A stretch of DNA of 64,000 nt from Gammaproteobacteria bacterium (lineage in GTDB: Bacteria; Pseudomonadota; Gammaproteobacteria; Pseudomonadales; Pseudomonadaceae): the NCBI GenBank assembly GCA_012728415.1, contig JAAYFD010000014.1, forward strand, positions 1-64,000, in the 5' to 3' direction. Made by a program: the position numbers and the translations under genes. The notes beneath the pieces are model-generated. The model was not told where the DNA came from and did no database searches. It saw only the letters and a program-made list of their open reading frames with translations. Positions 1 through 64,000 of this stretch are shown here, piece after piece (position 1 is the stretch's first letter; the number at the start of each line of letters is the position of its first letter).

Positions 1-126
1 CTGATTAGTCAGCTCGAAGCCGGTAAGGGCGTTATGGACACGCCCGTAGCAGTCAAGCACATCGACCTGCTACTAGAAGCGGGGCTGCGGCCCCGCGAAA
101 CCATGTCTAACCGCGAAGCGGCTTAG
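1..126 (+). CDS. Partial XRE-like protein, C-terminal end
   Basis: Reading frame 1 is open from the first base of the window and stops with TAG, giving 41 residues; the beginning lies outside the window. The fragment starts LISQLEAGKG, which resembles the recognition-helix end of XRE/Cro-type helix-turn-helix proteins (ISQLExGKG), followed by a helix-like stretch ending in LLLEAGLRPRE. That assignment is inference from a very short piece. It lies on the same strand upstream of the truncated DUF1016 gene, with 176 bases between them, so a regulator/nuclease pairing is possible but unproven. Confidence 0.45.
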   Translation: MISQLEAGKGVMDTPVAVKHIDLLLEAGLRPRETMSNREAA

Positions 127-302
127 GCGTGGTAGTTCATAGGCTTGAAAGCATCGGGCTGCAGGTAACAGCCCGCAAAGTGTCATATATGAGACCCTGT
201 AGAGCTTGTGTGAGCGATAACCCTGTATGAGCGGCTTTAGCCGTAACCTGTGGCTGTCTCGTTCGGGTACTATTCGTCAATAAACAAGACGGGAGGTCAC
301 AC

Positions 303-1034
303 ATGAATAATCAGGGCCTTTCACCGGAAACTCTGTACAGCTCCATTGCCGAGGTTATCCGTCAGGCCCGCCAGCAGGTTCGCCTGGTGGTTAACCGGCA
401 GATGGTGCAGGCTTGCTGGCACACCGGGCGCCTGATTGTTGAGCAGGAGCAGCAAGGGCAGCAGCGGGCCGGGTACGGCAAGCAGCAGCTCAAACAGTTG
501 TCAGAGCGCCTACAGGCTGAGTTTGGCAAGGGGTTTGATGTGGGTAGCCTGCGTAATATGCGGCAGTTCTATCTGGCTTTCCCAAAACACTACACACTGC
601 GTAGTGTTTTTAGCTGGAGCCACTATCGAACCCTGATGCGTATTGAAAACCCTGCTGCCAGACAGTGGTATGCGGATGAGGCGGCGGACGAGAACTGGAG
701 CATTAGAGCACTGGAGCGCCGAATCAGCACCCTGTATTACGAGCGCCTGCTTGCCAGCAAGGACAAGTCCATCGTCGAGCAGGAAGCACAGGAAAAAACC
801 GGACCCTTGCAGGATGATCCCAAGCAATACCTGCGCGACCCCTACATTCTGGATTTTCTCAACCTGCAGGATAAAACCTGGCAGGAAAGCGATCTGGAAC
901 AGGGCATCATCTCCAACCTGCAGCAGTTTCTTTTGGAGCAGGGCAAGGGCTTTGCTTTTTGCTTTAAAACAGAAAATGAAATCAACCCTACCGCATACAA
1001 AGAGCCTAGCCATGATCAAACTGCATCACCTTGA
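303..1034 (+). pseudogene. Truncated DUF1016 (YhcG-type) nuclease
   Basis: The protein begins with the DUF1016 N-terminal domain (about residues 10-165; motifs such as SLRNMRQFYLAFP and NWSIRALERRI) and reaches the start of the C-terminal PD-(D/E)XK nuclease domain at LEQGKGFAF (residues to 219). In the family this continues as VARQ and then the catalytic core. Here the frame turns at base 960 into an unrelated 24-residue tail that runs over the start of the gst gene and stops at 1034. The nuclease core is therefore missing and the protein is probably non-catalytic. A good Shine-Dalgarno (GGGAGGT, around 290-296) precedes the ATG. The junction looks like the scar of a deletion or the edge of an inserted segment. 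It could still make a stable truncated protein. Confidence 0.75.
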
Positions 1035-1677
1035 ATATTCACGCTCGTTCCGCATTCTGTGGGCGCTGGAGGAGCTGGGGGCCGATTACCAGCTTGTCAA
1101 TTACCAGCGCCGCAAAAATCTGGCCGCGCCTGCGGAGCTGAAAACCGTTCACCCGCTGGGCAAGGCCCCGATTCTGGAGGACGATGGCGAAGTGATCGCC
1201 GAGTCGGCGGTGATCCTGGACTATCTGCAAAGCCGTTTCGACCCGGACCAGCGCTTCAAGCCCGCGGACAGCAAACTGCTGACCCGGTACAACTTCTGGA
1301 TGCACTTTGCCGAAGGCTCGTTAATGCCGCACCTGGTGTTTACCCTGGTGATGCAACAGCTGGGTAAAAAGCCGGTGCCGCCGGTGATCCGCTCGTTCAC
1401 AGGGGCGATAGGCAGACAGGTATTCAGGCAGTTCATGCAGCCGCGCCTGACTGAGCAGGTTGTCTATATTGAGCAATATCTGGCGGACAATACCTGCTTT
1501 GCCGGCGAGTTCGGCTTTGCCGATGTACAGATGACTTTTGCCCTGCTTGGCCTGCAAGAAATCCCCGGTCTGCCGGATATGCCCAATATCCGGCGTTTTT
1601 TGCAGCAGATGATGGCGCGTGATGCCTATGTCAGCGCCTGCCGGAAAAGCCCGGACGGCGGCAGGGTGACCCGATAG
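1012..1677 (+). CDS. Glutathione S-transferase family protein
   Basis: A 221-residue cytosolic enzyme predicted to conjugate or reduce substrates with glutathione. Residues 1-80 form the thioredoxin-like GST N-domain (LHHLEYSRSFRILWALEEL with candidate active-site Ser10/Ser12; VHPLGKAPILED with the cis-proline; ESAVILDYL for glutathione binding). Residues 90-205 are the all-helical C-domain (FGFADVQMTFAL). ATG at 1012 is chosen because the family starts MIKLHHL; the open frame extends upstream to 643, but that part overlaps DUF1016 and is not GST-like. The start lies 52 bases after the DUF1016 junction, so its native promoter may have been replaced. Substrate cannot be told from sequence. Confidence 0.88.
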   Translation: MIKLHHLEYSRSFRILWALEELGADYQLVNYQRRKNLAAPAELKTVHPLGKAPILEDDGEVIAESAVILDYLQSRFDPDQRFKPADSKLLTRYNFWMHFAEGSLMPHLVFTLVMQQLGKKPVPPVIRSFTGAIGRQVFRQFMQPRLTEQVVYIEQYLADNTCFAGEFGFADVQMTFALLGLQEIPGLPDMPNIRRFLQQMMARDAYVSACRKSPDGGRVTR

Positions 1678-1790
1678 ATATGGGCGGTTTCAGGAGCAGG
1701 CAGTATGGGATGTGTCAAAATGCCTGCCTGCTTTAAGGCAGTGCTGAACAAAGCGGTTCTCCATAATATGTTTCAACAGGCCGGGTTCCA

Positions 1791-2537
1791 ATGAACAACC
1801 CGCTCATCGAGCTTTACCGCGACACATGGCTGCTGGCTGTACACAAACCGGCAGGATTGCTGGTGCACCGCAGCCCGGTGGACCGTCATGCCACCGAGTT
1901 TGCCCTGCAGTATGCGCGCGAGCTGAACAACGGTGAGCATGTGTTTCCCTGCCACCGGCTGGACCGGCCGACTTCGGGGTTGCTGCTGTTTGCCCGCGAC
2001 CCGGATACGGCCAGCAAGGTAGGGCTGGCGTTCATGGCGGGGCAGGTAGCCAGGACTTATCTGGCACTGGTGCGCGGTTGGCCACTGGCGCAGGGGGTGA
2101 TAGATCATGCGTTGCGTGAGCACGCGGCTGACCGCCGGCTCAGGGATGAAGAACAGCCGGTGCGTGCCGCGCAAAGCACCTTCCGTCGGCTGGCCACTGT
2201 TGAAATTCCGGTGCAGGTCGAAGGCTACCCGCAGAGCCGCTACAGCCTGCTTGAGCTGCGCCCGCTGACCGGCCGCAAACACCAGTTGCGCCGGCACATG
2301 CAGCACATTGCCCACCCGATCATTGGCGACACCAGCTACGGGCGTACCCGGCACAACAGGTATTTTGCCGGGCGCTTCGGTTTTTCACGACTGATGCTGG
2401 CGGCCACGGAGCTGGAGCTTCAGCATCCGGTAACAGGAGAGCCGCTGTTGCTGCAGTGCCCGCCCGCTGATGACTTTATGCAGGTTTTATCCATTTTTGC
2501 TGCGTTGCCGCCACTGTTTTCACAAGCAGGACACTGA
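1791..2537 (+). CDS. truC: tRNA pseudouridine(65) synthase TruC
   Basis: Pseudouridine synthase of the RluA superfamily, 248 residues, predicted to isomerise U65 in certain tRNAs. The catalytic motif HRLDRPTSG is at about 55-63, with Asp58 as nucleophile; the HRLDRPTSG form and short length without an S4 domain fit TruC rather than RluA/RluC/RluD. The conserved LRPLTGRKHQLRRHMQ element is at about 159-174. It is followed 47 bases later by rluB, another pseudouridine synthase, on the same strand. No strong ribosome-binding site is visible; the chosen ATG starts MNNPLIELYRD, matching the usual TruC beginning. Confidence 0.9.
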   Translation: MNNPLIELYRDTWLLAVHKPAGLLVHRSPVDRHATEFALQYARELNNGEHVFPCHRLDRPTSGLLLFARDPDTASKVGLAFMAGQVARTYLALVRGWPLAQGVIDHALREHAADRRLRDEEQPVRAAQSTFRRLATVEIPVQVEGYPQSRYSLLELRPLTGRKHQLRRHMQHIAHPIIGDTSYGRTRHNRYFAGRFGFSRLMLAATELELQHPVTGEPLLLQCPPADDFMQVLSIFAALPPLFSQAGH

Positions 2538-2584
2538 CAGACAGGCTATACTGGCCGCTTATTTTTACCCCGCCGGGAGGTGAC

Positions 2585-3508
2585 ATGAGTACTACAATCG
2601 ATGAGCAACAAACCGCAGAAGAAAACACCCCGCCTGCAGGCGAAAAGCTGCAAAAAGTGCTGGCCCGCCTGGGTGTAGCTTCGCGTCGCGATTCTGAACA
2701 ATGGATCAAGGATGGCCGCATCAAGGTAAACGGTCTGGTGGCGCACCTGGGCATGCGCGTTACACGGCGTGACACGATCAGCGTGGACGGCGAAACAGTC
2801 AAGCAGGATAAGGAAACCGCCACCTTGCGCCGGGTCATCCTGTATAACAAACCTGAAGGCGAAGTCTGTACCCGCCGTGATCCGGAAGGCCGCCCAACTG
2901 TGTTTGAGCGCCTGCCACGCTTGAAAAGCGGCCGCTGGATCAACATTGGCCGACTGGACATCAACACCACCGGGCTGTTGATTTTTACGACCGATGGCGA
3001 GCTGGCCAACCGCATGATGCACCCGTCCAACAACATGGACCGGGAGTACGCCGTGCGTGTGCGTGGTGAAGTCACGGAAGAAATGATCGAGAATCTGCTC
3101 AAGGGTGTGATTCTTGAAGACGGGCCAGCCAAATTTACCGACATCCAGGCCGCACCGGAAGGTGACGGCTTCAACCGCTGGTTTCATTGCGTCGTGATGG
3201 AAGGCCGCAACCGCGAAGTGCGCCGCCTGTGGGAATCCCAGGGGCTGGTGGTCAGCCGCCTGAAGCGGGTTCGCTTTGGGCCGGTATTTCTGACTTCTGC
3301 GCTCAGCGTCGGACGCTGGCGCGAGCTGAATCAGGCCGAGGTGGATATTCTCAGTAAAGAATGTGGCCTGGAGCCCGTTCAGCTGCCCGATCTGAAGCCC
3401 AAGTTGCAGAAAAAGGTTGAGCGCCAGGAGCGGCGTTTGAGCAAGCCGGCCTCGCCACGCAGGCCGCAACGCAAGCAGGGTCCCGGACGGCCGCGTGATA
3501 AGCGCTAG
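2585..3508 (+). CDS. rluB: 23S rRNA pseudouridine(2605) synthase RluB
   Basis: 307 residues. An S4 RNA-binding domain (about 20-75: KLQKVLARLGVASRRDSEQWI, then GRIKVNG) precedes the RsuA-type catalytic domain with GRLDINTTGLLIFTTDG, Asp125 being the predicted nucleophile. The basic tail (from about 275, rich in K, R, P) is typical of RluB and likely contacts rRNA. GGGAGGTGAC just before the ATG is a strong Shine-Dalgarno. Followed by a 10-base inverted repeat at 3528-3551 that probably ends transcription. Confidence 0.93.
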   Translation: MSTTIDEQQTAEENTPPAGEKLQKVLARLGVASRRDSEQWIKDGRIKVNGLVAHLGMRVTRRDTISVDGETVKQDKETATLRRVILYNKPEGEVCTRRDPEGRPTVFERLPRLKSGRWINIGRLDINTTGLLIFTTDGELANRMMHPSNNMDREYAVRVRGEVTEEMIENLLKGVILEDGPAKFTDIQAAPEGDGFNRWFHCVVMEGRNREVRRLWESQGLVVSRLKRVRFGPVFLTSALSVGRWRELNQAEVDILSKECGLEPVQLPDLKPKLQKKVERQERRLSKPASPRRPQRKQGPGRPRDKR

Positions 3509-3527
3509 ATGAAGCTTTACGTACGCC

Positions 3528-3551
3528 AAGGCCTGTCAGTGGACAGGCCTT
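3528..3551 (+). terminator. Hairpin after rluB
   Basis: Perfect 10-base arms (AAGGCCTGTC and GACAGGCCTT) with a 4-base loop, 19 bases after the rluB stop. A poor T tract follows (GTGTGTT), so it may terminate weakly or act as a bidirectional 3' end between rluB and the convergent GGDEF gene. Confidence 0.55.
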
Positions 3552-3587
3552 GTGTGTTGAAGCGGGTGCTGTACTGCCCAGAAGGGT

Positions 3588-4517
3588 TTAGCCGGCTACG
3601 CCAATCCGGTTGCGGCCTTGTTTTTTGGCCTGATACAGGGCGTCATCAGCACGCTGTAGCAGGTCGTGCTGGCTTTCGTTCGGTCTCATTACAGCAGCCC
3701 CGAAACTGACGCTTAGCTTAATACGCTTGCCATCATGCACTACCGCCAGATTTTCGACAGACTTGCGTAGCCGCTCGGCAACCTGTTGCAGGTAAGGCAT
3801 ATCGGTGTTGGGCAGCACCAGCAGGAACTCTTCACCACCGTAGCGGAATACGGCATCCATATTGCGTAGTTGGTCTTTTAGCAGCTGGGCTACTGCGATC
3901 AGGGCGGCATCACCACCAGCATGACCGAAACGGTCGTTGATCATTTTGAAGTGGTCGATGTCGACCATCAGTACTGAAAGGGAAGAGCCAGCGCGACGCG
4001 AAAGTTGCAGGTCACGCTCCAGCAGTTCTGTCATGCCCGAGCGATTGCGTACGCCCGTCAAAGGATCGTGCAGGGAAGCATGCAACACTTCGTGATATTT
4101 CAAGGCGTTGCGCAGTGGAAAAATCAGGGCCGGAGTGAGGCTTTCGAAGCTGGACAGGGCATGCTCATCCAGGCCAGTGCTGTTATGAAGGCTTAGTACG
4201 CCGAGAAACTGGTTTTCCAGCTCCAGGTGATAATCGATACGAAAGTTGCCATCGACGTGGCCGTGGCTGATGTCCAGATGCTGACCAGCGTGACGGAAAG
4301 ATAGCCCCTGATAATGCAGTAATCGGTGGCTGGTAGAAAAAAATATTTCCAGCAGGTCGGCCACATCAAGTGTTGTTTGCAGCTGGTTGCGCAGCAGCTG
4401 GCCTACCTCCGCATGAGAAGGGCGAGTCCGCTCAAGTGCTTTCTGGGTAGAATACGCACGCTTCTTGGGCAGCACGCCTGGGAAGGCGAGGAGGTTGGAA
4501 GCTTGGCTGGAGTTCAT
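3588..4517 (-). CDS. GGDEF diguanylate cyclase with GAF-like sensor
   Basis: 309 residues, no membrane segment. Residues about 45-145 look like a GAF-type sensory domain; residues about 147-305 are a GGDEF domain (HDPLTGVRNRSG at its start, then DIDHFKMINDRFGHAGGD). The active-site signature is GGEEF at 227-231, which is catalytically competent in this family. An RxxD inhibitory I-site (RNMD, 218-221) sits exactly five residues before it, so feedback control by c-di-GMP is expected. No EAL domain is present. Monocistronic and convergent with rluB. The ligand of the sensor part is unknown. Confidence 0.88.
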   Translation of the reverse strand: MNSSQASNLLAFPGVLPKKRAYSTQKALERTRPSHAEVGQLLRNQLQTTLDVADLLEIFFSTSHRLLHYQGLSFRHAGQHLDISHGHVDGNFRIDYHLELENQFLGVLSLHNSTGLDEHALSSFESLTPALIFPLRNALKYHEVLHASLHDPLTGVRNRSGMTELLERDLQLSRRAGSSLSVLMVDIDHFKMINDRFGHAGGDAALIAVAQLLKDQLRNMDAVFRYGGEEFLLVLPNTDMPYLQQVAERLRKSVENLAVVHDGKRIKLSVSFGAAVMRPNESQHDLLQRADDALYQAKKQGRNRIGVAG

Positions 4518-4639
4518 GGCTGTGTACCTGACTATGTTTTGCTTGCCAGTACATAAGCCAGAATCGTGCCAGCGCTCTAATAGACCTGTTATAACAGAGG
4601 GTTATGTATTGTTCGGGTGTGGGCTGCGCCGATATGGCT

Positions 4640-4667
4640 GCCTTCCGACAAAATACTGTCAGAAGGC
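4640..4667. terminator. Imperfect hairpin between yciK and GGDEF gene
   Basis: Arms of 11 bases (GCCTTCCGACA and TGTCAGAAGGC) with one mismatch and a 6-base loop. It lies about 105 bases past the yciK stop on the minus strand and lacks a T tract. Could be a rho-assisted 3' end; weakly supported. Confidence 0.35.
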
Positions 4668-4772
4668 GCTGTATGTATGTAGTCAGTTGATTTTACAGGA
4701 TGTATCTTTGAGGTGCCGAAGGGTGGCAGGCGTGATGGCAGAGGGTAAACCCAGGACACAGGGACTGCTGGA

Positions 4773-5510
4773 TTACTGCGCATCCAGAGCCTGGCCGTTG
4801 ACCCCCTGGCTGTCCGGCCCAAGCAGGTACAGGTAAACCGGCATGATGTCTTCGGGGGCAGGATTGCTGTCGGGGTGCTCGCCGGGATAGGCCGCCGCGC
4901 GCATTGAGGTACGGGTGGCGCCCGGGTTGACGCTATTGGCACGCACGTGGGTATCGTCCAGCTCGTCGGCCAGCACCTGCATCAGCCCTTCGGTGGCAAA
5001 CTTTGAAACCGCATAAGGCCCCCAATAAGCCCGGCCCTTGCGGCCCACACCGCTGGATGTAAAGACAATCGAAGCATCTGGCGCAAGATGGAGCAAGGGC
5101 AGCAGGGCACGGGTCAGGCCAAAGGTGGCTTGCACATTAATTTGCATTACTTCGGCAAATTTGTCGTCGTCAATTTGCTGCAAGGGCATGCGTGGGCCCA
5201 GAATCGAAGCGTTGTTGAGCAGCCCGTCCAGGCGGCCAAACTCGGTTTCGATCATCGCTCCCAGCTCGTCAAACTGGGCGGCAGTGGCCTTGCCCAGATC
5301 CAGCGGGATCACCACCGGCTCAGGGTGCCCGGCAGCAACAATTTCGTCATAAACCAGATTCAGGTTTTTCTCGGTCTTGCCCAGCAGCAGCACGGTCGCG
5401 CCATGGGCGGCGCAGCTTTTTGCCGCAGCGGCGCCAATGCCGCGTCCGGCACCACTGATCAGAATGACACGGTCTTTAAGCAGGCCGGGAGAAGCAGTGT
5501 AATCAAACAT
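4773..5510 (-). CDS. yciK: YciK-family short-chain oxidoreductase
   Basis: 245-residue classical SDR with an NAD(P)-binding motif GAGRGIG (20-26), the NNAS element (99-102) and the catalytic pair Tyr166/Lys170 in YAVSK, with Ser152/153 upstream. The N-terminus YTASPGLLKDRVILISGAGRGIG and the ending GVNGQALDAQ fit the YciK subgroup, whose physiological substrate is unknown. It is last in the ubiG-mupP-yciK run on the minus strand, an arrangement seen in Pseudomonas, with 33 bases between mupP and yciK. Confidence 0.88.
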   Translation of the reverse strand: MFDYTASPGLLKDRVILISGAGRGIGAAAAKSCAAHGATVLLLGKTEKNLNLVYDEIVAAGHPEPVVIPLDLGKATAAQFDELGAMIETEFGRLDGLLNNASILGPRMPLQQIDDDKFAEVMQINVQATFGLTRALLPLLHLAPDASIVFTSSGVGRKGRAYWGPYAVSKFATEGLMQVLADELDDTHVRANSVNPGATRTSMRAAAYPGEHPDSNPAPEDIMPVYLYLLGPDSQGVNGQALDAQ

Positions 5511-5543
5511 GAATGGCTCTCTAAAACAGAAACGGATAACAGG

Positions 5544-6206
5544 TTATAACAGTGCCAGTAATGTACTGGCTAGTTGTGTCGTGTTTTTAACGTAATGCTC
5601 GGCACCCCAGTTTTGCGGGCTTTCGTCCGGGCCGTGGTAGCCGTAGCCGACCGCCAGTGAAGGCATACCGGCTGCTTTGGCAGCAACAATGTCGCGTTCG
5701 TCATCGCCCAGATAGATGGCCTCGTGCGGGAAAATACCCAGCTGCTTGCACGCCAGCAACAGCATGTCCGGGGCTGGCTTGGGTTGCTCGACCTGTTCGG
5801 GACAAAGCACCACGGCAGCACGTTGATCCAGTTGCAACGCCTGAATGATCGGGTGGACAAAACGCTCGGGCTTGTTAGTGGCAATGCCCCAGCTGATTTT
5901 CCGTTGCTCCAGGGCTTCCAGCAGCTCCGGAAGCCCGTCAAACAGGCGGCTATGCACACAGGGAGCAGCATGATAACGCTGCAGGAAATCTTCCTTCAGG
6001 GTGTCGAACTGTGCTGTGCCTGGCCTGGCTTCCAGGGCCAGCTCGACCATCGCATTGGCACCGGCAGAGACCTGCTGGCGGATCAGCTGCGGCTCCATAT
6101 ACGGCAAGCCGTGTTCACTGCGCATTTGCTGCAAGATGGCAATAAAGTCCAGCGCACTGTCGAGCAGGGTGCCATCCAGGTCAAACAAAACCGCCTTGAT
6201 GCTCAT
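5544..6206 (-). CDS. mupP: HAD phosphatase, MupP type (MurNAc-6-P phosphatase)
   Basis: 220-residue haloacid dehalogenase-like phosphatase with DLDGT at 9-13 (Asp9 nucleophile, Asp11 acid/base), the NKPE segment and the GDDERD metal motif near 165. Sequence alone would also allow phosphoglycolate phosphatase (Gph). Placement directly after ubiG and before yciK matches MupP of Pseudomonas, which dephosphorylates N-acetylmuramic acid 6-phosphate in cell-wall recycling. The ATG overlaps the ubiG stop by 4 bases, implying translational coupling. Confidence 0.85.
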
Positions 6207-6907
6207 GCTGACAGGGGCTTGCTGCAGTGCATCATGTAGTTCACATCGACATCGTTTTCCAACTTGTAGCGCTTCAGCAGCGGGTTGTAGGTCAGGCCGA
6301 TGAGGTCGTGGATTTCCAGCCCGGCCTGACGGGCCCAGGCCCCCAGCTCTGACGGCTTGATGAATTTCTTATAATCATGGGTACCGCGCGGCAGCATTTT
6401 CAGCACATACTCGGCACCCACCACCGCCAGCATGTAAGCCTTGGGGTTGCGGTTGATGGTAGAAAAAAACACCTGCCCGCCGGGCTTTACCAGTTTCTGA
6501 CAGGACGCAATGATGGAGGAAGGCTCGGGCACATGCTCAAGCATCTCCAGACAGGTCACCACATCAAACTGGCCGGGCATTTCTTCGGCCAGCTGTTCGG
6601 CGGTGACCTGGTGATAATCAATCTTCAGCCCGCTTTCCAGCTGGTGCAGCTTGGCCACCGACAGCGGCGCCTCGCCCATGTCGATGCCGGTTACTTCGGC
6701 ACCGCGCTGGGCCATGGCCTCGGCCAGAATGCCGCCACCGCAACCAATATCCAGCACCTTCTTGCCGGCCAGCGGAGCACGCTCGTCAATCCAGTTGACC
6801 CGCAGCGGATTGATGTCGTGCAGGGGTTTGAACTCGCTTTCACGGTCCCACCAGCGGTGGGCCAGGGCTTCAAACTTGGCGATTTCCAGTGGATCAACGT
6901 TGCTCAT
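6203..6907 (-). CDS. ubiG: Ubiquinone biosynthesis O-methyltransferase UbiG
   Basis: 234 residues. SAM-dependent methyltransferase that performs both O-methylations of ubiquinone synthesis. The start ([17 protein letters not shown]) and the SAM-binding loop [16 protein letters not shown] (about 51-66) are characteristic of UbiG, as are [10 protein letters not shown] and the Y-K-K-F-I-K-P-S segment. It is the first gene of the ubiG-mupP-yciK unit on the minus strand; the promoter should lie just above 6907. Confidence 0.95.
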
Positions 6908-7184
6908 GCCGGATTCCTGTCATGTTGGTCGGGTGCGGGGTAAAAGGTTGGCTCCCGCACATTAAAAATGCAGGACATGATGCCACTTTTTGCAGCCGAT
7001 TGCTGTAATGCCGGTCAAGAAGACCCGGTTTGGGCAGGCATATGATTGGGCAGGGCAGGCCGGTTTGGCGATGCAAAGGGTTGTCGCCCGGCACATCAAT
7101 TGCTTTGCCGGCCCGCCGGCTTGCTGGCGGCGGCAATCGCGCCGGGCCGCGGTTTTGTTCAGCGTCTCCCAAGGTTCCCTGAGC

Positions 7185-7668
7185 CTAGCGCAAGATGGCA
7201 TCAAGGATCAGGCCGGTAGCCGTTTCCAGCAACAAATACTGGCCCGAATCATCATGCACCCAGCGCTGGCCACGGCCAGGCTGGCGCAACTGGGACTGAT
7301 GCCAGTCACGCACCTGTGAATGGTGCCCGTTATAGCGCTGGCCACGTTCCCAGTGCCGATGCTGTCGGGCCCCGGTTTTGTGCTGCTGCCCGGCGCGGTG
7401 GCGCAGCTCGGCTTCTTGCTTGCGCTGCCATGCTTCATCACGCAGCCGCTGTTGTTCTGCCCGGCGCCGCAACTCTTCCTGCTGCTGGCGCTGCCACTCC
7501 TGATCACGTTCCCATTGCGCCGCGCTGGCGTTGCTCCTCACGTACTTGCCACTCCGGCTTGTGCTTTTGGTGTCCGTTATGCCAGCTGCCATGGTCCCTT
7601 GCAGACGCCGTGCCAGCCCCCAGTGCCATGCCAATGCTGGCAACAAGAACGATAACCGGCTTGATCAT
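7185..7668 (-). pseudogene. Frameshifted RcnB-like exported protein
   Basis: Two overlapping frames make one gene. From ATG at 7668 the first frame gives a clear signal peptide (MIKPVIVLVASIGMALGAG, cleavage near TASA/RDHG) and then runs on to a TGA at 7506-7504. The next frame carries a Q/R/E-rich segment and ends GQRWVHDDSGQYLLLETATG plus LILDAIL, resembling the RcnB family C-terminus (periplasmic nickel/cobalt homeostasis in E. coli). The span is 484 bases, one more than a multiple of three, so a single extra base around 7510-7560 would explain it. Either a real mutation or a sequencing error; restored length would be about 160 residues. Confidence 0.6.
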
Positions 7669-8021
7669 GTTTTAGTCCTCTTATGGTTAAGAGTTGCGCT
7701 ATGAGCCCACAGGCTACAACGCAAGTGCACGCAGGGTGCCATGCAACCCCGGCAGCGACCAGAGCATTTACCGACTCTTTGCATGGCCATGCTTTGATAT
7801 GGGCAACCGGCACGGGCGTACGGTTCTCGTCTGTCATGCTGTGAGTGGCGAAGCGTAGTCGCAGCATCCATGGGAATTGGCGGCATCCTGCAATGCATGG
7901 CTCGATGGGCCCTGCGACTACGCGCAGGATGACGGGGTACGCGAGGTGGTGGGGTGTGCGGAGCATGCAGGATGAAGTGCGCGCGCAGGGCAACGATCAT
8001 ACCTTTATATTGCAGACAGTT
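7669..8021. other. Intergenic gap with inverted repeat
   Basis: 353 bases between the RcnB-like gene and higA. No convincing coding frame: the open frames here are Arg/His/Pro-rich and lack a ribosome-binding site. The notable content is a pair of 12-base inverted arms at 7853-7864 and 7912-7923. The upstream signals of the RcnB-like gene presumably lie at its lower end. Confidence 0.5.
7853..7923. repeat. Inverted repeat, 12-base arms
   Basis: GCGTAGTCGCAG at 7853-7864 is perfectly complementary to CTGCGACTACGC at 7912-7923, separated by 47 bases that hold further ATGCATGG/CCATGGG-like sequence. It could fold as a cruciform or long hairpin and may be a dispersed palindromic element. Copy number cannot be seen here. 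Confidence 0.55.
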
Positions 8022-8336
8022 TCAGCTCGCAGTAAGGCAGGGGTTCAGCGGGCGGGCGTTGTTGTCTTCTGGGGTTTGGCTGCGGTTGCGCACGTCCCAT
8101 AGCTCGACCGCATGCTGGATGTTGAGCCAGAACTCGGGCGTGGTGCCCAGCGCAATCGCCAGTTTGATGGCCATGGGCGCGGTGAGCTGGCCCTTGTCGT
8201 GTACCAGCCGGCTGACGCTGTTGCGATGAACACCCATGGCATCGGCCAATTCGCTGATTTCCAGCTTGAGCGGCTGTAAAAACTCAGTGGTCAGCATTTC
8301 GCCAACGCTGACCGGGCGGCGTTTGGTAATTCTCAT
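8022..8336 (-). CDS. higA: HigA-family antitoxin
   Basis: 104-residue XRE-type DNA-binding antitoxin of the HigA/VapI group. The helix-turn-helix is about residues 27-60 (ISELADAMGVHRNSVSRLVH), followed by TPEFWLNIQHAVELWDV, a diagnostic HigA segment (usually xPEFWLNLQxxYDLW). Expected to neutralise HigB and repress the operon. Its ATG overlaps the higB stop by 4 bases, in the toxin-first order typical of higBA. The 20-residue tail after the conserved region varies in the family. Confidence 0.9.
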   Translation of the reverse strand: MRITKRRPVSVGEMLTTEFLQPLKLEISELADAMGVHRNSVSRLVHDKGQLTAPMAIKLAIALGTTPEFWLNIQHAVELWDVRNRSQTPEDNNARPLNPCLTAS

Positions 8337-8635
8337 AAGCTGATTCCTCTGTAGGTGTGTGGGTCAAGGCAGGCGTGTAGCACATGGCCGTCATGCCATC
8401 GAAAAATAATACGGTACTGCTTGTTCACCCGGATTGAGTACCAGCCTGTGAGATTACCTGCTAATGCTTCGAGCTGGTTACCTGGCGGGCTGCGCAGATC
8501 CATGACGTCTTTTGCCATGTCGAGCATTTGTAGCTTTCGATACAAAGTCGTGTGCAGGTTTGCCGGAATTTTTCGGTGCCTGCAATCCTCGAAATAAAAA
8601 TCTTCAAGCCATTTGTCCTTGAAATGGATAGCCAT
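8333..8635 (-). CDS. higB: HigB/RelE-family toxin
   Basis: 100 residues of the RelE superfamily of ribosome-associated mRNA endonucleases. Recognisable parts are the RKIP.....L.RKLQMLD helix pair, the LRSPPGNQLEAL segment, and the core strands GWYSIRVNKQYRIIFRW that carry the conserved arginines. Located directly upstream of higA and downstream of the restriction block on the same strand. Probably regulated by HigA binding upstream of 8635. Confidence 0.9.
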   Translation of the reverse strand: MAIHFKDKWLEDFYFEDCRHRKIPANLHTTLYRKLQMLDMAKDVMDLRSPPGNQLEALAGNLTGWYSIRVNKQYRIIFRWHDGHVLHACLDPHTYRGISL

Positions 8636-8722
8636 TAAAAATCCTTTCTTGCATTTTATGCACAGCGTTGTTGTGCGTCAATGGTTAGGCTATGTAGCTG
8701 ATACCAGTTCCAGTGACTGCTA

Positions 8723-8941
8723 TCAGTTGGAGCAATTTTGCATTTTTGCTTGCGCTTCTGCGCGTAGTTCGTCGGCGCTGATGTGGGTGATTTTTCCGTC
8801 ACGGCTGATAACGATGCCGGTGTTGGTCTGGATTGCGGTTTCACGGGCCAGCTCGGCGGCGCGGAGTAGGGCATTGTAAGAATCCAATACCATCGGGTCT
8901 TTGATTTTGGAAATATCTACTGGGTCATTCATGGTTTTCAC
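8723..8941 (-). CDS. 72-residue protein coupled to Mrr
   Basis: Unrecognised small soluble protein, no signal or membrane segment. It has a helix-rich first half (DPMVLDSYNALLRAAELARE) and a short strand-like second half (GIVISRDGKITHISADELR). The ATG at 8941 overlaps the mrr stop by 4 bases, so it is almost certainly translated with mrr and not a chance frame. The shape (alpha-helical region plus a VxxRDGKI strand) resembles small antitoxin-like proteins, but that is an impression, not an assignment. Eighty-seven bases separate it from higB. It may regulate Mrr or be a separate passenger. Confidence 0.65.
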   Translation of the reverse strand: MKTMNDPVDISKIKDPMVLDSYNALLRAAELARETAIQTNTGIVISRDGKITHISADELRAEAQAKMQNCSN

Positions 8942-9864
8942 ACATCAAAATAATCCATATCAATCGCGGGCAGTTTCAGGATGCGGGAGCTGACTCCGAC
9001 TTCAGTATCCATCATCAACTCGACCAGTTTTGCGCCGTCAACCAGGACGATGCCTTCGACTGAGCGGGCAAATTCTGTGGCTTGGCTGGTAAAGCCGGAG
9101 GTGGTGATAAATACGCCGCGTTTGGCTTTTTGCCCGGCCAGTGCGCCGTAAAAAGCTTGCAATTCGGGACGGCCAACGGTGCCTTGCCAGCGTTTGGCCT
9201 GTACATACACTTTTTCCAGCCCCAGCTTGTCGAGCGAGATCACGCCGTCAATTCCGCCATCGCCACTGCCGCCAACCCGTTGTAAATCATGGCGGCTGAT
9301 GCCGTAACCCAGTCCGTGCAGCACGTCGAGAACGATGACTTCAAAACGGTTGGGGGAAACCCGTAGCAGGTTTTCCAGCAGTTCGTCGGCGGTGGCTTTG
9401 CGCAGTTCGGCCAGCGCTTGTTCTAGGCGGTCATCCGGGCTTTGGGTTGAGTCCTGTATGTTTTCTGACGGGGCTGGCTGTGGCCCGTTGTTCGCATTGC
9501 GGCTGGACAGCACCACATTGATATTGCTGGTTACGATCCGTGTGATTTCGTCCGTTGGGAGTTGCTGCGGATAGCGTTTGATCAGATCAAGCCCTGCCGG
9601 CGTCAACTGCCAGTGGCCACGTTGCGGACTGTCTGATAGTCCGGCGCGCTTGAGCCGATCATGTGCCCAGCCAGCACGGTTTTTGTAGGTTGCCTGCCGC
9701 CCGCTGTTCAAAGTTTCTTGTCGTTGTTCAGCGGTCAGTTGCAGGTAATCGGCTGCGGCATCATGCGCGTCTGCCGCCCGCATGCCGTCAGGCTTTTGCG
9801 CCAAAATCCGTAGCAGCGGTTCAACAAAGAGATCATAGGTGGGGATCGGGCGGGTCATTGTCAA
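8938..9864 (-). CDS. mrr: Mrr-type restriction endonuclease
   Basis: 308 residues. The N-terminal winged-helix domain (about 8-100; PTYDLFVEPLLRIL, AGWAHDRLKRAGL, GHWQLTPAGLDLI) is the Mrr_N DNA-recognition part. A variable linker precedes the PD-(D/E)XK catalytic domain (about 170-300) with GLGYGISRHDLQRVGG, GDGGIDGVI and the catalytic VQAKRW (Asp206, Gln222-x-Lys224), then GVFITTSGFTSQA. Mrr enzymes cut DNA carrying foreign methylation. The ATG overlaps the stop of the upstream MmeI-like gene by 4 bases, so methyltransferase and Mrr nuclease are co-translated. An Mrr that cut the partner's own methylated sites would be toxic, so specificities presumably differ, or Mrr is the partner's restriction subunit. 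Confidence 0.93.
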   Translation of the reverse strand: MTMTRPIPTYDLFVEPLLRILAQKPDGMRAADAHDAAADYLQLTAEQRQETLNSGRQATYKNRAGWAHDRLKRAGLSDSPQRGHWQLTPAGLDLIKRYPQQLPTDEITRIVTSNINVVLSSRNANNGPQPAPSENIQDSTQSPDDRLEQALAELRKATADELLENLLRVSPNRFEVIVLDVLHGLGYGISRHDLQRVGGSGDGGIDGVISLDKLGLEKVYVQAKRWQGTVGRPELQAFYGALAGQKAKRGVFITTSGFTSQATEFARSVEGIVLVDGAKLVELMMDTEVGVSSRILKLPAIDMDYFDV

Positions 9865-12800
9865 TTACCTCCTGCCAGGCTGTAGAGGCTGTCATCTTTT
9901 TGGGTGACGATGCCCAGCTCTTGCAGGGCGTCGAGGACGGACTGGACGGCATCCTGGCGTTTGCCGCGGAATTGGCTGGCGAGCTGTTCGGCGGTTTGCG
10001 GGCCGGTTTGCAGGGTGTTGCGTACGGCGCTGATTTGTTCGCGCATGGTTTTGGGCCAGGTGGATTTGCCGCTGGTGGCGGTTGCGGCAGGCGCGGTTTG
10101 GCTGCTGGTGTCGAGTTCGGCTTGTGTGCTGGTGGTTTGCTCCTGGTTCTGGCCGTAATTGGGGTCTTGGTATTCGGGGCGTAGCCAGCGGATGTTGCCC
10201 TGGGCTTCTTCGGCGGCGCGCTGGGCGTTGAGTTCGACCAGACGCTTGAGCAGTTCTTCTTCGGCGGCGGCCTGGGCTTCGGGTTTGTCGGGCAGCGGGG
10301 TGGTGGCTCCGGGCAGGCCGACCAGTTGTTCGGCCAGATCGTTCCAGCCGTAGGCGTCGAACACGGCGCGGTCGAGGTCGTCGTGCAACTCGCGCAGGAC
10401 GGAAACCAGTCCCTGTTCGTGGATGGTTTTTTCTTTGGCGGTTAGCGGTTCTTCGGCGCGCAATTTTTCCAGCACGTTGTACATGCCGGTTAATGTCAGG
10501 TCGGGGTGTTGTTCCTGCTGGCGTTTGCGGTGGGCGTCGAGACGTTCGGCCAGCTCGCGGATGGTTGTCTTTTGGGTTTCGCTGGCTTCGGGGAAGGGGA
10601 AGGTTTCGAAGCAATCGGTGTGGTTATAAGTGGGGTCATTGCCTATGCCTAAAGAAGCTCCTGAAGAAATCGCCCAGTAGCAATGAATTCTAGAGCCGAG
10701 GCAACCGAGCTTTAAAGCACTATCTAATGCGACTACAACGATTTTGCTTTCTGAAATATAAGAGGAGTCCAAAAACTGGAACACTCTATGTTTTGCTGTT
10801 CTGGTTGTTGCGATGTAACGATCTATGTTACTCACTGCATCTCTTAAGGCTTGTCCTGACCTTCTGAATAGCCACCACTTGCTAGCTGTCCGACTCTCCC
10901 TATTAAGGGCTCTTGAATCTTTTACTCGATCCAAAATAATTTGATACAAATTCGGATATTTTGCTCTGGCATCTGTATCACTAAAGCCATGCAGATCTAT
11001 AACGTAGAACTTAACAGTGCCATTTACTAGCTGGCTTCCGTTTAGGTATGGCTTCAGTACTTTTGTGTTTTCTTGGTCGTTAGTAATTATTGCTATTGCT
11101 TGCTCTTTTTCAATCAGAAAGCCTTGGTTTCCGAGTTCAAATCCTTTTATTGCTATTCCTTGATTTGATTGTAGTTGTTTGGCAGCAGTAACATTGGCGC
11201 CTGTTTTCAAGTCAGCAAACAGAATGCCGCGTTGCTCGCCCAACCGCACATCAATCTCATCCTGCACATTCTTGGATGCAGTTTCTTCCCGTACTTGCAG
11301 CAGGCGGCCTGTATCCACCGAGGTGCTGCCAACGGTCATGGCAATACGCACCGCTGCACCGTCCGCTGCATCAACCCAGGGGTGATCAGGGATGGCAAAG
11401 GCCAGCGACAGCGGGTTTTTCTTGGCTTCCAGCTGTGCCTGCACCACTCGGCGGTTGAAGGTTTGCTTGATGGAGTTGGTGGTAATAAAACCAAACTGTT
11501 GGGCGCTGCCAGCACGCACGGCTTCGGCGGCGATATGCCACCAGTACATGACAAAATCGGCAGACTCGGGGATTTCTTTCCAGGTGGAGCGCACGGCATC
11601 GACATAACCGTCGCCGAGGGCGCGGCGCATGGTGGAGGCACCAATAAACGGCGGGTTGCCGACAATATAATCCGCCTGCGGCCATTCGGCTTTGCGCGGA
11701 TTAATGTAGCGGTATTGCTCGATTTGTGCGGATTCGTCGGGCACGGGCTCGCCGGTGACGGGGCTGGTTTTGTAGGTGATGCCGTCCCAGCGGGTCAGCG
11801 GGCGGCCTTCATCGTCACAGAGCAGCTCTTGTGCATCGTAGTCGAGCAGGGCGTCGCGGTTTTCGATGTTTTTAAAGTCGCGCAGCACGGGTTCGGGCGG
11901 GTTGATTTTGCCGTGGGTGCGGTAGTGCCATTGCAGGTAGCCGATCCAGAGCACCATTTCGGCAATGCGGGCGGCGCGGGGGTTGATTTCCAGCCCGAGG
12001 AACTGGTGCGGGTCAACGGTTATGCCTTGTAGTTCTAATAAGCCCTGGGTTTCGCCCAAGTCGCCCAGCAAATTAAGCACTTCGCCTTCCAGACGTTTCA
12101 TGTGCTCCAGGGTGACGTAGAGGAAGTTGCCGCTGCCGCAGGCGGGGTCGAGGATGCGCAGTTCGCACAGGTGCTGGTGGAAGTTGCGCACTTCGGCGAC
12201 GGCCTGTTTGGGTTTGTTCTGGTTTTGGTAGGCCAGCGCGGCGGTTTGTACGTCTTGCCATTCTTTGCGCAGCGGTTCGATGACGGTGGGCAGCACCAGC
12301 CGTTCGACATAGGCGCGGGGTGTGTAGTGGGCACCCAGTTTGTGGCGTTCACGCGGGTCGAGCGCGCGTTCCAGCAAGGTACCGAAAATGGCCGGTTCTA
12401 CATAGGTCCAGTCGGCAGCAGCGGCTTTAAGCAATAATTCGATCTGGTCGCGGTTAAGCGGCAGCGCCTGCGGGCTGGCGAACAGGCCGCCGTTAAAGCG
12501 CAGGACGCTGCTTTCCAGAATGGGTGAAAAGCCGCCCTGGTTCATGCTGTGCCACAGGTTTTCCAGCATGGGGGCGAAGTTGTCGGGGTTGCTTTGCAGA
12601 CGCTTGAGCAGGTCGGCAAAGCTGTGGGCGGGCAGCAGGCCGACGTCTTCGGCAAACATGGTGAACAGGGCGCGCATCATGAAGTCGGCGACGTGCTGGG
12701 CGGGGTGGCCGTCGGCTTCGAGGGATTTGGCCAGTTTGGCCAGCTGGTCGGCAATTTCGCGGGTGACGCGGGCGGACTCGCGGCTGGGGTCGAGCGCCAG

Positions 12801-13349
12801 CGGGTTGAGCCAGACCTGGCGCAGGCGCTGCTGGATCTCGGGCCGGGTCAGCTGTTGCAGGCTGATGCGGTGGCTGCGCGCATCGGGAAACGGCGTGTAG
12901 GTTGCGCCAGAGCGGGAAAATTCGGCGTATAACTCGATGCTGCGGCCTACGTCGGTGACGACGATAAAGGGCGGTCGGCCTTCGTCGCTGGGCAGGGCGC
13001 GGACGTATTGGTCGGCCTGATTGTGGGCGCGGAGCATGGCGCGGTCCCAGCCGCCGGTTTCCATGTTGAGGCCGCTTTGTTTGGCTTCGAGCACAAAACA
13101 GCCGCGTTTGTAGAGGTCGATAAAGCCGTTGCTGGTGCTGCCGTCGGGCTTGTTGATGATGACGCGGCGCTCAAACACATAGGCGTTGTCGCGGGTGTCG
13201 TCGCTAGCGGGGTCGGCCTTGGGCAACTCCAGCAGTTCGCACAGCTCCATCAAAAATAGCTGGTAGTTGGCGCGTTCGCTGCCGCCGCCTTCTTGCCAGC
13301 GGGTGATGAAATTGTCGGTGGCTTCCGGGTTTGGCTTCCAAGTTTCCAT
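9861..13349 (-). CDS. MmeI-like (type IIL) restriction-methylation enzyme
   Basis: 1162 residues from ATG at 13349 (a frame extension to 13406 exists). Near the N-terminus, FIDLYKRGCFVLEAK holds D78-x9-E88-A-K90, the same spacing as the nuclease motif of MmeI. A helical spacer follows, then an adenine N6-methyltransferase domain with the SAM motif DPACGSGNF (about 400) and catalytic NPPF (about 563). The central-distal region should be the target-recognition domain. After it come a low-complexity Q/T/S/A linker and a winged-helix-like end (about 1095-1162: EQISAVRNTLQTGPQTAEQL). MmeI itself is 919 residues, so this is extended. First gene of an overlapping operon with mrr. Expected to methylate one strand of its site and cut at a fixed distance; recognition sequence unknown. 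Confidence 0.88.
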   Translation of the reverse strand: METWKPNPEATDNFITRWQEGGGSERANYQLFLMELCELLELPKADPASDDTRDNAYVFERRVIINKPDGSTSNGFIDLYKRGCFVLEAKQSGLNMETGGWDRAMLRAHNQADQYVRALPSDEGRPPFIVVTDVGRSIELYAEFSRSGATYTPFPDARSHRISLQQLTRPEIQQRLRQVWLNPLALDPSRESARVTREIADQLAKLAKSLEADGHPAQHVADFMMRALFTMFAEDVGLLPAHSFADLLKRLQSNPDNFAPMLENLWHSMNQGGFSPILESSVLRFNGGLFASPQALPLNRDQIELLLKAAAADWTYVEPAIFGTLLERALDPRERHKLGAHYTPRAYVERLVLPTVIEPLRKEWQDVQTAALAYQNQNKPKQAVAEVRNFHQHLCELRILDPACGSGNFLYVTLEHMKRLEGEVLNLLGDLGETQGLLELQGITVDPHQFLGLEINPRAARIAEMVLWIGYLQWHYRTHGKINPPEPVLRDFKNIENRDALLDYDAQELLCDDEGRPLTRWDGITYKTSPVTGEPVPDESAQIEQYRYINPRKAEWPQADYIVGNPPFIGASTMRRALGDGYVDAVRSTWKEIPESADFVMYWWHIAAEAVRAGSAQQFGFITTNSIKQTFNRRVVQAQLEAKKNPLSLAFAIPDHPWVDAADGAAVRIAMTVGSTSVDTGRLLQVREETASKNVQDEIDVRLGEQRGILFADLKTGANVTAAKQLQSNQGIAIKGFELGNQGFLIEKEQAIAIITNDQENTKVLKPYLNGSQLVNGTVKFYVIDLHGFSDTDARAKYPNLYQIILDRVKDSRALNRESRTASKWWLFRRSGQALRDAVSNIDRYIATTRTAKHRVFQFLDSSYISESKIVVVALDSALKLGCLGSRIHCYWAISSGASLGIGNDPTYNHTDCFETFPFPEASETQKTTIRELAERLDAHRKRQQEQHPDLTLTGMYNVLEKLRAEEPLTAKEKTIHEQGLVSVLRELHDDLDRAVFDAYGWNDLAEQLVGLPGATTPLPDKPEAQAAAEEELLKRLVELNAQRAAEEAQGNIRWLRPEYQDPNYGQNQEQTTSTQAELDTSSQTAPAATATSGKSTWPKTMREQISAVRNTLQTGPQTAEQLASQFRGKRQDAVQSVLDALQELGIVTQKDDSLYSLAGGN

Positions 13350-13616
13350 GGGTTGTGTCCTGGACCTGCGTGTAAGTAAAGATGGCGAGTATGCCATGTT
13401 TGCCACATAGGGTTAAGGAAGAGGTAAATGGTTGAACAGAGTGGCTTTTATTTAACTTGATTGGGCCGTTCGATGTTTTTTCGGATTTTCATGTGGCTGT
13501 TAGTGAGGAACTGCATTGTGGTTAATTGAGCAGCTTCCTCACAAAAGGATGATGGCAGCCACGCATCCGGCTATTGCACAATGCTTGCTCCCATGTTGCA
13601 GAACTCGGAGAAAGTC

Positions 13617-14198
13617 ATGTCAAACAAAAAACTGCTCCTGCTCGCAGGAGACTTTACAGAAGACTACGAAACCATGGTGCCGTTTCAGGCCCTGACGATG
13701 TTGGGCTATGAGGTGCATACGGTTTGTCCTGATAAAAAAGCCGGCGATACGGTAAAAACAGCCATCCATGATTTTGAAGGTGATCAGACCTACACTGAAA
13801 AACCGGGCCATAACTTTGCCCTTAATTATGATTTTGACCGGGTCAATGTGGACGATTATGTAGGGCTGGTCATTCCGGGTGGTCGCGCGCCGGAGTATTT
13901 GCGGTTGAATCCCAGGGTTGTTGAAATTGTGCAGCAGTTTAATACGGCGAATAAGCCGATTGCTTCCGTGTGTCACGGTGCACAGTTACTGGCTGCAGCA
14001 GGTGTGCTGCAAGGGCGCGAATGCAGTGCATATCCTGCTTGTGGACCTGATGTAAAGCTGGCGGGTGGAACCTATATGGATATTCCGGTGGATCAGGCGC
14101 ATACACAAGGCAATCTGGTCACAGCACCAGCCTGGCCTGCGCATCCGGCGTGGCTGGCGGCTTTTGTTAAACTGCTGGGTGCGAAAATTACACTTTGA
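13617..14198 (+). CDS. DJ-1/PfpI family protein
   Basis: 193 residues, cytosolic. Class I glutamine-amidotransferase-like fold with the nucleophile elbow [10 protein letters not shown] (Cys near 120) and the [12 protein letters not shown] segment characteristic of PfpI/YhbO-type proteins; the Glu of the triad would be Glu17 or nearby in DFTEDYE. Related proteins act as proteases, chaperones or glyoxalase/deglycase-like stress enzymes. ATG at 13617 is preferred over 13581 because GGAGAAAG lies just upstream and the conserved start is [12 protein letters not shown]. Monocistronic. Confidence 0.88.
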
Positions 14199-14610
14199 TG
14201 GTGAGTCGACTGGCCGCTGCTTTTGCGGGCATCGGTCAGTTGGCCGCTTGCCAGGGTTGAGCAGACCAAGTGTAAATACTCATCGTCTCAACAACGATGT
14301 TGTTATCGGATGTATCAAGAACTTGCTTGCTAGCGTTAAACTCGGCAAAACCCACCTCATCCAGGCGCTGGCCTAAACTCCCGAGCAGCAAGGCAATCAG
14401 TCACCAACAGGCTTGCACTCGCAGGAAAGCACCGCGACAGCATCCAGTCATCAACAATGGCGGGACAAACCCTCCCCCTGCACAAGGTTTATTAGGTCCG
14501 GACAGGACCAGAGTCAGGCATTAGCGGTTCGTGGCAGCTTGCTGACACGGACAAGCGTCAGTCTGGCGCAGTGTCCTGCCCTGACCAGACACCGTAATGC
14601 AAAATCGCAG
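14199..14610. other. Intergenic gap, possible minus-strand gene remnant
   Basis: 412 bases between the PfpI and GNAT genes. No gene with a start and ribosome-binding site is visible. On the minus strand 14400-14236 an open, startless frame of 54 codons ends in TGA and reads like protein (for example GQRLDEVGFAEFNASKQVLD, later ETMSIYTWSAQPWQ), so it may be the 3' end of a lost gene. The rest holds nothing I can name. Confidence 0.35.
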
Positions 14611-15225
14611 CTACGTCCGCTTTGGTTGGCTGCGTGTCATTAACCAGCACTGACTACCCAAGATGCTGACTGTTTTGATGATGCCAAACCCCAGTGACTG
14701 GTAAAAAGTGACATTTTCCGGCTTGTCGGTTTCCAGATAGAGCAAGTCATTGCCGCCATGTTGACAGGCAAGTTCCATGAGCTGACGACCAGCGCCTTTG
14801 CCTTGATGCTCGGGAACAACCGCCAAAGGCCCGAGATGCCAGTGCGGCGTGACTGGATCAAGTCTGGCCCAGCGGGACAACCAATAAAGAGTGCGGGCAG
14901 TGCCAAATAAACTGTTGGATTTCAGCAGGCCGGGCAATAAGCGGATGATTTCAGGTAAGGAGGGCTGACAGTGTCCGGGCGGCAGGATGCCGAGTACGCC
15001 TATCAGCAGGTCGCGTTCAAACGCACCATACAATTCACCTTTGTTGGCAAGGTAATTGATCAGGGTGGGGAAGAAACGCTGCAGCCTGCGTTGGCGCAGT
15101 TTGCTGTTATGGCCAAATACCCGTATATGAATCGGGTTGTCGCGCATAGCACGAGCGCAAATCTTGACAGCAGCTGGGTATTCGCTGGTGTGCAGGAGGC
15201 GAAGTGTGAATCTGTGTTTTTCCAT
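14611..15225 (-). CDS. GNAT-family N-acetyltransferase
   Basis: 204 residues. The acetyl-CoA-binding signature LGPLAVVPEHQGKGAGRQLM (about 130-149; Q/R-x-x-G-x-G/A) and the later LYLETDKPENVTFYQSLGF are typical of GNAT enzymes of the YncA/Ats1-like broad group. The acceptor is unknown. It starts 21 bases after the stop of the YcgN-like gene on the same strand, suggesting one transcript. Confidence 0.88.
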   Translation of the reverse strand: MEKHRFTLRLLHTSEYPAAVKICARAMRDNPIHIRVFGHNSKLRQRRLQRFFPTLINYLANKGELYGAFERDLLIGVLGILPPGHCQPSLPEIIRLLPGLLKSNSLFGTARTLYWLSRWARLDPVTPHWHLGPLAVVPEHQGKGAGRQLMELACQHGGNDLLYLETDKPENVTFYQSLGFGIIKTVSILGSQCWLMTRSQPKRT

Positions 15226-15246
15226 ATTCGCCTCCCGCGGGCGGCT

Positions 15247-15684
15247 TTAAATCGCTTTGACCTTGATGATGTGCTGATCGCGTTTGCGTCGTGGCACCTG
15301 ACTGGAAGGTACTGCGCTGCGACAAATGGTAATGCCTTTTTTACGCATGCGCTTGCGGTCGCCAGCCAGCAGAGGATGCCAGGCGGGCAGTTTTTCGCCA
15401 CGGTGGATGCGGCGATAGCTGCAGGACTCGGGCAGCCAGTTGTAACGGGGTACATTCTCAGGGGTCAGTTTGTGGCAGGAGGGCACGGTTTTCAGGCGGT
15501 TTTCATAGTCCGAGCAGCGGCTGTTTTCGATGTCGAGCAGTTCACAGGCGATGCTGTATACGGTGACCTGATTGCCTTCGGTTTCACGGACCAGGCAGCA
15601 CTGGCCGCAGCCGTCGCAGAGTGCTTCCCATTCTTTGGCGTTAAGCTCGCCGAGGGAGTAGTGCTCCCAGAATCTTTCGCGCAT
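15247..15684 (-). CDS. YcgN/UPF0260 cysteine-cluster protein
   Basis: 145 residues. Cysteine-cluster protein of the YcgN (UPF0260, zinc/iron-chelating) family with the CDGCGQCC motif at about 23-30, YSIACELLD, SCHKLTPENVP and YNWLPESCSYR. Probably binds a metal or iron-sulfur cluster; function unknown. It precedes the GNAT gene on the minus strand. Confidence 0.9.
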   Translation of the reverse strand: MRERFWEHYSLGELNAKEWEALCDGCGQCCLVRETEGNQVTVYSIACELLDIENSRCSDYENRLKTVPSCHKLTPENVPRYNWLPESCSYRRIHRGEKLPAWHPLLAGDRKRMRKKGITICRSAVPSSQVPRRKRDQHIIKVKAI

Positions 15685-15879
15685 GGTGTTGCAGGTTTCC
15701 TGTAGTCATAACGCCTGCCGCAGCAGGGTGTTGAAACGGTAATCTGCGCCATCTTACTTCATTTGCTGTGAAAAATAATAAACAGGCAGCTAACGGTGGT
15801 AAATGTCAGGTTTTTTGCGGGAGATTGTTTTGCCGTTTTGTGTCCGCCGGCAGGCCGGATACCCGCTGCCGCGGCTGGA

Positions 15880-16758
15880 TTAGCCCTCTGTTGCAGGCTG
15901 CTGTAGCGACTGGATAAAAGCCTGTGCGGCATTGGACAGGGTGCGCTCGGGATGCAGGATGTAGCCCAGTTCGCGGCCAAGCTGTACGCCAGGCAGGTGC
16001 AGCTCGCGCACTTCGTCATCCAGCATGGTGCGCGGCAGTACGCTCCAGGCCAGGCCGATGGAGACCAGCATTTTGATGGTTTCCAGATAGTTGGTGTGCA
16101 TGTGGATGTTCGGTGTGAGGCTGTTGGCGCTGAACAGGTTGAGCACGATTTTGCTGGTGAAGGTCTGGCTGCCGGGAAAAACAGCGGGCCAGTTGCACAG
16201 GTCGTGCAGGCTGACGCTGGCTTGCTGGCTGAGCGGATGGCCGGGAGCCACGACAAATACCAGCTCGTCCTGCCAGACATGCACGCTGCGGATCGGCTCC
16301 ATTTGCTGCGGCGACAGGGTAATCAGGGCCAGCTCGCAGCGTCCGTGCAGCACGTCCTGATAGGCCACTTCGGAGTCCAGAAAGCGGATGTCGAGCACTA
16401 CATCGGGGTAGTCGCGGGTGTAGCGGCGCAATATCGGTGGTAGCCGGCGCAGGCCGATATGGTGACTGGTGGCCAGACTGAGGCGGCCGCTGACGTTTTC
16501 ATTGAGGTTGTGCAGCGCCCGCCGGGTGTCTTCCAGTTCGTTGATGATGCGGTAGGCGCGTGGCAGCAGGGCTTCGCCGGCCTGGGTCAGGCGCACGTCG
16601 CGGCCCAGGCGGTCAAACAGGCGGGCGCCGAGCTGTTCTTCCAGTGCCAGCAGGCGCTTGCTGACGGCTGGCTGGGTGATGTGCAGCTTGTCACCGGCAA
16701 GCGAAAAACTGCCCAGTTCGGCAATGGCTATAAAGGTATTGAGGCTGGCCAGATCCAT
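15880..16758 (-). CDS. LysR-family regulator divergent from leuCD
   Basis: 292 residues. LysR helix-turn-helix at about 1-60 (SLNTFIAIAELGSFSLAGDKLHITQPAVSKRL) and a periplasmic-binding-like effector domain from about 90. Divergent from leuC across 299 bases, as in Pseudomonas, so it may control leuCD, but targets are not shown by the sequence. The C-terminal end is rich in Q/A and ends normally. Confidence 0.9.
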   Translation of the reverse strand: MDLASLNTFIAIAELGSFSLAGDKLHITQPAVSKRLLALEEQLGARLFDRLGRDVRLTQAGEALLPRAYRIINELEDTRRALHNLNENVSGRLSLATSHHIGLRRLPPILRRYTRDYPDVVLDIRFLDSEVAYQDVLHGRCELALITLSPQQMEPIRSVHVWQDELVFVVAPGHPLSQQASVSLHDLCNWPAVFPGSQTFTSKIVLNLFSANSLTPNIHMHTNYLETIKMLVSIGLAWSVLPRTMLDDEVRELHLPGVQLGRELGYILHPERTLSNAAQAFIQSLQQPATEG

Positions 16759-17057
16759 GCTGGTATTCCTTTGTGGAATGCAGTGGATAAAATTTTACCA
16801 TTGGAGTTATAGGTGTGTCATGAATATCATCTTACCCATAGAGTTGCCTGTGCTTTGTCTGAAGCATTTGATAGCGCATTTTTACTCTGTGCATGACTAC
16901 AACTTGAAGTGGCGTTGTGCACATGGTTGATGGCGGGGTAACAGGGTGGAGCAAAGCTTTGCGGCCATGGACGGCGGTCAGATGTACTTGCGGCGACTTT
17001 ACGGAATCCTGTTACCACGCTTACATAAAAAATCATAAAGCAAGTTGAGGATTCCTG
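16759..17057. promoter_or_regulatory. Divergent lysR/leuC control region
   Basis: 299 bases between two divergent starts and therefore expected to hold both promoters and the LysR operator. A possible sigma70 promoter for leuC is TTACGG at 16999-17004 and TACATA at 17022-17027 with 17-base spacing; the match is moderate. GAGGATT just before 17058 is the leuC ribosome-binding site. I do not see a leader peptide rich in leucine codons. Confidence 0.4.
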
Positions 17058-18490
<1,433 letters not shown>

Positions 18491-18491
<1 letters not shown>

Positions 18492-19141
18492 TGAAAGCCT
18501 TTACACAACATCAGGGTTTGGTGGCACCGCTCGATCGCGCCAACGTGGACACCGACCAGATCATCCCCAAGCAGTTTTTGAAGTCGATCAAGCGCACCGG
18601 TTTTGGTGAAAACCTGTTTGACGAGTGGCGCTATCTGGACGAAGGCCAGCCCGGCCAAGACAACAGCAAGCGCCCGATAAACACCGAGTTTGTACTCAAC
18701 CAGCCGCGTTATCAGGGTGCCAGCATTTTGCTGGCGCAGGAAAACTTTGGTTGTGGCTCCAGCCGTGAGCACGCGCCATGGGCGCTGGATGAGTACGGCT
18801 TTCGTGCCATCATCGCGCCGAGCTTTGCCGATATTTTCTACAACAACAGCTTCAAGAACGGCCTGTTGCCGATCATCCTGCCGCAGGCTGCGGTGGACGA
18901 GCTGATGCAGCTGACGGTGGACAACGAAGGCTATCAGCTGACGGTTGATCTGGCCGAGCAAAAAGTTATTCGCGGCGATGGCGTGAGCTACCAGTTTGAG
19001 GTCGATGCCTTCCGCAAGCACTGCCTGCTTAACGGTCTGGATGACATTGGCCTGACACTGCAGGACGAAGACGAGATCCGGGCTTTTGAAAGCGGCTACA
19101 AGCAGAAATACCCGTGGTTGTTTGGGGCATTGGCTGGGTGA
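18491..19141 (+). CDS. leuD: Isopropylmalate isomerase small subunit LeuD
   Basis: 216 residues, usual length. It contains the swivel-domain signature [15 protein letters not shown] and the [12 protein letters not shown] segment. Forms the isomerase with LeuC. Separated from leuB by 518 bases that contain a large nested inverted repeat, so leuB may be transcribed partly on its own. Confidence 0.97.
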
Positions 19142-19146
19142 TTTTT

Positions 19147-19290
19147 GTTTGCACTGTGTGGGTGGGTTAGGTTTTCAGGTGTAGTTCCGTAAAGACGCCG
19201 CAAGGACGTCCCTGTAGGCTCCATGCGGCCATCCATGGCCGCATAGGCTTTACTCCACTACACCTGAAACCCCACCAACTCCGTGCAAAC
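19147..19290. repeat. 144-base nested inverted repeat element
   Basis: Four nested matched arms: outer GTTTGCAC (19147-19154) with GTGCAAAC (19283-19290); TTTCAGGTGTAG (19173-19184) with CTACACCTGAAA (19258-19269); GTAAAG (19189-19194) with CTTTAC (19248-19253); inner ATGCGGCCAT (19223-19232) with ATGGCCGCAT (19235-19244), only two bases apart. The imperfect G-rich/C-rich segments between them also pair in part. This symmetry is not chance and suggests a mobile palindromic element (MITE/REP-like) or a structured 3' end of leuCD mRNA. Confidence 0.7.
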
Positions 19291-19571
19291 GGGTGAGAGA
19301 GGAGGGGCGGGCGTTGCCCGCCTGCTATCGCGTGACAGGTGATAGGTTGATGTGGCTCTGCTGCATTCGTGGGTAGTTGAAGATTTGGTATTTTTTCACG
19401 CAAAATGACTAACTAAACGCGCGACAGCAGTGCGGCGTAGCCGCACCACCCCCCTCCCAACCAGCAGGTGTGTATTTTGGCGGGTGCAGGTCTGTGCAAG
19501 GCATCAGCACCTGTGACGAAACTTGTTTCGGCGCGGGTGCGTCAGCCGCCGCACAGAGCTGTACCCGCCAT

Positions 19572-19622
19572 CACACACCGCACTGAAAAACACCGCCACA
19601 CACCGCCCTGAAAAAACACCGC
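19572..19622. repeat. Two tandem 25/26-base direct repeats
   Basis: Units CACACACCGCACTGAAAAAC plus ACCGC (19572-19596) and CACACACCGCCCTGAAAAAA plus CACCGC (19597-19622) differ by one substitution and one A. They lie about 40 bases before leuB. May be a slippage product or a leader element. Confidence 0.6.
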
Positions 19623-19659
19623 CACACAAAAAACATTTGCAATTAAAAAAGAGAAAACC

Positions 19660-20739
19660 ATGAACAAAAAAATCCTAATACTCCCAGGTGACGGCATTGG
19701 CCCGGAAATCATCGCCGAAGCAGTCAAGGTCCTAAACCTGGCCAACGAAAAATTCAACCTGGGCCTGGAAACCGTTGAGGGAGAGCTGGGCGGCGCAGCG
19801 ATTGACAAGCATGGCGTGCCGCTGGCCGACTCAACACTTGAGCTGGCGCGCGAAGTTGATGCGGTGCTGCTAGGTGCCGTGGGTGGCCCCAAGTGGGATA
19901 CCATCGAAAAAAGCATCCGTCCTGAGCGTGGCCTGCTGAAAATCCGCTCCGAGCTGGGTCTGTTTGCCAACCTGCGTCCAGCCATTTTGTATCCACAACT
20001 GGCCGATGCTTCCAGCCTCAAGCCCGAAGTGGTATCCGGGCTGGATATCCTGATTGTGCGCGAGCTGACCGGCGGTATTTATTTTGGTGCGCCGCGTGAT
20101 CAGATCGTTGAAAACGGCGAGCGCAAGGCGTTTGATACCCTGCCATACAGCGAAAGCGAGATCCGCCGCATTGCCCGTGTCGGTTTCGACATGGCCATGG
20201 TGCGCAACAAAAAACTCTGCTCGGTGGACAAAGCCAACGTGCTGGCGTCCAGCCAGCTGTGGCGTGAGGTTGTAGAAGAAGTCGCCAAGGATTATCCTGA
20301 TGTGGAACTGAGTCACATGTATGTGGATAATGCTGCCATGCAACTGGTGCGTGCGCCCAAACAGTTTGACGTAGTTGTCACCGACAACATGTTTGGTGAT
20401 ATTCTGTCGGACCAGGCATCCATGCTGACCGGCTCGATTGGCATGCTGCCTTCTGCCTCTCTGGACTCCAACAACAAGGGCATGTACGAACCTTGCCATG
20501 GTTCCGCGCCGGATATTGCTGGCAAGGGGCTGGCGAACCCGCTGGCAACCATTCTGTCCGTATCCATGATGTTACGCTACAGCTTCAGCCGGGCAGATGC
20601 TGCCGATGCTGTCGAGCAAGCAGTGAGCAACGTGCTGGACCAGGGCTTGCGTACCGGAGACATCATGTCTGAGGGTATGCGTCAGGTCGGCACCGCTGAA
20701 ATGGGCGATGCTGTTGTTGCTGCTTTGCAGCAACTGTAA
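19660..20739 (+). CDS. leuB: 3-isopropylmalate dehydrogenase LeuB
   Basis: 359 residues. NAD-dependent oxidative decarboxylase of leucine synthesis. GDGIGPEI at the start, the substrate arginines in [13 protein letters not shown], and the signature [13 protein letters not shown] and [16 protein letters not shown] are present. Followed 65 bases later by asd, in the Pseudomonas order. Confidence 0.97.
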
Positions 20740-20804
20740 GGGAAAATTACCTGGCTGGTATGGCTTGCTGTGGTACCGGCCGCCATTGATAAAGGTGTAG
20801 TTAG

Positions 20805-21917
20805 ATGAAACGAGTTGGATTTGTAGGCTGGCGTGGCATGGTTGGTTCCGTGCTGATGCAGCGTATGCTGGAAGAGCGGGATTTTGACCTGATCGAACCA
20901 GTCTTTTTTACCACCTCCAACGTGGGTGGTCAGGGCCCTGCCATTGGCAAGGACACACCTGCACTGAAAGACGCCTACGACATCAACACCCTGAAAGGCC
21001 TGGATGTAATCCTGACCTGCCAGGGCAGTGACTACACCAACGAGGTTTTCCCCAAGTTGCGTGAAGCCGGCTGGGGTGGTTACTGGATTGACGCAGCCTC
21101 TGGTCTGCGCATGCAGGATGATTCCATTATCGTGCTGGATCCGGTTAACCGGAAGATGATCGATAAAGGGCTTGATGCCGGGGTAAAAACCTTTGTTGGC
21201 GGCAACTGCACTGTCAGCCTGATGCTGATGGGGCTGGGCGGACTGTTTGAGGCTGGCCTGGTCGAATGGATGAGTGCCATGACTTATCAGGCAGCCAGTG
21301 GTTCGGGCGCGCAGAACATGCGCGAGCTGCTGAACCAGATGGGCCACCTGCGTGATGTAGTGGCAGACGAGCTGGCAGACCCGGCTACAGCCATTCTGGA
21401 CATCGACCGTCAGGTTGCGGCAGCCCAGCGCGGCGATGATATTCCAGTCGAACATTTTGGAGTGCCGCTGGCCGGCAGCCTGATTCCCTGGATTGACAGT
21501 GCACTGCCCAACGGTCAGAGCCGTGAAGAGTGGAAAGCACAGGCCGAGACCAACAAAATTCTGGGCCGCTTTAAGAACCCGATTCACATTGACGGAATCT
21601 GTGTGCGGGTGGGCGCCATGCGCAGCCATAGCCAGGCGTTAACCATCAAGCTGAACAAAGATGTGCCCCTGTCCGACATTGAGAACCTGATCAGCCAGCA
21701 CAACCCTTGGGTGAAACTGGTACCCAATAATCGCGAGCAAACCATGCAGGAGCTGACGCCTACAGCTGTAACCGGCACGTTGAACGTTCCGGTAGGGCGG
21801 TTGCGCAAGCTGAACATGGGTTCGCACTATTTGGGCGCTTTCACTGTAGGTGACCAGCTGCTTTGGGGTGCAGCAGAACCACTGCGGCGCATGTTGCGTA
21901 TTTTGCTTGAGCACTAA
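20805..21917 (+). CDS. asd: Aspartate-semialdehyde dehydrogenase
   Basis: 370 residues. Reduces aspartyl phosphate to the semialdehyde for lysine, threonine, methionine and cell-wall diaminopimelate. NADP loop [10 protein letters not shown] near residue 8, catalytic Cys in [13 protein letters not shown] (around 134), and the [11 protein letters not shown] histidine region are intact. The next 40 bases hold a strong terminator. Confidence 0.97.
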
Positions 21918-21926
21918 CGACCACAA

Positions 21927-21957
21927 GAGGCTGTCACTTTGTTGGCAGCCTTTTTAT
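21927..21957 (+). terminator. Rho-independent terminator after asd
   Basis: AGGCTGTCA pairs with TTGGCAGCCT around a short loop and is followed by TTTTTATT, ten bases past the asd stop. A textbook intrinsic terminator that separates asd from fimV. Confidence 0.8.
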
Positions 21958-22218
21958 TATGTTGTGCCGCCTGTTGTACGCAATGAATTGTGCTCCAGGT
22001 CAAAAATGAGGCACGCGAAGCGTGCAATAGGTCGAATAATCGGGTTTGGCTGTTGCTAAAAGCCAAATGCTCAAAGATACTTACGTTACCAAGTGAAAGG
22101 CAATTCTAGCTGGTCATGTTGCTAGTGGCTCTAGATGGATGGTTAAGCAGTCTCCGGTACCCTGCTTGTTGGTTTCACGCCGTCTGAGAATTGCCAAAGA
22201 AAATAAGGGAAATGCTAT
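21958..22218. promoter_or_regulatory. fimV upstream region
   Basis: 261 bases (301 counted from the asd stop) expected to hold the fimV promoter. A short direct palindrome GGCACGCGAAGCGTGCAA occurs near 22010-22027. No clear sigma70 boxes stand out. AAGGGAAATGC just upstream of 22219 supplies the fimV ribosome-binding site. Confidence 0.35.
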
Positions 22219-25089
22219 ATGCTTCAGGTGCGCAAACTGGTATTGGCAGTGGCGGCTGCTACCTCCATGGCTTCCGGGATGGCCCATGCACTGGGACTGG
22301 GTGAAATATCGGTCAAGTCAGCCTTAAATGAACCCCTGGTAGCAGAAATTGAACTGCTGGATACCAAAGGGCTGAGCCCTGATGAAATCAGGTCGAAGCT
22401 CGCTTCGGCCGAGGACTTCAGCCGTGCTGGTGTTGACCGGCAGTTTTTCCTGAATAACTTGAGGTTTACTCCGGTTATCCGGCAAAACGGTAAAAGCATT
22501 GTTCGTGTAACCAGTAGCCAGGCTGTGCGCGAGCCTTTCCTTAACTTCTTGTTGGAAGTGTACTGGCCAGCCGGCCGGCTGTTGAAAGAATATACATTGC
22601 TGCTTGACCCGCCCATGTATACACCACAAGAGCTGGTGTATCGTGACGCACCCACCACAACGCCAGCCGCTGCGCCTGCAGCAGGGCGCGCACCGGAGCA
22701 GTCAACAAGTGTTCGCATACCGCCCCGTGGCACGGCCCCGGCTGCGGCTGCCCAGCAAACACTGCAGGGTGACCAGTATCGTGTACAGACAAACGATACC
22801 CTGTGGGAAATTGCCTTGAGGGCCAACCGCAGCGGCGGCTCTGTACATCAAACCATGCTGGCAATACAGGACTTGAACCCGGATGCTTTTATTGATGGAA
22901 ACATCAACCGCTTGAAAAGCGGCCAGGTCCTGAAACTGCCAAATGCTGAGCAGATTCGCCAGCGTAGCCGTACCGATGCGGTAGCCGAATTCCAGAGCCA
23001 GGTTGACGCATGGCGTGGTGGTGTGGTCGAGCGCCAGCTGGATGCCCGCCGCCGGGATACTGCTGCAGCAGCACCAGCCAGGGTAGAACAGGGTGACAGC
23101 CTGCGCCTGGTGGCCGGTGAGACCGGTAAAACTGAAGCCGGCAGTGATAGTGGCAGCACAGACAGCGCACTGGCTGATCAGCTGGCGTTGGCCAAGGAGC
23201 AGCTGGACTCCAGCCGCCTGCAGAACGAAGATCTGGCCAGCCGTGTTGAGGAGCTGAACAGCCAGGTTGAAAAGCTGCAGCGCCTGCTGGAGCTCAAGAA
23301 CACACAGCTGGCCAACTTGCAGAACTTGACGGATGAAGAGCAAGCAGCACTGGTGACTGCAGCAGAAGAACTGGAAACAACCGCGGCGGATGTTAAAGAC
23401 GCTCCAGGCGAGGCTGTACCAGAGCAGGAAGTGGTTGTACCTGATCCTTCCAGGGAAGGCGCAGTTGCCGCAGACGGGTCCGCTGATGAAGAGGCAGAAG
23501 AAAAGAAGACAGAACCCGCTGAGCTCGCCGAAACTGCAGCCCCGGCGGCTGTCGAGAGCAAGCCCGCCGAGCAGCAAGCAGATTCGAAACCAAAACCAAA
23601 ACCGGTAGTGCTCGACCCGCCTCCTGCGCCCAAGAGCTTTGTTGAAGAGCTGATGGAAAACCCCATGTTGCTGCCAGCGGCCGGGGGTGGTGTTGGCTTG
23701 TTGTTATTGCTTTTGCTCCTGCGCCGCCGTCAGCAGGCAAAGCAAGAAGTGCTGCCGCCGGAAGAAGAAGGCCTGTTTGCACAAGATCCGGTAATGGCCA
23801 TGCCGGATGGGGACGAAAGCATGGAAGCGGATCTTGATGTGCTGGACGGAGTGCTGGACGACCCGAAAGCGGGTATGGAAGAACCGGCCGAATTTACCGA
23901 TCAGCCGGCTGCACAAGCGGCGGAGACGCCAGACCCGATTGATGAGGCAGAAAGCTTTATTGCTTTTGGCCGCTTCAGCCAAGCAGCTGATGTTTTGCTG
24001 AAGGCGATTGATGCCGACCCGCAGCGCGAAAACCTGCGCTTTAAATTGCTGGAGGTCTATGCGGACCTTGAAGACCGCAATGCTTTCCTGCAGCAAGTTG
24101 AAGAGCTGGAAGCCATGGGGGCAGACCAGGCTGGCATGAATGCCATGCGCCAGCGCTTTCCACATATGCTGGGCGAGGATGATGGCGGCTTGAGCCTGGA
24201 CGACATCATGCTGGACATGCCCGGGACCGGGGTGACTGGCACTGCGCAGGAAAGCGATGTGGATGTGCTTGCCGAAGATATTCCCGACCTGGACGGTTTG
24301 CTCAATGACCCGGAGCCAGGCAGCAAGACGCTGGAAACAGAGCCGTCTGCCGAGGATGAGTTTGCCAGCCTGCTGGAGTCGGTGGAAAACGAGCTGGAGG
24401 GGGAGTCTGGTCTGGACAGCTTTGAGCTGCCGGAAATCGAAGATTTGACACTGGAAGATTTCGAGTTGCCAGAAGCCGACAGCCTGGAAGAAACCCGGGA
24501 AGACAGCTTGAATCTGGATGAGGGGTTTGCGCTGGAGGACTTTCAGTTTGATGACCAGGCCCCGGCTGCTGCTGATACGGAAGCAGCCGGGTTTGGCCAG
24601 GATCTTGACCTGTCATTGCCGCTGGATGAAACCCAGACTTCGGACTTTATCGATGACCTGGATGTAGGCACGCTAGAGTCAGAGCTTGAATCGCTGGAAA
24701 ACAGCTTTAATGCACTGCAGGGTGACATCCAGGAAACCTTGCAGGAGCCGGCTGAGCCGCCACCAGTGCAAACGGAGCAAGGTGATGAGCTGGATGAACT
24801 GTTTGGCCTGGATGCCGGGCTGGACCTGTCCACGCCGGAAGTCGAACAGGCACAAGAATCAGCAAGCGAAGTGGAAGACGATGTGCTGGCAGCTCTGGAG
24901 CAGGAGCTGGACGATGACTTTGCCTTCCTGCAAGGGGATGATGAAGACAAGACCAAACTGGATCTGGCCTCAGCCTGGATTGATATGGGCGACATTGAAG
25001 GTGCACGTGAAATTCTGGACGAAGTGCTGCGTGATGGTGCTCCCGAACATCAGGAGCTGGCCAAGGAGCTGATGACCAGGCTTGGGTAA
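22219..25089 (+). CDS. fimV: FimV polar hub protein with LysM domain
   Basis: 956 residues. Signal peptide (about 1-25, ending near MAHALGLGE), FimV N-domain (26-140), periplasmic LysM peptidoglycan-binding domain (about 184-240, YRVQTNDTLWEIALRANR), a coiled coil (about 318-372, EQLDSSRLQNEDLASRVEEL), one membrane helix (about 483-503, GGGVGLLLLLLLL), a long acidic cytoplasmic region with a TPR-like segment (DEAESFIAFGRFSQAADVLL) and the FimV C-terminal motif (TKLDLASAWIDMGDIEGARE). In Pseudomonas it organises type IV pili, twitching and cAMP signalling at the pole. Placement before truA is the Pseudomonas order. The low-complexity acidic part is expected to vary between strains. Confidence 0.95.
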   Translation: MLQVRKLVLAVAAATSMASGMAHALGLGEISVKSALNEPLVAEIELLDTKGLSPDEIRSKLASAEDFSRAGVDRQFFLNNLRFTPVIRQNGKSIVRVTSSQAVREPFLNFLLEVYWPAGRLLKEYTLLLDPPMYTPQELVYRDAPTTTPAAAPAAGRAPEQSTSVRIPPRGTAPAAAAQQTLQGDQYRVQTNDTLWEIALRANRSGGSVHQTMLAIQDLNPDAFIDGNINRLKSGQVLKLPNAEQIRQRSRTDAVAEFQSQVDAWRGGVVERQLDARRRDTAAAAPARVEQGDSLRLVAGETGKTEAGSDSGSTDSALADQLALAKEQLDSSRLQNEDLASRVEELNSQVEKLQRLLELKNTQLANLQNLTDEEQAALVTAAEELETTAADVKDAPGEAVPEQEVVVPDPSREGAVAADGSADEEAEEKKTEPAELAETAAPAAVESKPAEQQADSKPKPKPVVLDPPPAPKSFVEELMENPMLLPAAGGGVGLLLLLLLLRRRQQAKQEVLPPEEEGLFAQDPVMAMPDGDESMEADLDVLDGVLDDPKAGMEEPAEFTDQPAAQAAETPDPIDEAESFIAFGRFSQAADVLLKAIDADPQRENLRFKLLEVYADLEDRNAFLQQVEELEAMGADQAGMNAMRQRFPHMLGEDDGGLSLDDIMLDMPGTGVTGTAQESDVDVLAEDIPDLDGLLNDPEPGSKTLETEPSAEDEFASLLESVENELEGESGLDSFELPEIEDLTLEDFELPEADSLEETREDSLNLDEGFALEDFQFDDQAPAAADTEAAGFGQDLDLSLPLDETQTSDFIDDLDVGTLESELESLENSFNALQGDIQETLQEPAEPPPVQTEQGDELDELFGLDAGLDLSTPEVEQAQESASEVEDDVLAALEQELDDDFAFLQGDDEDKTKLDLASAWIDMGDIEGAREILDEVLRDGAPEHQELAKELMTRLG

Positions 25090-25092
25090 CCC

Positions 25093-25980
25093 ATGAAAAC
25101 CATGCAACGATCCGCTGCGGCAGTCGAAACGACTGCCGCAGCTGTTTTCAGGATAGCCCTCGGTGTTGAGTACAACGGTTCGGCTTACTACGGCTTTCAG
25201 CTGCAGAATAATGAGCTGCCGACGGTGCAGGGGGCGCTGGAAAAGGCCCTGAGCGAAGTGGCAGGCGGGGAGCCGGTGCGGCTGGTTTGTGCCGGACGCA
25301 CCGATGCCGGTGTGCACGCCTGCGAACAGGTGCTGCATTTTGAAACCAGTGTGATGCGCAAACCGGCAGGCTGGCTTTTTGGCAGCAACCGGTACTTGCC
25401 CAAGGATATCAGCGTGCTTTGGGTGCATCAGGTGACCGAAGATTTTCATGCCCGGTTTAGTGCCTGCCGCCGTCGTTACCGTTATGTTATTTACTCGGAC
25501 CCGGTGCGTCCGGCCTTGCTGGGTACAAGTATTACCTGGACGCACAAGTCACTGGATGTCGGCCGAATGAATCAGGCTGCAAAGTATTTGCTGGGAACCC
25601 ATGATTTCAGCTCGTTTCGCGACAGCGACTGTCAGGCCAAGTCACCGGTAAAAACACTGGATGGCATTTGTCTTACCAAGTACGGGCGTTTTATTGTACT
25701 GGACGTGCGTGCTTCGGCATTTTTACACCATATGGTGCGCAATATCGCCGGCACCCTGATGAAGATAGGTGCGGGCGAAAAACCACCGGAGTGGATGCAG
25801 CAGGTACTGCAGGCTCGTCAGCGGGCTGCTGCCGGAGCCACAGCACCGGCATACGGCCTGTATCTGGTTCAGGTGGAATATCCCGAACAGTTTAATCTGC
25901 CCCGGCGACCCCTGGGGCCACACTTTCTTGGCGCAATGCCGGATGTTTTTGCCGGAACGAATGATGAAAACCAGAGTTAA
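25093..25980 (+). CDS. truA: tRNA pseudouridine(38-40) synthase TruA
   Basis: 295 residues. Modifies U38-U40 of the anticodon arm. Catalytic Asp lies in [11 protein letters not shown] (around 74). The first 20 residues (to [15 protein letters not shown]) are longer than in E. coli; an internal start would be needed for a shorter form. The start is 3 bases after fimV, and the end overlaps trpF, so fimV-truA-trpF are probably coupled. Confidence 0.95.
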
Positions 25981-26590
25981 GATTTGTGGCATCACCCGTC
26001 TTGAGGATGCGCAGGTGGCTGTGCAGGCCGGCGCCGATGCCCTCGGCTTCGTTTTTTACCCTCCCAGCCCCAGGGCTGTGACTCCGGCAGTAGCGGGCAG
26101 CATCGTGCGTCAACTGCCGGCGTTCGTCACGGCTACCGGTTTGTTCGTGAATGCGGCTGCAGATGAAGTCAACAGGGTGCTGGAGCAGGTGCCACTGGAC
26201 TTGCTACAGTTCCATGGTGATGAGAGTCCGGAGTTTTGCGAGTCGTTCGGCCGGCCTTACATCAAGGCATTGCGCATGCAGCCGGGGGTCGATATTGCTG
26301 CCTTGGCAAACAGCTACACTGGGGCGCGCGGCATTTTGCTTGATGCTTACGTGGCAGGAGTGCCAGGCGGAACGGGGCAAACATTTGACTGGAATGCCAT
26401 TCCGTCCAGTTTAGCCAAAGCGCTGATACTCGCCGGAGGGCTGGATGTGGATAATGTTGCCCATGCAATCGGGCAGGTGCAGCCCTGGGCGGTTGATGTA
26501 AGTGGTGGCGTAGAGGCGGACAAGGGTATCAAGGATGCGGCAAAGGTTCGGGCTTTCATTTGCGCTGCGCATTATGGCAATGCCCGGTAA
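25964..26590 (+). CDS. trpF: Phosphoribosylanthranilate isomerase TrpF
   Basis: 208 residues. TIM-barrel enzyme of tryptophan synthesis; Amadori rearrangement of phosphoribosylanthranilate. [11 protein letters not shown] starts the barrel (Cys8 general base) and [18 protein letters not shown] bind phosphate, with LLQFHGDE between. ATG at 25964 (MKTRVKICG) is chosen; an adjacent ATG at 25961 would add one Met. It overlaps the truA stop by 17 bases. The long frame upstream (from 25769) is out of frame with TruA and is not part of it. Confidence 0.95.
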
Positions 26591-26725
26591 CAATCGAGGT
26601 GTGACGGTTTCATCTTTGCGGCCGTCACACAGTGGCTTTCAAACAAGAGAAAACCTGTCCGCTGTGTGGCAGGAATACACCGGCATGCAACCGGCATGCA
26701 GGGTGCTACGAGGAGTACTTTACGA

Positions 26726-27640
26726 ATGAGTAACTGGCTGGTTGACAAATTTATCCCCTCAATCATGCGTTCCGAGGTCAAGAAAAGCACGATTCCCGAA
26801 GGCTTGTGGCACAAGTGCCCGGCCTGTGATGCCGTACTCTACAAGCCCGAGCTGGAAAAGGCGCTGGATGTCTGTACCAAATGTGAACACCACATGCGGA
26901 TTGATGCCCGTACGCGGCTTGATATTTTTCTGGACGAGGATGGCCGTGAGGAAATAGCAGAAGATCTGGAGCCAGTTGACCGCCTGAAATTCAGGGACAG
27001 CAAGCGCTACAGTGATCGCCTGAAAGCTGCCCAGAAACATACGGGAGAAAATGATGCCCTGATTGCCATGAGCGGTACTCTTGAGGGTATGCCGGTGGTG
27101 GCTGCTGCGTTCGAGTTTTCTTTTATGGGTGGCTCCATGGGGGCAGTGGTTGGTGAGCGATTTGTTCAGGCAGCCAATGTAGCGCTGGAAAAGCGTTGCC
27201 CGTTGATCTGCTTTTCTGCCTCCGGTGGTGCGCGTATGCAAGAGGCGTTGCTGTCGCTGATGCAAATGGCAAAAACATCAGCGGTCATTGCGCGCCTGCG
27301 TGAAGAAGGTATTCCCTTCATTTCTGTGTTGACTGACCCGGTTTATGGGGGCGTATCTGCAAGCCTTGCAATGCTGGGTGACATTATCATTGGTGAGCCC
27401 AAGGCGCTGGTTGGTTTTGCCGGTCCGCGGGTGATTGAGCAAACCGTGCGTGAAAAGCTGCCCGAAGGTTTCCAGCGCAGCGAATTCTTGCTGGAACATG
27501 GAGCTATTGACATGATCGTGCCGCGGGCGGAGCTGCGTCTGCGAATTGCCGCGATCCTGCGCAAGCTGGTGAATGCCCCCATGCAGGTACGTCCGATATT
27601 GCGAGAGGTCTCTGAGCAACCAGAACAGGCTGCCGAATGA
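26726..27640 (+). CDS. accD: Acetyl-CoA carboxylase beta subunit AccD
   Basis: 304 residues. Carboxyltransferase beta subunit of acetyl-CoA carboxylase (malonyl-CoA for fatty acids). Zinc finger CPACDAVLY....CTKCEHHMR at about 29-51, then [12 protein letters not shown] and the [19 protein letters not shown] core. ATG at 26726 follows GAGGAGTACTTTACGA and begins [12 protein letters not shown], the family start; the longer frame from 26666 is not used. The stop overlaps folC ATG (ATGA). Confidence 0.97.
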
Positions 27641-28908
27641 GCGCGCGCAGCCTTGAGCAGTGGCTAGGCTGGCTGGAGCAACTGCACCCCAGCGAGATTG
27701 AACTGGGCCTGCAGCGCATCCGTGATGTGGCTGACAGAATGAAACTGCCCAAACCTGCTCCCAAAGTGGTGACCGTTACCGGGACCAACGGCAAGGGCTC
27801 GACCTGTGCCTTTATTGCTGCTTTGTGCCGGGCACAAGGGTTGCGTGTTGGTGTTTACAGTTCGCCACATTTTTTGCGCTACAACGAACGAATCCAGATA
27901 GAAGGCGAAGCAGTCAGTGACGAGTTGCTCTGCGAAGCCTTTAGTGCCATAGAGGCGGTGCGTGGCAAGACCAGTCTGACCTACTTTGAAATGGGAACGC
28001 TGGCCGCTTTTTGGGTTTTTACCCGCTCAAACCTGGATGTGGCTGTTCTTGAGGCGGGCCTTGGTGGCCGGCTGGATGCAGTTAATATCGTCGATCCGGA
28101 TGTGGCAGTGGTGACCGGGGTCGCACTGGATCATGCCGACTGGCTGGGTCAAACCCGCGAAGATGTGGCGCGCGAAAAAGCCGGGATTTTCCGTGCGGGC
28201 GTGCCCGCCGTCTGCGGTGATCCAGAACCACCACAAAGCCTGCTGGAGCATGCCGCCGGGCTGCCAAGTCCGCTGTATCTGCGTGGTGTGCAGTTTGATC
28301 TGGCACAGGCGGGTGGTAGCTGGAGCTGGCGGGGGCAGGGCAGCACGGGCGCTGCTCTGAACCTGGATGGCATGCCACTGCCCGGTTTGCCGGTGCAAAA
28401 TGCTGCTGTTGCGTTGCAGGCCGTCAGTCTGCTGGGACTGCCGCTGAATGCAGCGGAGGCGGGCGCTGTCCTGCAGCAAGCAGCGCTGCCCGGCCGTTTG
28501 CAGCAAATACAGTTGCCATATGACAACGGGCTGCGCCATCTGGTGCTGGATGTTGCGCACAACCCGCAGGCAGCCGCCTATGTAGCTGACTGGCTACGGC
28601 AGCGCCCGCTGGCTGGCAAGCGTTATGCGGTATTTGGTGCGCTGGCAGACAAAGACGTAGACGGAGTGTTGTTGGCCATGCAGGGCGTTTTTGAATGCTG
28701 GCATATAGCGCCGTTACCCTCTCCGCGCAGCTTTCCTCTGGGTGAGTTGCAGCAGCATTTACAGCAGGCCGGAGAGCAGCATGTTGCCCACGCCAGTATT
28801 CACGAAGCGTTGCAGGCCTGCTTGTCGCAGAGCGCTGTTGAAGACGAGATCTTGATATTTGGTTCGTTTTTTACCGTGGCGCAGGTGCTTGAGTATCTGC
28901 AGGCATAG
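27637..28908 (+). CDS. folC: Folylpolyglutamate/dihydrofolate synthase FolC
   Basis: 423 residues. Mur-ligase-like enzyme that adds glutamate to folates and makes dihydrofolate. ATP P-loop [12 protein letters not shown] (about 48-59), the [12 protein letters not shown]-like segment [20 protein letters not shown], and [16 protein letters not shown] are present. Overlaps accD by 4 bases and is followed by dedD. Confidence 0.95.
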
Positions 28909-28991
28909 GCAGCGTGATATTCTTGAAGCTCATTGCTTCTGCACCTGATGCAGGGTAGTGGGCGTTAGTAGAAGTGTTCAGGTAAGTCCAA

Positions 28992-29768
28992 ATGAGTGAA
29001 GCCGACAACAAATTCAAGCAACGCATTATCGGTGCGTTGGTGCTGATTGCATTGGCAGTCATCTTTTTGCCGATGCTGTTTCCCGGCAAAGAAGAGCATC
29101 CACTGCCCAGGGTCGAAGTGCCGGCGCCACCGGCGCCTGTGATTCCTCCGGTACCCGAGACTGAAGTGGAACCGGTTGTTGTACCGGAGCCGGTTGAGGA
29201 CAACCGCTTTGAGCCCGTACCTGAGCCCGAGCTTGAGTTTGTTCTCATCGAAAATGATCCTGCTGAACAAGCTGAACAAGCTGAACAAGCTGAACAAGCT
29301 GAACAAGCTGAACAAGCTGAACAAGCTGAACGAGCTGAACGAGCTGAACGAGCTGACGTGCCGGCGGCTCCGGATCCTGTGGCCACCAGGCCCGCCGTCG
29401 AGTCTTCAGCTGCAGACAAGCCGGTTGCAGCAGAGCCGCCCGCCCCTGCGCAGACCAAAAAGCCGGCCAGAGAGCAGGTGGCAAGCAAGCCGGCTGGTGC
29501 CCAAGAGCGTGCCGAGCCTGGTATTGACCGCAGCAACTTGCCGGTATCCTGGTCTATTCAGCTGGCCAGCTTGAGCAGCCTGGCCAATGCTGAAAGGCTG
29601 CGTGATACATATCGCGCCAAGCACTATGCGGCTTACGTACGCAGTTCAGAAGGGGTGCACAAGGTGTTGATCGGCCCGCTGATTCGCGAAGCGGAGGCTG
29701 TGGCCATGTGCAAGCAGCTCAAGGCCCGCGACAAGCAAGATTGTTTTGTGGTGCGCTACCAGCCTTGA
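28992..29768 (+). CDS. dedD: DedD, SPOR-domain division protein
   Basis: 258 residues. One membrane anchor (about 12-30, GALVLIALAVIFLPMLF), a long Pro/Glu-rich periplasmic linker, and a SPOR peptidoglycan-binding domain (about 176-258, SWSIQLASLSSLANAERLRD ... GVHKVLIGPLIREAEA). In E. coli and Pseudomonas relatives it localises to the septum via denuded glycan. The linker has ten tandem tripeptides, AEQ x7 then AER x3 (residues 91-120), encoded by 9-base repeats. The ATG is chosen for the following MSEADNKFKQRIIG. Confidence 0.93.
   Translation: MSEADNKFKQRIIGALVLIALAVIFLPMLFPGKEEHPLPRVEVPAPPAPVIPPVPETEVEPVVVPEPVEDNRFEPVPEPELEFVLIENDPAEQAEQAEQAEQAEQAEQAEQAERAERAERADVPAAPDPVATRPAVESSAADKPVAAEPPAPAQTKKPAREQVASKPAGAQERAEPGIDRSNLPVSWSIQLASLSSLANAERLRDTYRAKHYAAYVRSSEGVHKVLIGPLIREAEAVAMCKQLKARDKQDCFVVRYQP
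29262..29351 (+). repeat. In-frame 9-base tandem repeat in dedD
   Basis: Seven perfect GCTGAACAA units (29262-29324) followed by three GCTGAACGA units (29325-29351), coding AEQ and AER tripeptides. A unit of 9 preserves the reading frame, so copy-number change would only lengthen or shorten the linker. The near-perfect identity, with synonymous positions also unchanged, points to recent slippage. Confidence 0.9.
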
Positions 29769-30112
29769 TGCTCTGGCAAGCAACTCCATCCGTTGCCATC
29801 GGTGGCTGATGCCGCGGTGTGGCCTTGCTGTCTCTGGCTGCGGTTCTGTCATGTGCAGCTGCAGCGCCTTGTCCGCGAGCCTGGTTGTGGGGCCGGGATT
29901 AACAAGCAAGCTGTACAGGCCACAGCAAGCATCCTGCAGCCGCTGTGTGCAGGGCAGCTGCCAGGGCTCGCTACTGCACCCCGTAGCTCAGGGCGGTTCG
30001 TGCATATCCAAAGGCTTCGGTCGTAGCCTGCTGCAAGGCGAAAAAAGAAAAGGGTTATCAGGAGTGGGCAGCTCTGCTAGAATCCCCCTTTTGAGAATGC
30101 TGGACACTGACA
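29769..30112. other. dedD-cvpA gap
   Basis: 344 bases without a plausible gene. It ends with the promoter described at 30055-30083. A short run near 29979 (CCCGTAGCTCAG) recalls a tRNA D-arm, but no cloverleaf can be formed. Confidence 0.45.
30055..30083 (+). promoter_or_regulatory. Candidate sigma70 promoter of cvpA-purF
   Basis: TTATCA at 30055-30060 and TAGAAT at 30078-30083 with an exact 17-base spacer; TGC before TAGAAT makes it an extended -10. It starts transcription about 25 bases before the GTG start of cvpA. No PurR-type operator is evident. Confidence 0.5.
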
Positions 30113-30607
30113 GTGACATTCAACTGGCTCGATGCAGTCATTTTTGCGGTAATCGCCATTTCGGCCCTCATTAGCCTGACTCGCGGTTTTATCAAAGAAG
30201 CTCTTTCCCTGGTCACTTGGTTGGTGGCTGGTGTGGTGGCCTGGATGTTTGGCGGGGACCTGTCCGGCTACCTGACTCCCTATATAGATACGCCATCGTT
30301 GCGCGTAATCAGCGCTTGTGCGTTGCTTTTTGTTGCCACCCTGGTGGCTGGCGGCATTGTCAATTTTTTACTGTCACAGCTGGTTCGGGCCACAGGGCTG
30401 ACTGGTACAGATCGATTTTTAGGTATGTTTTTTGGCGCGGCACGCGGCATTTTGCTGGTGGTGGTGGCGGTGGGCATCCTGAGCCTGTCTCCAGCAGTAC
30501 ATGATGCCTGGTGGCGGGATTCCGTTTTGGTTCCACACTTTTTGCTGGTTGCAGACTGGTCGAAAAACCTGGTTTTGGAGCTGGGGCAGGGTGTGGGTAG
30601 CCAGTAG
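30113..30607 (+). CDS. cvpA: CvpA family membrane protein
   Basis: 164 residues with four predicted membrane helices (for example AVIFAVIAISALISL at 9-23, VISACALLFVATLVAGGIV near 66-84, GILLVVVAVGILSL near 112-125). GTG start at 30113, beginning MTFNWLDAVIF, is the standard family N-terminus. E. coli cvpA is needed for colicin V production and bile tolerance, and lies before purF as here. Confidence 0.92.
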   Translation: MTFNWLDAVIFAVIAISALISLTRGFIKEALSLVTWLVAGVVAWMFGGDLSGYLTPYIDTPSLRVISACALLFVATLVAGGIVNFLLSQLVRATGLTGTDRFLGMFFGAARGILLVVVAVGILSLSPAVHDAWWRDSVLVPHFLLVADWSKNLVLELGQGVGSQ

Positions 30608-30680
30608 CCTGCTCTCATAACGGACTGCTGGAAAGTGCGCAAGACGTAAACATCAATCTGCAAGGCAGGGGTTGTCATTC

Positions 30681-32192
30681 ATGTGCGGTATCGTCGCAAT
30701 TGTAGGTAAATCAGAGGTCAATCAGTCGCTCTATGATGCGATGACCGTGTTACAACATCGTGGGCAGGATGCTGCCGGGATAGTTACCAGCAAGCAGGGG
30801 CGGCTGTTTTTACGCAAGGCGGACGGCCTGGTGCGCGATGTGTTTCGCACTCGCCACATGAAAGAGCTGGTTGGCAGCATTGGCATAGGCCATGTGCGCT
30901 ACCCGGTTGAAGGCAGTGCCAGCACGGCAGAGGCACAGCCCTTTTATGTCAACTCGCCCTATGGCATCACTCTGGCGCAAAACGGCAATCTGACCAATGT
31001 GCGTCAGCTGGCCAAGGAAATCTTCGAATCCGATCTGCGTCATATCAATACCAACTCCGACGCAGAGGTGCTGCTTAACGTATTTGCTCACGAGTTGAGC
31101 CAGGGTGGTTGCTTGCGACCGCAGCCGGACGATATTTTTTCGGCTGTCAGCCGGGTGCATGAACGCTGTCGTGGTGCCTATGCAGTGGTGTCCATGATCA
31201 CCGGGCACGGTGTGGTTGGCTTTCGCGATCCATGCGGTATCCGGCCGATCGTTTTTGGCCAGCGCGAAACCGGGCAAGGTACCGAATATATGATTGCCTC
31301 GGAAAGTGTCGCGCTGGATGCACTCGGCTTTACCCTGATTCGTGACCTTGCGCCTGGCGAAGCAATCTACATTACCGAGGATGGCGAACTGCATACCCGT
31401 CAATGTGCGCGTAACCCGCAGTTGAACCCCTGCATTTTTGAGCATGTTTACCTGGCGCGCCCTGACTCGATTATTGATGGCATTTCGGTCTACAGGGCCC
31501 GGATGAAAATGGGCGAAAAGCTTGCTGACAAAATCCTGCGCGAACGTCCCGATCACGATATTGATGTAATTATCCCGATTCCTGACACCAGTCGCACCTC
31601 GGCGCTGGAGCTGGCTCACCGGCTGGGTGTCAAGTACCGCGAAGGGTTTATCAAGAACCGCTATATCGGTCGTACCTTCATCATGCCGGGGCAGGCACAG
31701 AGAAAAAAGTCTGTGCGCCAGAAGCTCAATGCCATTGAGCTGGAGTTTCGCGGCAAGAACGTGATGCTGGTGGATGATTCGATTGTCCGGGGTACCACAT
31801 GTCAGGAAATCATCCAGATGGCACGCAGTGCCGGTGCAAAAAAAGTTTATTTTTCTTCCGCTGCTCCGGAAGTGCGGTACCGCAATGTTTATGGCATTGA
31901 CATGCCCAGCGTGCAGGACCTGATTGCCCATAACCGCACAGCGGACGAAATTTGCGAGCTGATCGGGGCTGACTGGCTGGTGTTTCAGGATTTGGATGAT
32001 CTGGTGGCCTCAACCGATGGCGGCAAGGTTCGTATTGAGCGTTTTGACTGTTCGGTGTTTGATGGTCAGTATGTCACCGGCGACATTGACGAGAACTACC
32101 TGAACCAGATGGAGACGTTGCAGGCTGAGCTGGAGTTTGAGGACAAGCCGCAGGCCAATGCCATCATTGAGCTGTACAACAGTGAAAACTAA
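30681..32192 (+). CDS. purF: Amidophosphoribosyltransferase PurF
   Basis: 503 residues. First enzyme of purine synthesis. Start fixed at 30681: Cys2 of [11 protein letters not shown] becomes the N-terminal glutaminase nucleophile after Met removal, so a more upstream start at 30672 would inactivate it. GHVRYP, the NGNLTN loop, and the PRPP motif [13 protein letters not shown] (around 362) are intact. Confidence 0.97.
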
Positions 32193-32212
32193 TCAGACAC
32201 AAGGTAAAAGAC

Positions 32213-33427
32213 ATGAGCATAGACTGGCTGCCAGGACAACTGGACAGTGATCTGAGTGATAGTGAGTTTGCTACCCTGGCAGTAAGAGCTGGTCAGCGGC
32301 GCGGGCCCGAGGGCGAACACGGCGAAGCCATATTCACCACATCCAGTTATGTATTCCGCGATGCCGCGCATGCGGCAGCCTGCTTTGCCGGTGACGAGCC
32401 GGGCAATGTCTATTCACGCTATACCAACCCGACTGTACGTACTTTTGAAGAGCGTCTGGCTGCGCTGGAAGCGGGCGAGAAAGCTGTCGCAACCGCTTCC
32501 GGTATGTCAGCGATCATGGCCACAGTGATGAGCTTTTGCAGTGCGGGGGATCATGTACTGGTTTCGCGCAGCATTTTTGGTGCAACGGTCAGCCTGTTTG
32601 ACAAGTACTTGGCCCGGTTTGGCATTGAAACCACCTATGTGGATATCGACAACCCGCAAGCCTGGCGTGATGCCCGCCAGCCCAACACCAGGATGCTGTA
32701 TCTGGAGTCACCCTCCAACCCGCTGGCGGAGCTGGCCGATATTGCCGCGTTGGCAGAGGTGGCGCGCGAAACTGGCGCGCTGCTGGTGGTGGACAACTGT
32801 TTTTGTACGCCGGCGCTGCAGCAGCCGCTGAAGCTGGGTGCCGATATCGTCATCCACTCGGCAACCAAGTATATTGACGGCCAGGGCCGCTGCCTCGGTG
32901 GTGCGGTAGTCGGCAGCAAGGAGCTGATGACTGAGGTGGTTGGTTTTTTGCGCACTGCCGGCCCGAGCATGAGTCCATTCAATGCCTGGGTGTTCCTCAA
33001 AGGGCTGGAAACCCTGCGTCTGCGCATGCGTGCCCACTGTGACAGCTCCATGCAACTGGCCCGCTGGCTTGAGCAGCAACCGCAGGTCGAGAAAGTCTAC
33101 TACGCCGGCCTGACCACCCACCCGCAACATGAACTGGCCTGCAGACAGCAGCCGGGAGGTTTCGGGGCTGTAGTCAGTTTTGATATCAAGGGCGGCAAGG
33201 AGGCAGCCTGGCGCTTCATTGACGCCACACGAATGATCTCCATTACTGCCAACCTGGGTGATGCCAAAACAACCATTACCCATCCGGCCAGCACTACTCA
33301 TGGTCGTCTCAAGCCTGAAGAGCGCGCCGCCATGGGGATTGGTGACGGCCTGCTGCGTATTGCAGTGGGGCTGGAGGAGCTGGATGACCTGCGTACTGAT
33401 TTGCAGCGGGGGCTGGATGCGGTTTAG
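32213..33427 (+). CDS. metZ: O-succinylhomoserine sulfhydrylase MetZ
   Basis: 404 residues. PLP enzyme of the Cys/Met metabolism family that makes homocysteine directly from O-succinylhomoserine and sulfide. The PLP lysine is in IHSATKYIDGQGR (around 220), with NVYSRYTNPT and TASGMSAI upstream. Location after purF matches Pseudomonas metZ and argues against MetB or MetC. Only 20 bases separate it from purF. Confidence 0.93.
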   Translation: MSIDWLPGQLDSDLSDSEFATLAVRAGQRRGPEGEHGEAIFTTSSYVFRDAAHAAACFAGDEPGNVYSRYTNPTVRTFEERLAALEAGEKAVATASGMSAIMATVMSFCSAGDHVLVSRSIFGATVSLFDKYLARFGIETTYVDIDNPQAWRDARQPNTRMLYLESPSNPLAELADIAALAEVARETGALLVVDNCFCTPALQQPLKLGADIVIHSATKYIDGQGRCLGGAVVGSKELMTEVVGFLRTAGPSMSPFNAWVFLKGLETLRLRMRAHCDSSMQLARWLEQQPQVEKVYYAGLTTHPQHELACRQQPGGFGAVVSFDIKGGKEAAWRFIDATRMISITANLGDAKTTITHPASTTHGRLKPEERAAMGIGDGLLRIAVGLEELDDLRTDLQRGLDAV

Positions 33428-33573
33428 TCTTGAGCTGCCAGCCTGATGCTGCATCGTCCGGCCGGTCAGAATATGCGGCGGTGAGCCGGGCAGCCGTTAC
33501 TGGCTGGTCCGGCTTTTCGTTTTTGGCCGCACTGGCCGGGCAGTTTTCGTCAATCGGCAAGACCGGAGCCTTG

Positions 33574-33599
33574 TTCGGGCTGGCTGATCTCAGCCCGAA
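33574..33599. terminator. Hairpin between metZ and MATE gene
   Basis: TTCGGGCTG at 33574-33582 pairs perfectly with CAGCCCGAA at 33591-33599 around an 8-base loop. It lies between the convergent metZ and MATE genes; no T tract on either side. Probably a bidirectional 3' end. Confidence 0.45.
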
Positions 33600-33630
33600 A
33601 GTAAAGCGCTGGTCTGCAGGTGGCCCGTGT

Positions 33631-34983
33631 TCAGCCTGTCCGCTCAGGCTGTAGTCCGGCCTGCAATTTCTTGAACCCTTGACGGTATAGCTGCCAGCTG
33701 AACAGGCCGGCCAGGCAGTTTCCGGCCAGCACGCCCAGATAGAGTCCCGTCATGTCACCCAGCCAGGCCCCCACAGCAACACAGGGCAAGTAGCAGAGAA
33801 ACAGCCTGACGGCCGATGTTACCAGTGCCCGCATCGGCATGCCCAGCGCATTACAGCTCGAGACCAGCAAAATGCAGACCCCGAGCATGCTGTAACTGAC
33901 CGGCACAATCAGCATGTAGCTGGCCAGATACTCGGCGGTCGCTGGCTCTTGTGCCACGATACCGATGACCAGCGGCCGCAACAGCAGCCAAAAAATGGCA
34001 ATTGCCAGCTGCAACACCAGAATGAAGCGTATTGCCAGCCAGATCAGCTTGTGAACCTGAGTGAGATCACGCGCGCCGAGCATGCGTCCGAGCATGGGTG
34101 GCATCGACATGGTGAGTGCCAGAATGATGACAATGGAAAAAGTTTCCAGTCGGGTACCCAGTGCCCAGGCGGCAATTGCTGTCGCGCCGTAGCCGGCGAC
34201 AATGCGGGTGGCCATCAGTGCAGCCATGCCGGGCATCAGCTGACTGAGCATCGCCGGCAGACTGATTTTGGCAATGCTTCCCAGTGCCGGCAGTACCTTG
34301 ATCTGTTGCAGGTCAAAGGCCAGCCAGTGATGCCTGATGACCCGGGAATAGATTACGGCACTGCCAATGGTGCAGGAAACAATGGTGGCAAAGGCAGCAC
34401 CAGGCAGGCCCCAGCCAAACAAAAAAATAAAAATCGGGTCCAGGGCCATGTTGAGCAGGCTGGTGACGACCATCATCAAGCCGGGCAGACGGGTATTGCC
34501 ATTGGCGCGACACAGGCTGTTACCGAAATACAGGAAGGCATGGCTCCATGAGCTGACCAGCCAGGGCAGCCAGTAGCTATCGGTATGGATGAACAGCTCT
34601 TCACCAGCGCCCAGTGCATGTAGTATCGGTTGCTTGAGCAGGTAGACACTCAACGCCAGCAGCGCCATCAGGCCGCTGCCGGTAATCAGCACCAGAGCTG
34701 ACAAACGTTTGGCGTAGTCAGCCTTGCCGGCACCCAGGGCGCGGGAGATCAGTGCGGTGGCGGCAATGCCGGTACCGACCTGGATGCCGATCATCAGCTG
34801 GTTGATCGGCATGGTAAACCCCATTGCAGCCAGTGGCTCGGTCCCCAGCATGCCGACAAAGACGCTATCCACCAGCTGGAAGCTCATCAAGGCTACCACC
34901 CCGGCCAACATGGGCCAGGTCATGGAGAACAGGCGGCGGCCAAGGCTGTCCCGGGCAGACTGTGAGGAAGATTGGCTGGGCAT
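33631..34983 (-). CDS. MATE-family efflux transporter
   Basis: 450 residues from the ATG at 34983, twelve predicted helices. MATE family (NorM/DinF-like): the first helix region MTWPMLAGVVALMSFQLVDSVFVGMLGTEPLAAMG, the repeat of GTGIAATALISRALGAG and the later GTRLETFSIV element are typical. Likely exports drugs or cations in exchange for Na+ or H+; substrate unknown. The frame continues upstream (to 35151) without MATE similarity. Convergent to metZ. Confidence 0.9.
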   Translation of the reverse strand: MPSQSSSQSARDSLGRRLFSMTWPMLAGVVALMSFQLVDSVFVGMLGTEPLAAMGFTMPINQLMIGIQVGTGIAATALISRALGAGKADYAKRLSALVLITGSGLMALLALSVYLLKQPILHALGAGEELFIHTDSYWLPWLVSSWSHAFLYFGNSLCRANGNTRLPGLMMVVTSLLNMALDPIFIFLFGWGLPGAAFATIVSCTIGSAVIYSRVIRHHWLAFDLQQIKVLPALGSIAKISLPAMLSQLMPGMAALMATRIVAGYGATAIAAWALGTRLETFSIVIILALTMSMPPMLGRMLGARDLTQVHKLIWLAIRFILVLQLAIAIFWLLLRPLVIGIVAQEPATAEYLASYMLIVPVSYSMLGVCILLVSSCNALGMPMRALVTSAVRLFLCYLPCVAVGAWLGDMTGLYLGVLAGNCLAGLFSWQLYRQGFKKLQAGLQPERTG

Positions 34984-35194
34984 ATGAATAGAACAAAAAG
35001 CCAAGGGGCGCGTATGGTAACACAGGAGTTTATGATTTGAGTTTGCAGGGTTGGCAGCTGTAGTCAGGTACAATTGATACCGGCCCGACATGCAGTCCTG
35101 TTGGCGCAGGGCTGTCAAACTGGCAAGCCAGCTGCCCGAATGCGGCAACATGCTTTGGTCTGGCAGTGGTTTTAAAATTCAGGAGAGCACATTT

Positions 35195-36196
35195 ATGAGT
35201 CAGCTAGACAGCGTCGCCTTGTCCATGCTGGAACTGGCATCGATGAAAGATATCGACTTGGGTCCGGCTGCTGCGCTGGAGCGCGCATTGAAAACCGCGC
35301 AGCATGTGGAAGCTCTGGGCTTCACCCGTTTCTGGGTGGCCGAGCACCACAATATGGACGCCATTGCCAGTTCGGCGACTACCGTGCTGATGGGCTACCT
35401 GGCGGCGGGCACATCAAGCATCCGTGTTGGATCAGGCGGCATCATGCTGCCAAACCACCCGCCACTGGTAGTGGCCGAGCAAATTGGTACCCTGGCCAGC
35501 CTGTATCCCGGACGGATTGACCTGGGCCTGGGCCGTGCGCCCGGCACCGACCCGATGACCATGCGTGCTTTGCGGCGCACCCCAGCCATGAGTGCCGACA
35601 ACTTTCCGGATGAAGTGCTTGAGCTGCAGCAACTGTTGGGACCGCGCACTCCAGGGCAGCGCATTATTGCCATGCCCGGTACCGGCAGCAATGTACCCAT
35701 CTGGTTGCTCGGTTCCAGCCTGTTCAGCGCGCAGCTGGCAGCAGAGCTTGGCCTGCCGTATTCCTTTGCTTCGCATTTCGCGCCCCGCATGCTGATGCCT
35801 GCCATCGAGCTGTATCGCAGCAAGTTCAAGCCTTCGGCCCAGCTGGAACGACCGTATGTGATGCTGGGTATTCCGCTGGTGCTGGCGCCGACTGATGATG
35901 AGGCACAGTTTCTTGCCACTACAACCTATCAGCGCATCCTGGCACTGTTTCGCGGTCACAGCATGCTGATGAAACCGCCAGTCGAATCAATGGACAGCCT
36001 GTGGAGTGCCAGTGAAGAGCAGGGCGTTAAAGATTTCCTGTCGATGGCAGTGATCGGCAGCCCGGCAACGGCACGTCAGCAGTTGCAGACCCTGCTGGAG
36101 CATACACAGGCTGACGAGCTGATCTTCACCTGTGATCTGTATGAGTTTGAGCACCGTCTGCGTTCGTTGAGCATGGTGGCTGAGCTGAAAAGCTGA
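35195..36196 (+). CDS. LLM-class flavin-dependent monooxygenase
   Basis: 333 residues, luciferase-like TIM barrel. [13 protein letters not shown], the [19 protein letters not shown] segment, [19 protein letters not shown] and [14 protein letters not shown] match the YhbW/MsnO8 subgroup, which uses FMNH2. Substrate unknown. The ATG at 35195 is preferred (AGGAGAGC upstream); the open frame runs back to 35090 without family similarity. Confidence 0.88.
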
Positions 36197-36371
36197 TTGA
36201 GAACGGTACAGCGGCTGCTGGCTTGTGTCTGTTGCGCACCAATGAAGGCTGCTTTGTTTTTACGGGTGAAGAGCCAATGACAGCAGAAAAAAACATGAAA
36301 CGTCTGCTGTTATGCCGCTGCTGGGGTATCCTGTGCCGCTTTGGCCGGTTTCTGGTTCGCAGGCAGTACAG

Positions 36372-37643
36372 ATGACAGAATTAAACAAACGCCCGGTAAC
36401 GACCGGCACCCTGGCTGGCAGCATGATTATCGCCGGTACCGCAATAGGTGCCGGCATGCTGGCCAACCCCACGGCAACCTCCGGCCTCTGGTTTTTTGGC
36501 TCTGTGTTGCTGCTTGCCTATGTCTGGTTTTGCATGTGCATGTCCGGGCTGATGTTGCTTGAAGTCAATCTCGGCTTTGCGCCGGGGGCCAGCTTTCACA
36601 GTATGGTCAGCCAGCTGCTGGGCCGCACCTGGAACCTGGTCAGCGGGGTGTCGATTGTTTTTGTGCTCTATTCGTTGACTTATGCATACATCTATGTGGG
36701 TGGCGGGCTGACACAAGAAGCGTTCCATGCAGTGGCAGAGTGGGCAGCATGGGACTGGCTGATGCTGGAGCGCAAACAGGCAGCCTGCCTGTTTCTGTTG
36801 GCGCTGGCTGCCTGCGTAACGAGCTCGACACGCTGGGTCGGCTATCTGTCTACGCTGCTGATTGCCGGTATGCTGGGCAGTTTTTTTCTTGCTACCGGCA
36901 GTCTGCTGGGGCAGGCCAAGTGGGCTGTGCTGCTTAACCGCGAAGCCGGGCAGTCGAGCATATACTGGCAGTTTGCACTGTTTGCCCTGCCGGTCTGTCT
37001 GGCTTCATTCGGTTTCCATGGCAACGTGCCCAGTTTGGTACTTTATTATCGGCAAGACCGCCGGCGTGTGGCGCGCAGCATCATTCAGGGCTCGTTGCTG
37101 GCACTGATACTCTATGTTGTTTGGCAGGTGGCCGTGCAAGGCAATCTACCACGCAGCGAATTTGCCTCAGTCATCGCTGCGGATGGTGATGTTGCGGTTT
37201 TGCTGCAAAGCCTGTCGGCCCATGTGGACACCAGCGGTTCAGGTATAGTGCTGACAGCATTTGCCTATATGGCTATTGCCAGCTCTTTCCTTGGCGTCAC
37301 ACTCGGGCTGTTTGACTACCTGCGCGACCTGTGTGGCTGGCCGCACAGCCTTTGCGGACGCACGAAAACAGCACTGCTGACATTCGCTCCACCTTTGCTG
37401 GCGTATCTTGTCATGCCGACCGGGTTTGTTCGTGTCATGGGCTATGTCGGGCTGATGGCGGCAATCTGGGCGGTGCTGGTGCCGGCGCTGCTGCTGCGGG
37501 CCAGCCGGAAAAAGTTTCCACGGCAGCAGCCAATAGTGCCAGGTGGACACTGGATGATTGGTTTTGTCATCCTGTTTGCGGTACTGGTGCTTGTCGCACA
37601 GATTTTGCTGCTGGCCGGATGGCTGCCGGTTTATCAGGGTTAA
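36372..37643 (+). CDS. Aromatic amino acid permease (Mtr/TyrP-like)
   Basis: 423 residues and about eleven helices, HAAAP family. AGSMIIAGTAIGAGMLANP is the defining first helix, and GFHGNVPSLVLYY in the middle is the substrate-binding element. E. coli relatives TyrP, Mtr and TnaB import tyrosine or tryptophan; specificity here is not determined. ATG at 36372 (MTELNKRPVTTG) is used because the upstream frame lacks similarity. Confidence 0.9.
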   Translation: MTELNKRPVTTGTLAGSMIIAGTAIGAGMLANPTATSGLWFFGSVLLLAYVWFCMCMSGLMLLEVNLGFAPGASFHSMVSQLLGRTWNLVSGVSIVFVLYSLTYAYIYVGGGLTQEAFHAVAEWAAWDWLMLERKQAACLFLLALAACVTSSTRWVGYLSTLLIAGMLGSFFLATGSLLGQAKWAVLLNREAGQSSIYWQFALFALPVCLASFGFHGNVPSLVLYYRQDRRRVARSIIQGSLLALILYVVWQVAVQGNLPRSEFASVIAADGDVAVLLQSLSAHVDTSGSGIVLTAFAYMAIASSFLGVTLGLFDYLRDLCGWPHSLCGRTKTALLTFAPPLLAYLVMPTGFVRVMGYVGLMAAIWAVLVPALLLRASRKKFPRQQPIVPGGHWMIGFVILFAVLVLVAQILLLAGWLPVYQG

Positions 37644-37709
37644 GTTGCCAGTTGCCACGGTATATACTGGCACAGGGTATGGAATAAAGGATCAGGAGTA
37701 ACCGAAGTC

Positions 37710-38843
37710 ATGAATTCACAACAGCGGGCTATCGAGCGCCAGCGTGCGATGCGCAACACCAGTATTGTTGGGGCGATTGTTAACCTGGTGTTAACTGTGG
37801 GCAAGGTTATCTTTGGTGTCGTTGGCCAGTCTCATGCATTGATTGCTGATGGTATCCACTCGCTGGCAGACCTGAGCACCGACCTGATGGTCTGGGTCGC
37901 AGCCAAGTACAGCACCCAGCCGGCCGACGAGCAGCACCCCTACGGCCATGCGCGGATTGAAACCATGTTCACTGTGGGGCTGGGTACCATTTTGATTTTG
38001 ACTGCAGGCGGTATAGCCTGGGATGCAGCTGACCGTCTGCTGAACCCGGAAACCCTGATGCACCCGACTGCTATTGTTCTGCTGGTGGCTTTTGTTTCCA
38101 TTGTTGCCAATGAAGGGCTGTACCAGTACACCATGGTGGCTGCGCGCAGACATCGTTCGGGCTTGCTCAAGGCCAATGCCTGGCATCACCGCTCAGATGC
38201 CATTTCCTCGGTCGTGGTGTTGTTGGGTGTAGCTGGCAGCCTGATGGGCATTGCCTACCTGGATGCCTTTGCTTCTGTGGTGGTGGCCTTTATGATTGCC
38301 AAAATTGGCTGGGACCAGGCCTGGATGTCCATTCGTGAGCTGATTGATACCGGGCTCGAACCCAAGCAGCTGAAAGCCATCAAACAGCTCATCAACAACA
38401 TTGAGGGCGTCAACGGTGTGCATATGCTGCGCACCCGCCGCATGGGCGGCAGCTCCATTGTTGATGTGCACATCCAGGTTGAAGAATATCTCAGTGTGTC
38501 GGAAGGGCACCGTATTTCCGAACATGTGCGCCATATCTTGCTGGAGTCAAATAAAGACATTATTGATGTGGCGATTCATATCGACCCTGAAGATGATGAA
38601 ATGGAAGATCCGAGCAATCGTCTGCCAATGCGCAACCAGGTAATGCAGGATCTGCGCCGGGTTTGGCACGATGAGCTGGAGTATGTTGATATGGAAAAAG
38701 TAGTGCTGCACTACCTTGATGGCCGTGTGCACATAGAAGTATTTTGTTCCCGTGATCAGCCGCATGACTTGAGCGAACGGCTGATTGAAAAAGCCGGGCA
38801 GCTTGGCTACACGGGCAATGTCGACTTGTATAGTCCTGTCTGA
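37710..38843 (+). CDS. Cation diffusion facilitator transporter
   Basis: 377 residues. Six helices in the N-half with the metal-site motifs ADGIHSLADLSTDLM (around 46-60) and NAWHHRSDAISS (around 156-167), then a cytoplasmic CDF C-domain (from about 215) that binds a regulatory metal. Longer than FieF/YiiP (300) by a C-terminal extension (about 75 residues). Exports divalent metals, perhaps Zn, Fe or Mn; not settled. Overlaps the start of the HD gene by one base. Confidence 0.9.
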   Translation: MNSQQRAIERQRAMRNTSIVGAIVNLVLTVGKVIFGVVGQSHALIADGIHSLADLSTDLMVWVAAKYSTQPADEQHPYGHARIETMFTVGLGTILILTAGGIAWDAADRLLNPETLMHPTAIVLLVAFVSIVANEGLYQYTMVAARRHRSGLLKANAWHHRSDAISSVVVLLGVAGSLMGIAYLDAFASVVVAFMIAKIGWDQAWMSIRELIDTGLEPKQLKAIKQLINNIEGVNGVHMLRTRRMGGSSIVDVHIQVEEYLSVSEGHRISEHVRHILLESNKDIIDVAIHIDPEDDEMEDPSNRLPMRNQVMQDLRRVWHDELEYVDMEKVVLHYLDGRVHIEVFCSRDQPHDLSERLIEKAGQLGYTGNVDLYSPV

Positions 38844-39283
38844 TGGCTACCCTTGAACATGCGCTGGTAATCGCGGCGCTGGCCCATGCCGGCCAGCGCG
38901 ACAAGGCAGGCCAGCCTTACATTTTGCATCCGTTGCGTATGATGTTGAAGCTGGAGACCGAGCAGGAGCGCATGGTGGCGTTACTGCACGATGTGCTGGA
39001 AGATACCGCAGTCACTCTGGCAGAGCTTGAAGAAGCCGGCTTTTCTGTAGAGGTGTTGCAGGCAGTACAGACGCTTACCCGTAGGCCAGGCGAAAGCCGT
39101 ATGGAAGCAGCCCAAAGGGCAGCGCAGGACCCGCTGGCGCTGAGCGTCAAGCTGGCCGATAACGCAGACAACCTGAACCCGCAGCGCATTGCCGAGCCGC
39201 AGGAGGAAGATCTGCAGCGCATGAGGGAGTACCGCAAGGTGCGCCGTTTTCTGTTGCAGGCACGAAAGCAGAAGGCAGAATAA
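38843..39283 (+). CDS. MESH1-like HD hydrolase (small alarmone hydrolase)
   Basis: 146 residues, one HD domain, no synthetase or TGS/ACT parts. All metal ligands of the SpoT/MESH1 hydrolases are present: YILHP (His first), VALLHDVLEDT (His-Asp...Glu-Asp) and VKLADNADNL (last Asp). QRDKAGQPYI matches the ppGpp-contacting loop. It is likely a stand-alone (p)ppGpp hydrolase. It shares a base with the CDF gene and is followed 3 bases later by a lipoprotein gene, hence one operon. Confidence 0.8.
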   Translation: MATLEHALVIAALAHAGQRDKAGQPYILHPLRMMLKLETEQERMVALLHDVLEDTAVTLAELEEAGFSVEVLQAVQTLTRRPGESRMEAAQRAAQDPLALSVKLADNADNLNPQRIAEPQEEDLQRMREYRKVRRFLLQARKQKAE

Positions 39284-39286
39284 GAA

Positions 39287-39868
39287 GTGATCAGACATTG
39301 TGTTGGTGTCCTGCTGGTGACACTGGCCATGAACGGTTGCACCACTTACCCTCTGGGCATTCCTGAGGACCAGTGGTTGCGGATGACGTCTGCGCAACAG
39401 CATGAAGCTCGCCTGGAGCAGGCTCGTCAGGATGAGGCAGCCCGCCAGCGTTACGAGCTGCGTCAGCAGCAGCTGCTTGCGGCGCAGCAGCGCGAACGTG
39501 ATCAGCGCGAACAGCGGTTGCGTCAAGCAGTGCCGGGGGATGTGGTGCAGTGCACACTGGATCAGGTGATGATTAATCTTGGCAAGAAAAAATGGCGTAC
39601 AGCCAATCCGCTGGCTGTCGAGTTGTTGCAAGGCGAAAGTTTGGAGCTGGTATTTGAGCGTAGCGATAAAACCCACCAGCGCCGCTCTGCCACGATCAGC
39701 TTCGACCGCATTAGTGTCCGTTTGTGCAACGAACACCGTGCTGATTGTGCGCATCTGGTGGCTACTGGTCGTGAATTGCAGCATGGCCGGGAAGTGGCGG
39801 TTAACACCAAGTCGCTACGGGCTCGCTTGAAATGTCAGTATCCACCACAGTTTTGGCATCCGGGTTAG
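39287..39868 (+). CDS. Predicted lipoprotein, unknown function
   Basis: 193 residues. The N-terminus MIRHCVGVLLVTLAMNGCTT is a lipoprotein signal with Cys18 as lipid acceptor. It starts with GTG, 3 bases after the HD gene. Then comes a Q/R/E-rich helical region (about 30-82), a probable coiled coil, and a C-terminal domain with several Cys (VQCTLDQVMINL, LCNEHRADCAHLV, KCQYPPQFW). I do not recognise the family. Aspartate after the lipid cysteine is absent (T19), so the outer membrane is plausible. Confidence 0.75.
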   Translation: MIRHCVGVLLVTLAMNGCTTYPLGIPEDQWLRMTSAQQHEARLEQARQDEAARQRYELRQQQLLAAQQRERDQREQRLRQAVPGDVVQCTLDQVMINLGKKKWRTANPLAVELLQGESLELVFERSDKTHQRRSATISFDRISVRLCNEHRADCAHLVATGRELQHGREVAVNTKSLRARLKCQYPPQFWHPG

Positions 39869-39875
39869 GCGGTCG

Positions 39876-40060
39876 TTAGCGTCCAATGCCTGCGTCTTTG
39901 GCAATCTGGGTCATACCACGTGCTTTGGCGATATCGCCGAGGGCTTCGGCCAGTAGCGAATCGTCGTTTTCTGCAAGAATCGCATTCAGAGTTTCAGTGA
40001 ATTGAAACACTACCAAAGCATCCTGAAAATTCTCGCCCGTACGGCAGAGATCATGCAGGG
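39876..40060 (-). pseudogene. Remnant of HigA-like addiction antidote gene
   Basis: On the minus strand a startless frame reads ...FTETLNAILAENDDSLLAEA, then LGDIAKARGMTQIAKDAGIG, then R and a TAA at 39878-39876. This is the middle of the COG3636 antidote family (normally AxLGDIARARGMxQIA...GLSRESLYKALS), cut off just where the HTH recognition helix should continue, and no ATG precedes it. A TAG lies upstream near 40070. No toxin partner remains beside it. A decayed antitoxin, possibly left from a lost module. Confidence 0.6.
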
Positions 40061-40117
40061 TATTGAGCTATCAGGGCTGGAATAACCCGTCAGCCAAAGC
40101 TGACAAGGATTTGAACA

Positions 40118-40723
40118 ATGTTTAGAAAATACCTGGCCGCAGCGATATTTGTACTAGCTGTACTTCCTGGCACCAGCTGGGCACAGATGTATAAGTGCAC
40201 TGGCCCCAACGGTGAAATCACCTTTACCAAGCACGGCTGTGCCACGGATAACGACACTGCAAAAATTGAAGTGGGCCGCGTCAACTCGCAGGACAGCCGC
40301 GCGGCTCGGCAGAATATCGAGGAATACGAGTACCGGCGCAGTGCAAGGCCACAAGGTACGCGGGTGACGGTTGTTGCTGATCCGCGAATAGCAGAACGTC
40401 AAGCCAAGGCGCGTAATGATCTGTGCCGTGAAGCCAATACAGCGTACAAAGGGGCGCAGAACCGCCAGCTTACCGCCCGTCAGCGAGCCATGTCGGCAGG
40501 CTGTGCTTCGGGAGCCAGTGCACAAGAAATAGAACGCATTTCGCTGGATCACAAGCAAAAAGCTGCGGCTTCAAATCCAGCACCCAGTGTGATTACCAAT
40601 TGCGATCAGACCGGCTGCTGGGACAACCAAGGCGGGCGGTATAACCAGGGTGCAGGGTCAACATACATCCGCAACGATGGCAGGGCATGCCAAAGTGTGG
40701 GCGGGCAGATGGTCTGTCATTGA
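40118..40723 (+). CDS. Exported DUF4124-like protein
   Basis: 201 residues with a signal peptide (MFRKYLAAAIFVLAVLPGTS, cleavage near SWA/QMYK). QMYKCTGPNGEITFTKHGC at the mature N-terminus matches the start of DUF4124. The middle is R/Q/A-rich; the C-terminus has paired cysteines (TNCDQTGCWDNQGGRYNQG, RACQSVGGQMVCH) suitable for disulfides. Periplasmic; function unknown. Confidence 0.8.
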   Translation: MFRKYLAAAIFVLAVLPGTSWAQMYKCTGPNGEITFTKHGCATDNDTAKIEVGRVNSQDSRAARQNIEEYEYRRSARPQGTRVTVVADPRIAERQAKARNDLCREANTAYKGAQNRQLTARQRAMSAGCASGASAQEIERISLDHKQKAAASNPAPSVITNCDQTGCWDNQGGRYNQGAGSTYIRNDGRACQSVGGQMVCH

Positions 40724-40887
40724 TGAACTGGATTGGATCAAGGCGGACAGTCGTCTAGCGCGCGAAGTGGCTTAATAAGGGGTGTGAGAATCAAGTGCAG
40801 GCTTACCCGCATTCGTGCGAGTTGGCCTGTTTTGCTTTCAAAATGCCGACAAATGGCCCAGTGAGTGGCCTGATGAATATGATAGGC

Positions 40888-40913
40888 AAAAAAAATCCCT
40901 GAATAATCAGGGA
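40888..40913 (-). terminator. Terminator of tRNA-Ser
   Basis: Read on the minus strand: TCCCTGA, 4-base loop, TCAGGGA and then a run of T (A run at 40888-40895 on the plus strand). It lies 15 bases past the tRNA 3' end. Confidence 0.85.
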
Positions 40914-40927
40914 CTTAAAATAAAATA

Positions 40928-41017
40928 TGGCGGTGAAGGAGAGATTCGAACTCTCGATACGGTCTCCCGTATACCCGCTTTCCAGGCGAGCTCCTTCAGC
41001 CACTCGGACACTTCACC
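40928..41017 (-). tRNA. tRNA-Ser (anticodon GGA)
   Basis: Minus-strand 90-base tRNA with CCA encoded. GGTGAAG pairs with CTTCACC in the acceptor; TGTCCGAGTGGCTGAAGGA is the serine D-arm; the anticodon loop is CCTGGAAAG with GGA; a long variable arm (TACGGGAGACCGTA) marks a class II tRNA; TTCGAATC is the T-loop. It reads UCC and UCU codons. Very similar in layout to E. coli tRNA-Ser(GGA). Confidence 0.97.
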
Positions 41018-41057
41018 GCAACTCTGAAACAGGCTTGGTGCCTTATTCAGGTGGCGA

Positions 41058-41086
41058 ACTATACTGGAGATGTTTTTGGAATGCAA
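41058..41086 (-). promoter_or_regulatory. Promoter of tRNA-Ser
   Basis: On the minus strand TTGCAT (41086-41081) and TATAGT (41063-41058) are separated by exactly 17 bases, about 40 bases before the tRNA 5' end. Near-consensus sigma70, as expected for a tRNA. Confidence 0.7.
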
Positions 41087-41281
41087 GCCTGGGTACAGGT
41101 TTTCTGCGGTAGGTATTGCTATCTCTATTATCGGGAGGCTGTTGTACGGGGCAGTGGTTTGTGGCAGGCCTGCTGGTTTGCATGCAGACTCTGTCCTGGT
41201 ACAGGGGTACACTGCAATTATTCGGTCACAGCTGTGTCAAAGGGATTGTCCCGCGCAGCCCGGATTGGTAAGGAAAGACAG

Positions 41282-42049
41282 TTGCATTTTTTTTGGTCAC
41301 GTAAAAAGAAGAAAATCGCCGAAGCAGAAGACAGCTTCGGGTTGATCCGTGTTGAGGGCAAGGGGTCAAAACGCTATCTGGTATTTGCTGAGGATTCGGA
41401 GCAAAGTGCTGTGTGCATGCGTTCGCCGCTTCGGCTGGAATATGAATACTCCAGGGCGATGCTGCTTGGCGCACTCTGCCATGCGCAACCTGAAACTGCG
41501 CTCTTTCTTGGACTGGGAGCTGGCGCTCTGGTGCGTAGCTGCCTGGATGCCATGCCCAGCCTGTTTGACATCGAAATTATCGAGTTGCGGCCCGAGGTGC
41601 TACGGCTGGCCCGGCAGCATATGGGGTTTGTCGAGGATGAGCGCATGACCATTCGGCTGGGCGATGCACTGGAGCTGCTGGAGAGTGCCGAGCAAGCCGA
41701 CCTGATTTTTCTGGACCTGTATACCGAAGAGGGACCATCAAAAGGTCATATGACCTGGGAATTTCTGGCCAAATGCCAAGAGCGTCTGAGTGAGAACGGC
41801 TGGCTGATCATTAATCAGTGGGCTTTGCTGGACAGCAAGCCGGTGGCGTCAATGCTGTTACAAGGCTTGTTCGACGGGCATTACTGGGAGTTGCCGGTGC
41901 CCGAAGGCAATGTGGTCGTTATGGTGCCGGCCAGCAACAGACAAAACCTGCCGGTTGAGCAGTTGCGTTTGCGGGCAGCTGAGGTGGGCAGCCGACAGGG
42001 TTATGACATGCTTTCGTTGCTGCACGACATACGCTTGGGCAGCCGCTGA
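41282..42049 (+). CDS. Spermidine-synthase-like methyltransferase-fold protein
   Basis: 255 residues from a TTG start at 41282, chosen because AAGGAAAG lies 6-13 bases upstream and conserved sequence begins soon after (LHFFWSRKKKKIAEA). ATG-only reading would extend to 41051, through the tRNA promoter, and is unlikely. Spermidine-synthase-like Rossmann fold: LFLGLGAGALVRSCLDAMP, IEIIELRPEVLRLAR, and ADLIFLDLYTEEGPS. It lacks the usual full N-terminal domain, so it is not a classical SpeE; substrate unknown. Confidence 0.8.
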   Translation: MHFFWSRKKKKIAEAEDSFGLIRVEGKGSKRYLVFAEDSEQSAVCMRSPLRLEYEYSRAMLLGALCHAQPETALFLGLGAGALVRSCLDAMPSLFDIEIIELRPEVLRLARQHMGFVEDERMTIRLGDALELLESAEQADLIFLDLYTEEGPSKGHMTWEFLAKCQERLSENGWLIINQWALLDSKPVASMLLQGLFDGHYWELPVPEGNVVVMVPASNRQNLPVEQLRLRAAEVGSRQGYDMLSLLHDIRLGSR

Positions 42050-42290
42050 GCGGGCTGGAACGCTTCAGTGGCTGGAAGATGTCCATCATGCGCTGCGTGC
42101 ATTGGCCAGGCATGTGCAGGGTGAAGGTGTGACCAGTCCGGCTCTGCCGCGGCTGGCGACTGGGGTGGGCGCACTGGACTGGGCCGATGTTAAACCGCTG
42201 ATTGAGCAGCACCTGGGTGGTTTGGGTATTCCGGTGCTAATCTACGAGACCTACCGGAAAGGCGAAAAGGCCGACGAACAGCTGGTTTAA
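42050..42290 (+). pseudogene. Truncated macro-domain protein, C-terminal half
   Basis: A startless frame entered from the previous gene carries QWLEDVHHALRALARHV, then LPRLATGVGALDWADVKPLI and ending ETYRKGEKADEQLV. This is the second half of a macro (ADP-ribose-binding) domain; the family usually has an N-terminal half with the ADP-ribose loop and about 155 residues. Only about 75-80 residues remain and no ATG starts the frame. Probably broken by deletion, leaving the spermidine-synthase-like gene beside it. Confidence 0.6.
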
Positions 42291-42304
42291 AGCTGGTGGT
42301 TGAA

Positions 42305-42339
42305 AACCGCATGCAGCGATGGAAGCATGCGGTTTTTTT
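42305..42339 (+). terminator. Rho-independent terminator
   Basis: AACCGCATGC pairs with GCATGCGGTT around a 10-base loop, followed by TTTTT. Strong intrinsic terminator at the end of the macro-domain remnant, convergent with the crotonase gene. Confidence 0.88.
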
Positions 42340-42363
42340 ATGCCTGTAAACAGGTGGCTAGAC

Positions 42364-43056
42364 TCAATTTAAACCGTATTTGCGATCGTTATCAATGGCG
42401 GCATCCAGTGCGGCAAGCGTATCGGCGCGGACCTTCAGTTTGGTTCTGGCGTGAGCTGCCATGTTCAGCTGTGTGAGCTGTGTGGCGACAGCCAGTACAG
42501 TTTCCTGCAAGGTTTCTGGTGTTGTTACCAGGTCGACAAAGCCAGCTTCGCGCGCCTGTTGCGGTGTAAACATTTCTGCATTGATCACGGCACGCTGGAA
42601 GGCTGCCGGTGTCAGGCGGCCGCGGGCCAGCACAATGCCGGCGTCATGCATGGTCATGCCGATCTGTACTTCGTTGAGGCCGATCTTGAAGTCGCCATCC
42701 ACGGCAATGCGGTAGTCGGCAGCCAGCAGCAGAAAGGCCCCTTTGGCGATGGCATGGCCAGTGCAGGCGACAATCACCGGGTAAGGATGTGCTAACATAC
42801 GGCGCGTAAAAGACGACCCCATGGCAACCAGGTCCAGTGCGTTTTGCGGGCCGGACATCATCACTTTGAGGTCATAGCCGCCAGACAGAATGCCCGGCTG
42901 GCCGGTAATGATTAGCACCGCCTTGTCCGCTTCGGCACGGTCCAGTGCGGCTTCCAGCTGCTGCCATACATCAGGTGACAAGGCGTTGACCTTGCCATTG
43001 TTGATTTGCACAGTGGCGATGCCATTGTCGAGGTGGTAGCTGACCAGTGTATTCAT
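42364..43056 (-). CDS. Crotonase/enoyl-CoA hydratase-isomerase family
   Basis: 230 residues from the ATG at 43056. Crotonase fold with the oxyanion-hole segments ILSGGYDLKVM (around 56-66) and TGHAIAKGAFLLLAADYRIA (around 98). The usual second catalytic Glu region is NEVQIGMTMHDAG. It lacks a clear Glu pair for hydratase, so the exact reaction (hydratase, isomerase, other) is open. The frame extends upstream to 43413, but similarity starts at MNTLVSYHLDNG and overlaps nothing. Divergent from tusA. Confidence 0.85.
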   Translation of the reverse strand: MNTLVSYHLDNGIATVQINNGKVNALSPDVWQQLEAALDRAEADKAVLIITGQPGILSGGYDLKVMMSGPQNALDLVAMGSSFTRRMLAHPYPVIVACTGHAIAKGAFLLLAADYRIAVDGDFKIGLNEVQIGMTMHDAGIVLARGRLTPAAFQRAVINAEMFTPQQAREAGFVDLVTTPETLQETVLAVATQLTQLNMAAHARTKLKVRADTLAALDAAIDNDRKYGLN

Positions 43057-43252
43057 GCGTGAGCGTTCCTTGTTTTTATTGAATAAGGACAAATACAGTA
43101 GCGATCCGGGCGGAGAGGGTAAAGCAAAATTGCTGACTGGCGGGTCGGCTTTTCGGTAGATGTGGATAGCGACAACAATACCCTCCCAGCCTTCGTTGCT
43201 TCTGTACGACAGACGCAATGTATTAAATGAAACCAGAAGAAACAGAAACAGT

Positions 43253-43489
43253 ATGGACTTGATGGTAGACGAAACTCTGGATGCACGCGGGCTGTTTTGT
43301 CCCGAGCCGGTGATGATGCTGCACCAGGCAGTACGCCAGCTGCAGGCCGGCCAGGTGTTACACGTGCTGGCCAGCGACCCCTCAACCCGGCGCGATATTC
43401 CCAGGTTTTGCACCTTCCTGGGGCATAGCCTGCTGCAGACCGACGAGCAGCAGGGGCAATACAGTTATTGGATTCGCAAGAAGGACTGA
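43253..43489 (+). CDS. tusA: Sulfurtransferase TusA-like
   Basis: 78 residues. TusA family: [15 protein letters not shown] carries the CPxP motif with the sulfur-carrying Cys (residue 15). TusA relays sulfur for tRNA thiolation and cofactor synthesis. ATG at 43253 chosen ([13 protein letters not shown]); a second ATG at 43262 is also possible. Longer frame from 43160 is not conserved. NadK follows after 4 bases. Confidence 0.9.
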
Positions 43490-43493
43490 CCCA

Positions 43494-44384
43494 GTGGCCA
43501 ACTTTTATAACATCGGCATCATAGGCCGTTTGGGCAGCGCCAAGGTGCTGGACACCATCCGCCGGCTGAAAGCCTGGCTTCAGCAGCAAGAGCTGAACGT
43601 GATTCTGGACGAGGCAATTGCCGAAATGCTGCCGGGCCATGATGCCCAAGTCAGCAACCGTCACGTGTTGGGCGAGGTGTGCGACATGGTCATAGTGGTT
43701 GGTGGTGACGGCAGCATGCTGGGCGCCGCCCGTGCACTGGTCAATCACAATATCCCAGTACTGGGCATCAACCGTGGCAGTCTGGGATTTCTGACCGACA
43801 TTACTCCCGAACTCATGGAGCAGCAGGTGGGGGCGGTGCTGGCTGGCGAGTTCGAGGTGGAAGAGCGCTTTTTGCTGGAGACCGAAGTCTGGCGCGATGA
43901 CACCCGCACCGGTGAGGGCGACGCGCTCAATGATGTGGTGCTGCACCCGGGCAAATCGACACGCATGATTGCCTTTGAGCTCTATATTGATGGCCAGTTT
44001 GTCTACAGCCTGAAGGCGGACGGCCTGATCATTGCCACACCAACCGGCTCAACGGCCTATGCGCTGTCGGCGGGTGGCCCCATCATGCACCCGAAAATCG
44101 ATGCCATGGTGATCGTGCCCATGTATCCGCATACGCTGTCGAGCCGGCCGATTGTGGTGGATGCTGACAGCGAGCTGAAAATCGTTATTTCCCAGGATAT
44201 GAGCATCTACCCGCTGCTGTCCTGTGACGGCCAGAATCACGCCAACTGTGCGCCGGGTGATGTGGTATATATCCGCCGCAAGGCGCAACGCCTGCACTTG
44301 CTGCATCCACTCGAGCACAATTTTTATGAGGTGTGCCGCAACAAGCTGGGCTGGGAAAGCCGGCTTGACCAGCGGGGTTCATAG
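43494..44384 (+). CDS. nadK: NAD kinase
   Basis: 296 residues. Phosphorylates NAD to NADP. Begins at a GTG (43494) with NFYNIGIIGR; the GGDGSML loop (around 70), LGINRGSLGFLTD and the SPTGSTAY-like TPTGSTAYALSAGGP are diagnostic. Part of a nadK-phosphoesterase-rhomboid run known in Pseudomonas. Confidence 0.96.
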   Translation: MANFYNIGIIGRLGSAKVLDTIRRLKAWLQQQELNVILDEAIAEMLPGHDAQVSNRHVLGEVCDMVIVVGGDGSMLGAARALVNHNIPVLGINRGSLGFLTDITPELMEQQVGAVLAGEFEVEERFLLETEVWRDDTRTGEGDALNDVVLHPGKSTRMIAFELYIDGQFVYSLKADGLIIATPTGSTAYALSAGGPIMHPKIDAMVIVPMYPHTLSSRPIVVDADSELKIVISQDMSIYPLLSCDGQNHANCAPGDVVYIRRKAQRLHLLHPLEHNFYEVCRNKLGWESRLDQRGS

Positions 44385-44395
44385 GGGGTTGCGCC

Positions 44396-45361
44396 ATGCA
44401 GATTGATCCGCAACGGGGCTACGACATTATCGGCGACATCCATGGTTGTGCCGATGCCCTGGAGCGCCTGCTGGCCGGGCTTGGTTACCGCAAGCTGGGT
44501 GGCGTCTGGCAGCATGGCCGGCGGATGGCGATTTTTCTTGGTGACATCATTGACCGTGGCCCGCAAATCCGCGAAAGCCTGGAAATAGTCCGCTTGATGG
44601 TTGAGGGCGGCCATGCGCACTGCATTATGGGCAATCACGAATATTACGCACTGGCCTGGCATACTGCCGCACCAGCCGGCAGCAAGCAGACCTTTGTCCG
44701 TGAACATAGCCGCCGCCATGCCGGCATCTGGCAAGCGACCGCGCAGGCGTTTGCCAATCACCCCTATGAGTGGCAAGACTACCTGGACTGGTTCGCCGGG
44801 CTGCCCCTGTTTATCGACGGCAGCAGCTTCCGGGTGGTGCATGCTTGCTGGGACAAGCAGCTGATCGAAGGTGTGGTGGCACGTTTTGGTGGCGGTCAAA
44901 TCGATCGTGCATTCATTCAGGCGTCGGCAGAGCAGGGCAGCTTTGCCCATCAGGTTTTCAACCGCTTGTTGCGCGGAATCAATTTGCCGCTGCCGGGCGG
45001 ACAAAAAATGTTCGGGCAGGACGGGCTGGCCCGGCGAACCTATCGTGCCCGGTTTTGGCAAGAAGACCAGGCACCACGCACCTATGCCGAGCTCGCTTTT
45101 CAGCCCGACCCGATGCCCGACAACATCGCCGGCCAGCGTCTGCCGAAGGGTTTTTATCAGCAGCTGGTGCAGCACCAGGTGGCTGATCCGTTACTGTTTG
45201 TGGGTCATTACTGGCGCGATGGCGAGCCGGCGATGATCCGTCCCAACCTGGCCTGCCTGGACTACAGTGCAGTCAATGGTGGCCGGCTGGTAGCCTATCG
45301 ACTGGATGATGAGCTCAGTCTGCAAGCCGAAAAATTTGTCTGGGTGGAGAACCGCGCATGA
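44396..45361 (+). CDS. Metallophosphoesterase (PrpE/ApaH-like)
   Basis: 321 residues. Calcineurin-like: IIGDIHGC (about 12-18), LGDIIDRGP (about 46-54) and MGNHEYYA (around 79-86) give the metal sites, VGHYWRD the later histidine. Similar enzymes hydrolyse diadenosine tetraphosphate or protein phosphoserine. Overlaps the next gene (ATGA). Confidence 0.88.
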   Translation: MQIDPQRGYDIIGDIHGCADALERLLAGLGYRKLGGVWQHGRRMAIFLGDIIDRGPQIRESLEIVRLMVEGGHAHCIMGNHEYYALAWHTAAPAGSKQTFVREHSRRHAGIWQATAQAFANHPYEWQDYLDWFAGLPLFIDGSSFRVVHACWDKQLIEGVVARFGGGQIDRAFIQASAEQGSFAHQVFNRLLRGINLPLPGGQKMFGQDGLARRTYRARFWQEDQAPRTYAELAFQPDPMPDNIAGQRLPKGFYQQLVQHQVADPLLFVGHYWRDGEPAMIRPNLACLDYSAVNGGRLVAYRLDDELSLQAEKFVWVENRA

Positions 45362-46230
45362 GTTGGCAGCTGGCCTTGACAGCCCCGCTTGAACAGGACC
45401 TTTCCAGCTTCTGCCGGCTGCTTGCCGAGCAGCAGATTGGGCACCGGGTGAGCGAAGTGCAGGGTGAGCAGCACCTGTGGGTCGCCGACCGTGCAACTGC
45501 CGGGCATGTGGCTGAACTCTATTCAGCCTGGCAGCAACTGCCACCTGAGCAGCTGCAATTTTCACCGGCCCCGGTAGCAGCACGGGCAGGGCTGGGCGCA
45601 GACTGGAAGCAGCAATTGCTTCGTTATCCGCTGACAGCCCTGGTACTGTTGCTGACACTGCTGGTTGCAGCCTGGACCGGGGTTGGCGGCAACCTGTTCA
45701 AGGTCGCCGGCCTGACATTCAACGCAGTGCAGATCAGCGGCGACCAGGCCTGGTTTTTGCCGCTGGATGAAACGCTGGCCAGTGGGCAGTGGTGGCGGTT
45801 ATGGTCGCCGATGCTGATCCACTTTGGCTGGTTGCACCTGGCCATGAACAGCATGTGGTTCTGGGAGCTGGGCCGGCGCATCGAGCAGCATCAGGGCAGT
45901 CTGTTTTTGGCCGGTTTTGTATTGCTGGCCGGGCTGGTGTCCAATGCCAGCCAATTTGTAATGTCGGGTCCGTCGTTTTTTGGCGGCCTGTCGGGCGTGC
46001 TCTATGCCTTGCTCGGTTTTTGCTGGATTCATCAAAGGCTGTGCCCGGTACCTGCCTATGTTCTGCCCAAAGGCGTGGTAGGCATGATGCTGGTGTGGCT
46101 GGTGGTGTGTCTGCTGGGTATTGTCAGCGCCCTGGGCTTTGGCCAGATTGCCAATGCCGCGCACGTTAGCGGTCTGATCACAGGATGCCTTGGCGGGCTG
46201 CTAACCGGTTTGTGGGCACGCGGGCGATAG
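45358..46230 (+). CDS. glpG: Rhomboid intramembrane protease
   Basis: 290 residues. A soluble N-terminal part (to about 75) then six or so helices. Catalytic Ser in GGLSGVLYALLG (around 207) and His in NAAHVSGLITG (around 260) form the rhomboid dyad; HFGWLHLAMNSMWFWELG includes the HxxxN oxyanion pair. Overlaps the phosphoesterase stop. GlpG-like intramembrane serine protease. Confidence 0.93.
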   Translation: MSWQLALTAPLEQDLSSFCRLLAEQQIGHRVSEVQGEQHLWVADRATAGHVAELYSAWQQLPPEQLQFSPAPVAARAGLGADWKQQLLRYPLTALVLLLTLLVAAWTGVGGNLFKVAGLTFNAVQISGDQAWFLPLDETLASGQWWRLWSPMLIHFGWLHLAMNSMWFWELGRRIEQHQGSLFLAGFVLLAGLVSNASQFVMSGPSFFGGLSGVLYALLGFCWIHQRLCPVPAYVLPKGVVGMMLVWLVVCLLGIVSALGFGQIANAAHVSGLITGCLGGLLTGLWARGR

Positions 46231-46271
46231 CCTTCTTGACTATTTAAAAACCTCGGAAACGGGAAGGAAAC

Positions 46272-46547
46272 ATGACTGATTTTATTAAAATGATCGACAA
46301 CATCAATTCTGAAGCCTATGGCAGCCTGAAGCAGGCGCTGGAGCTGGGCAAGTGGCCGGATGGCACCCGCCTGAGCCAGGAGCAAAAAGAGCTGACCATG
46401 ATGGCTATTATTGCCTGGGAACAGAAAAACCTGCCCGAAGAACAGCGTACCGGTTATCTGGGGGGGGACCAGTGTGCTTCGCAGAAAAACAAGGATCTGA
46501 ACGTCGACCCCAGCCTGTTTGCACCTGCTGCCGGGACGCTGCACTGA
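46272..46547 (+). CDS. DUF1315 (YeaC family) protein
   Basis: 91 residues, small acidic, soluble. WPDGTRLSQEQKELTMMAII and LNVDP are conserved family elements; function unknown. The stop codon overlaps the next gene by one base (TGATG), as in Pseudomonas where these two sit together. Confidence 0.85.
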   Translation: MTDFIKMIDNINSEAYGSLKQALELGKWPDGTRLSQEQKELTMMAIIAWEQKNLPEEQRTGYLGGDQCASQKNKDLNVDPSLFAPAAGTLH

Positions 46548-47377
46548 TGAGCGAACTGGCCCGTGGCGCGGCGGTCAAGATGCGCATTGACCTGCAGGAC
46601 CCTGCGCAGTACCAGATGCGACTGGGTGAAGAAGAGCTACCACTCAATGAGCTGCTTGGACAGTCTTTGCAGCTGGAGTTTTTGGGCGAAATCAATTGCG
46701 TGCACTGCCAGCGCAAAACCAGCAAGAGTTTTGCCCAGGGCTACTGCTGGCCTTGCTTCAAGGGGCTGGCGCAGTGTGACAGCTGCATCATGAGCCCGGA
46801 AAAATGCCATTACGATGCCGGTACCTGCCGTGAGCCCGAGTGGGGCGAAGTCAACTGCATGATTGACCACTTTGTGTATCTGGCCAACTCCAGCTCGGTC
46901 AAGGTGGGCATTACCCGGGGGACTCAGCTGCCGACCCGCTGGCTGGATCAGGGAGCCGTACAGGCATTGCCGATCTTTCGGGTAAAAACCCGCCAGCAGT
47001 CCGGATTTGTGGAAGATGCCTTGCGGGCCCATGTCTCCGACCGCACCAGCTGGCAAGCCATGCTCAAGGGTGACCCCGAGCCGATTGACCTGGCTGCCCA
47101 GCGTGATCAGTTGATGGAGTTGTGCAGCCACGAACTGGACGAACTGCAGCAACGTTTTGGCCTGCAGGCGATTCAGCCACTGGACGATGCCGAGGTAACC
47201 AGCATCAGCTACCCGGTGCTTGAGTATCCGAAGAAGGTAAAAAGCTTCAACCTGGACAAGCTGCCGCAAGCGGAGGGAACTTTGCTGGGCATCAAGGGCC
47301 AGTATCTGATTTTTGATACCGGGGTAATCAATGTGCGCAAATACACCGGATACCAGCTGGCCTTGCGTAAAATTTGA
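46547..47377 (+). CDS. DUF2797 protein with cysteine pairs
   Basis: 276 residues from the ATG at 46547. Cys-x2-Cys pairs (INCVHCQRK, CWPCFKGLAQCDSC) suggest a zinc ribbon, followed by a GIY-YIG-like FVYLANSSSVKVGITRGTQLP segment. Function unknown; nucleic-acid binding is possible. The open frame upstream to 46352 is a shadow of DUF1315. Confidence 0.88.
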   Translation: MSELARGAAVKMRIDLQDPAQYQMRLGEEELPLNELLGQSLQLEFLGEINCVHCQRKTSKSFAQGYCWPCFKGLAQCDSCIMSPEKCHYDAGTCREPEWGEVNCMIDHFVYLANSSSVKVGITRGTQLPTRWLDQGAVQALPIFRVKTRQQSGFVEDALRAHVSDRTSWQAMLKGDPEPIDLAAQRDQLMELCSHELDELQQRFGLQAIQPLDDAEVTSISYPVLEYPKKVKSFNLDKLPQAEGTLLGIKGQYLIFDTGVINVRKYTGYQLALRKI

Positions 47378-47520
47378 TCAGGCCCGGGGCTGAAGGCGGT
47401 TTTTGCCTCTTACAGCTTAAACCCCGGTCGCCTCAATTCGCACGTGGCGCAGCCAAAACGCAGAGCCACAGGGTGCAGGCCACAAAGAGCAGCAGGTGCA
47501 GCCAGTAAAAGGAACAGGAT

Positions 47521-47994
47521 ATGCAGTTTTACATCTCTGAACAAAAAGTGCGCAAAGACCGGCGCTGGACCATTGTTTTGCTAGCGGTTTTGCTGTTGTC
47601 CAGCCTGGCCATGCTGGTTAAAGCCGTGCAGGCAGAAGCAGCGTCCGACTTGCTGTTGCCGATTGCAGCACTGTTTATTTTCGCCCTGGGGATTTTTGCC
47701 AGTTACCGCCATATCCAGCAGGGCAAAGCCGCCTATCCGGTTGTGACACTGGATGAGCAAAACCATCAGGCCGTTTTGAATTACAACAATGCAGTGGTCC
47801 ATGTGAACCTGCTCCAGGTTAAAGCCTTGCGTTTTCAAACAAGGTTTGGGCGCGTCAAATCCATTATTCTCAAGGCAGACACAGGCCAGATTTTCAAACT
47901 GGTTGGCTTTGAAAACATGGATGCACTGATTGCGACCCTTAAGCGGCTGGTGCCGGCAGAAAAGGTGAGCAGAAGCGCTTTTCTGCATCAGTAG
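47521..47994 (+). CDS. Membrane protein, unknown
   Basis: 157 residues. Two helices near the N-terminus (about 18-36 IVLLAVLLLSSLAMLVKAV; 43-60 LLLPIAALFIFALGIFAS) and a cytoplasmic C-domain that looks like a PH-type beta fold (YPVVTLDEQNHQAVLNYNNA, later GRVKSIILKADTGQIFKLVG). No family recognised. Separate transcript from pepN is plausible. AAAAGGAACAGG before the ATG is a Shine-Dalgarno. Confidence 0.7.
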   Translation: MQFYISEQKVRKDRRWTIVLLAVLLLSSLAMLVKAVQAEAASDLLLPIAALFIFALGIFASYRHIQQGKAAYPVVTLDEQNHQAVLNYNNAVVHVNLLQVKALRFQTRFGRVKSIILKADTGQIFKLVGFENMDALIATLKRLVPAEKVSRSAFLHQ

Positions 47995-48075
47995 GCAATA
48001 AGTTGCCCGCCGGCCTGATTACAGCAGCCAGTCTTTGAATATTCGCCTGATCCGTCTTTGTCGAGTGTAAATATC

Positions 48076-50838
48076 ATGAGCAATACGCCCAAAACCATCC
48101 GTCTGGCCGACTACCGTCAGCCGGATTACCTGATCAATGAAACCCATCTGCATTTCGAGCTGTATGACGATCATGCGCTGGTGCATGCCCATCTGGTGCT
48201 GGAACGCAACCCGCAGCTGGGCGTTGACTTGCCGCCGCTGGTGCTGGATGGCGTCAAGCTGGAGCTGAAGCATATTGCGCTGGATGACCGGGTGCTGGAG
48301 CAGGGCGAGTATCAGGTGAGTGCCGAGAGCTTGCAGTTACAGCCAGAAAAGGCCGAATTTACCCTGGATACGACGGTGCGGATTGAGCCGCAAAACAATA
48401 CCGAGCTGGAAGGTCTGTATCGCTCTGGCGGGATGTTCTGCACCCAGTGCGAGGCCGAGGGTTTCCGCAAGATCACCTATTATCAGGATCGTCCAGACGT
48501 GATGAGCAGCTTCACCACCACGGTCAGTGCCGACAAGCAGCAGTATCCGGTATTGCTGTCCAACGGCAACAAGGTTGATGAAGGTGAAGAGGGTGAGCGC
48601 CACTGGGCTACCTGGCAAGATCCGCACAAAAAACCTGCCTACCTGTTTGCGCTGGTGGCGGGCGACCTTTGGTGTGTCGAGGACAGCTTCACCACCAAGA
48701 GCGGCCGTGAAGTGACCTTGCGCATGTTTGTCGAGCCGAACAATATTGACAAGTGTCAGCACGGCATGGACAGCCTGAAGCGCTCCATGCGCTGGGATGA
48801 GGAGGTCTATGGTCGCGAGTATGACCTGGATATTTTCATGATTGTCGCCGTGGACGACTTCAACATGGGCGCCATGGAGAACAAGGGCCTGAACATCTTC
48901 AACTCCAGTTGTGTGCTGGCCAAGCCGGAAACCTCGACGGATGCGGCTTTTCAGCGGATTGAAAGCATTGTTGCCCACGAGTATTTCCACAACTGGTCCG
49001 GCAACCGCGTCACTTGCCGTGACTGGTTTCAGCTGTCGCTAAAGGAAGGTTTTACCGTATTTCGCGATGCCGAGTTTTCTGCCGACATGAACTCGCGTAC
49101 GGTCAAGCGTATCGAAGATGTGACGTTCTTGCGCACCCATCAGTTTGCCGAGGATGCCGGCCCGCTGGCGCATCCGGTGCGCCCGTCCGAGTACATGGAA
49201 ATTTCCAACTTCTATACCTGGACCATCTATGAGAAGGGCGCGGAAGTCGTGCGCATGCTGCACACTTTGTTGGGGCCTGAGCTGTTCCGCAAGGGATCGG
49301 ACCTTTACTTTGAGCGTCATGATGGCCAGGCGGTGACCTGTGACGACTTTGTTGCCGCGATGGAAACAGTCAGTGGCCGTGATCTGACCCAGTTCAAGCG
49401 CTGGTATAGCCAGGCCGGCACTCCGGTGCTGCAGGTCAGCGATGCCTACGATGCCGAAAAACAGGAGTATCGCTTGCAGGTGCGCCAGAGCTGTCCGCCC
49501 ACGCCAGGCCAACCGACCAAAGAACCCTTTGTGATTCCTTTGGCCGTCGGCTTGCTGGATGCGCTCACCGGCGAGGAGCTGGCTGTGCAAGCGGACTTGC
49601 CTGCAGGCAACGGTGGCAACGCGGCGGGTCAATCCCATGGTGCGGGAGCAGGCACTGTTCTGGAAGTCAGTCAGCCTGAGCAGGAGTTTGTCTTCAGCAA
49701 TATTGCCAGCCAGCCACTGCCATCGCTGCTGCGCGGGTTCTCTGCACCGGTCAAGCTGGAGTATGACTACAGCCGCGAGCAATTGGCGTTTTTGCTGGCC
49801 CATGACACGGATGGCTTTAACCGCTGGGAGGCGGGGCAGCAGCTGGCTATCCAGGTGTTCAGCGAGGCACTGCAGCAACAGCAAAACGGCCAGGCACCCG
49901 AGTTCGACCCACAGCTGGCACAGGCTTTGAGCAGGGTGCTGGCTGATGAGCAGCTGGATGAAGCCTTGAAAGCTGAAATCATCAGTCTGCCCAGCCTGGC
50001 GTATTTGCTGGAGCTGCAGGATACAGCCAATGTGGCTGCTAGCCATGCCGTGCGCGAAGCCTTGCGTCTGAGCCTTGCGCAGCAGCTGGAGCAGCCCTTG
50101 CGTGAGGTCTACCTGCAGCTGAGCCAGCGGGCCCGTACAACTGAATACCGCCCCGAGGCCGGGCAAATCGGGCGTCGCCGGTTGCAAAACATGGCGCTCA
50201 GTTATCTGATGTTGCTGGAGCAGTCTGCGCCAGGGCCGGGTTTGCAGCAGCCCGGGCAGAGTGACGTACGGGCTATCCGGCCAGCGGCTGATGACCTCCC
50301 TTCTTCGGTGCTGGCTGCCTGTATTGCGCAGTTCGAACAGGCTGACAACATGACTGAACGTCTGGCGGCCCTGTCGTGCCTGGTCAACAGTAGTGCGCGT
50401 GAGCCGGCAGAGCAGGCACTGTCGGCCTTTGCCAGGGAGTTTGCCAATGAGCCGCTGGTAATGGACCAGTGGTTTAGTGTGCAGGCGTCCAGTCCGCTGT
50501 TTAGCGATGCCGCGCAAATTCGCAGACTGATGGAGCACAAGGCCTTCAGCATCAAAAATCCGAACAGGGTACGTGCCGTGCTGGGTGCTTTTTGCCAGCA
50601 TAACCTGCCGCAGTTTCATGCCGCCGACGGCAGTGGTTATGCTTTGCTGGCAGAGCAGGTGGCGACACTGGATGCCCTCAACCCGCAGATGTCGGCGCGC
50701 ATGGTTAATCCGCTAACCCGCTGGCGCCGTTACACAACCGCGCAGGGACAGCTGATGCGTGCCCAGCTGGAAAAACTGCAGCAGATGCCAAAGCTCTCGG
50801 CAGACCTGTTTGAAGTACTACAAAAAGCACTGGATTAA
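48076..50838 (+). CDS. pepN: Aminopeptidase N
   Basis: 920 residues from ATG 48076. M1 family zinc aminopeptidase. GAMENKGLN (around 267) is the exopeptidase motif, HEYFHNWSGNRVTCRDWFQL with the following LSLKEG supplies HExxH-x18-E zinc ligands (around 303-326). Broad N-terminal cleavage of peptides in the cytoplasm. A 13-base perfect inverted repeat follows at 50866-50898. Confidence 0.96.
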   Translation: MSNTPKTIRLADYRQPDYLINETHLHFELYDDHALVHAHLVLERNPQLGVDLPPLVLDGVKLELKHIALDDRVLEQGEYQVSAESLQLQPEKAEFTLDTTVRIEPQNNTELEGLYRSGGMFCTQCEAEGFRKITYYQDRPDVMSSFTTTVSADKQQYPVLLSNGNKVDEGEEGERHWATWQDPHKKPAYLFALVAGDLWCVEDSFTTKSGREVTLRMFVEPNNIDKCQHGMDSLKRSMRWDEEVYGREYDLDIFMIVAVDDFNMGAMENKGLNIFNSSCVLAKPETSTDAAFQRIESIVAHEYFHNWSGNRVTCRDWFQLSLKEGFTVFRDAEFSADMNSRTVKRIEDVTFLRTHQFAEDAGPLAHPVRPSEYMEISNFYTWTIYEKGAEVVRMLHTLLGPELFRKGSDLYFERHDGQAVTCDDFVAAMETVSGRDLTQFKRWYSQAGTPVLQVSDAYDAEKQEYRLQVRQSCPPTPGQPTKEPFVIPLAVGLLDALTGEELAVQADLPAGNGGNAAGQSHGAGAGTVLEVSQPEQEFVFSNIASQPLPSLLRGFSAPVKLEYDYSREQLAFLLAHDTDGFNRWEAGQQLAIQVFSEALQQQQNGQAPEFDPQLAQALSRVLADEQLDEALKAEIISLPSLAYLLELQDTANVAASHAVREALRLSLAQQLEQPLREVYLQLSQRARTTEYRPEAGQIGRRRLQNMALSYLMLLEQSAPGPGLQQPGQSDVRAIRPAADDLPSSVLAACIAQFEQADNMTERLAALSCLVNSSAREPAEQALSAFAREFANEPLVMDQWFSVQASSPLFSDAAQIRRLMEHKAFSIKNPNRVRAVLGAFCQHNLPQFHAADGSGYALLAEQVATLDALNPQMSARMVNPLTRWRRYTTAQGQLMRAQLEKLQQMPKLSADLFEVLQKALD

Positions 50839-50865
50839 CGTCTGCAGACCAATAATGCCTGCCGG

Positions 50866-50898
50866 GCCTGGAGCCGGCGTCACAAGCCGGCTCCAGGC
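50866..50898 (+). terminator. Hairpin after pepN
   Basis: GCCTGGAGCCGGC (50866-50878) pairs perfectly with GCCGGCTCCAGGC (50886-50898) around a 7-base loop. No T tract follows, so it may be a rho-assisted end or an mRNA-stabilising structure. Confidence 0.55.
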
Positions 50899-51033
50899 TA
50901 TTGGCCCGCGTTACGATAATGCGTCGCTTGGGCACAGGCTATGGGGCGCCTAAAGTCCGGCGGGTCGCGAAGCATTCAGCTTGTGCACCGCACGCCGGAC
51001 CTGCCGTAACGCTGGCTCAATGCAACTGCCGCT

Positions 51034-51065
51034 GGCCATGCATGCAGGAGTCTGCATGCATGGCC
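51034..51065. repeat. Perfect 14-base-arm palindrome
   Basis: GGCCATGCATGCAG (51034-51047), 4-base loop GAGT, CTGCATGCATGGCC (51052-51065). Very stable hairpin in both strands, no T tract. It could be a terminator core, a REP-like element or a recombination site. Confidence 0.6.
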
Positions 51066-51302
51066 GTTTCGGGCTGTCAAGCCGGGCTGATGGGTGCTGC
51101 AGAGGCAATGTGATGAGCTTTTTCAAGCGCAACCATACAAAGGTCGCAGATTTTGTATTTTCATTGAATATGGCTGGAAAACTCCATGAGGGGTGCTCTG
51201 AACCCCTTTGTTTGCACGCCTTTCGGGCATTCGCTCCAGTCAGGGGGGGTAGGCCGGACCAGGTGGTCTTTTTATGACTGATTGGGCGGTGAAAATCACG
51301 TA

Positions 51303-51318
51303 TCAAACACTTGTTTAA
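51303..51318. promoter_or_regulatory. PsrA/TetR-like operator candidate
   Basis: TCAAACACTTGTTTAA is a palindrome resembling the published PsrA site pattern (CAAAC, 2-4 bases, GTTTG), with GTTTA instead of GTTTG. It lies 75 bases before the YCF48 gene. Inference from pattern only. Confidence 0.35.
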
Positions 51319-51393
51319 GGCCGTTTTTCCCACTATGGTGGTTCGGCATTTTGAGATTATCCTCATAAAAAATTACAAGAGGGAGCCTTCCCC

Positions 51394-52419
51394 ATGCATG
51401 AGTTTTTGCCCTTCGCCCATTTTGTTTGTACCAGAGGCATGCGCATACTGTTTGCAGCAGCCTTGTCCCTGGGCCTGCTACTGCCGGCAGCTGCCAGTAC
51501 GGAGCAGCAGACCACCAGTTATGCCATTGAAAGTCAGCGGGCCAGTGAAAGTCTGCTGCTGGGCATTACCCGGGCCGGCAAACGGCTGGTGACTGTGGGT
51601 GAGCGTGGTCACGTGCTGTATTCGGACAATGAAGGCGAAAGCTGGCAACAAGGCAAAGTACCCACCAGACAGCTGTTGACTGCAGTATTTTTTGTTGATG
51701 ACAAATACGGCTGGGCTGTTGGGCACGATGCCCAGATTTTGCACAGCAGTGACGGTGGTGAGAACTGGATCAGGCAGTATGGCAACAGTGAATTTGAGGC
51801 TCCCTTGCTGGATATCTGGTTTGCCGACCGGCAACGGGGCTTTGCCGTTGGTGCCTATGGCAGCATGCTGCGCACTGATGATGGCGGAGCCAGCTGGATA
51901 GAGATTGGTGATGAGCTGGACAACGAAGATGGCTTTCACCTGAATGCCATTACCCACATCAAAGATGCCGGCCTGTTTGTGGTCGGCGAGATGGGCATCA
52001 TGTTGCGCTCCGCTGATGGCGGTGACAGCTGGGAGAGTATCGTAAGCCCCTATGAGGGCTCCCTGTTTGGTGTACTGCCGACCCGTCAGGCGCAAAGCCT
52101 GGTGGTTTACGGTTTGCGTGGACATCTGTACCGCTCCGAAGACTTTGGCGACAGCTGGCAGGAGATCAAACTGAGCACCCCGCAGGGTGGACAGCTGCGG
52201 CAGGGGCTGGCTGGTGGTGCCTTGCTGGACGATGGACGTCTGCTGGTGGTGGGCCATGGCGGTGCGATCCTCAGCAGCAAGGATAATGGCCAGAGCTTTA
52301 CCACCAGGCTCCGCGAGGATCGCCTGTCCTACGCCGGCGTGGCCATGCGGCCTGATGGCGGCCTCCTTTTGGTCGGGCAGGGTGGTATTCATCTGGTACC
52401 GGCAACGGTCAACCCATAA
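51394..52419 (+). CDS. YCF48/Hcf136-like exported repeat protein
   Basis: 341 residues. Signal peptide (about 1-34, with GMRILFAAALSLGLLLPAAA) and a seven-bladed beta-propeller of YCF48/BNR-type repeats: GERGHVLYSDNEGESW, GHDAQILHSSDGGENW, GAYGSMLRTDDGGASW, GEMGIMLRSADGGDSW, GLRGHLYRSEDFGDSW and GHGGAILSSKDNGQSF. ATG at 51394 has GAGGGAG 7-13 bases upstream; M at 51439 is an alternative. Pairs with the RND permease 24 bases downstream. Such proteins assemble complexes (photosystem II in plants); role here unknown. Confidence 0.88.
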   Translation: MHEFLPFAHFVCTRGMRILFAAALSLGLLLPAAASTEQQTTSYAIESQRASESLLLGITRAGKRLVTVGERGHVLYSDNEGESWQQGKVPTRQLLTAVFFVDDKYGWAVGHDAQILHSSDGGENWIRQYGNSEFEAPLLDIWFADRQRGFAVGAYGSMLRTDDGGASWIEIGDELDNEDGFHLNAITHIKDAGLFVVGEMGIMLRSADGGDSWESIVSPYEGSLFGVLPTRQAQSLVVYGLRGHLYRSEDFGDSWQEIKLSTPQGGQLRQGLAGGALLDDGRLLVVGHGGAILSSKDNGQSFTTRLREDRLSYAGVAMRPDGGLLLVGQGGIHLVPATVNP

Positions 52420-52443
52420 CAACTATAAGAAGGACAGCTACGC

Positions 52444-54819
52444 ATGATTTCCAAGTCCAGAAATAACCCTGCTGCCGTCATGGAGCGGCTGGTTTTTAAT
52501 AACCGCCCAGCCGTGATTTTGCTGACCCTGCTGGTCAGCTTGTTCCTGTTCTGGCAGGCGGCGCAAGTGCGCCCGGCCACCAGTTTCGAGAAAATGATCC
52601 CGCTGAAGCATCCTTATATTGAGAAGATGCTGGAATACCGTGATGACCTGGCCAACCTTGGCAACAGTGTACGAATCTCGGTAGAGGCAGTCGATGGTGA
52701 CATTTTTGACGCCGAATACATGGAGACGCTGCGCCAGATCAGTGATGAAGCCTTTTATATTCCAGGCGTTGAACGCTCGGGTGTGCGTTCACTCTGGAGT
52801 CCTAACGTGCGCTGGACCGAAGTCACCGAAGAGGGCTTCGATGGTGGTGAGGTGATTCCACAAACCTATGACGGTTCTGCCGAAAGCATGGAAGAGCTGC
52901 GCAGCAACATTCTCAAATCTGGGCAGGTCGGGCGTCTGGTGGCCAACAACTTCAAATCCAGCATTGTTGAGATTCCCTTGCTTGAGGTTTTCCCCGACCC
53001 GGAAGACCAGAGCCGTTTGCTGCAACTGGATTATCGCGAGTTTTCCCACCAGCTTGAAGAGCATATTCGCGAGAAATATGAACAGCAAAATCCGGCGGTC
53101 AAGATTCACATCATTGGCTTTGCCAAAAAGGTTGGCGACCTGATTGATGGCTTGATCGGCGTGGCAATGTTCTTTGCTGTGGCTCTGGGTATCACCTTTG
53201 TGCTGTTGCTGCGCTTTACTCGCTGCATTCGTAGCACCCTGGCGGTACTTTTCACCACGCTGATTGCTGTTGGCTGGCAGCTGGGCCTGCTGAACCTGCT
53301 GGGCTTCGGTATCGATCCCTACTCGATGCTGGTGCCGTTCCTGGTATTTGCCATTGGCATTTCTCACGGTGTGCAGGTGGTCAACGGTATCGCAATTTCT
53401 TCCAGTCATTCGGTCAATCCGCTGAGTGCGGCACGCATGGCGTTCCGCCAGCTGTTTGTGCCCGGCATGGTGGCGCTCTGCTCCGATGCTGTGGGTTTTA
53501 TCACCCTGTTGCTGATCGATATCGGCGTAATCCGCGAGCTGGCTGTCGGTGCATCGGTTGGTGTTGCCGTCATTATCCTGACCAACCTGATTTTCCTGCC
53601 GGTGGTGGTGTCCTATCTTGGGCTGGGCAAAAAGGCGCTTGAGTACAGTCGCAACTTTGACCGGCGGGAAAGCAAGCTGGCGCGTATCATGTCTGCTTTT
53701 GCCAGCAGCAAAGTGGCTCCGGTTTCCGTGGTCCTGGCCATAGCGGCGGCCAGTTTCGGTCTCTGGTATGGCAGCAACCTGCAAATCGGCGACCTGGACC
53801 AGGGTGCGCCTGAGCTGCGTCCAGAGTCGCGCTACAATCAGGACAACGATTTTGTCATCCAGAATTACTCAACCAGCTCGGATGTGCTGGTGGTCATGGT
53901 GAAAACAGAGGCTGAATCCTGTTCGCGTTACCCGGTGATGGAAGCCATGGATGACCTGACCTGGAAGATGGAAAACACGCCGGGTGTGCAATCGGTAATA
54001 TCCATGGTTACTGTGTCCAAGCAGGTCATCAAGGGCATGAACGAGGGTAACCTGAAGTGGGAGGCGCTATCACGTAACCCCCATGTGCTGAACAACTCCA
54101 TTGCACGTGCTGACTCACTGTACAACTCTGACTGCTCGCTGGCGCCGGTGCTAGTCTTCCTTGAGGATCACAAGGCTGAAACCCTGACTGTTGCAGTCAA
54201 AGCCGTGGAGGAGTTTGCCGCCGAGCGCAACACCGATGACTACCAGTTCCTGCTGGCATCGGGCAACGCAGGCATTGAGGCTGCCACCAATGAAGTGATC
54301 GCTGCATCCGAAACCATGATGCTGATTGCAGTCTATGCAGCGGTAATATTTATGTGCCTGCTGACTTTCCGTTCACTGGCAGCCACTGCCTGCGTGATTT
54401 TGCCATTGGTACTTACATCGGTACTGGGCAATGCGCTGATGGCTTACCTGGGTATTGGCGTGAAGGTTGCCACCTTGCCGGTGATTGCGCTGGGTGTAGG
54501 TATTGGTGTTGACTACGGCATCTATATTTATAGCCGGCTGGAGACGTTTTTGCGCATGGGCATGCCGTTGCAGGAAGCCTATTATCAGACCCTGAAGTCC
54601 ACTGGCAAGGCGGTATTCTTTACCGGTATCTGTCTGGCCATTGGTGTAGCGACCTGGATTTTCTCTGCAATCAAATTCCAGGCTGACATGGGACTGATGC
54701 TGACGTTCATGTTTTTGTGGAACATGTTTGGCGCGATCTGGCTGCTGCCAGCGCTGGCACATTTCCTGATCAAACCGGAGCAGATGCAGGCGAAAGGCGA
54801 AAAGGCCGCACAAGCCTGA
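52444..54819 (+). CDS. RND/MMPL-family permease
   Basis: 791 residues, two sets of six helices with large periplasmic loops; the first helix is at about 20-38 (VILLTLLVSLFLFWQAA). The MMPL signature appears as GIDPYSMLVPFLVFAIGISHGVQVV and again GIGVDYGIYIYSRLETFL in the second half. Likely moves lipid or other hydrophobic cargo. It follows the YCF48 propeller, a pairing seen next to DUF1302/DUF1329 genes in Pseudomonas; those partners are not in this window. A strong terminator follows. Confidence 0.88.
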   Translation: MISKSRNNPAAVMERLVFNNRPAVILLTLLVSLFLFWQAAQVRPATSFEKMIPLKHPYIEKMLEYRDDLANLGNSVRISVEAVDGDIFDAEYMETLRQISDEAFYIPGVERSGVRSLWSPNVRWTEVTEEGFDGGEVIPQTYDGSAESMEELRSNILKSGQVGRLVANNFKSSIVEIPLLEVFPDPEDQSRLLQLDYREFSHQLEEHIREKYEQQNPAVKIHIIGFAKKVGDLIDGLIGVAMFFAVALGITFVLLLRFTRCIRSTLAVLFTTLIAVGWQLGLLNLLGFGIDPYSMLVPFLVFAIGISHGVQVVNGIAISSSHSVNPLSAARMAFRQLFVPGMVALCSDAVGFITLLLIDIGVIRELAVGASVGVAVIILTNLIFLPVVVSYLGLGKKALEYSRNFDRRESKLARIMSAFASSKVAPVSVVLAIAAASFGLWYGSNLQIGDLDQGAPELRPESRYNQDNDFVIQNYSTSSDVLVVMVKTEAESCSRYPVMEAMDDLTWKMENTPGVQSVISMVTVSKQVIKGMNEGNLKWEALSRNPHVLNNSIARADSLYNSDCSLAPVLVFLEDHKAETLTVAVKAVEEFAAERNTDDYQFLLASGNAGIEAATNEVIAASETMMLIAVYAAVIFMCLLTFRSLAATACVILPLVLTSVLGNALMAYLGIGVKVATLPVIALGVGIGVDYGIYIYSRLETFLRMGMPLQEAYYQTLKSTGKAVFFTGICLAIGVATWIFSAIKFQADMGLMLTFMFLWNMFGAIWLLPALAHFLIKPEQMQAKGEKAAQA

Positions 54820-54878
54820 CACCATAAGAACTCTGGCACGCCATGAGCTGCTGTAGCGGGGCCTGCCAGATAGGCAAT

Positions 54879-54912
54879 AAAAAAGCTCTGCCAAATTTGG
54901 CAGAGCTTTTTT
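54879..54912. terminator. Bidirectional terminator
   Basis: AAAAGCTCTGCCAAA pairs with TTTGGCAGAGCTTTT in a nearly loopless palindrome, with A tract upstream and T tract downstream. Serves the RND gene (plus) and the LOG gene (minus), which converge here. Confidence 0.9.
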
Positions 54913-54936
54913 GTGCAAGAGAAAGCCGCAGCCGGA

Positions 54937-56013
54937 TTAATTGTGCCAGTTCTCCGGCTGATTGATGTAGTCAACCAGCTGGCGCAAACGGCCCAGGTCG
55001 CGGGCATTGAAGGCAAACTCAAGGCGGTGCAGGTTGCAAAACTCGGGTTCCTTGTGGGTTTCTGAGCAGTATGGCACCTGTTTGAAGTCACCACTGGCAC
55101 AGATACTGGCAAAGTGTTCGTTAAGGTGCGACATTGCTGCATCGGTCAGGCGGTGGTTGGTGCGAATGACAAATTTGCTGCCATACCAGCGGGTTGAATG
55201 ATAGTTGGCGTAAAAGCGGGCGATTTCCCGGCCTGCCTCCTGTGGAGTGCGCACCAGACGCATCAGCTCCATGTCTTCCGGCAGGATATAGCCTTTGTCG
55301 ACCATTTCTTCCTGCATAAACTCCAGACACTTGTCCCAGTAAGTGCCGCCCTCTACATCCAGTAGCACGATGGGCACCAGAGGGCTCTTGCCGGTCTGCA
55401 CCAGGGTGAGCACCTCCCAGGCTTCATCGAGGGTGCCGAAACCGCCAGGACAAAGCACCAGCGCATCAGCCTCCTTGACAAAAAACAGCTTACGCAAGAA
55501 GAAAAAATGGAACGTCAACAGGTGGCTGTTGCGTTCCTGCATGGTTGCGTTGGCGCCCTGTTCAAAAGGCAACAGGATATTCAGGCCCAGGCTGCTGTCT
55601 GGGCCGGCACCTTCGTGAGCAGCTGCCATGATGCCGCCACCGGCACCGGTGATCACCATCAGGTTGTGCCGCGCCAGAATCTCTCCCAGTTCCTTGGCTT
55701 GCTGGTACAGCGGATGCCCGGGCTCGGTGCGGGCCGAGCCGAACACTGTAACTTTGCGGCGACGCTTAAAGCGGTCAAGCATGTCAAAGGATGCTTCCAG
55801 CTCACGCAGGGTTTGCATCATGATTTTTGCGTCCCAGCGGTTGCGGTCGGCCTCGGCCATGCGTGCCACGGTCAGCATCATTTCACGGTACAGCTCGGCA
55901 TTCGGGCTGGTGGGAGGGACGGCTGCTTCCAGCAGCGCATCAATGCGATCGGCAACATCGAAAGAGCTGACCAGGTACTGGCGCTCAAGGTATTCATCAG
56001 TATGATTTGCCAT
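54937..56013 (-). CDS. LOG-family (lysine-decarboxylase-like) protein
   Basis: 358 residues. Rossmann-like LOG domain: VTVFGSARTEPGHPLY, VITGAGGGIMAAAHEGA, and the hallmark PGGFGTLDE (PGGxGTxxE). LOG proteins are nucleotide phosphoribohydrolases; decarboxylase annotations are old. An N-terminal helix region (about 1-85) and a C-terminal Cys-containing extension (SICASGDFKQVPYCSETHKE, from about 305) differ from plain LOGs. Ten bases separate it from the beta-CASP gene upstream. Confidence 0.88.
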   Translation of the reverse strand: MANHTDEYLERQYLVSSFDVADRIDALLEAAVPPTSPNAELYREMMLTVARMAEADRNRWDAKIMMQTLRELEASFDMLDRFKRRRKVTVFGSARTEPGHPLYQQAKELGEILARHNLMVITGAGGGIMAAAHEGAGPDSSLGLNILLPFEQGANATMQERNSHLLTFHFFFLRKLFFVKEADALVLCPGGFGTLDEAWEVLTLVQTGKSPLVPIVLLDVEGGTYWDKCLEFMQEEMVDKGYILPEDMELMRLVRTPQEAGREIARFYANYHSTRWYGSKFVIRTNHRLTDAAMSHLNEHFASICASGDFKQVPYCSETHKEPEFCNLHRLEFAFNARDLGRLRQLVDYINQPENWHN

Positions 56014-56022
56014 CTTTACTCC

Positions 56023-57441
56023 TTAAATCGCGATACGGTCGCCATGCTCGGGAATCTGTACCGGGCGACCCAGTTTTTTCTCCAGGATACCCTGAAGGAT
56101 TTCCATTTTTTCCATTTCACCATGCACCAGGTAAATTTCTGGGTGCGTGTCGAATTCACTGGCCCACTGCACCAGCCGGGATTGCCCGGCGTGGGCAGAA
56201 AAACCACCCAGGGTATGTACTTTTGCGCGTACCACTATTTGCTCCCGCAGCACCTTCACCGATTCGGCACCATCAACGATGGCGCGGCCAGTGGTACCGC
56301 GGGCCTGGAAGCCAGTGAACACCAGGTGGCAGTCGGAGCGCCACAAATTATGCTTGAAATGATGCACAATGCGGCCACCGTTACACATTCCACTGCCGGC
56401 AATGATAATAGCACCACTCTTGATGCGGTTAATTGCCATGGACTCATCCGGACTGGGTGTTTGACGCACGATCGGCAGCCAGTCTTCCAGGGTGGAGATG
56501 TTGCGCTTACGTAGCATTGTCAAGTGCTCTTCGTCAAACTGCTCGTGATGGTTGAAGTAAATCTGGTTGGCACGGATCGCCATCGGGCTATCAAGAAACA
56601 CCACTTGCTGCGGTAACCGGCCTTCCTGGTAGAAGCGGCCCAGGTGGAACAGGATGTCCTGGGTGCGACCAACGGAAAACGCCGGAATCATCACATTGCC
56701 GCCATCCTTGTAGGCCTGTTGCAAAATGTCTGCCAGCTCGTCCAGGGTATCTTCATTGCAGCGGTGATCACGGTCACCATAGGTGGACTCCATCAGCACT
56801 ACATCGGCTTTTTTCAGAACTGTGGGTGTCCGCATCAGGGGCGAGCAGGTGCTTCCCAGGTCGCCGGAAAATACCAGCTTGCGGGTGCTGTTGTTGGGTT
56901 CCTTGAACGTCAGCTCGACAATTGCCGAGCCGATGATGTGACCGGCATCGTGAAACCTGAGCTCGACGCCTGGCACTATCTGAACACACTCGCCATAAGC
57001 CACAGGGCGGCGCTGTTTGAGTACACGGACGGCGTCACTGGTAACGTAAATGGGAGCAATGGCACGTTTGCCGCGACGCGCCCGCCAGCGGTTTTCCCAC
57101 TCGGTATCCTTTTCCTGGATATGTGCCGCATCCATCAGCATTACCTCCAGCAGGTCGCTGGTGGCATCGGTAGCATAGACCGGGCCGCGGTAGCCTTCGG
57201 CAACCAGGCGCGGCAGCAGACCGCTATGGTCGATATGGGCATGGGAGATAACGACAGCCGACAGGTGCTCGGGATTGAAGGTGAAAGGACTGCGGTTGCC
57301 GTTTTCGTCACCATTATCGTTATGGTTTCCGCCTTGTTGCATACCGCATTCGAGCAGGATCAGTTTTTTGTCGTGAGTCTCTATCAGATAACAGGAACCG
57401 GTCACTTGCCGGGCTGCGCCCAGAAAACTCAATAAAGCCAT
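56023..57441 (-). CDS. Beta-CASP metallo-beta-lactamase fold nuclease
   Basis: 472 residues. MBL motif HAHIDHSG (around 66-73) and later DAGHIIGSA, SGDLG supply zinc ligands; the beta-CASP motifs PAFSVGRTQ (about 250), SGMCNGGRIVHH (about 358) and FSAHAGQ (about 426) are present. Probably an RNA exonuclease/endonuclease. Cytoplasmic. Followed on the same strand by the LOG gene. Confidence 0.92.
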   Translation of the reverse strand: MALLSFLGAARQVTGSCYLIETHDKKLILLECGMQQGGNHNDNGDENGNRSPFTFNPEHLSAVVISHAHIDHSGLLPRLVAEGYRGPVYATDATSDLLEVMLMDAAHIQEKDTEWENRWRARRGKRAIAPIYVTSDAVRVLKQRRPVAYGECVQIVPGVELRFHDAGHIIGSAIVELTFKEPNNSTRKLVFSGDLGSTCSPLMRTPTVLKKADVVLMESTYGDRDHRCNEDTLDELADILQQAYKDGGNVMIPAFSVGRTQDILFHLGRFYQEGRLPQQVVFLDSPMAIRANQIYFNHHEQFDEEHLTMLRKRNISTLEDWLPIVRQTPSPDESMAINRIKSGAIIIAGSGMCNGGRIVHHFKHNLWRSDCHLVFTGFQARGTTGRAIVDGAESVKVLREQIVVRAKVHTLGGFSAHAGQSRLVQWASEFDTHPEIYLVHGEMEKMEILQGILEKKLGRPVQIPEHGDRIAI

Positions 57442-57783
57442 TGTCGCCTCACGAAACAGGGCGGGCCCTGTGGTTTGGGTGAATTGATTGTATGCAGCCT
57501 ATCATAGCGTAATGTGGAGGATTGTTGCTGGCTGTGTAATCTGTAGCCTGTGGAGCGGGCTTGAACAGGCGTGACGGGGCTGGTCAGGGGCTATTGCCCA
57601 GTGTGTCAGCCGGGTCTGGTCCCTGCTGATGATGCGCGGCTCAAGGGGCCGGCCGGTCATGGGTACATCGAAAACCGCATTGCCATGACTTGCTTTTGTT
57701 CCTGCAAGGACTTGGAAATCAGCTGCATTCTTAAATACGAAGAGCCGGTACGCCAGTCGTGATGGCCAGCTCCTATACTGAAC
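57442..57783. other. Intergenic gap, nothing recognised
   Basis: 342 bases between the beta-CASP gene start and the 3' end of the next minus-strand gene. A plus-strand 63-codon frame at 57571 lacks a ribosome-binding site and reads as a chance frame. No strong hairpin is evident. Confidence 0.5.
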
Positions 57784-58260
57784 TTATGGCGCCATATTGG
57801 CCGCAGTGCAGGCAATGCTGACGCCGGCGTTACATTCTTGCTGAAAATGCTGGCGAGCGGCTTTGCGGCAGTCGCGGTAGATAAAGGAGCCCGCGTTGTA
57901 GTTGTTGCAGATGCCAGCGGTGGGAATCTGTTGACCGTGAATATGGTAGTAAAACAGACCGCTGTGCTGATGGCGGGAGCTGGTCCCGTTGTTGCGTTTT
58001 TTACCGGTGCTCTGGCTGTTGCTAAAGCTGTGGCTGTTCCACTGCCAGCGGACTTCAATCGGCTTGCCGGGCTTGTTCTGGCGGGATTTGCTGGCCGGCG
58101 TGGTGGCAGTGGTGCGACGTGGCGGCGGCAGGCTGTTGTGCGCCCCCTTGGGTTGATAATTCTGAGCGTTAAAGACGTTGGCGGGTGCTTCGCTGGCCAG
58201 TGCCTGTGCGCTGCAGCCAAGGGCGATGCATAGAAAGCTGTAAGCAATAGCTGTTTGCAT
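57784..58260 (-). CDS. Exported protein, unknown function
   Basis: 158 residues from the ATG at 58260 (AAGGAAGTCACC upstream). Signal peptide MQTAIAYSFLCIALGCSAQA, cleavage near ALA/SEAP. The mature part is low in hydrophobics with S/T/K/R-rich linker and ends in a Cys-containing domain (TAGICNNYNAGSFIYRDCRK, then QECNAGVSIACTAANM), likely disulfide bonded. Family not recognised. It lies 35 bases after lpxH on the minus strand. Confidence 0.7.
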   Translation of the reverse strand: MQTAIAYSFLCIALGCSAQALASEAPANVFNAQNYQPKGAHNSLPPPRRTTATTPASKSRQNKPGKPIEVRWQWNSHSFSNSQSTGKKRNNGTSSRHQHSGLFYYHIHGQQIPTAGICNNYNAGSFIYRDCRKAARQHFQQECNAGVSIACTAANMAP

Positions 58261-58295
58261 GGTGACTTCCTTGTACCAGTGGGTGAGCCAACAGA

Positions 58296-59003
58296 TTAAA
58301 GCGCAAATGACTCCAGGGCAAGCTGGCCGTTTTCGAGTTGCAGATACCAACCATGACTGTCCCAGTCACCGAGTACGATACGCTGTCCCTCCGGCAGTTC
58401 ATGCACGGCGGGGCGGTGGGTGTGTCCGTGAATCAGTGTGCGTACTGAATGGCTCCGCATCGCCTGCAGTACGGCACCGGGATTGACATCGGTAATTTCA
58501 CTGGCTTTCATGCGGGTACGGCTGCGGCTTTGTGCGCGCAGACTACCGGCCAGTTTTTGCCGGGTTTTCAGCGGCAGGTGGCGCAGGATGAACAGGCTCA
58601 GGGGGTTGCGCAGAATGCGCTTCATGCGCTGGTAGTCACGGTCATCAGTACAGAGGCTGTCACCATGCATCAGCAGAATATTTTCGCCGTTGCAGGTCAA
58701 CAGGGCAGGGTCGCGCAACAGCTCACAGCCGGCCAGCCGGCAAAATTCACGCCCAAGCAGAAAATCCCGATTGCCGTGCATCAGGTAAACTTTGCATCCG
58801 GTAGCGGTCAGCTGGCGCAGGGCAGAGGCCACCTCGTGATGAAAGCCGGTCATGGCATCATCGCCCACCCAGACTTCGAAAAAGTCGCCCAGGATATACA
58901 GGGCTTCGGCGCCGACCGCCGTTTCCTGCAGAAAACGGAAAAACGCCCGGGTGATGTCCGGGCGTTGTTCGTGCAGGTGCAGATCCGAGATCAGCAGGAT
59001 CAT
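58296..59003 (-). CDS. lpxH: UDP-2,3-diacylglucosamine diphosphatase LpxH
   Basis: 235 residues. Cleaves UDP-diacylglucosamine to lipid X in lipid A synthesis at the inner membrane. Calcineurin-like metal motifs: [42 protein letters not shown] and IHGHTHRPA. Five bases separate it from ppiB upstream, the Pseudomonas order. Confidence 0.95.
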
Positions 59004-59008
59004 CAGAC

Positions 59009-59506
59009 TTAGCCTTCGACCACTTCCGCTTTTTCGATGATCACGTCGTCTTCGGGTACATCCTGGTGACCGGCGCGTGTGGTGGTTTTTACATTCTTGA
59101 TGGCTTCAACCACATCCATGCCTTCAGTCACCTCACCGAATACGGCGTAGCCCCAGCCCTGAATGTTGGGGGCAGTGTGGTCAAGGAAGGTGTTGTCCTT
59201 GACGTTGATGAAAAACTGGGCGGTGGCCGAGTGCGGCTCCATGGTGCGTGCCATGGCGATGGTGCCGGTCTTGTTGGACAGGCCGTTGTTGGCTTCATTC
59301 TTGATTGGAGCCCTGGTGCCTTTTTGCTCCATACCGGGCTCGAAACCGCCACCCTGGATCATGAAGTTGCTGATCACACGGTGAAAAATGGTGTTGTTAT
59401 AATGGCCGTCCTTGACGTACTGGATGAAGTTGGCAACGGTTTCCGGAGCCTTGTCAGCAAACAGCTTGAGGGTAATGACGCCGTGGTTGGTATGCAGTTT
59501 GATCAT
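59009..59506 (-). CDS. ppiB: Peptidyl-prolyl isomerase B (cyclophilin)
   Basis: 165 residues. Cytosolic cyclophilin: [15 protein letters not shown] (catalytic Arg), [15 protein letters not shown] and [13 protein letters not shown] are conserved. Divergent from glnS with 132 bases between. Confidence 0.96.
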
Positions 59507-59638
59507 TGCAGGGTTCCATCAATCATAAAAACAAACGGGCTGTCGGAAGCGTGACAGATTTGCGTTATGATAAGCCCTTTGTACGATTAAGCCTACCCCT
59601 GCAGCCGGGTTGCGGGGGGTTACCATTTCAAGGACATC

Positions 59639-61321
59639 ATGAGCAAGCCAGAATCTTCAGTTACCGTTGCCGCCAACTTTCTTCGTACCATCATTCAGGA
59701 GGATCTTGAGTCCGGCAAACACAGCGGTGTCATTACCCGTTTTCCGCCCGAACCCAACGGCTACCTGCACATTGGCCACGCCAAATCCATCTGCCTGAAC
59801 TTTGGCATGGCCAAAGAATTTGACGGTGTTTGCCACTTGCGGTTTGACGATACCAACCCGGAGAAGGAAGAGCAGGAATACATCGACTCTATCAAAGAAG
59901 ACATTCACTGGCTGGGGTTTGACTGGGACGGCCCGGTGCGCTATGCCTCGGACTACTTTGAGCAGCTGTATGAGTGGGCGATTCACCTGATCAAAACCGG
60001 CAAGGCTTTTGTCTGTGACCTGTCGCCAGAAGAAGGCCGGGAATACCGCGGCAGCCTGACCGAACCGGGCAAAAACAGCCCGTTCCGCGAGCGCAGTATC
60101 GAAGAAAACCTGGATCTGTTCCAGCGCATGCGTGCCGGCGAATTTCCCGATGGTGCCCGTTCGCTGCGCGCCAAAATCGACATGGCCTCGCCCAACATGA
60201 ACCTGCGCGATCCGGTGCTGTACCGTATCCGGCATGCCGAACACCACCAGACCGGTGACAAATGGTGCATCTACCCAAGCTATGACTTTACCCATGGTCA
60301 GTCCGACGCCATCGAGCTGATCACCCACTCCATGTGTACGCTGGAGTTTGAAGATCACCGCCCGCTGTACGAGTGGTTTCTGGACAACTTGCCGGTACCG
60401 GCCAAACCGCGCCAGTACGAATTTGCCCGCCTCAACCTGAACTACACCATCACCAGCAAGCGCAAGCTCAAGCAGCTGGTGGACGAAAACCATGTGTCCG
60501 GCTGGGACGACCCGCGCATGTCCACCATCAGCGGTTTCCGTCGCCGTGGCTATACGCCGGCTTCGATCCGCAATTTTTGCGAGATGATTGGCGTCAACCG
60601 CGCCGGCGGCATCGTTGACATGGGCATGCTGGAGTTCTGTATCCGTGAGGATCTGGACGCCAACGCCAGCCGCGCCATGTGTGTGCTCAACCCGGTGAAG
60701 GTGGTGATTACCAACTACCCCGAGGGCCAGAGTGAACAGCTGGAGCTGCCACGCCACCCGAAAACCGACATGGGCACCCGCATGCTGCCGTTCTCGCGTG
60801 AAATCTACATCGACGCCAGTGACTATGAAGAGGAGCCGCCCAAGGGTTACAAGCGCCTGTCACCAGGCGTCGAGGTACGCCTGCGCGGCAGCTATGTGAT
60901 CCGCGCCGACGAAGCCATCCGTGACGCCGAGGGCAAACTGGTAGAGCTGCGTTGCAGCTACGACCCGGACACCCTGGGCAAGAACCCGGAAGGGCGCAAG
61001 GTGCGCGGAGTCATCCACTGGGTGCCGGCGGCAGAAAGCATCGAGTGCGAAGTGCGCCTGTACGATCGCCTGTTCAAGGAAGCCAACCCGGACAAGAACG
61101 CTGCTGGCGAAGACGTACATTTTCTGGAAAACGTCAACCCTGATTCTCTGGTGGTACTCAGGGGCTGCCGTGCCGAGCCGTCCCTGGCCGCCGCCAAAGT
61201 GGGCGAAGGTTTCCAGTTTGAGCGCGAAGGCTACTTCTGCCTGGACAGCAAAGACAGCCAGCCGGATGCGCTGGTATTCAACCGCACGGTAACCCTGCGT
61301 GACTCCTGGGGTGGCAAATGA
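59639..61321 (+). CDS. glnS: Glutaminyl-tRNA synthetase
   Basis: 560 residues. Class I aaRS: HIGH-type motif in [16 protein letters not shown] (around 38-52), KMSKS-type in [10 protein letters not shown] (around 270), and the C-terminal anticodon-binding barrels. Overlaps the cysS start by 4 bases (ATGA), giving a glnS-cysS operon. Confidence 0.97.
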
Positions 61322-62703
61322 CAGTGCAAATTTACAACACCCTGAGCAAGCAAAAAGAGCCGCTCAAGCCGCTGGTGGACGGCCAGGTGCGCATGTATGT
61401 CTGTGGCATGACCGTTTACGACTACTGCCATATCGGCCACGCACGGGTGATGGTGGCTTTTGATGTGGTCAGCCGCTGGCTGCGCCAGGCTGGCTATGCT
61501 GTCACCTATGTGCGCAACATCACTGATATTGACGACAAGATCATCCAGCGTGCCAACGAAAACGGCGAGCCCTTTACCGAGCTGGTCGAGCGCATGATTG
61601 CTGCCATGCACGAGGACGAGGCACACCTGAATGTGTTGCGCCCGGATCTGGAACCGCGTGCCACCGGCCATATCGAAGGCATGTTCCAGATGATCCAGAC
61701 CCTGATCGACAAGGGTTATGCCTATGCGCCGGGCAATGGAGATGTCTATTACCGTGTTGGCAAGTTCGCCGAGTATGGCAAGCTGTCGCGCATCAAGCTG
61801 GAGGATTTGCGCTCCGGTGCCAGGGTTGAAGTGGGCGAGCAGAAAGAAGATCCGCTGGATTTTGTGCTGTGGAAAGCCGCCAAGCCCGGCGAGCCCAGCT
61901 GGTCATCGCCCTGGGGCGAGGGACGTCCCGGCTGGCATATCGAGTGTTCGGTGATGTCCACCTGCTGTCTGGGTGACAGCTTTGACATCCATGGCGGCGG
62001 CCCGGATCTGGTGTTCCCCCACCATGAGAACGAAATCGCCCAGAGCGAGGCAGCCACCGGCCAGACCTATGCCAACACTTGGATGCACGCCGGGGCCGTG
62101 CGGGTGGACGGCGAGAAAATGTCCAAGTCGCTGGGCAACTTCTTTACCATCCGCGACGTGCTGGCCAAATATCATCCGGAAGTGGTGCGCTACCTGCTGG
62201 TTTCCAGCCACTACCGCAGCCCGATCAATTATTCCGAAGACAGCCTGAAGGAAGCCCGGGGCGCGCTGGAGCGTTTTTATCTGGCGCTCAAAGGCTTGCC
62301 GCAGGACGTGGCCGCTGCCGGTGGCGAGTCCTTTGCCGGGCGCTTTGCCGCCGCGATGAACGACGACTTCAATACTCCGGAAGCCTGTGCGGTACTGTTT
62401 GACATGGTGCGCGAGATCAACCGGCTTAAGGGAACGGATACAAATGCCGCTGCTGCTCTGGCGGCGCGCCTGCGCGAGCTGGCCTCGGTGCTGGGCGTGT
62501 TGCAGCTGGAGGCCGATGACTTCCTGCTGGCTGGGGGTGTAGACAAGCTGGCCGCTGCCGATATCGAGGCCATGATCGCACTGCGCCTGGCTGCCCGTGA
62601 GGCTAAAGACTGGGCCGAGTCTGACCGCATCCGCGATGAGCTGGCAGAGCAGGGCGTGATTCTGGAAGACAGCAAGGGCGTGACCACCTGGCGTTATGCC
62701 TGA
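61318..62703 (+). CDS. cysS: Cysteinyl-tRNA synthetase
   Basis: 461 residues. Zinc ligands in [32 protein letters not shown] and FPHHENE; HIGH within YCHIGHAR and KMSKSLGNF for ATP. Ends [13 protein letters not shown], standard. Confidence 0.97.
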
Positions 62704-62881
62704 GTTTGCAGGAGAGACATTTACCCTGTGCCCTCGGCACCTGCGTGTTGTCACAGGGCCTGTGGATGCTGCGACAAGGCTTCATTGCGCGCAGCATGGC
62801 GGTGAAGGACTGGCTCCCTGGCTTGGAAGCTGCGTTTTAGGTGGTGTGTTTGCCTGACAGCTCTCGGGAAACAAGCCCTTC

Positions 62882-62910
62882 GTACAGTATTGCGCTGTAC
62901 CCTATTTTTG
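62882..62910 (+). terminator. Terminator after cysS
   Basis: GTACAG pairs with CTGTAC around a 7-base loop, then CCTATTTTTG. Moderately strong candidate, 180 bases past cysS; also upstream of mlaA, so it must lie before the mlaA promoter or be leaky. Another CCCTGTG/CACAGGG pair is at about 62724-62758. Confidence 0.45.
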
Positions 62911-62962
62911 TATTTGCATGATTTTTAGTACGGCTGAAAGCAATAAAAAAGAAGGAATAACT

Positions 62963-63688
62963 ATGCGTTCGTTGATGATAACAGGCGTTGCCGGCCTTTC
63001 ACTGGCAGCTTGTCTGGCTTGGAGCCCGGTGCTGCTTGCTGAAGAAGACTGGCAGGAGGATGACTGGAACTACCTCAGTGCCGAGGATCCTTGGGAAAAC
63101 TGGAACCGCAAGGTGTTCAGGTTTAACGATACGCTGGATACCTATGCCTTGCGTCCAGTCGCTCGTGGCTATCAGAAGGTCACGCCGAAGCCGGTGCGCA
63201 AGAGCGTACGCAACTTCTTTGGCAACCTGGGCGAAGGCAAGAACCTGGTCAACAACCTGTTGCAGGCCAAACTCCATGACGCTGGTGTGGATACAGCACG
63301 TTTCCTGTTCAATACCACCTTTGGTGTGTTTGGCCTCTTTGATGTAGCAACCAAAATGGGATTGCAACGCAATGATGAAGACTTTGGCCAGACCCTCGGC
63401 AAATGGGGCGTTGGCAGCGGTCCTTATGTTGTGCTGCCGCTGCTTGGCCCGAGCACCCTGCGTGATGCGCCATCGCTGGTGCCGGATGTCTATACCACGG
63501 TATATCCCTATATCAGGAAAGACCGTCTGCGTTACGGTCTGGCTACTACAGAAGTAATCAGCAAACGTGAAAATCTGCTCAGTGCCGAAGAACTGCTATC
63601 CGGCGACAAGTATGTTTTTATACGCAATGCATGGCTGCAAAACCGGGAATACCGGGTCAAGGATGGCAACGTAGAGGATGACTTCTAG
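62963..63688 (+). CDS. mlaA: MlaA (VacJ) outer-membrane lipid-asymmetry protein
   Basis: 241 residues from ATG 62963 (GAAGGAATAACT upstream). Removes misplaced phospholipids from the outer leaflet with OmpC-type partners and MlaFEDBC. DPWENWNRKVFRFNDTLD and later NFFGNLGEGKNLVNNLLQ and GVFGLFDVATKMGL are typical. The signal has LAAC (lipobox-like, Cys at 17) but could also be cut at VLLA/EEDW, so lipidation is uncertain. Confidence 0.93.
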   Translation: MRSLMITGVAGLSLAACLAWSPVLLAEEDWQEDDWNYLSAEDPWENWNRKVFRFNDTLDTYALRPVARGYQKVTPKPVRKSVRNFFGNLGEGKNLVNNLLQAKLHDAGVDTARFLFNTTFGVFGLFDVATKMGLQRNDEDFGQTLGKWGVGSGPYVVLPLLGPSTLRDAPSLVPDVYTTVYPYIRKDRLRYGLATTEVISKRENLLSAEELLSGDKYVFIRNAWLQNREYRVKDGNVEDDF

Positions 63689-64000
63689 GCCGGATTGACC
63701 GGCCCGCAATTAACCACTGCCTGCAGCCTTTTTACATGCGCGCCCGTTGTCTGCATGTGGTTTTTGTCAGGCGGCATGAAGTTGCGGAGCAGAAGCTGTT
63801 GCTGGCAAGAAGAGTGTAGCTCTATGCTGCCTGGCGTGGTCGCAGGAAAGCTTGTGCGGCTGCGCAGCATTTTGGCGAGCCAAGGTTGCATTGAAGCGGT
63901 TGTGCGGCACCCTTGCCGTTTTCGAGTTTGCATCATCGCGCGGGGTCTGGAGCGGCATATATGCTTTCAATGGATTCTGTGGTTATATGCAAAAACCTGG
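63689..64000. other. Right-end gap, nothing firm
   Basis: 312 bases after mlaA. GGCCGG/CCGGCC at 63688-63704 is a small hairpin at the mlaA stop that may help terminate. Minus-strand frames here are open but have no ribosome-binding site or recognised product. No start of a downstream gene is visible before the window ends. Confidence 0.4.

What the first reader, a model, noticed from the sequence alone, without database searches (positions are those of the whole stretch)
8723..13349. Overlapping operon of MmeI-like enzyme, Mrr and a 72-residue protein
Three genes are joined by two 4-base overlaps (ATGA). The first has both a D-x9-ExK nuclease site and an adenine methyltransferase, so it is a complete restriction-modification enzyme; the second is an Mrr nuclease, which in other cases attacks modified DNA. 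Pairing a self-sufficient enzyme with Mrr and a tiny third partner is an unusual layout, and the small protein might hold Mrr in check. This is the best candidate for a little-described system here.
Basis: partly seen in the sequence, partly recalled or inferred. Interest (0 to 1): 0.65.

Follow-up and report, generated by a model that had tools for sequence, protein, structure and literature searches.

The report
Restriction operon with stray kinase partner
A common DNA-cutting defence enzyme and a common Mrr nuclease share an operon with a tiny protein that, elsewhere, usually accompanies a toxin-like kinase and often lies inside other restriction operons, so this trio looks like a rare assembly of known parts plus one little-noticed, still unnamed protein family.

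Summary
Three co-directional genes exist as described, but neither junction is ATGA: they read TTGA and GTGA, and in-frame ATGs a few bases on (gaps of 2 and 5 nt) are equally or more likely starts. Gene 1 is a complete MmeI-like Type IIG restriction-methylase; gene 2 is an intact Mrr, 66% identical to an E. coli copy. Both are common apart. The trio was found nowhere else: the small gene is in 0 of 80 named loci of gene 1 relatives and 0 of 29 Mrr loci. An MmeI-type enzyme directly beside an Mrr recurs, with different members, in two other genomes. The small gene belongs to a family unnamed in Pfam, NCBIfam and PADLOC, which in 28 of 40 loci lies right after a zeta-toxin-like kinase, usually with a 4-nt overlap, often near Type I or III restriction genes, and in two genomes fused to the kinase. 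Here no such kinase was found in the assembly and Mrr stands in its place. Most likely the small protein is an orphaned kinase inhibitor. That it restrains Mrr, or acts on restriction enzymes generally, is possible but little supported. The kinase-plus-small-protein module in restriction operons is the better lead.

The parts
9861..13349 (-). MmeI-like Type IIG restriction endonuclease-methyltransferase, 1162 aa
   Evidence: Pfam MmeI_N, MmeI_hel, MmeI_Mtase, MmeI_TRD; PADLOC PDLC03627 REase_MTase_IIG, 1562.7 bits over aa 11-1156; phmmer to MmeI chain 5hr4_C E 2.9e-44
13080..13118 (-). D-x9-ExK nuclease site (aa 78-90)
   Evidence: of the 80 named loci 57 gave an ORF over 900 aa with motif I, and 53 of those 57 have a D-x9-ExK in the first 250 residues
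12123..12149 (-). methyltransferase motif I DPACGSGNF (aa 401-409)
11646..11657 (-). methyltransferase motif IV NPPF (aa 565-568)
8938..9858 (-). Mrr-type (Type IV) nuclease, 306 aa from ATG 9858 (308 aa if TTG 9864)
   Evidence: Pfam Mrr_N and Mrr_cat; PADLOC mREase_IV 389.8 bits; 66% identical to an E. coli copy, D...QxK kept
9868..9873 (-). AGGAGG ribosome-binding-like site before Mrr, 9 nt from ATG 9858 and 3 nt from TTG 9864
   Evidence: sequence
8723..8941 (-). small protein, 72 aa from GTG 8941 (69 aa from ATG 8932); member of an unnamed family usually coupled to a zeta-toxin-like kinase
   Evidence: no family above cut-off in Pfam and none in PADLOC or NCBIfam; relatives and their neighbours; predicted helix, beta-hairpin, helix
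8022..8635 (-). HigBA-type toxin-antitoxin pair just downstream (HigB-like 8333-8635, HigA-like 8022-8336); neighbour, not part of the unit

Best explanation
The locus is a compact restriction cluster assembled from common parts. Gene 1 cuts unmethylated DNA and marks the host's own sites with N6-methyladenine. Mrr, probably translated from the same message, cuts DNA carrying modification patterns foreign to the host; together they attack phages with and without foreign methylation (inferred). The small third protein is an orphan of a two-gene module, a zeta-toxin-like kinase followed by a translationally coupled small protein, that is often carried inside Type I and Type III restriction operons. 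There the small protein most likely binds and restrains the kinase (inferred from coupling, fusion and the pattern of loss). In this genome no such kinase is found and Mrr sits at the kinase's position, so the small protein is either a leftover or now protects the cell against kinases arriving with other restriction modules. Shown: domains, motifs, coupling, fusions, association with restriction genes, no detected kinase of this kind in the assembly. Inferred: every biochemical activity, co-transcription, and the inhibitor role.
For: The small-protein family follows a zeta-like kinase directly in 28 of 40 fetched loci (class 15 of 17, order 4 of 4, phylum 9 of 19). In 21 of 27 measured junctions (26 of those loci plus Synechocystis pSYSG) a start codon overlaps the kinase stop by 4 nt. 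In G396 (L193) and G469 (L194) kinase and small protein are one ORF. From the kinase side, 7 of 7 close kinases (E < 1e-60; all at loci already known from the small gene) have the small gene next, against 1 weak match (E 0.0012) among the 8 weaker kinase matches, one of which ends at a contig edge. The two kinases scanned pass Pfam's Zeta_toxin cut-off (33.2 and 34.6 against 22.3 bits). Type I or III restriction genes lie in 18 of 40 small-gene loci and in 0 of 20 other 13-kb stretches from genomes of the same set; the nine query proteins carry DNA methylase, ResIII, HsdM, HsdS or HsdR domains. Kinase decay with the small gene kept: in G713 (L235) about 400 nt of the kinase are missing relative to G677 (L233) of the same genus at the same place, and the kinase is interrupted or partial in L020, L032, L034 and L222. 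No kinase of this kind in the own assembly. The Mrr-small junction (GTG -4, ATG +5) has the layout of the kinase-small junction of L021 (TTG -4, ATG +5).
Against: No experiment shows that the kinase is toxic or that the small protein inhibits it. The assembly is 90% complete, so a kinase could be missed; the general Zeta_toxin profile does match three places of the own genome over its cut-off, each only part of the profile inside ORFs of 355-464 aa, and it also rings in all 14 control genomes, so it is not specific. 12 of 40 loci have no kinase beside the small gene (two end at a contig edge, one is a truncated copy), and some of those lie in restriction operons, which suggests a role of its own: L023 before HsdM, L226 and L229 before Mod, L238 before HsdR (weak match). 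22 of 40 loci showed no Type I or III restriction gene at the threshold used. The predicted shape resembles no known antitoxin convincingly: best Foldseek E 0.25, from a single-sequence model with pTM 0.46.
Confidence: 0.55

Rival explanations
1. The small protein is a general accessory of restriction operons that acts on the restriction-modification enzyme itself (assembly, timing or restraint of cutting); the zeta-like kinase is a separate passenger that often travels with it.
For: Copies without a visible kinase sit beside restriction genes: L023 (4-nt overlap with HsdM), L229 and L226 (just before Mod), L238 (before HsdR, in a locus that also matches HsdM), and the window.
Against: Kinase and small protein are fused in two genomes that show no restriction gene nearby at the threshold used (L193, L194); none of the four order-level loci shows one, though L191 is only 3.4 kb long; the neighbours span Type I, Type III and IIG enzymes with no shared subunit. 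L226 ends 250 nt upstream, so a kinase there cannot be excluded, and L238 is a weak match (E 4.5e-6).
Confidence: 0.2
2. One reading: the small protein is a dedicated inhibitor of Mrr, needed because the neighbouring enzyme makes N6-methyladenine that Mrr could attack.
For: The gene is coupled directly to mrr here. Mrr of E. coli is activated by foreign adenine methyltransferases (PMC3874153 and PMC12707154, passages read), so an operon with both needs compatibility.
Against: 0 of 18 class-level, 0 of 9 family-level and 0 of 2 plasmid-collection Mrr loci examined carry the small gene, including the two with an MmeI-type enzyme in tandem (L303, L181); compatibility can come from sequence specificity alone. 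Relatives of the small protein mostly accompany a kinase.
Confidence: 0.1
3. Plain accretion: three unrelated defence genes landed side by side in a variable site; the small gene is a decaying leftover with no current function.
For: The gene after gene 1 differs from relative to relative among the named loci; a HigBA pair follows immediately; the flanking genes are not kept together in the same-genus genome G847.
Against: The small ORF is intact, with the family's conserved alanine/arginine pattern kept, and is coupled to mrr.
Confidence: 0.15

Closest known systems
MmeI and the MmeI-like Type IIG (IIL) restriction-modification enzymes
   Same: Single chain with PD-ExK nuclease, helical spacer, adenine methyltransferase and target recognition domain, in MmeI order; PADLOC REase_MTase_IIG match over nearly the full length.
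   Different: 1162 aa against 919 for MmeI chain 5hr4_C; Pfam's MmeI_C domain was not found; only 154 bits to MmeI itself. At least 585 pattern-matched stretches of genome contigs encode a relative, so this version is common.
Mrr, Type IV restriction enzyme of E. coli
   Same: Mrr_N plus Mrr_cat, D...QxK, 66% identity over the whole protein.
   Different: Here directly behind a Type IIG gene; in E. coli it lies in the immigration control region with Type I genes (PMC12707154, passages read; the record matched here carries no annotation at that place).
E. coli immigration control region; plasmid island with BREX and Type IV restriction
   Same: Modification-blocked and modification-dependent restriction side by side (PMC12707154, passages read; PMC8565348, title and start of abstract seen in the listing).
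   Different: Other enzyme types, and no translational coupling known to me (recalled).
Epsilon-zeta / PezAT toxin-antitoxin systems
   Same: The relatives' kinase matches Zeta_toxin; a small partner is coupled to it.
   Different: The small protein matches no Pfam family above cut-off and comes after the kinase, whereas epsilon and PezA precede it (recalled). In the window there is no kinase.
Zeta toxin gene and 59-aa ORF on Synechocystis plasmid pSYSG
   Same: Kinase and small gene with ATGA overlap, one gene downstream of an annotated Type I specificity gene.
   Different: The 2016 survey of Synechocystis toxin-antitoxin systems mentions sll8004 and ssl8003 only among genes related to such modules that did not meet its criteria (PMC4963859, passages read; that these tags are this pair is my inference from gene order).

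Membership tests
MmeI family proper | MmeI_N, MmeI_hel, MmeI_Mtase and MmeI_TRD domains in this order | tested here: met
   all four above the curated cut-off
MmeI family proper | MmeI_C domain at the C-terminus | tested here: not met
   not listed up to E = 1, though found in L181's enzyme; therefore filed as MmeI-like Type IIG, not as MmeI family in the strict sense
Type IIG restriction-modification enzyme | nuclease and adenine methyltransferase catalytic motifs in one chain | tested here: met
Type IIG restriction-modification enzyme | cuts and methylates a defined target sequence | not testable with these tools
   needs long-read methylation data or purified enzyme
Mrr Type IV restriction enzyme | Mrr_N plus Mrr_cat with D...QxK | tested here: met
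Mrr Type IV restriction enzyme | acts on modified DNA | not testable with these tools
   reported for E. coli Mrr and a few relatives (passages)
Zeta toxin-antitoxin module | zeta-type kinase beside the small gene in the window | tested here: not met
   the next gene is mrr; no kinase of this kind in the own assembly (general profile matches lie in longer ORFs)
Zeta toxin-antitoxin module | small partner of a known zeta-antitoxin family (epsilon, PezA) | tested here: not met
   no Pfam match above cut-off for the window's or four relatives' small proteins
Small-protein family described here (partner of zeta-like kinase) | sequence relation to the kinase-coupled small proteins | tested here: met
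   relatives found by the window sequence alone at E down to 5.1e-13; alignment A1

The most novel reading that the evidence does not exclude
Restriction operons carry a second, cell-directed effector slot next to a common small inhibitor: usually a zeta-like kinase, here Mrr. The small protein would keep whichever effector occupies the slot silent while the restriction-modification enzyme is intact, and release it when the enzyme is lost or disabled by a phage; Mrr would have replaced the kinase in the slot.
Probability: 0.1. Interest if true: 0.75.

Novelty: new variant of a known kind. Interest (0 to 1): 0.38.

Why it matters
The trio itself is ordinary parts in a rare order. What matters is the lead behind the third gene: a small protein family without a name in three libraries, coupled or fused to a zeta-toxin-like kinase and often lodged among the genes of Type I and Type III restriction systems. 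If it is a toxin-antitoxin or guard module, many restriction operons contain a built-in abortive component that the PADLOC library used here does not list, and the window shows what remains when the kinase is lost. The pairing of an adenine-methylating Type IIG enzyme with Mrr, an enzyme known to react to foreign adenine methylation, also makes the question of how the two are kept compatible directly testable.

Tried and rejected
Searched and led nowhere: the window's small protein in plasmids (no match) and viral contigs (none); the kinase in viral contigs (none) and phages (4 distant records); solved structures for Mrr (none) and for the small profile (two chance-level rows); Foldseek with the small model (best E 0.25). 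Rfam on the whole window gave only one tRNA at the gathering threshold.

Rejected: conserved trio; ATGA overlaps; an empty-site test for island insertion, because the flanks lie far apart and on opposite strands in G847 and on separate contigs in G861 and G872. G861 holds the first 195 residues of a 94% identical gene 1, but its contig ends there, so whether that relative has the trio is unknown.

Limits: searches by one protein find mainly closer relatives. One search was a DNA search and misses diverged copies. Profile A1 contains the window's small protein and 12 relatives, so their later scores are partly by construction; the first detection used the window sequence alone. The kinase profile was built from such loci too. 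Nine restriction proteins used as queries came from seven of the 40 loci (a tenth query was gene 1 of the window); leaving those seven out gives 11 of 33 against 0 of 20. One of the 18 (L026) is a 71-residue match only. I fetched flanks for 18 of the 25 Mrr matches outside the own genome and for 19 of the 23 non-own small-gene matches of the phylum search, leaving out the four weakest. L027 holds two small genes, only one of them behind a kinase.
Full report
OBSERVATION. The three ORFs are present on the - strand. Reading the junctions, gene 1 (13349-9861) ends TGA at 9863-9861. Mrr can start at TTG 9864, overlapping by TTGA, or at ATG 9858, 2 nt after the stop; AGGAGG at 9873-9868 is 9 nt from the ATG and 3 nt from the TTG, which favours the ATG. 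Mrr ends TGA at 8940-8938; the small gene can start at GTG 8941 (GTGA) or ATG 8932 (5-nt gap). So the genes are tightly packed and plausibly co-translated, but no ATGA overlap exists at either junction.

GENE 1. Pfam finds MmeI_N, MmeI_hel, MmeI_Mtase and MmeI_TRD, not MmeI_C. PADLOC's Type IIG model PDLC03627 matches aa 11-1156 with 1562.7 bits. D-x9-ExK lies at aa 78, motif I at aa 401, NPPF at aa 565. It is a complete, common Type IIG enzyme: 11 of 369 sampled genomes of the class, the own one included, match at E <= 1e-100, and at least 585 stretches of genome contigs encode a relative, of which the best 80 loci were fetched. In those 80, and in 9 unnamed loci, no small gene and no kinase is found by tblastn or by profile, and only two show any Mrr-like stretch (L102 about 6.5 kb away and inverted; L135 2.7 kb downstream, mainly the catalytic part). 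What follows gene 1 varies from relative to relative.

GENE 2. Mrr_N and Mrr_cat, D...QxK intact, 66% identical to the Mrr of an E. coli record and 64-71% to four other copies, 36% to the copy in L303. 25 of 369 class genomes, the own one included, carry a relative at E <= 1e-30. In 18 fetched class loci, two plasmid-collection loci and 9 family loci none has the small gene or the kinase, also by profile. Two of these 29 have an MmeI-type enzyme in tandem: L303 (G856), enzyme then Mrr with a 43-nt gap; and L181 (G268), Mrr then an enzyme with all five MmeI domains, about 25 nt apart. In L289 (G898) a 69% identical enzyme and a 69% identical Mrr lie about 3.4 kb apart with other genes between. 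The pairing has therefore probably arisen more than once but is rare.

GENE 3. No model in Pfam reaches a cut-off and none in PADLOC or NCBIfam matches the window's protein; the relatives tested gave nothing above cut-off either. The window sequence alone finds the family in 17 of 369 class genomes, the own one included. A profile (A1) finds it in 5 of 115 genomes of the order and 22 of 398 of the phylum, the own one included each time. I fetched flanks for 40 such loci outside the own genome.

NEIGHBOURS OF GENE 3 ELSEWHERE. In 28 of 40 loci the gene before it is a roughly 170-aa P-loop protein of the Zeta_toxin kind. In 21 of 27 measured junctions (26 of these loci plus Synechocystis plasmid pSYSG) a start codon overlaps the kinase stop by 4 nt. 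In G396 and G469 the two are one ORF. Searching 175 class genomes from the kinase side, the 7 best loci all have the small gene next, against one weak match among the 8 others, one of which ends at a contig edge; the kinase profile was built from such loci and the seven were already known, so this is a consistency check, not independent proof. Type I or Type III restriction genes lie in 18 of 40 of the loci (class 12 of 17, order 0 of 4, phylum 6 of 19) and in 0 of 20 other stretches from genomes of the same set. In four loci (L020, L025, L029, L035) the pair stands between Mod and Res, in L029 with one more small ORF. None of the 40 loci has a match to gene 1 or to Mrr. The small gene outlasts the kinase: between the same two genes in one genus, L235 lacks about 400 nt of the kinase that L233 has, and in L020, L032, L034 and L222 the kinase is interrupted or partial (sequencing errors not excluded). 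Twelve loci have no kinase; L226 and L231 end at a contig edge and L031 is a truncated copy. L023, L226, L229 and, by a weak match, L238 keep the small gene beside restriction genes without a visible kinase.

THE WINDOW IN THIS LIGHT. The own assembly (90% complete) has no match to this kinase (no positive control in that call, where other genomes do match). The general Zeta_toxin profile rings at three places in ORFs of 355-464 aa, each over part of the profile, but it rings in all 14 control genomes too. The Mrr-small junction has the same layout as a kinase-small junction (L021: TTG at -4, ATG at +5; window: GTG at -4, ATG at +5). The simplest reading is that the small gene lost its kinase and now stands behind Mrr.

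MECHANISM. Most likely (inferred) gene 1 restricts unmodified DNA and protects the host by adenine methylation; Mrr adds attack on DNA with foreign modification; the small protein is an orphaned inhibitor of zeta-like kinases. Mrr of E. coli reacts to foreign adenine and cytosine methyltransferases and can damage the host (PMC3874153 and PMC12707154, passages read), so compatibility of this Mrr with gene 1's mark is required, but sequence specificity can give that without an inhibitor. The predicted small protein is a long helix, a beta-hairpin and a second helix (pLDDT 78.5, pTM 0.46, single sequence), with no confident structural neighbour.

LITERATURE. Seven searches of the open library gave no title or abstract start, and two papers opened by passages no passage, that describes this kinase-small module inside restriction operons; the Synechocystis survey names what appears to be the pSYSG pair only as not meeting its criteria (PMC4963859, passages read). 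Subscription papers are mostly not in that library. Searches around MmeI and Mrr listed reviews and single-system papers; I opened three reviews by passages.

VERDICT. Observation partly right; the trio is not a conserved system in what was searched; the small protein is not a dedicated Mrr partner on present evidence. The restriction-associated kinase-partner family is the lead worth keeping.

Noticed in passing
window 14430-14604: Dispersed repeat of about 175 bp: 23 further matching places (67-87% identical) in the own genome and some in the same-genus genomes G861 and G847.
   Followed up: no
window 7831-7938: A second short stretch that matches one other place in the own genome and five in G861.
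   Followed up: no
window 8022-8635: HigBA-type toxin-antitoxin pair with a 4-nt overlap directly downstream of the trio on the same strand.
   Followed up: no
L193 6151-6885 and L194 5681-6409: Zeta-like kinase and small protein fused in one ORF.
   Followed up: partly
L233, L236, L235: A kinase-small pair inserted between two adjacent metabolic genes (they look like sucC and sucD, by eye); in L235 most of the kinase is missing and the small gene kept.
   Followed up: partly
L238 6250-6687: 145-aa protein whose N-terminus weakly resembles the small protein and whose C-terminus is a HicB-like antitoxin domain, just before an HsdR gene.
   Followed up: no
L059-L138, downstream of the MTase: The position just behind this Type IIG gene carries many different genes, often close and co-directional, as if it were an accessory slot.
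   Followed up: partly
L181 6427-7323 and 7355-10147: Mrr directly followed by an enzyme with all five MmeI domains, the reverse order of the window.
   Followed up: partly
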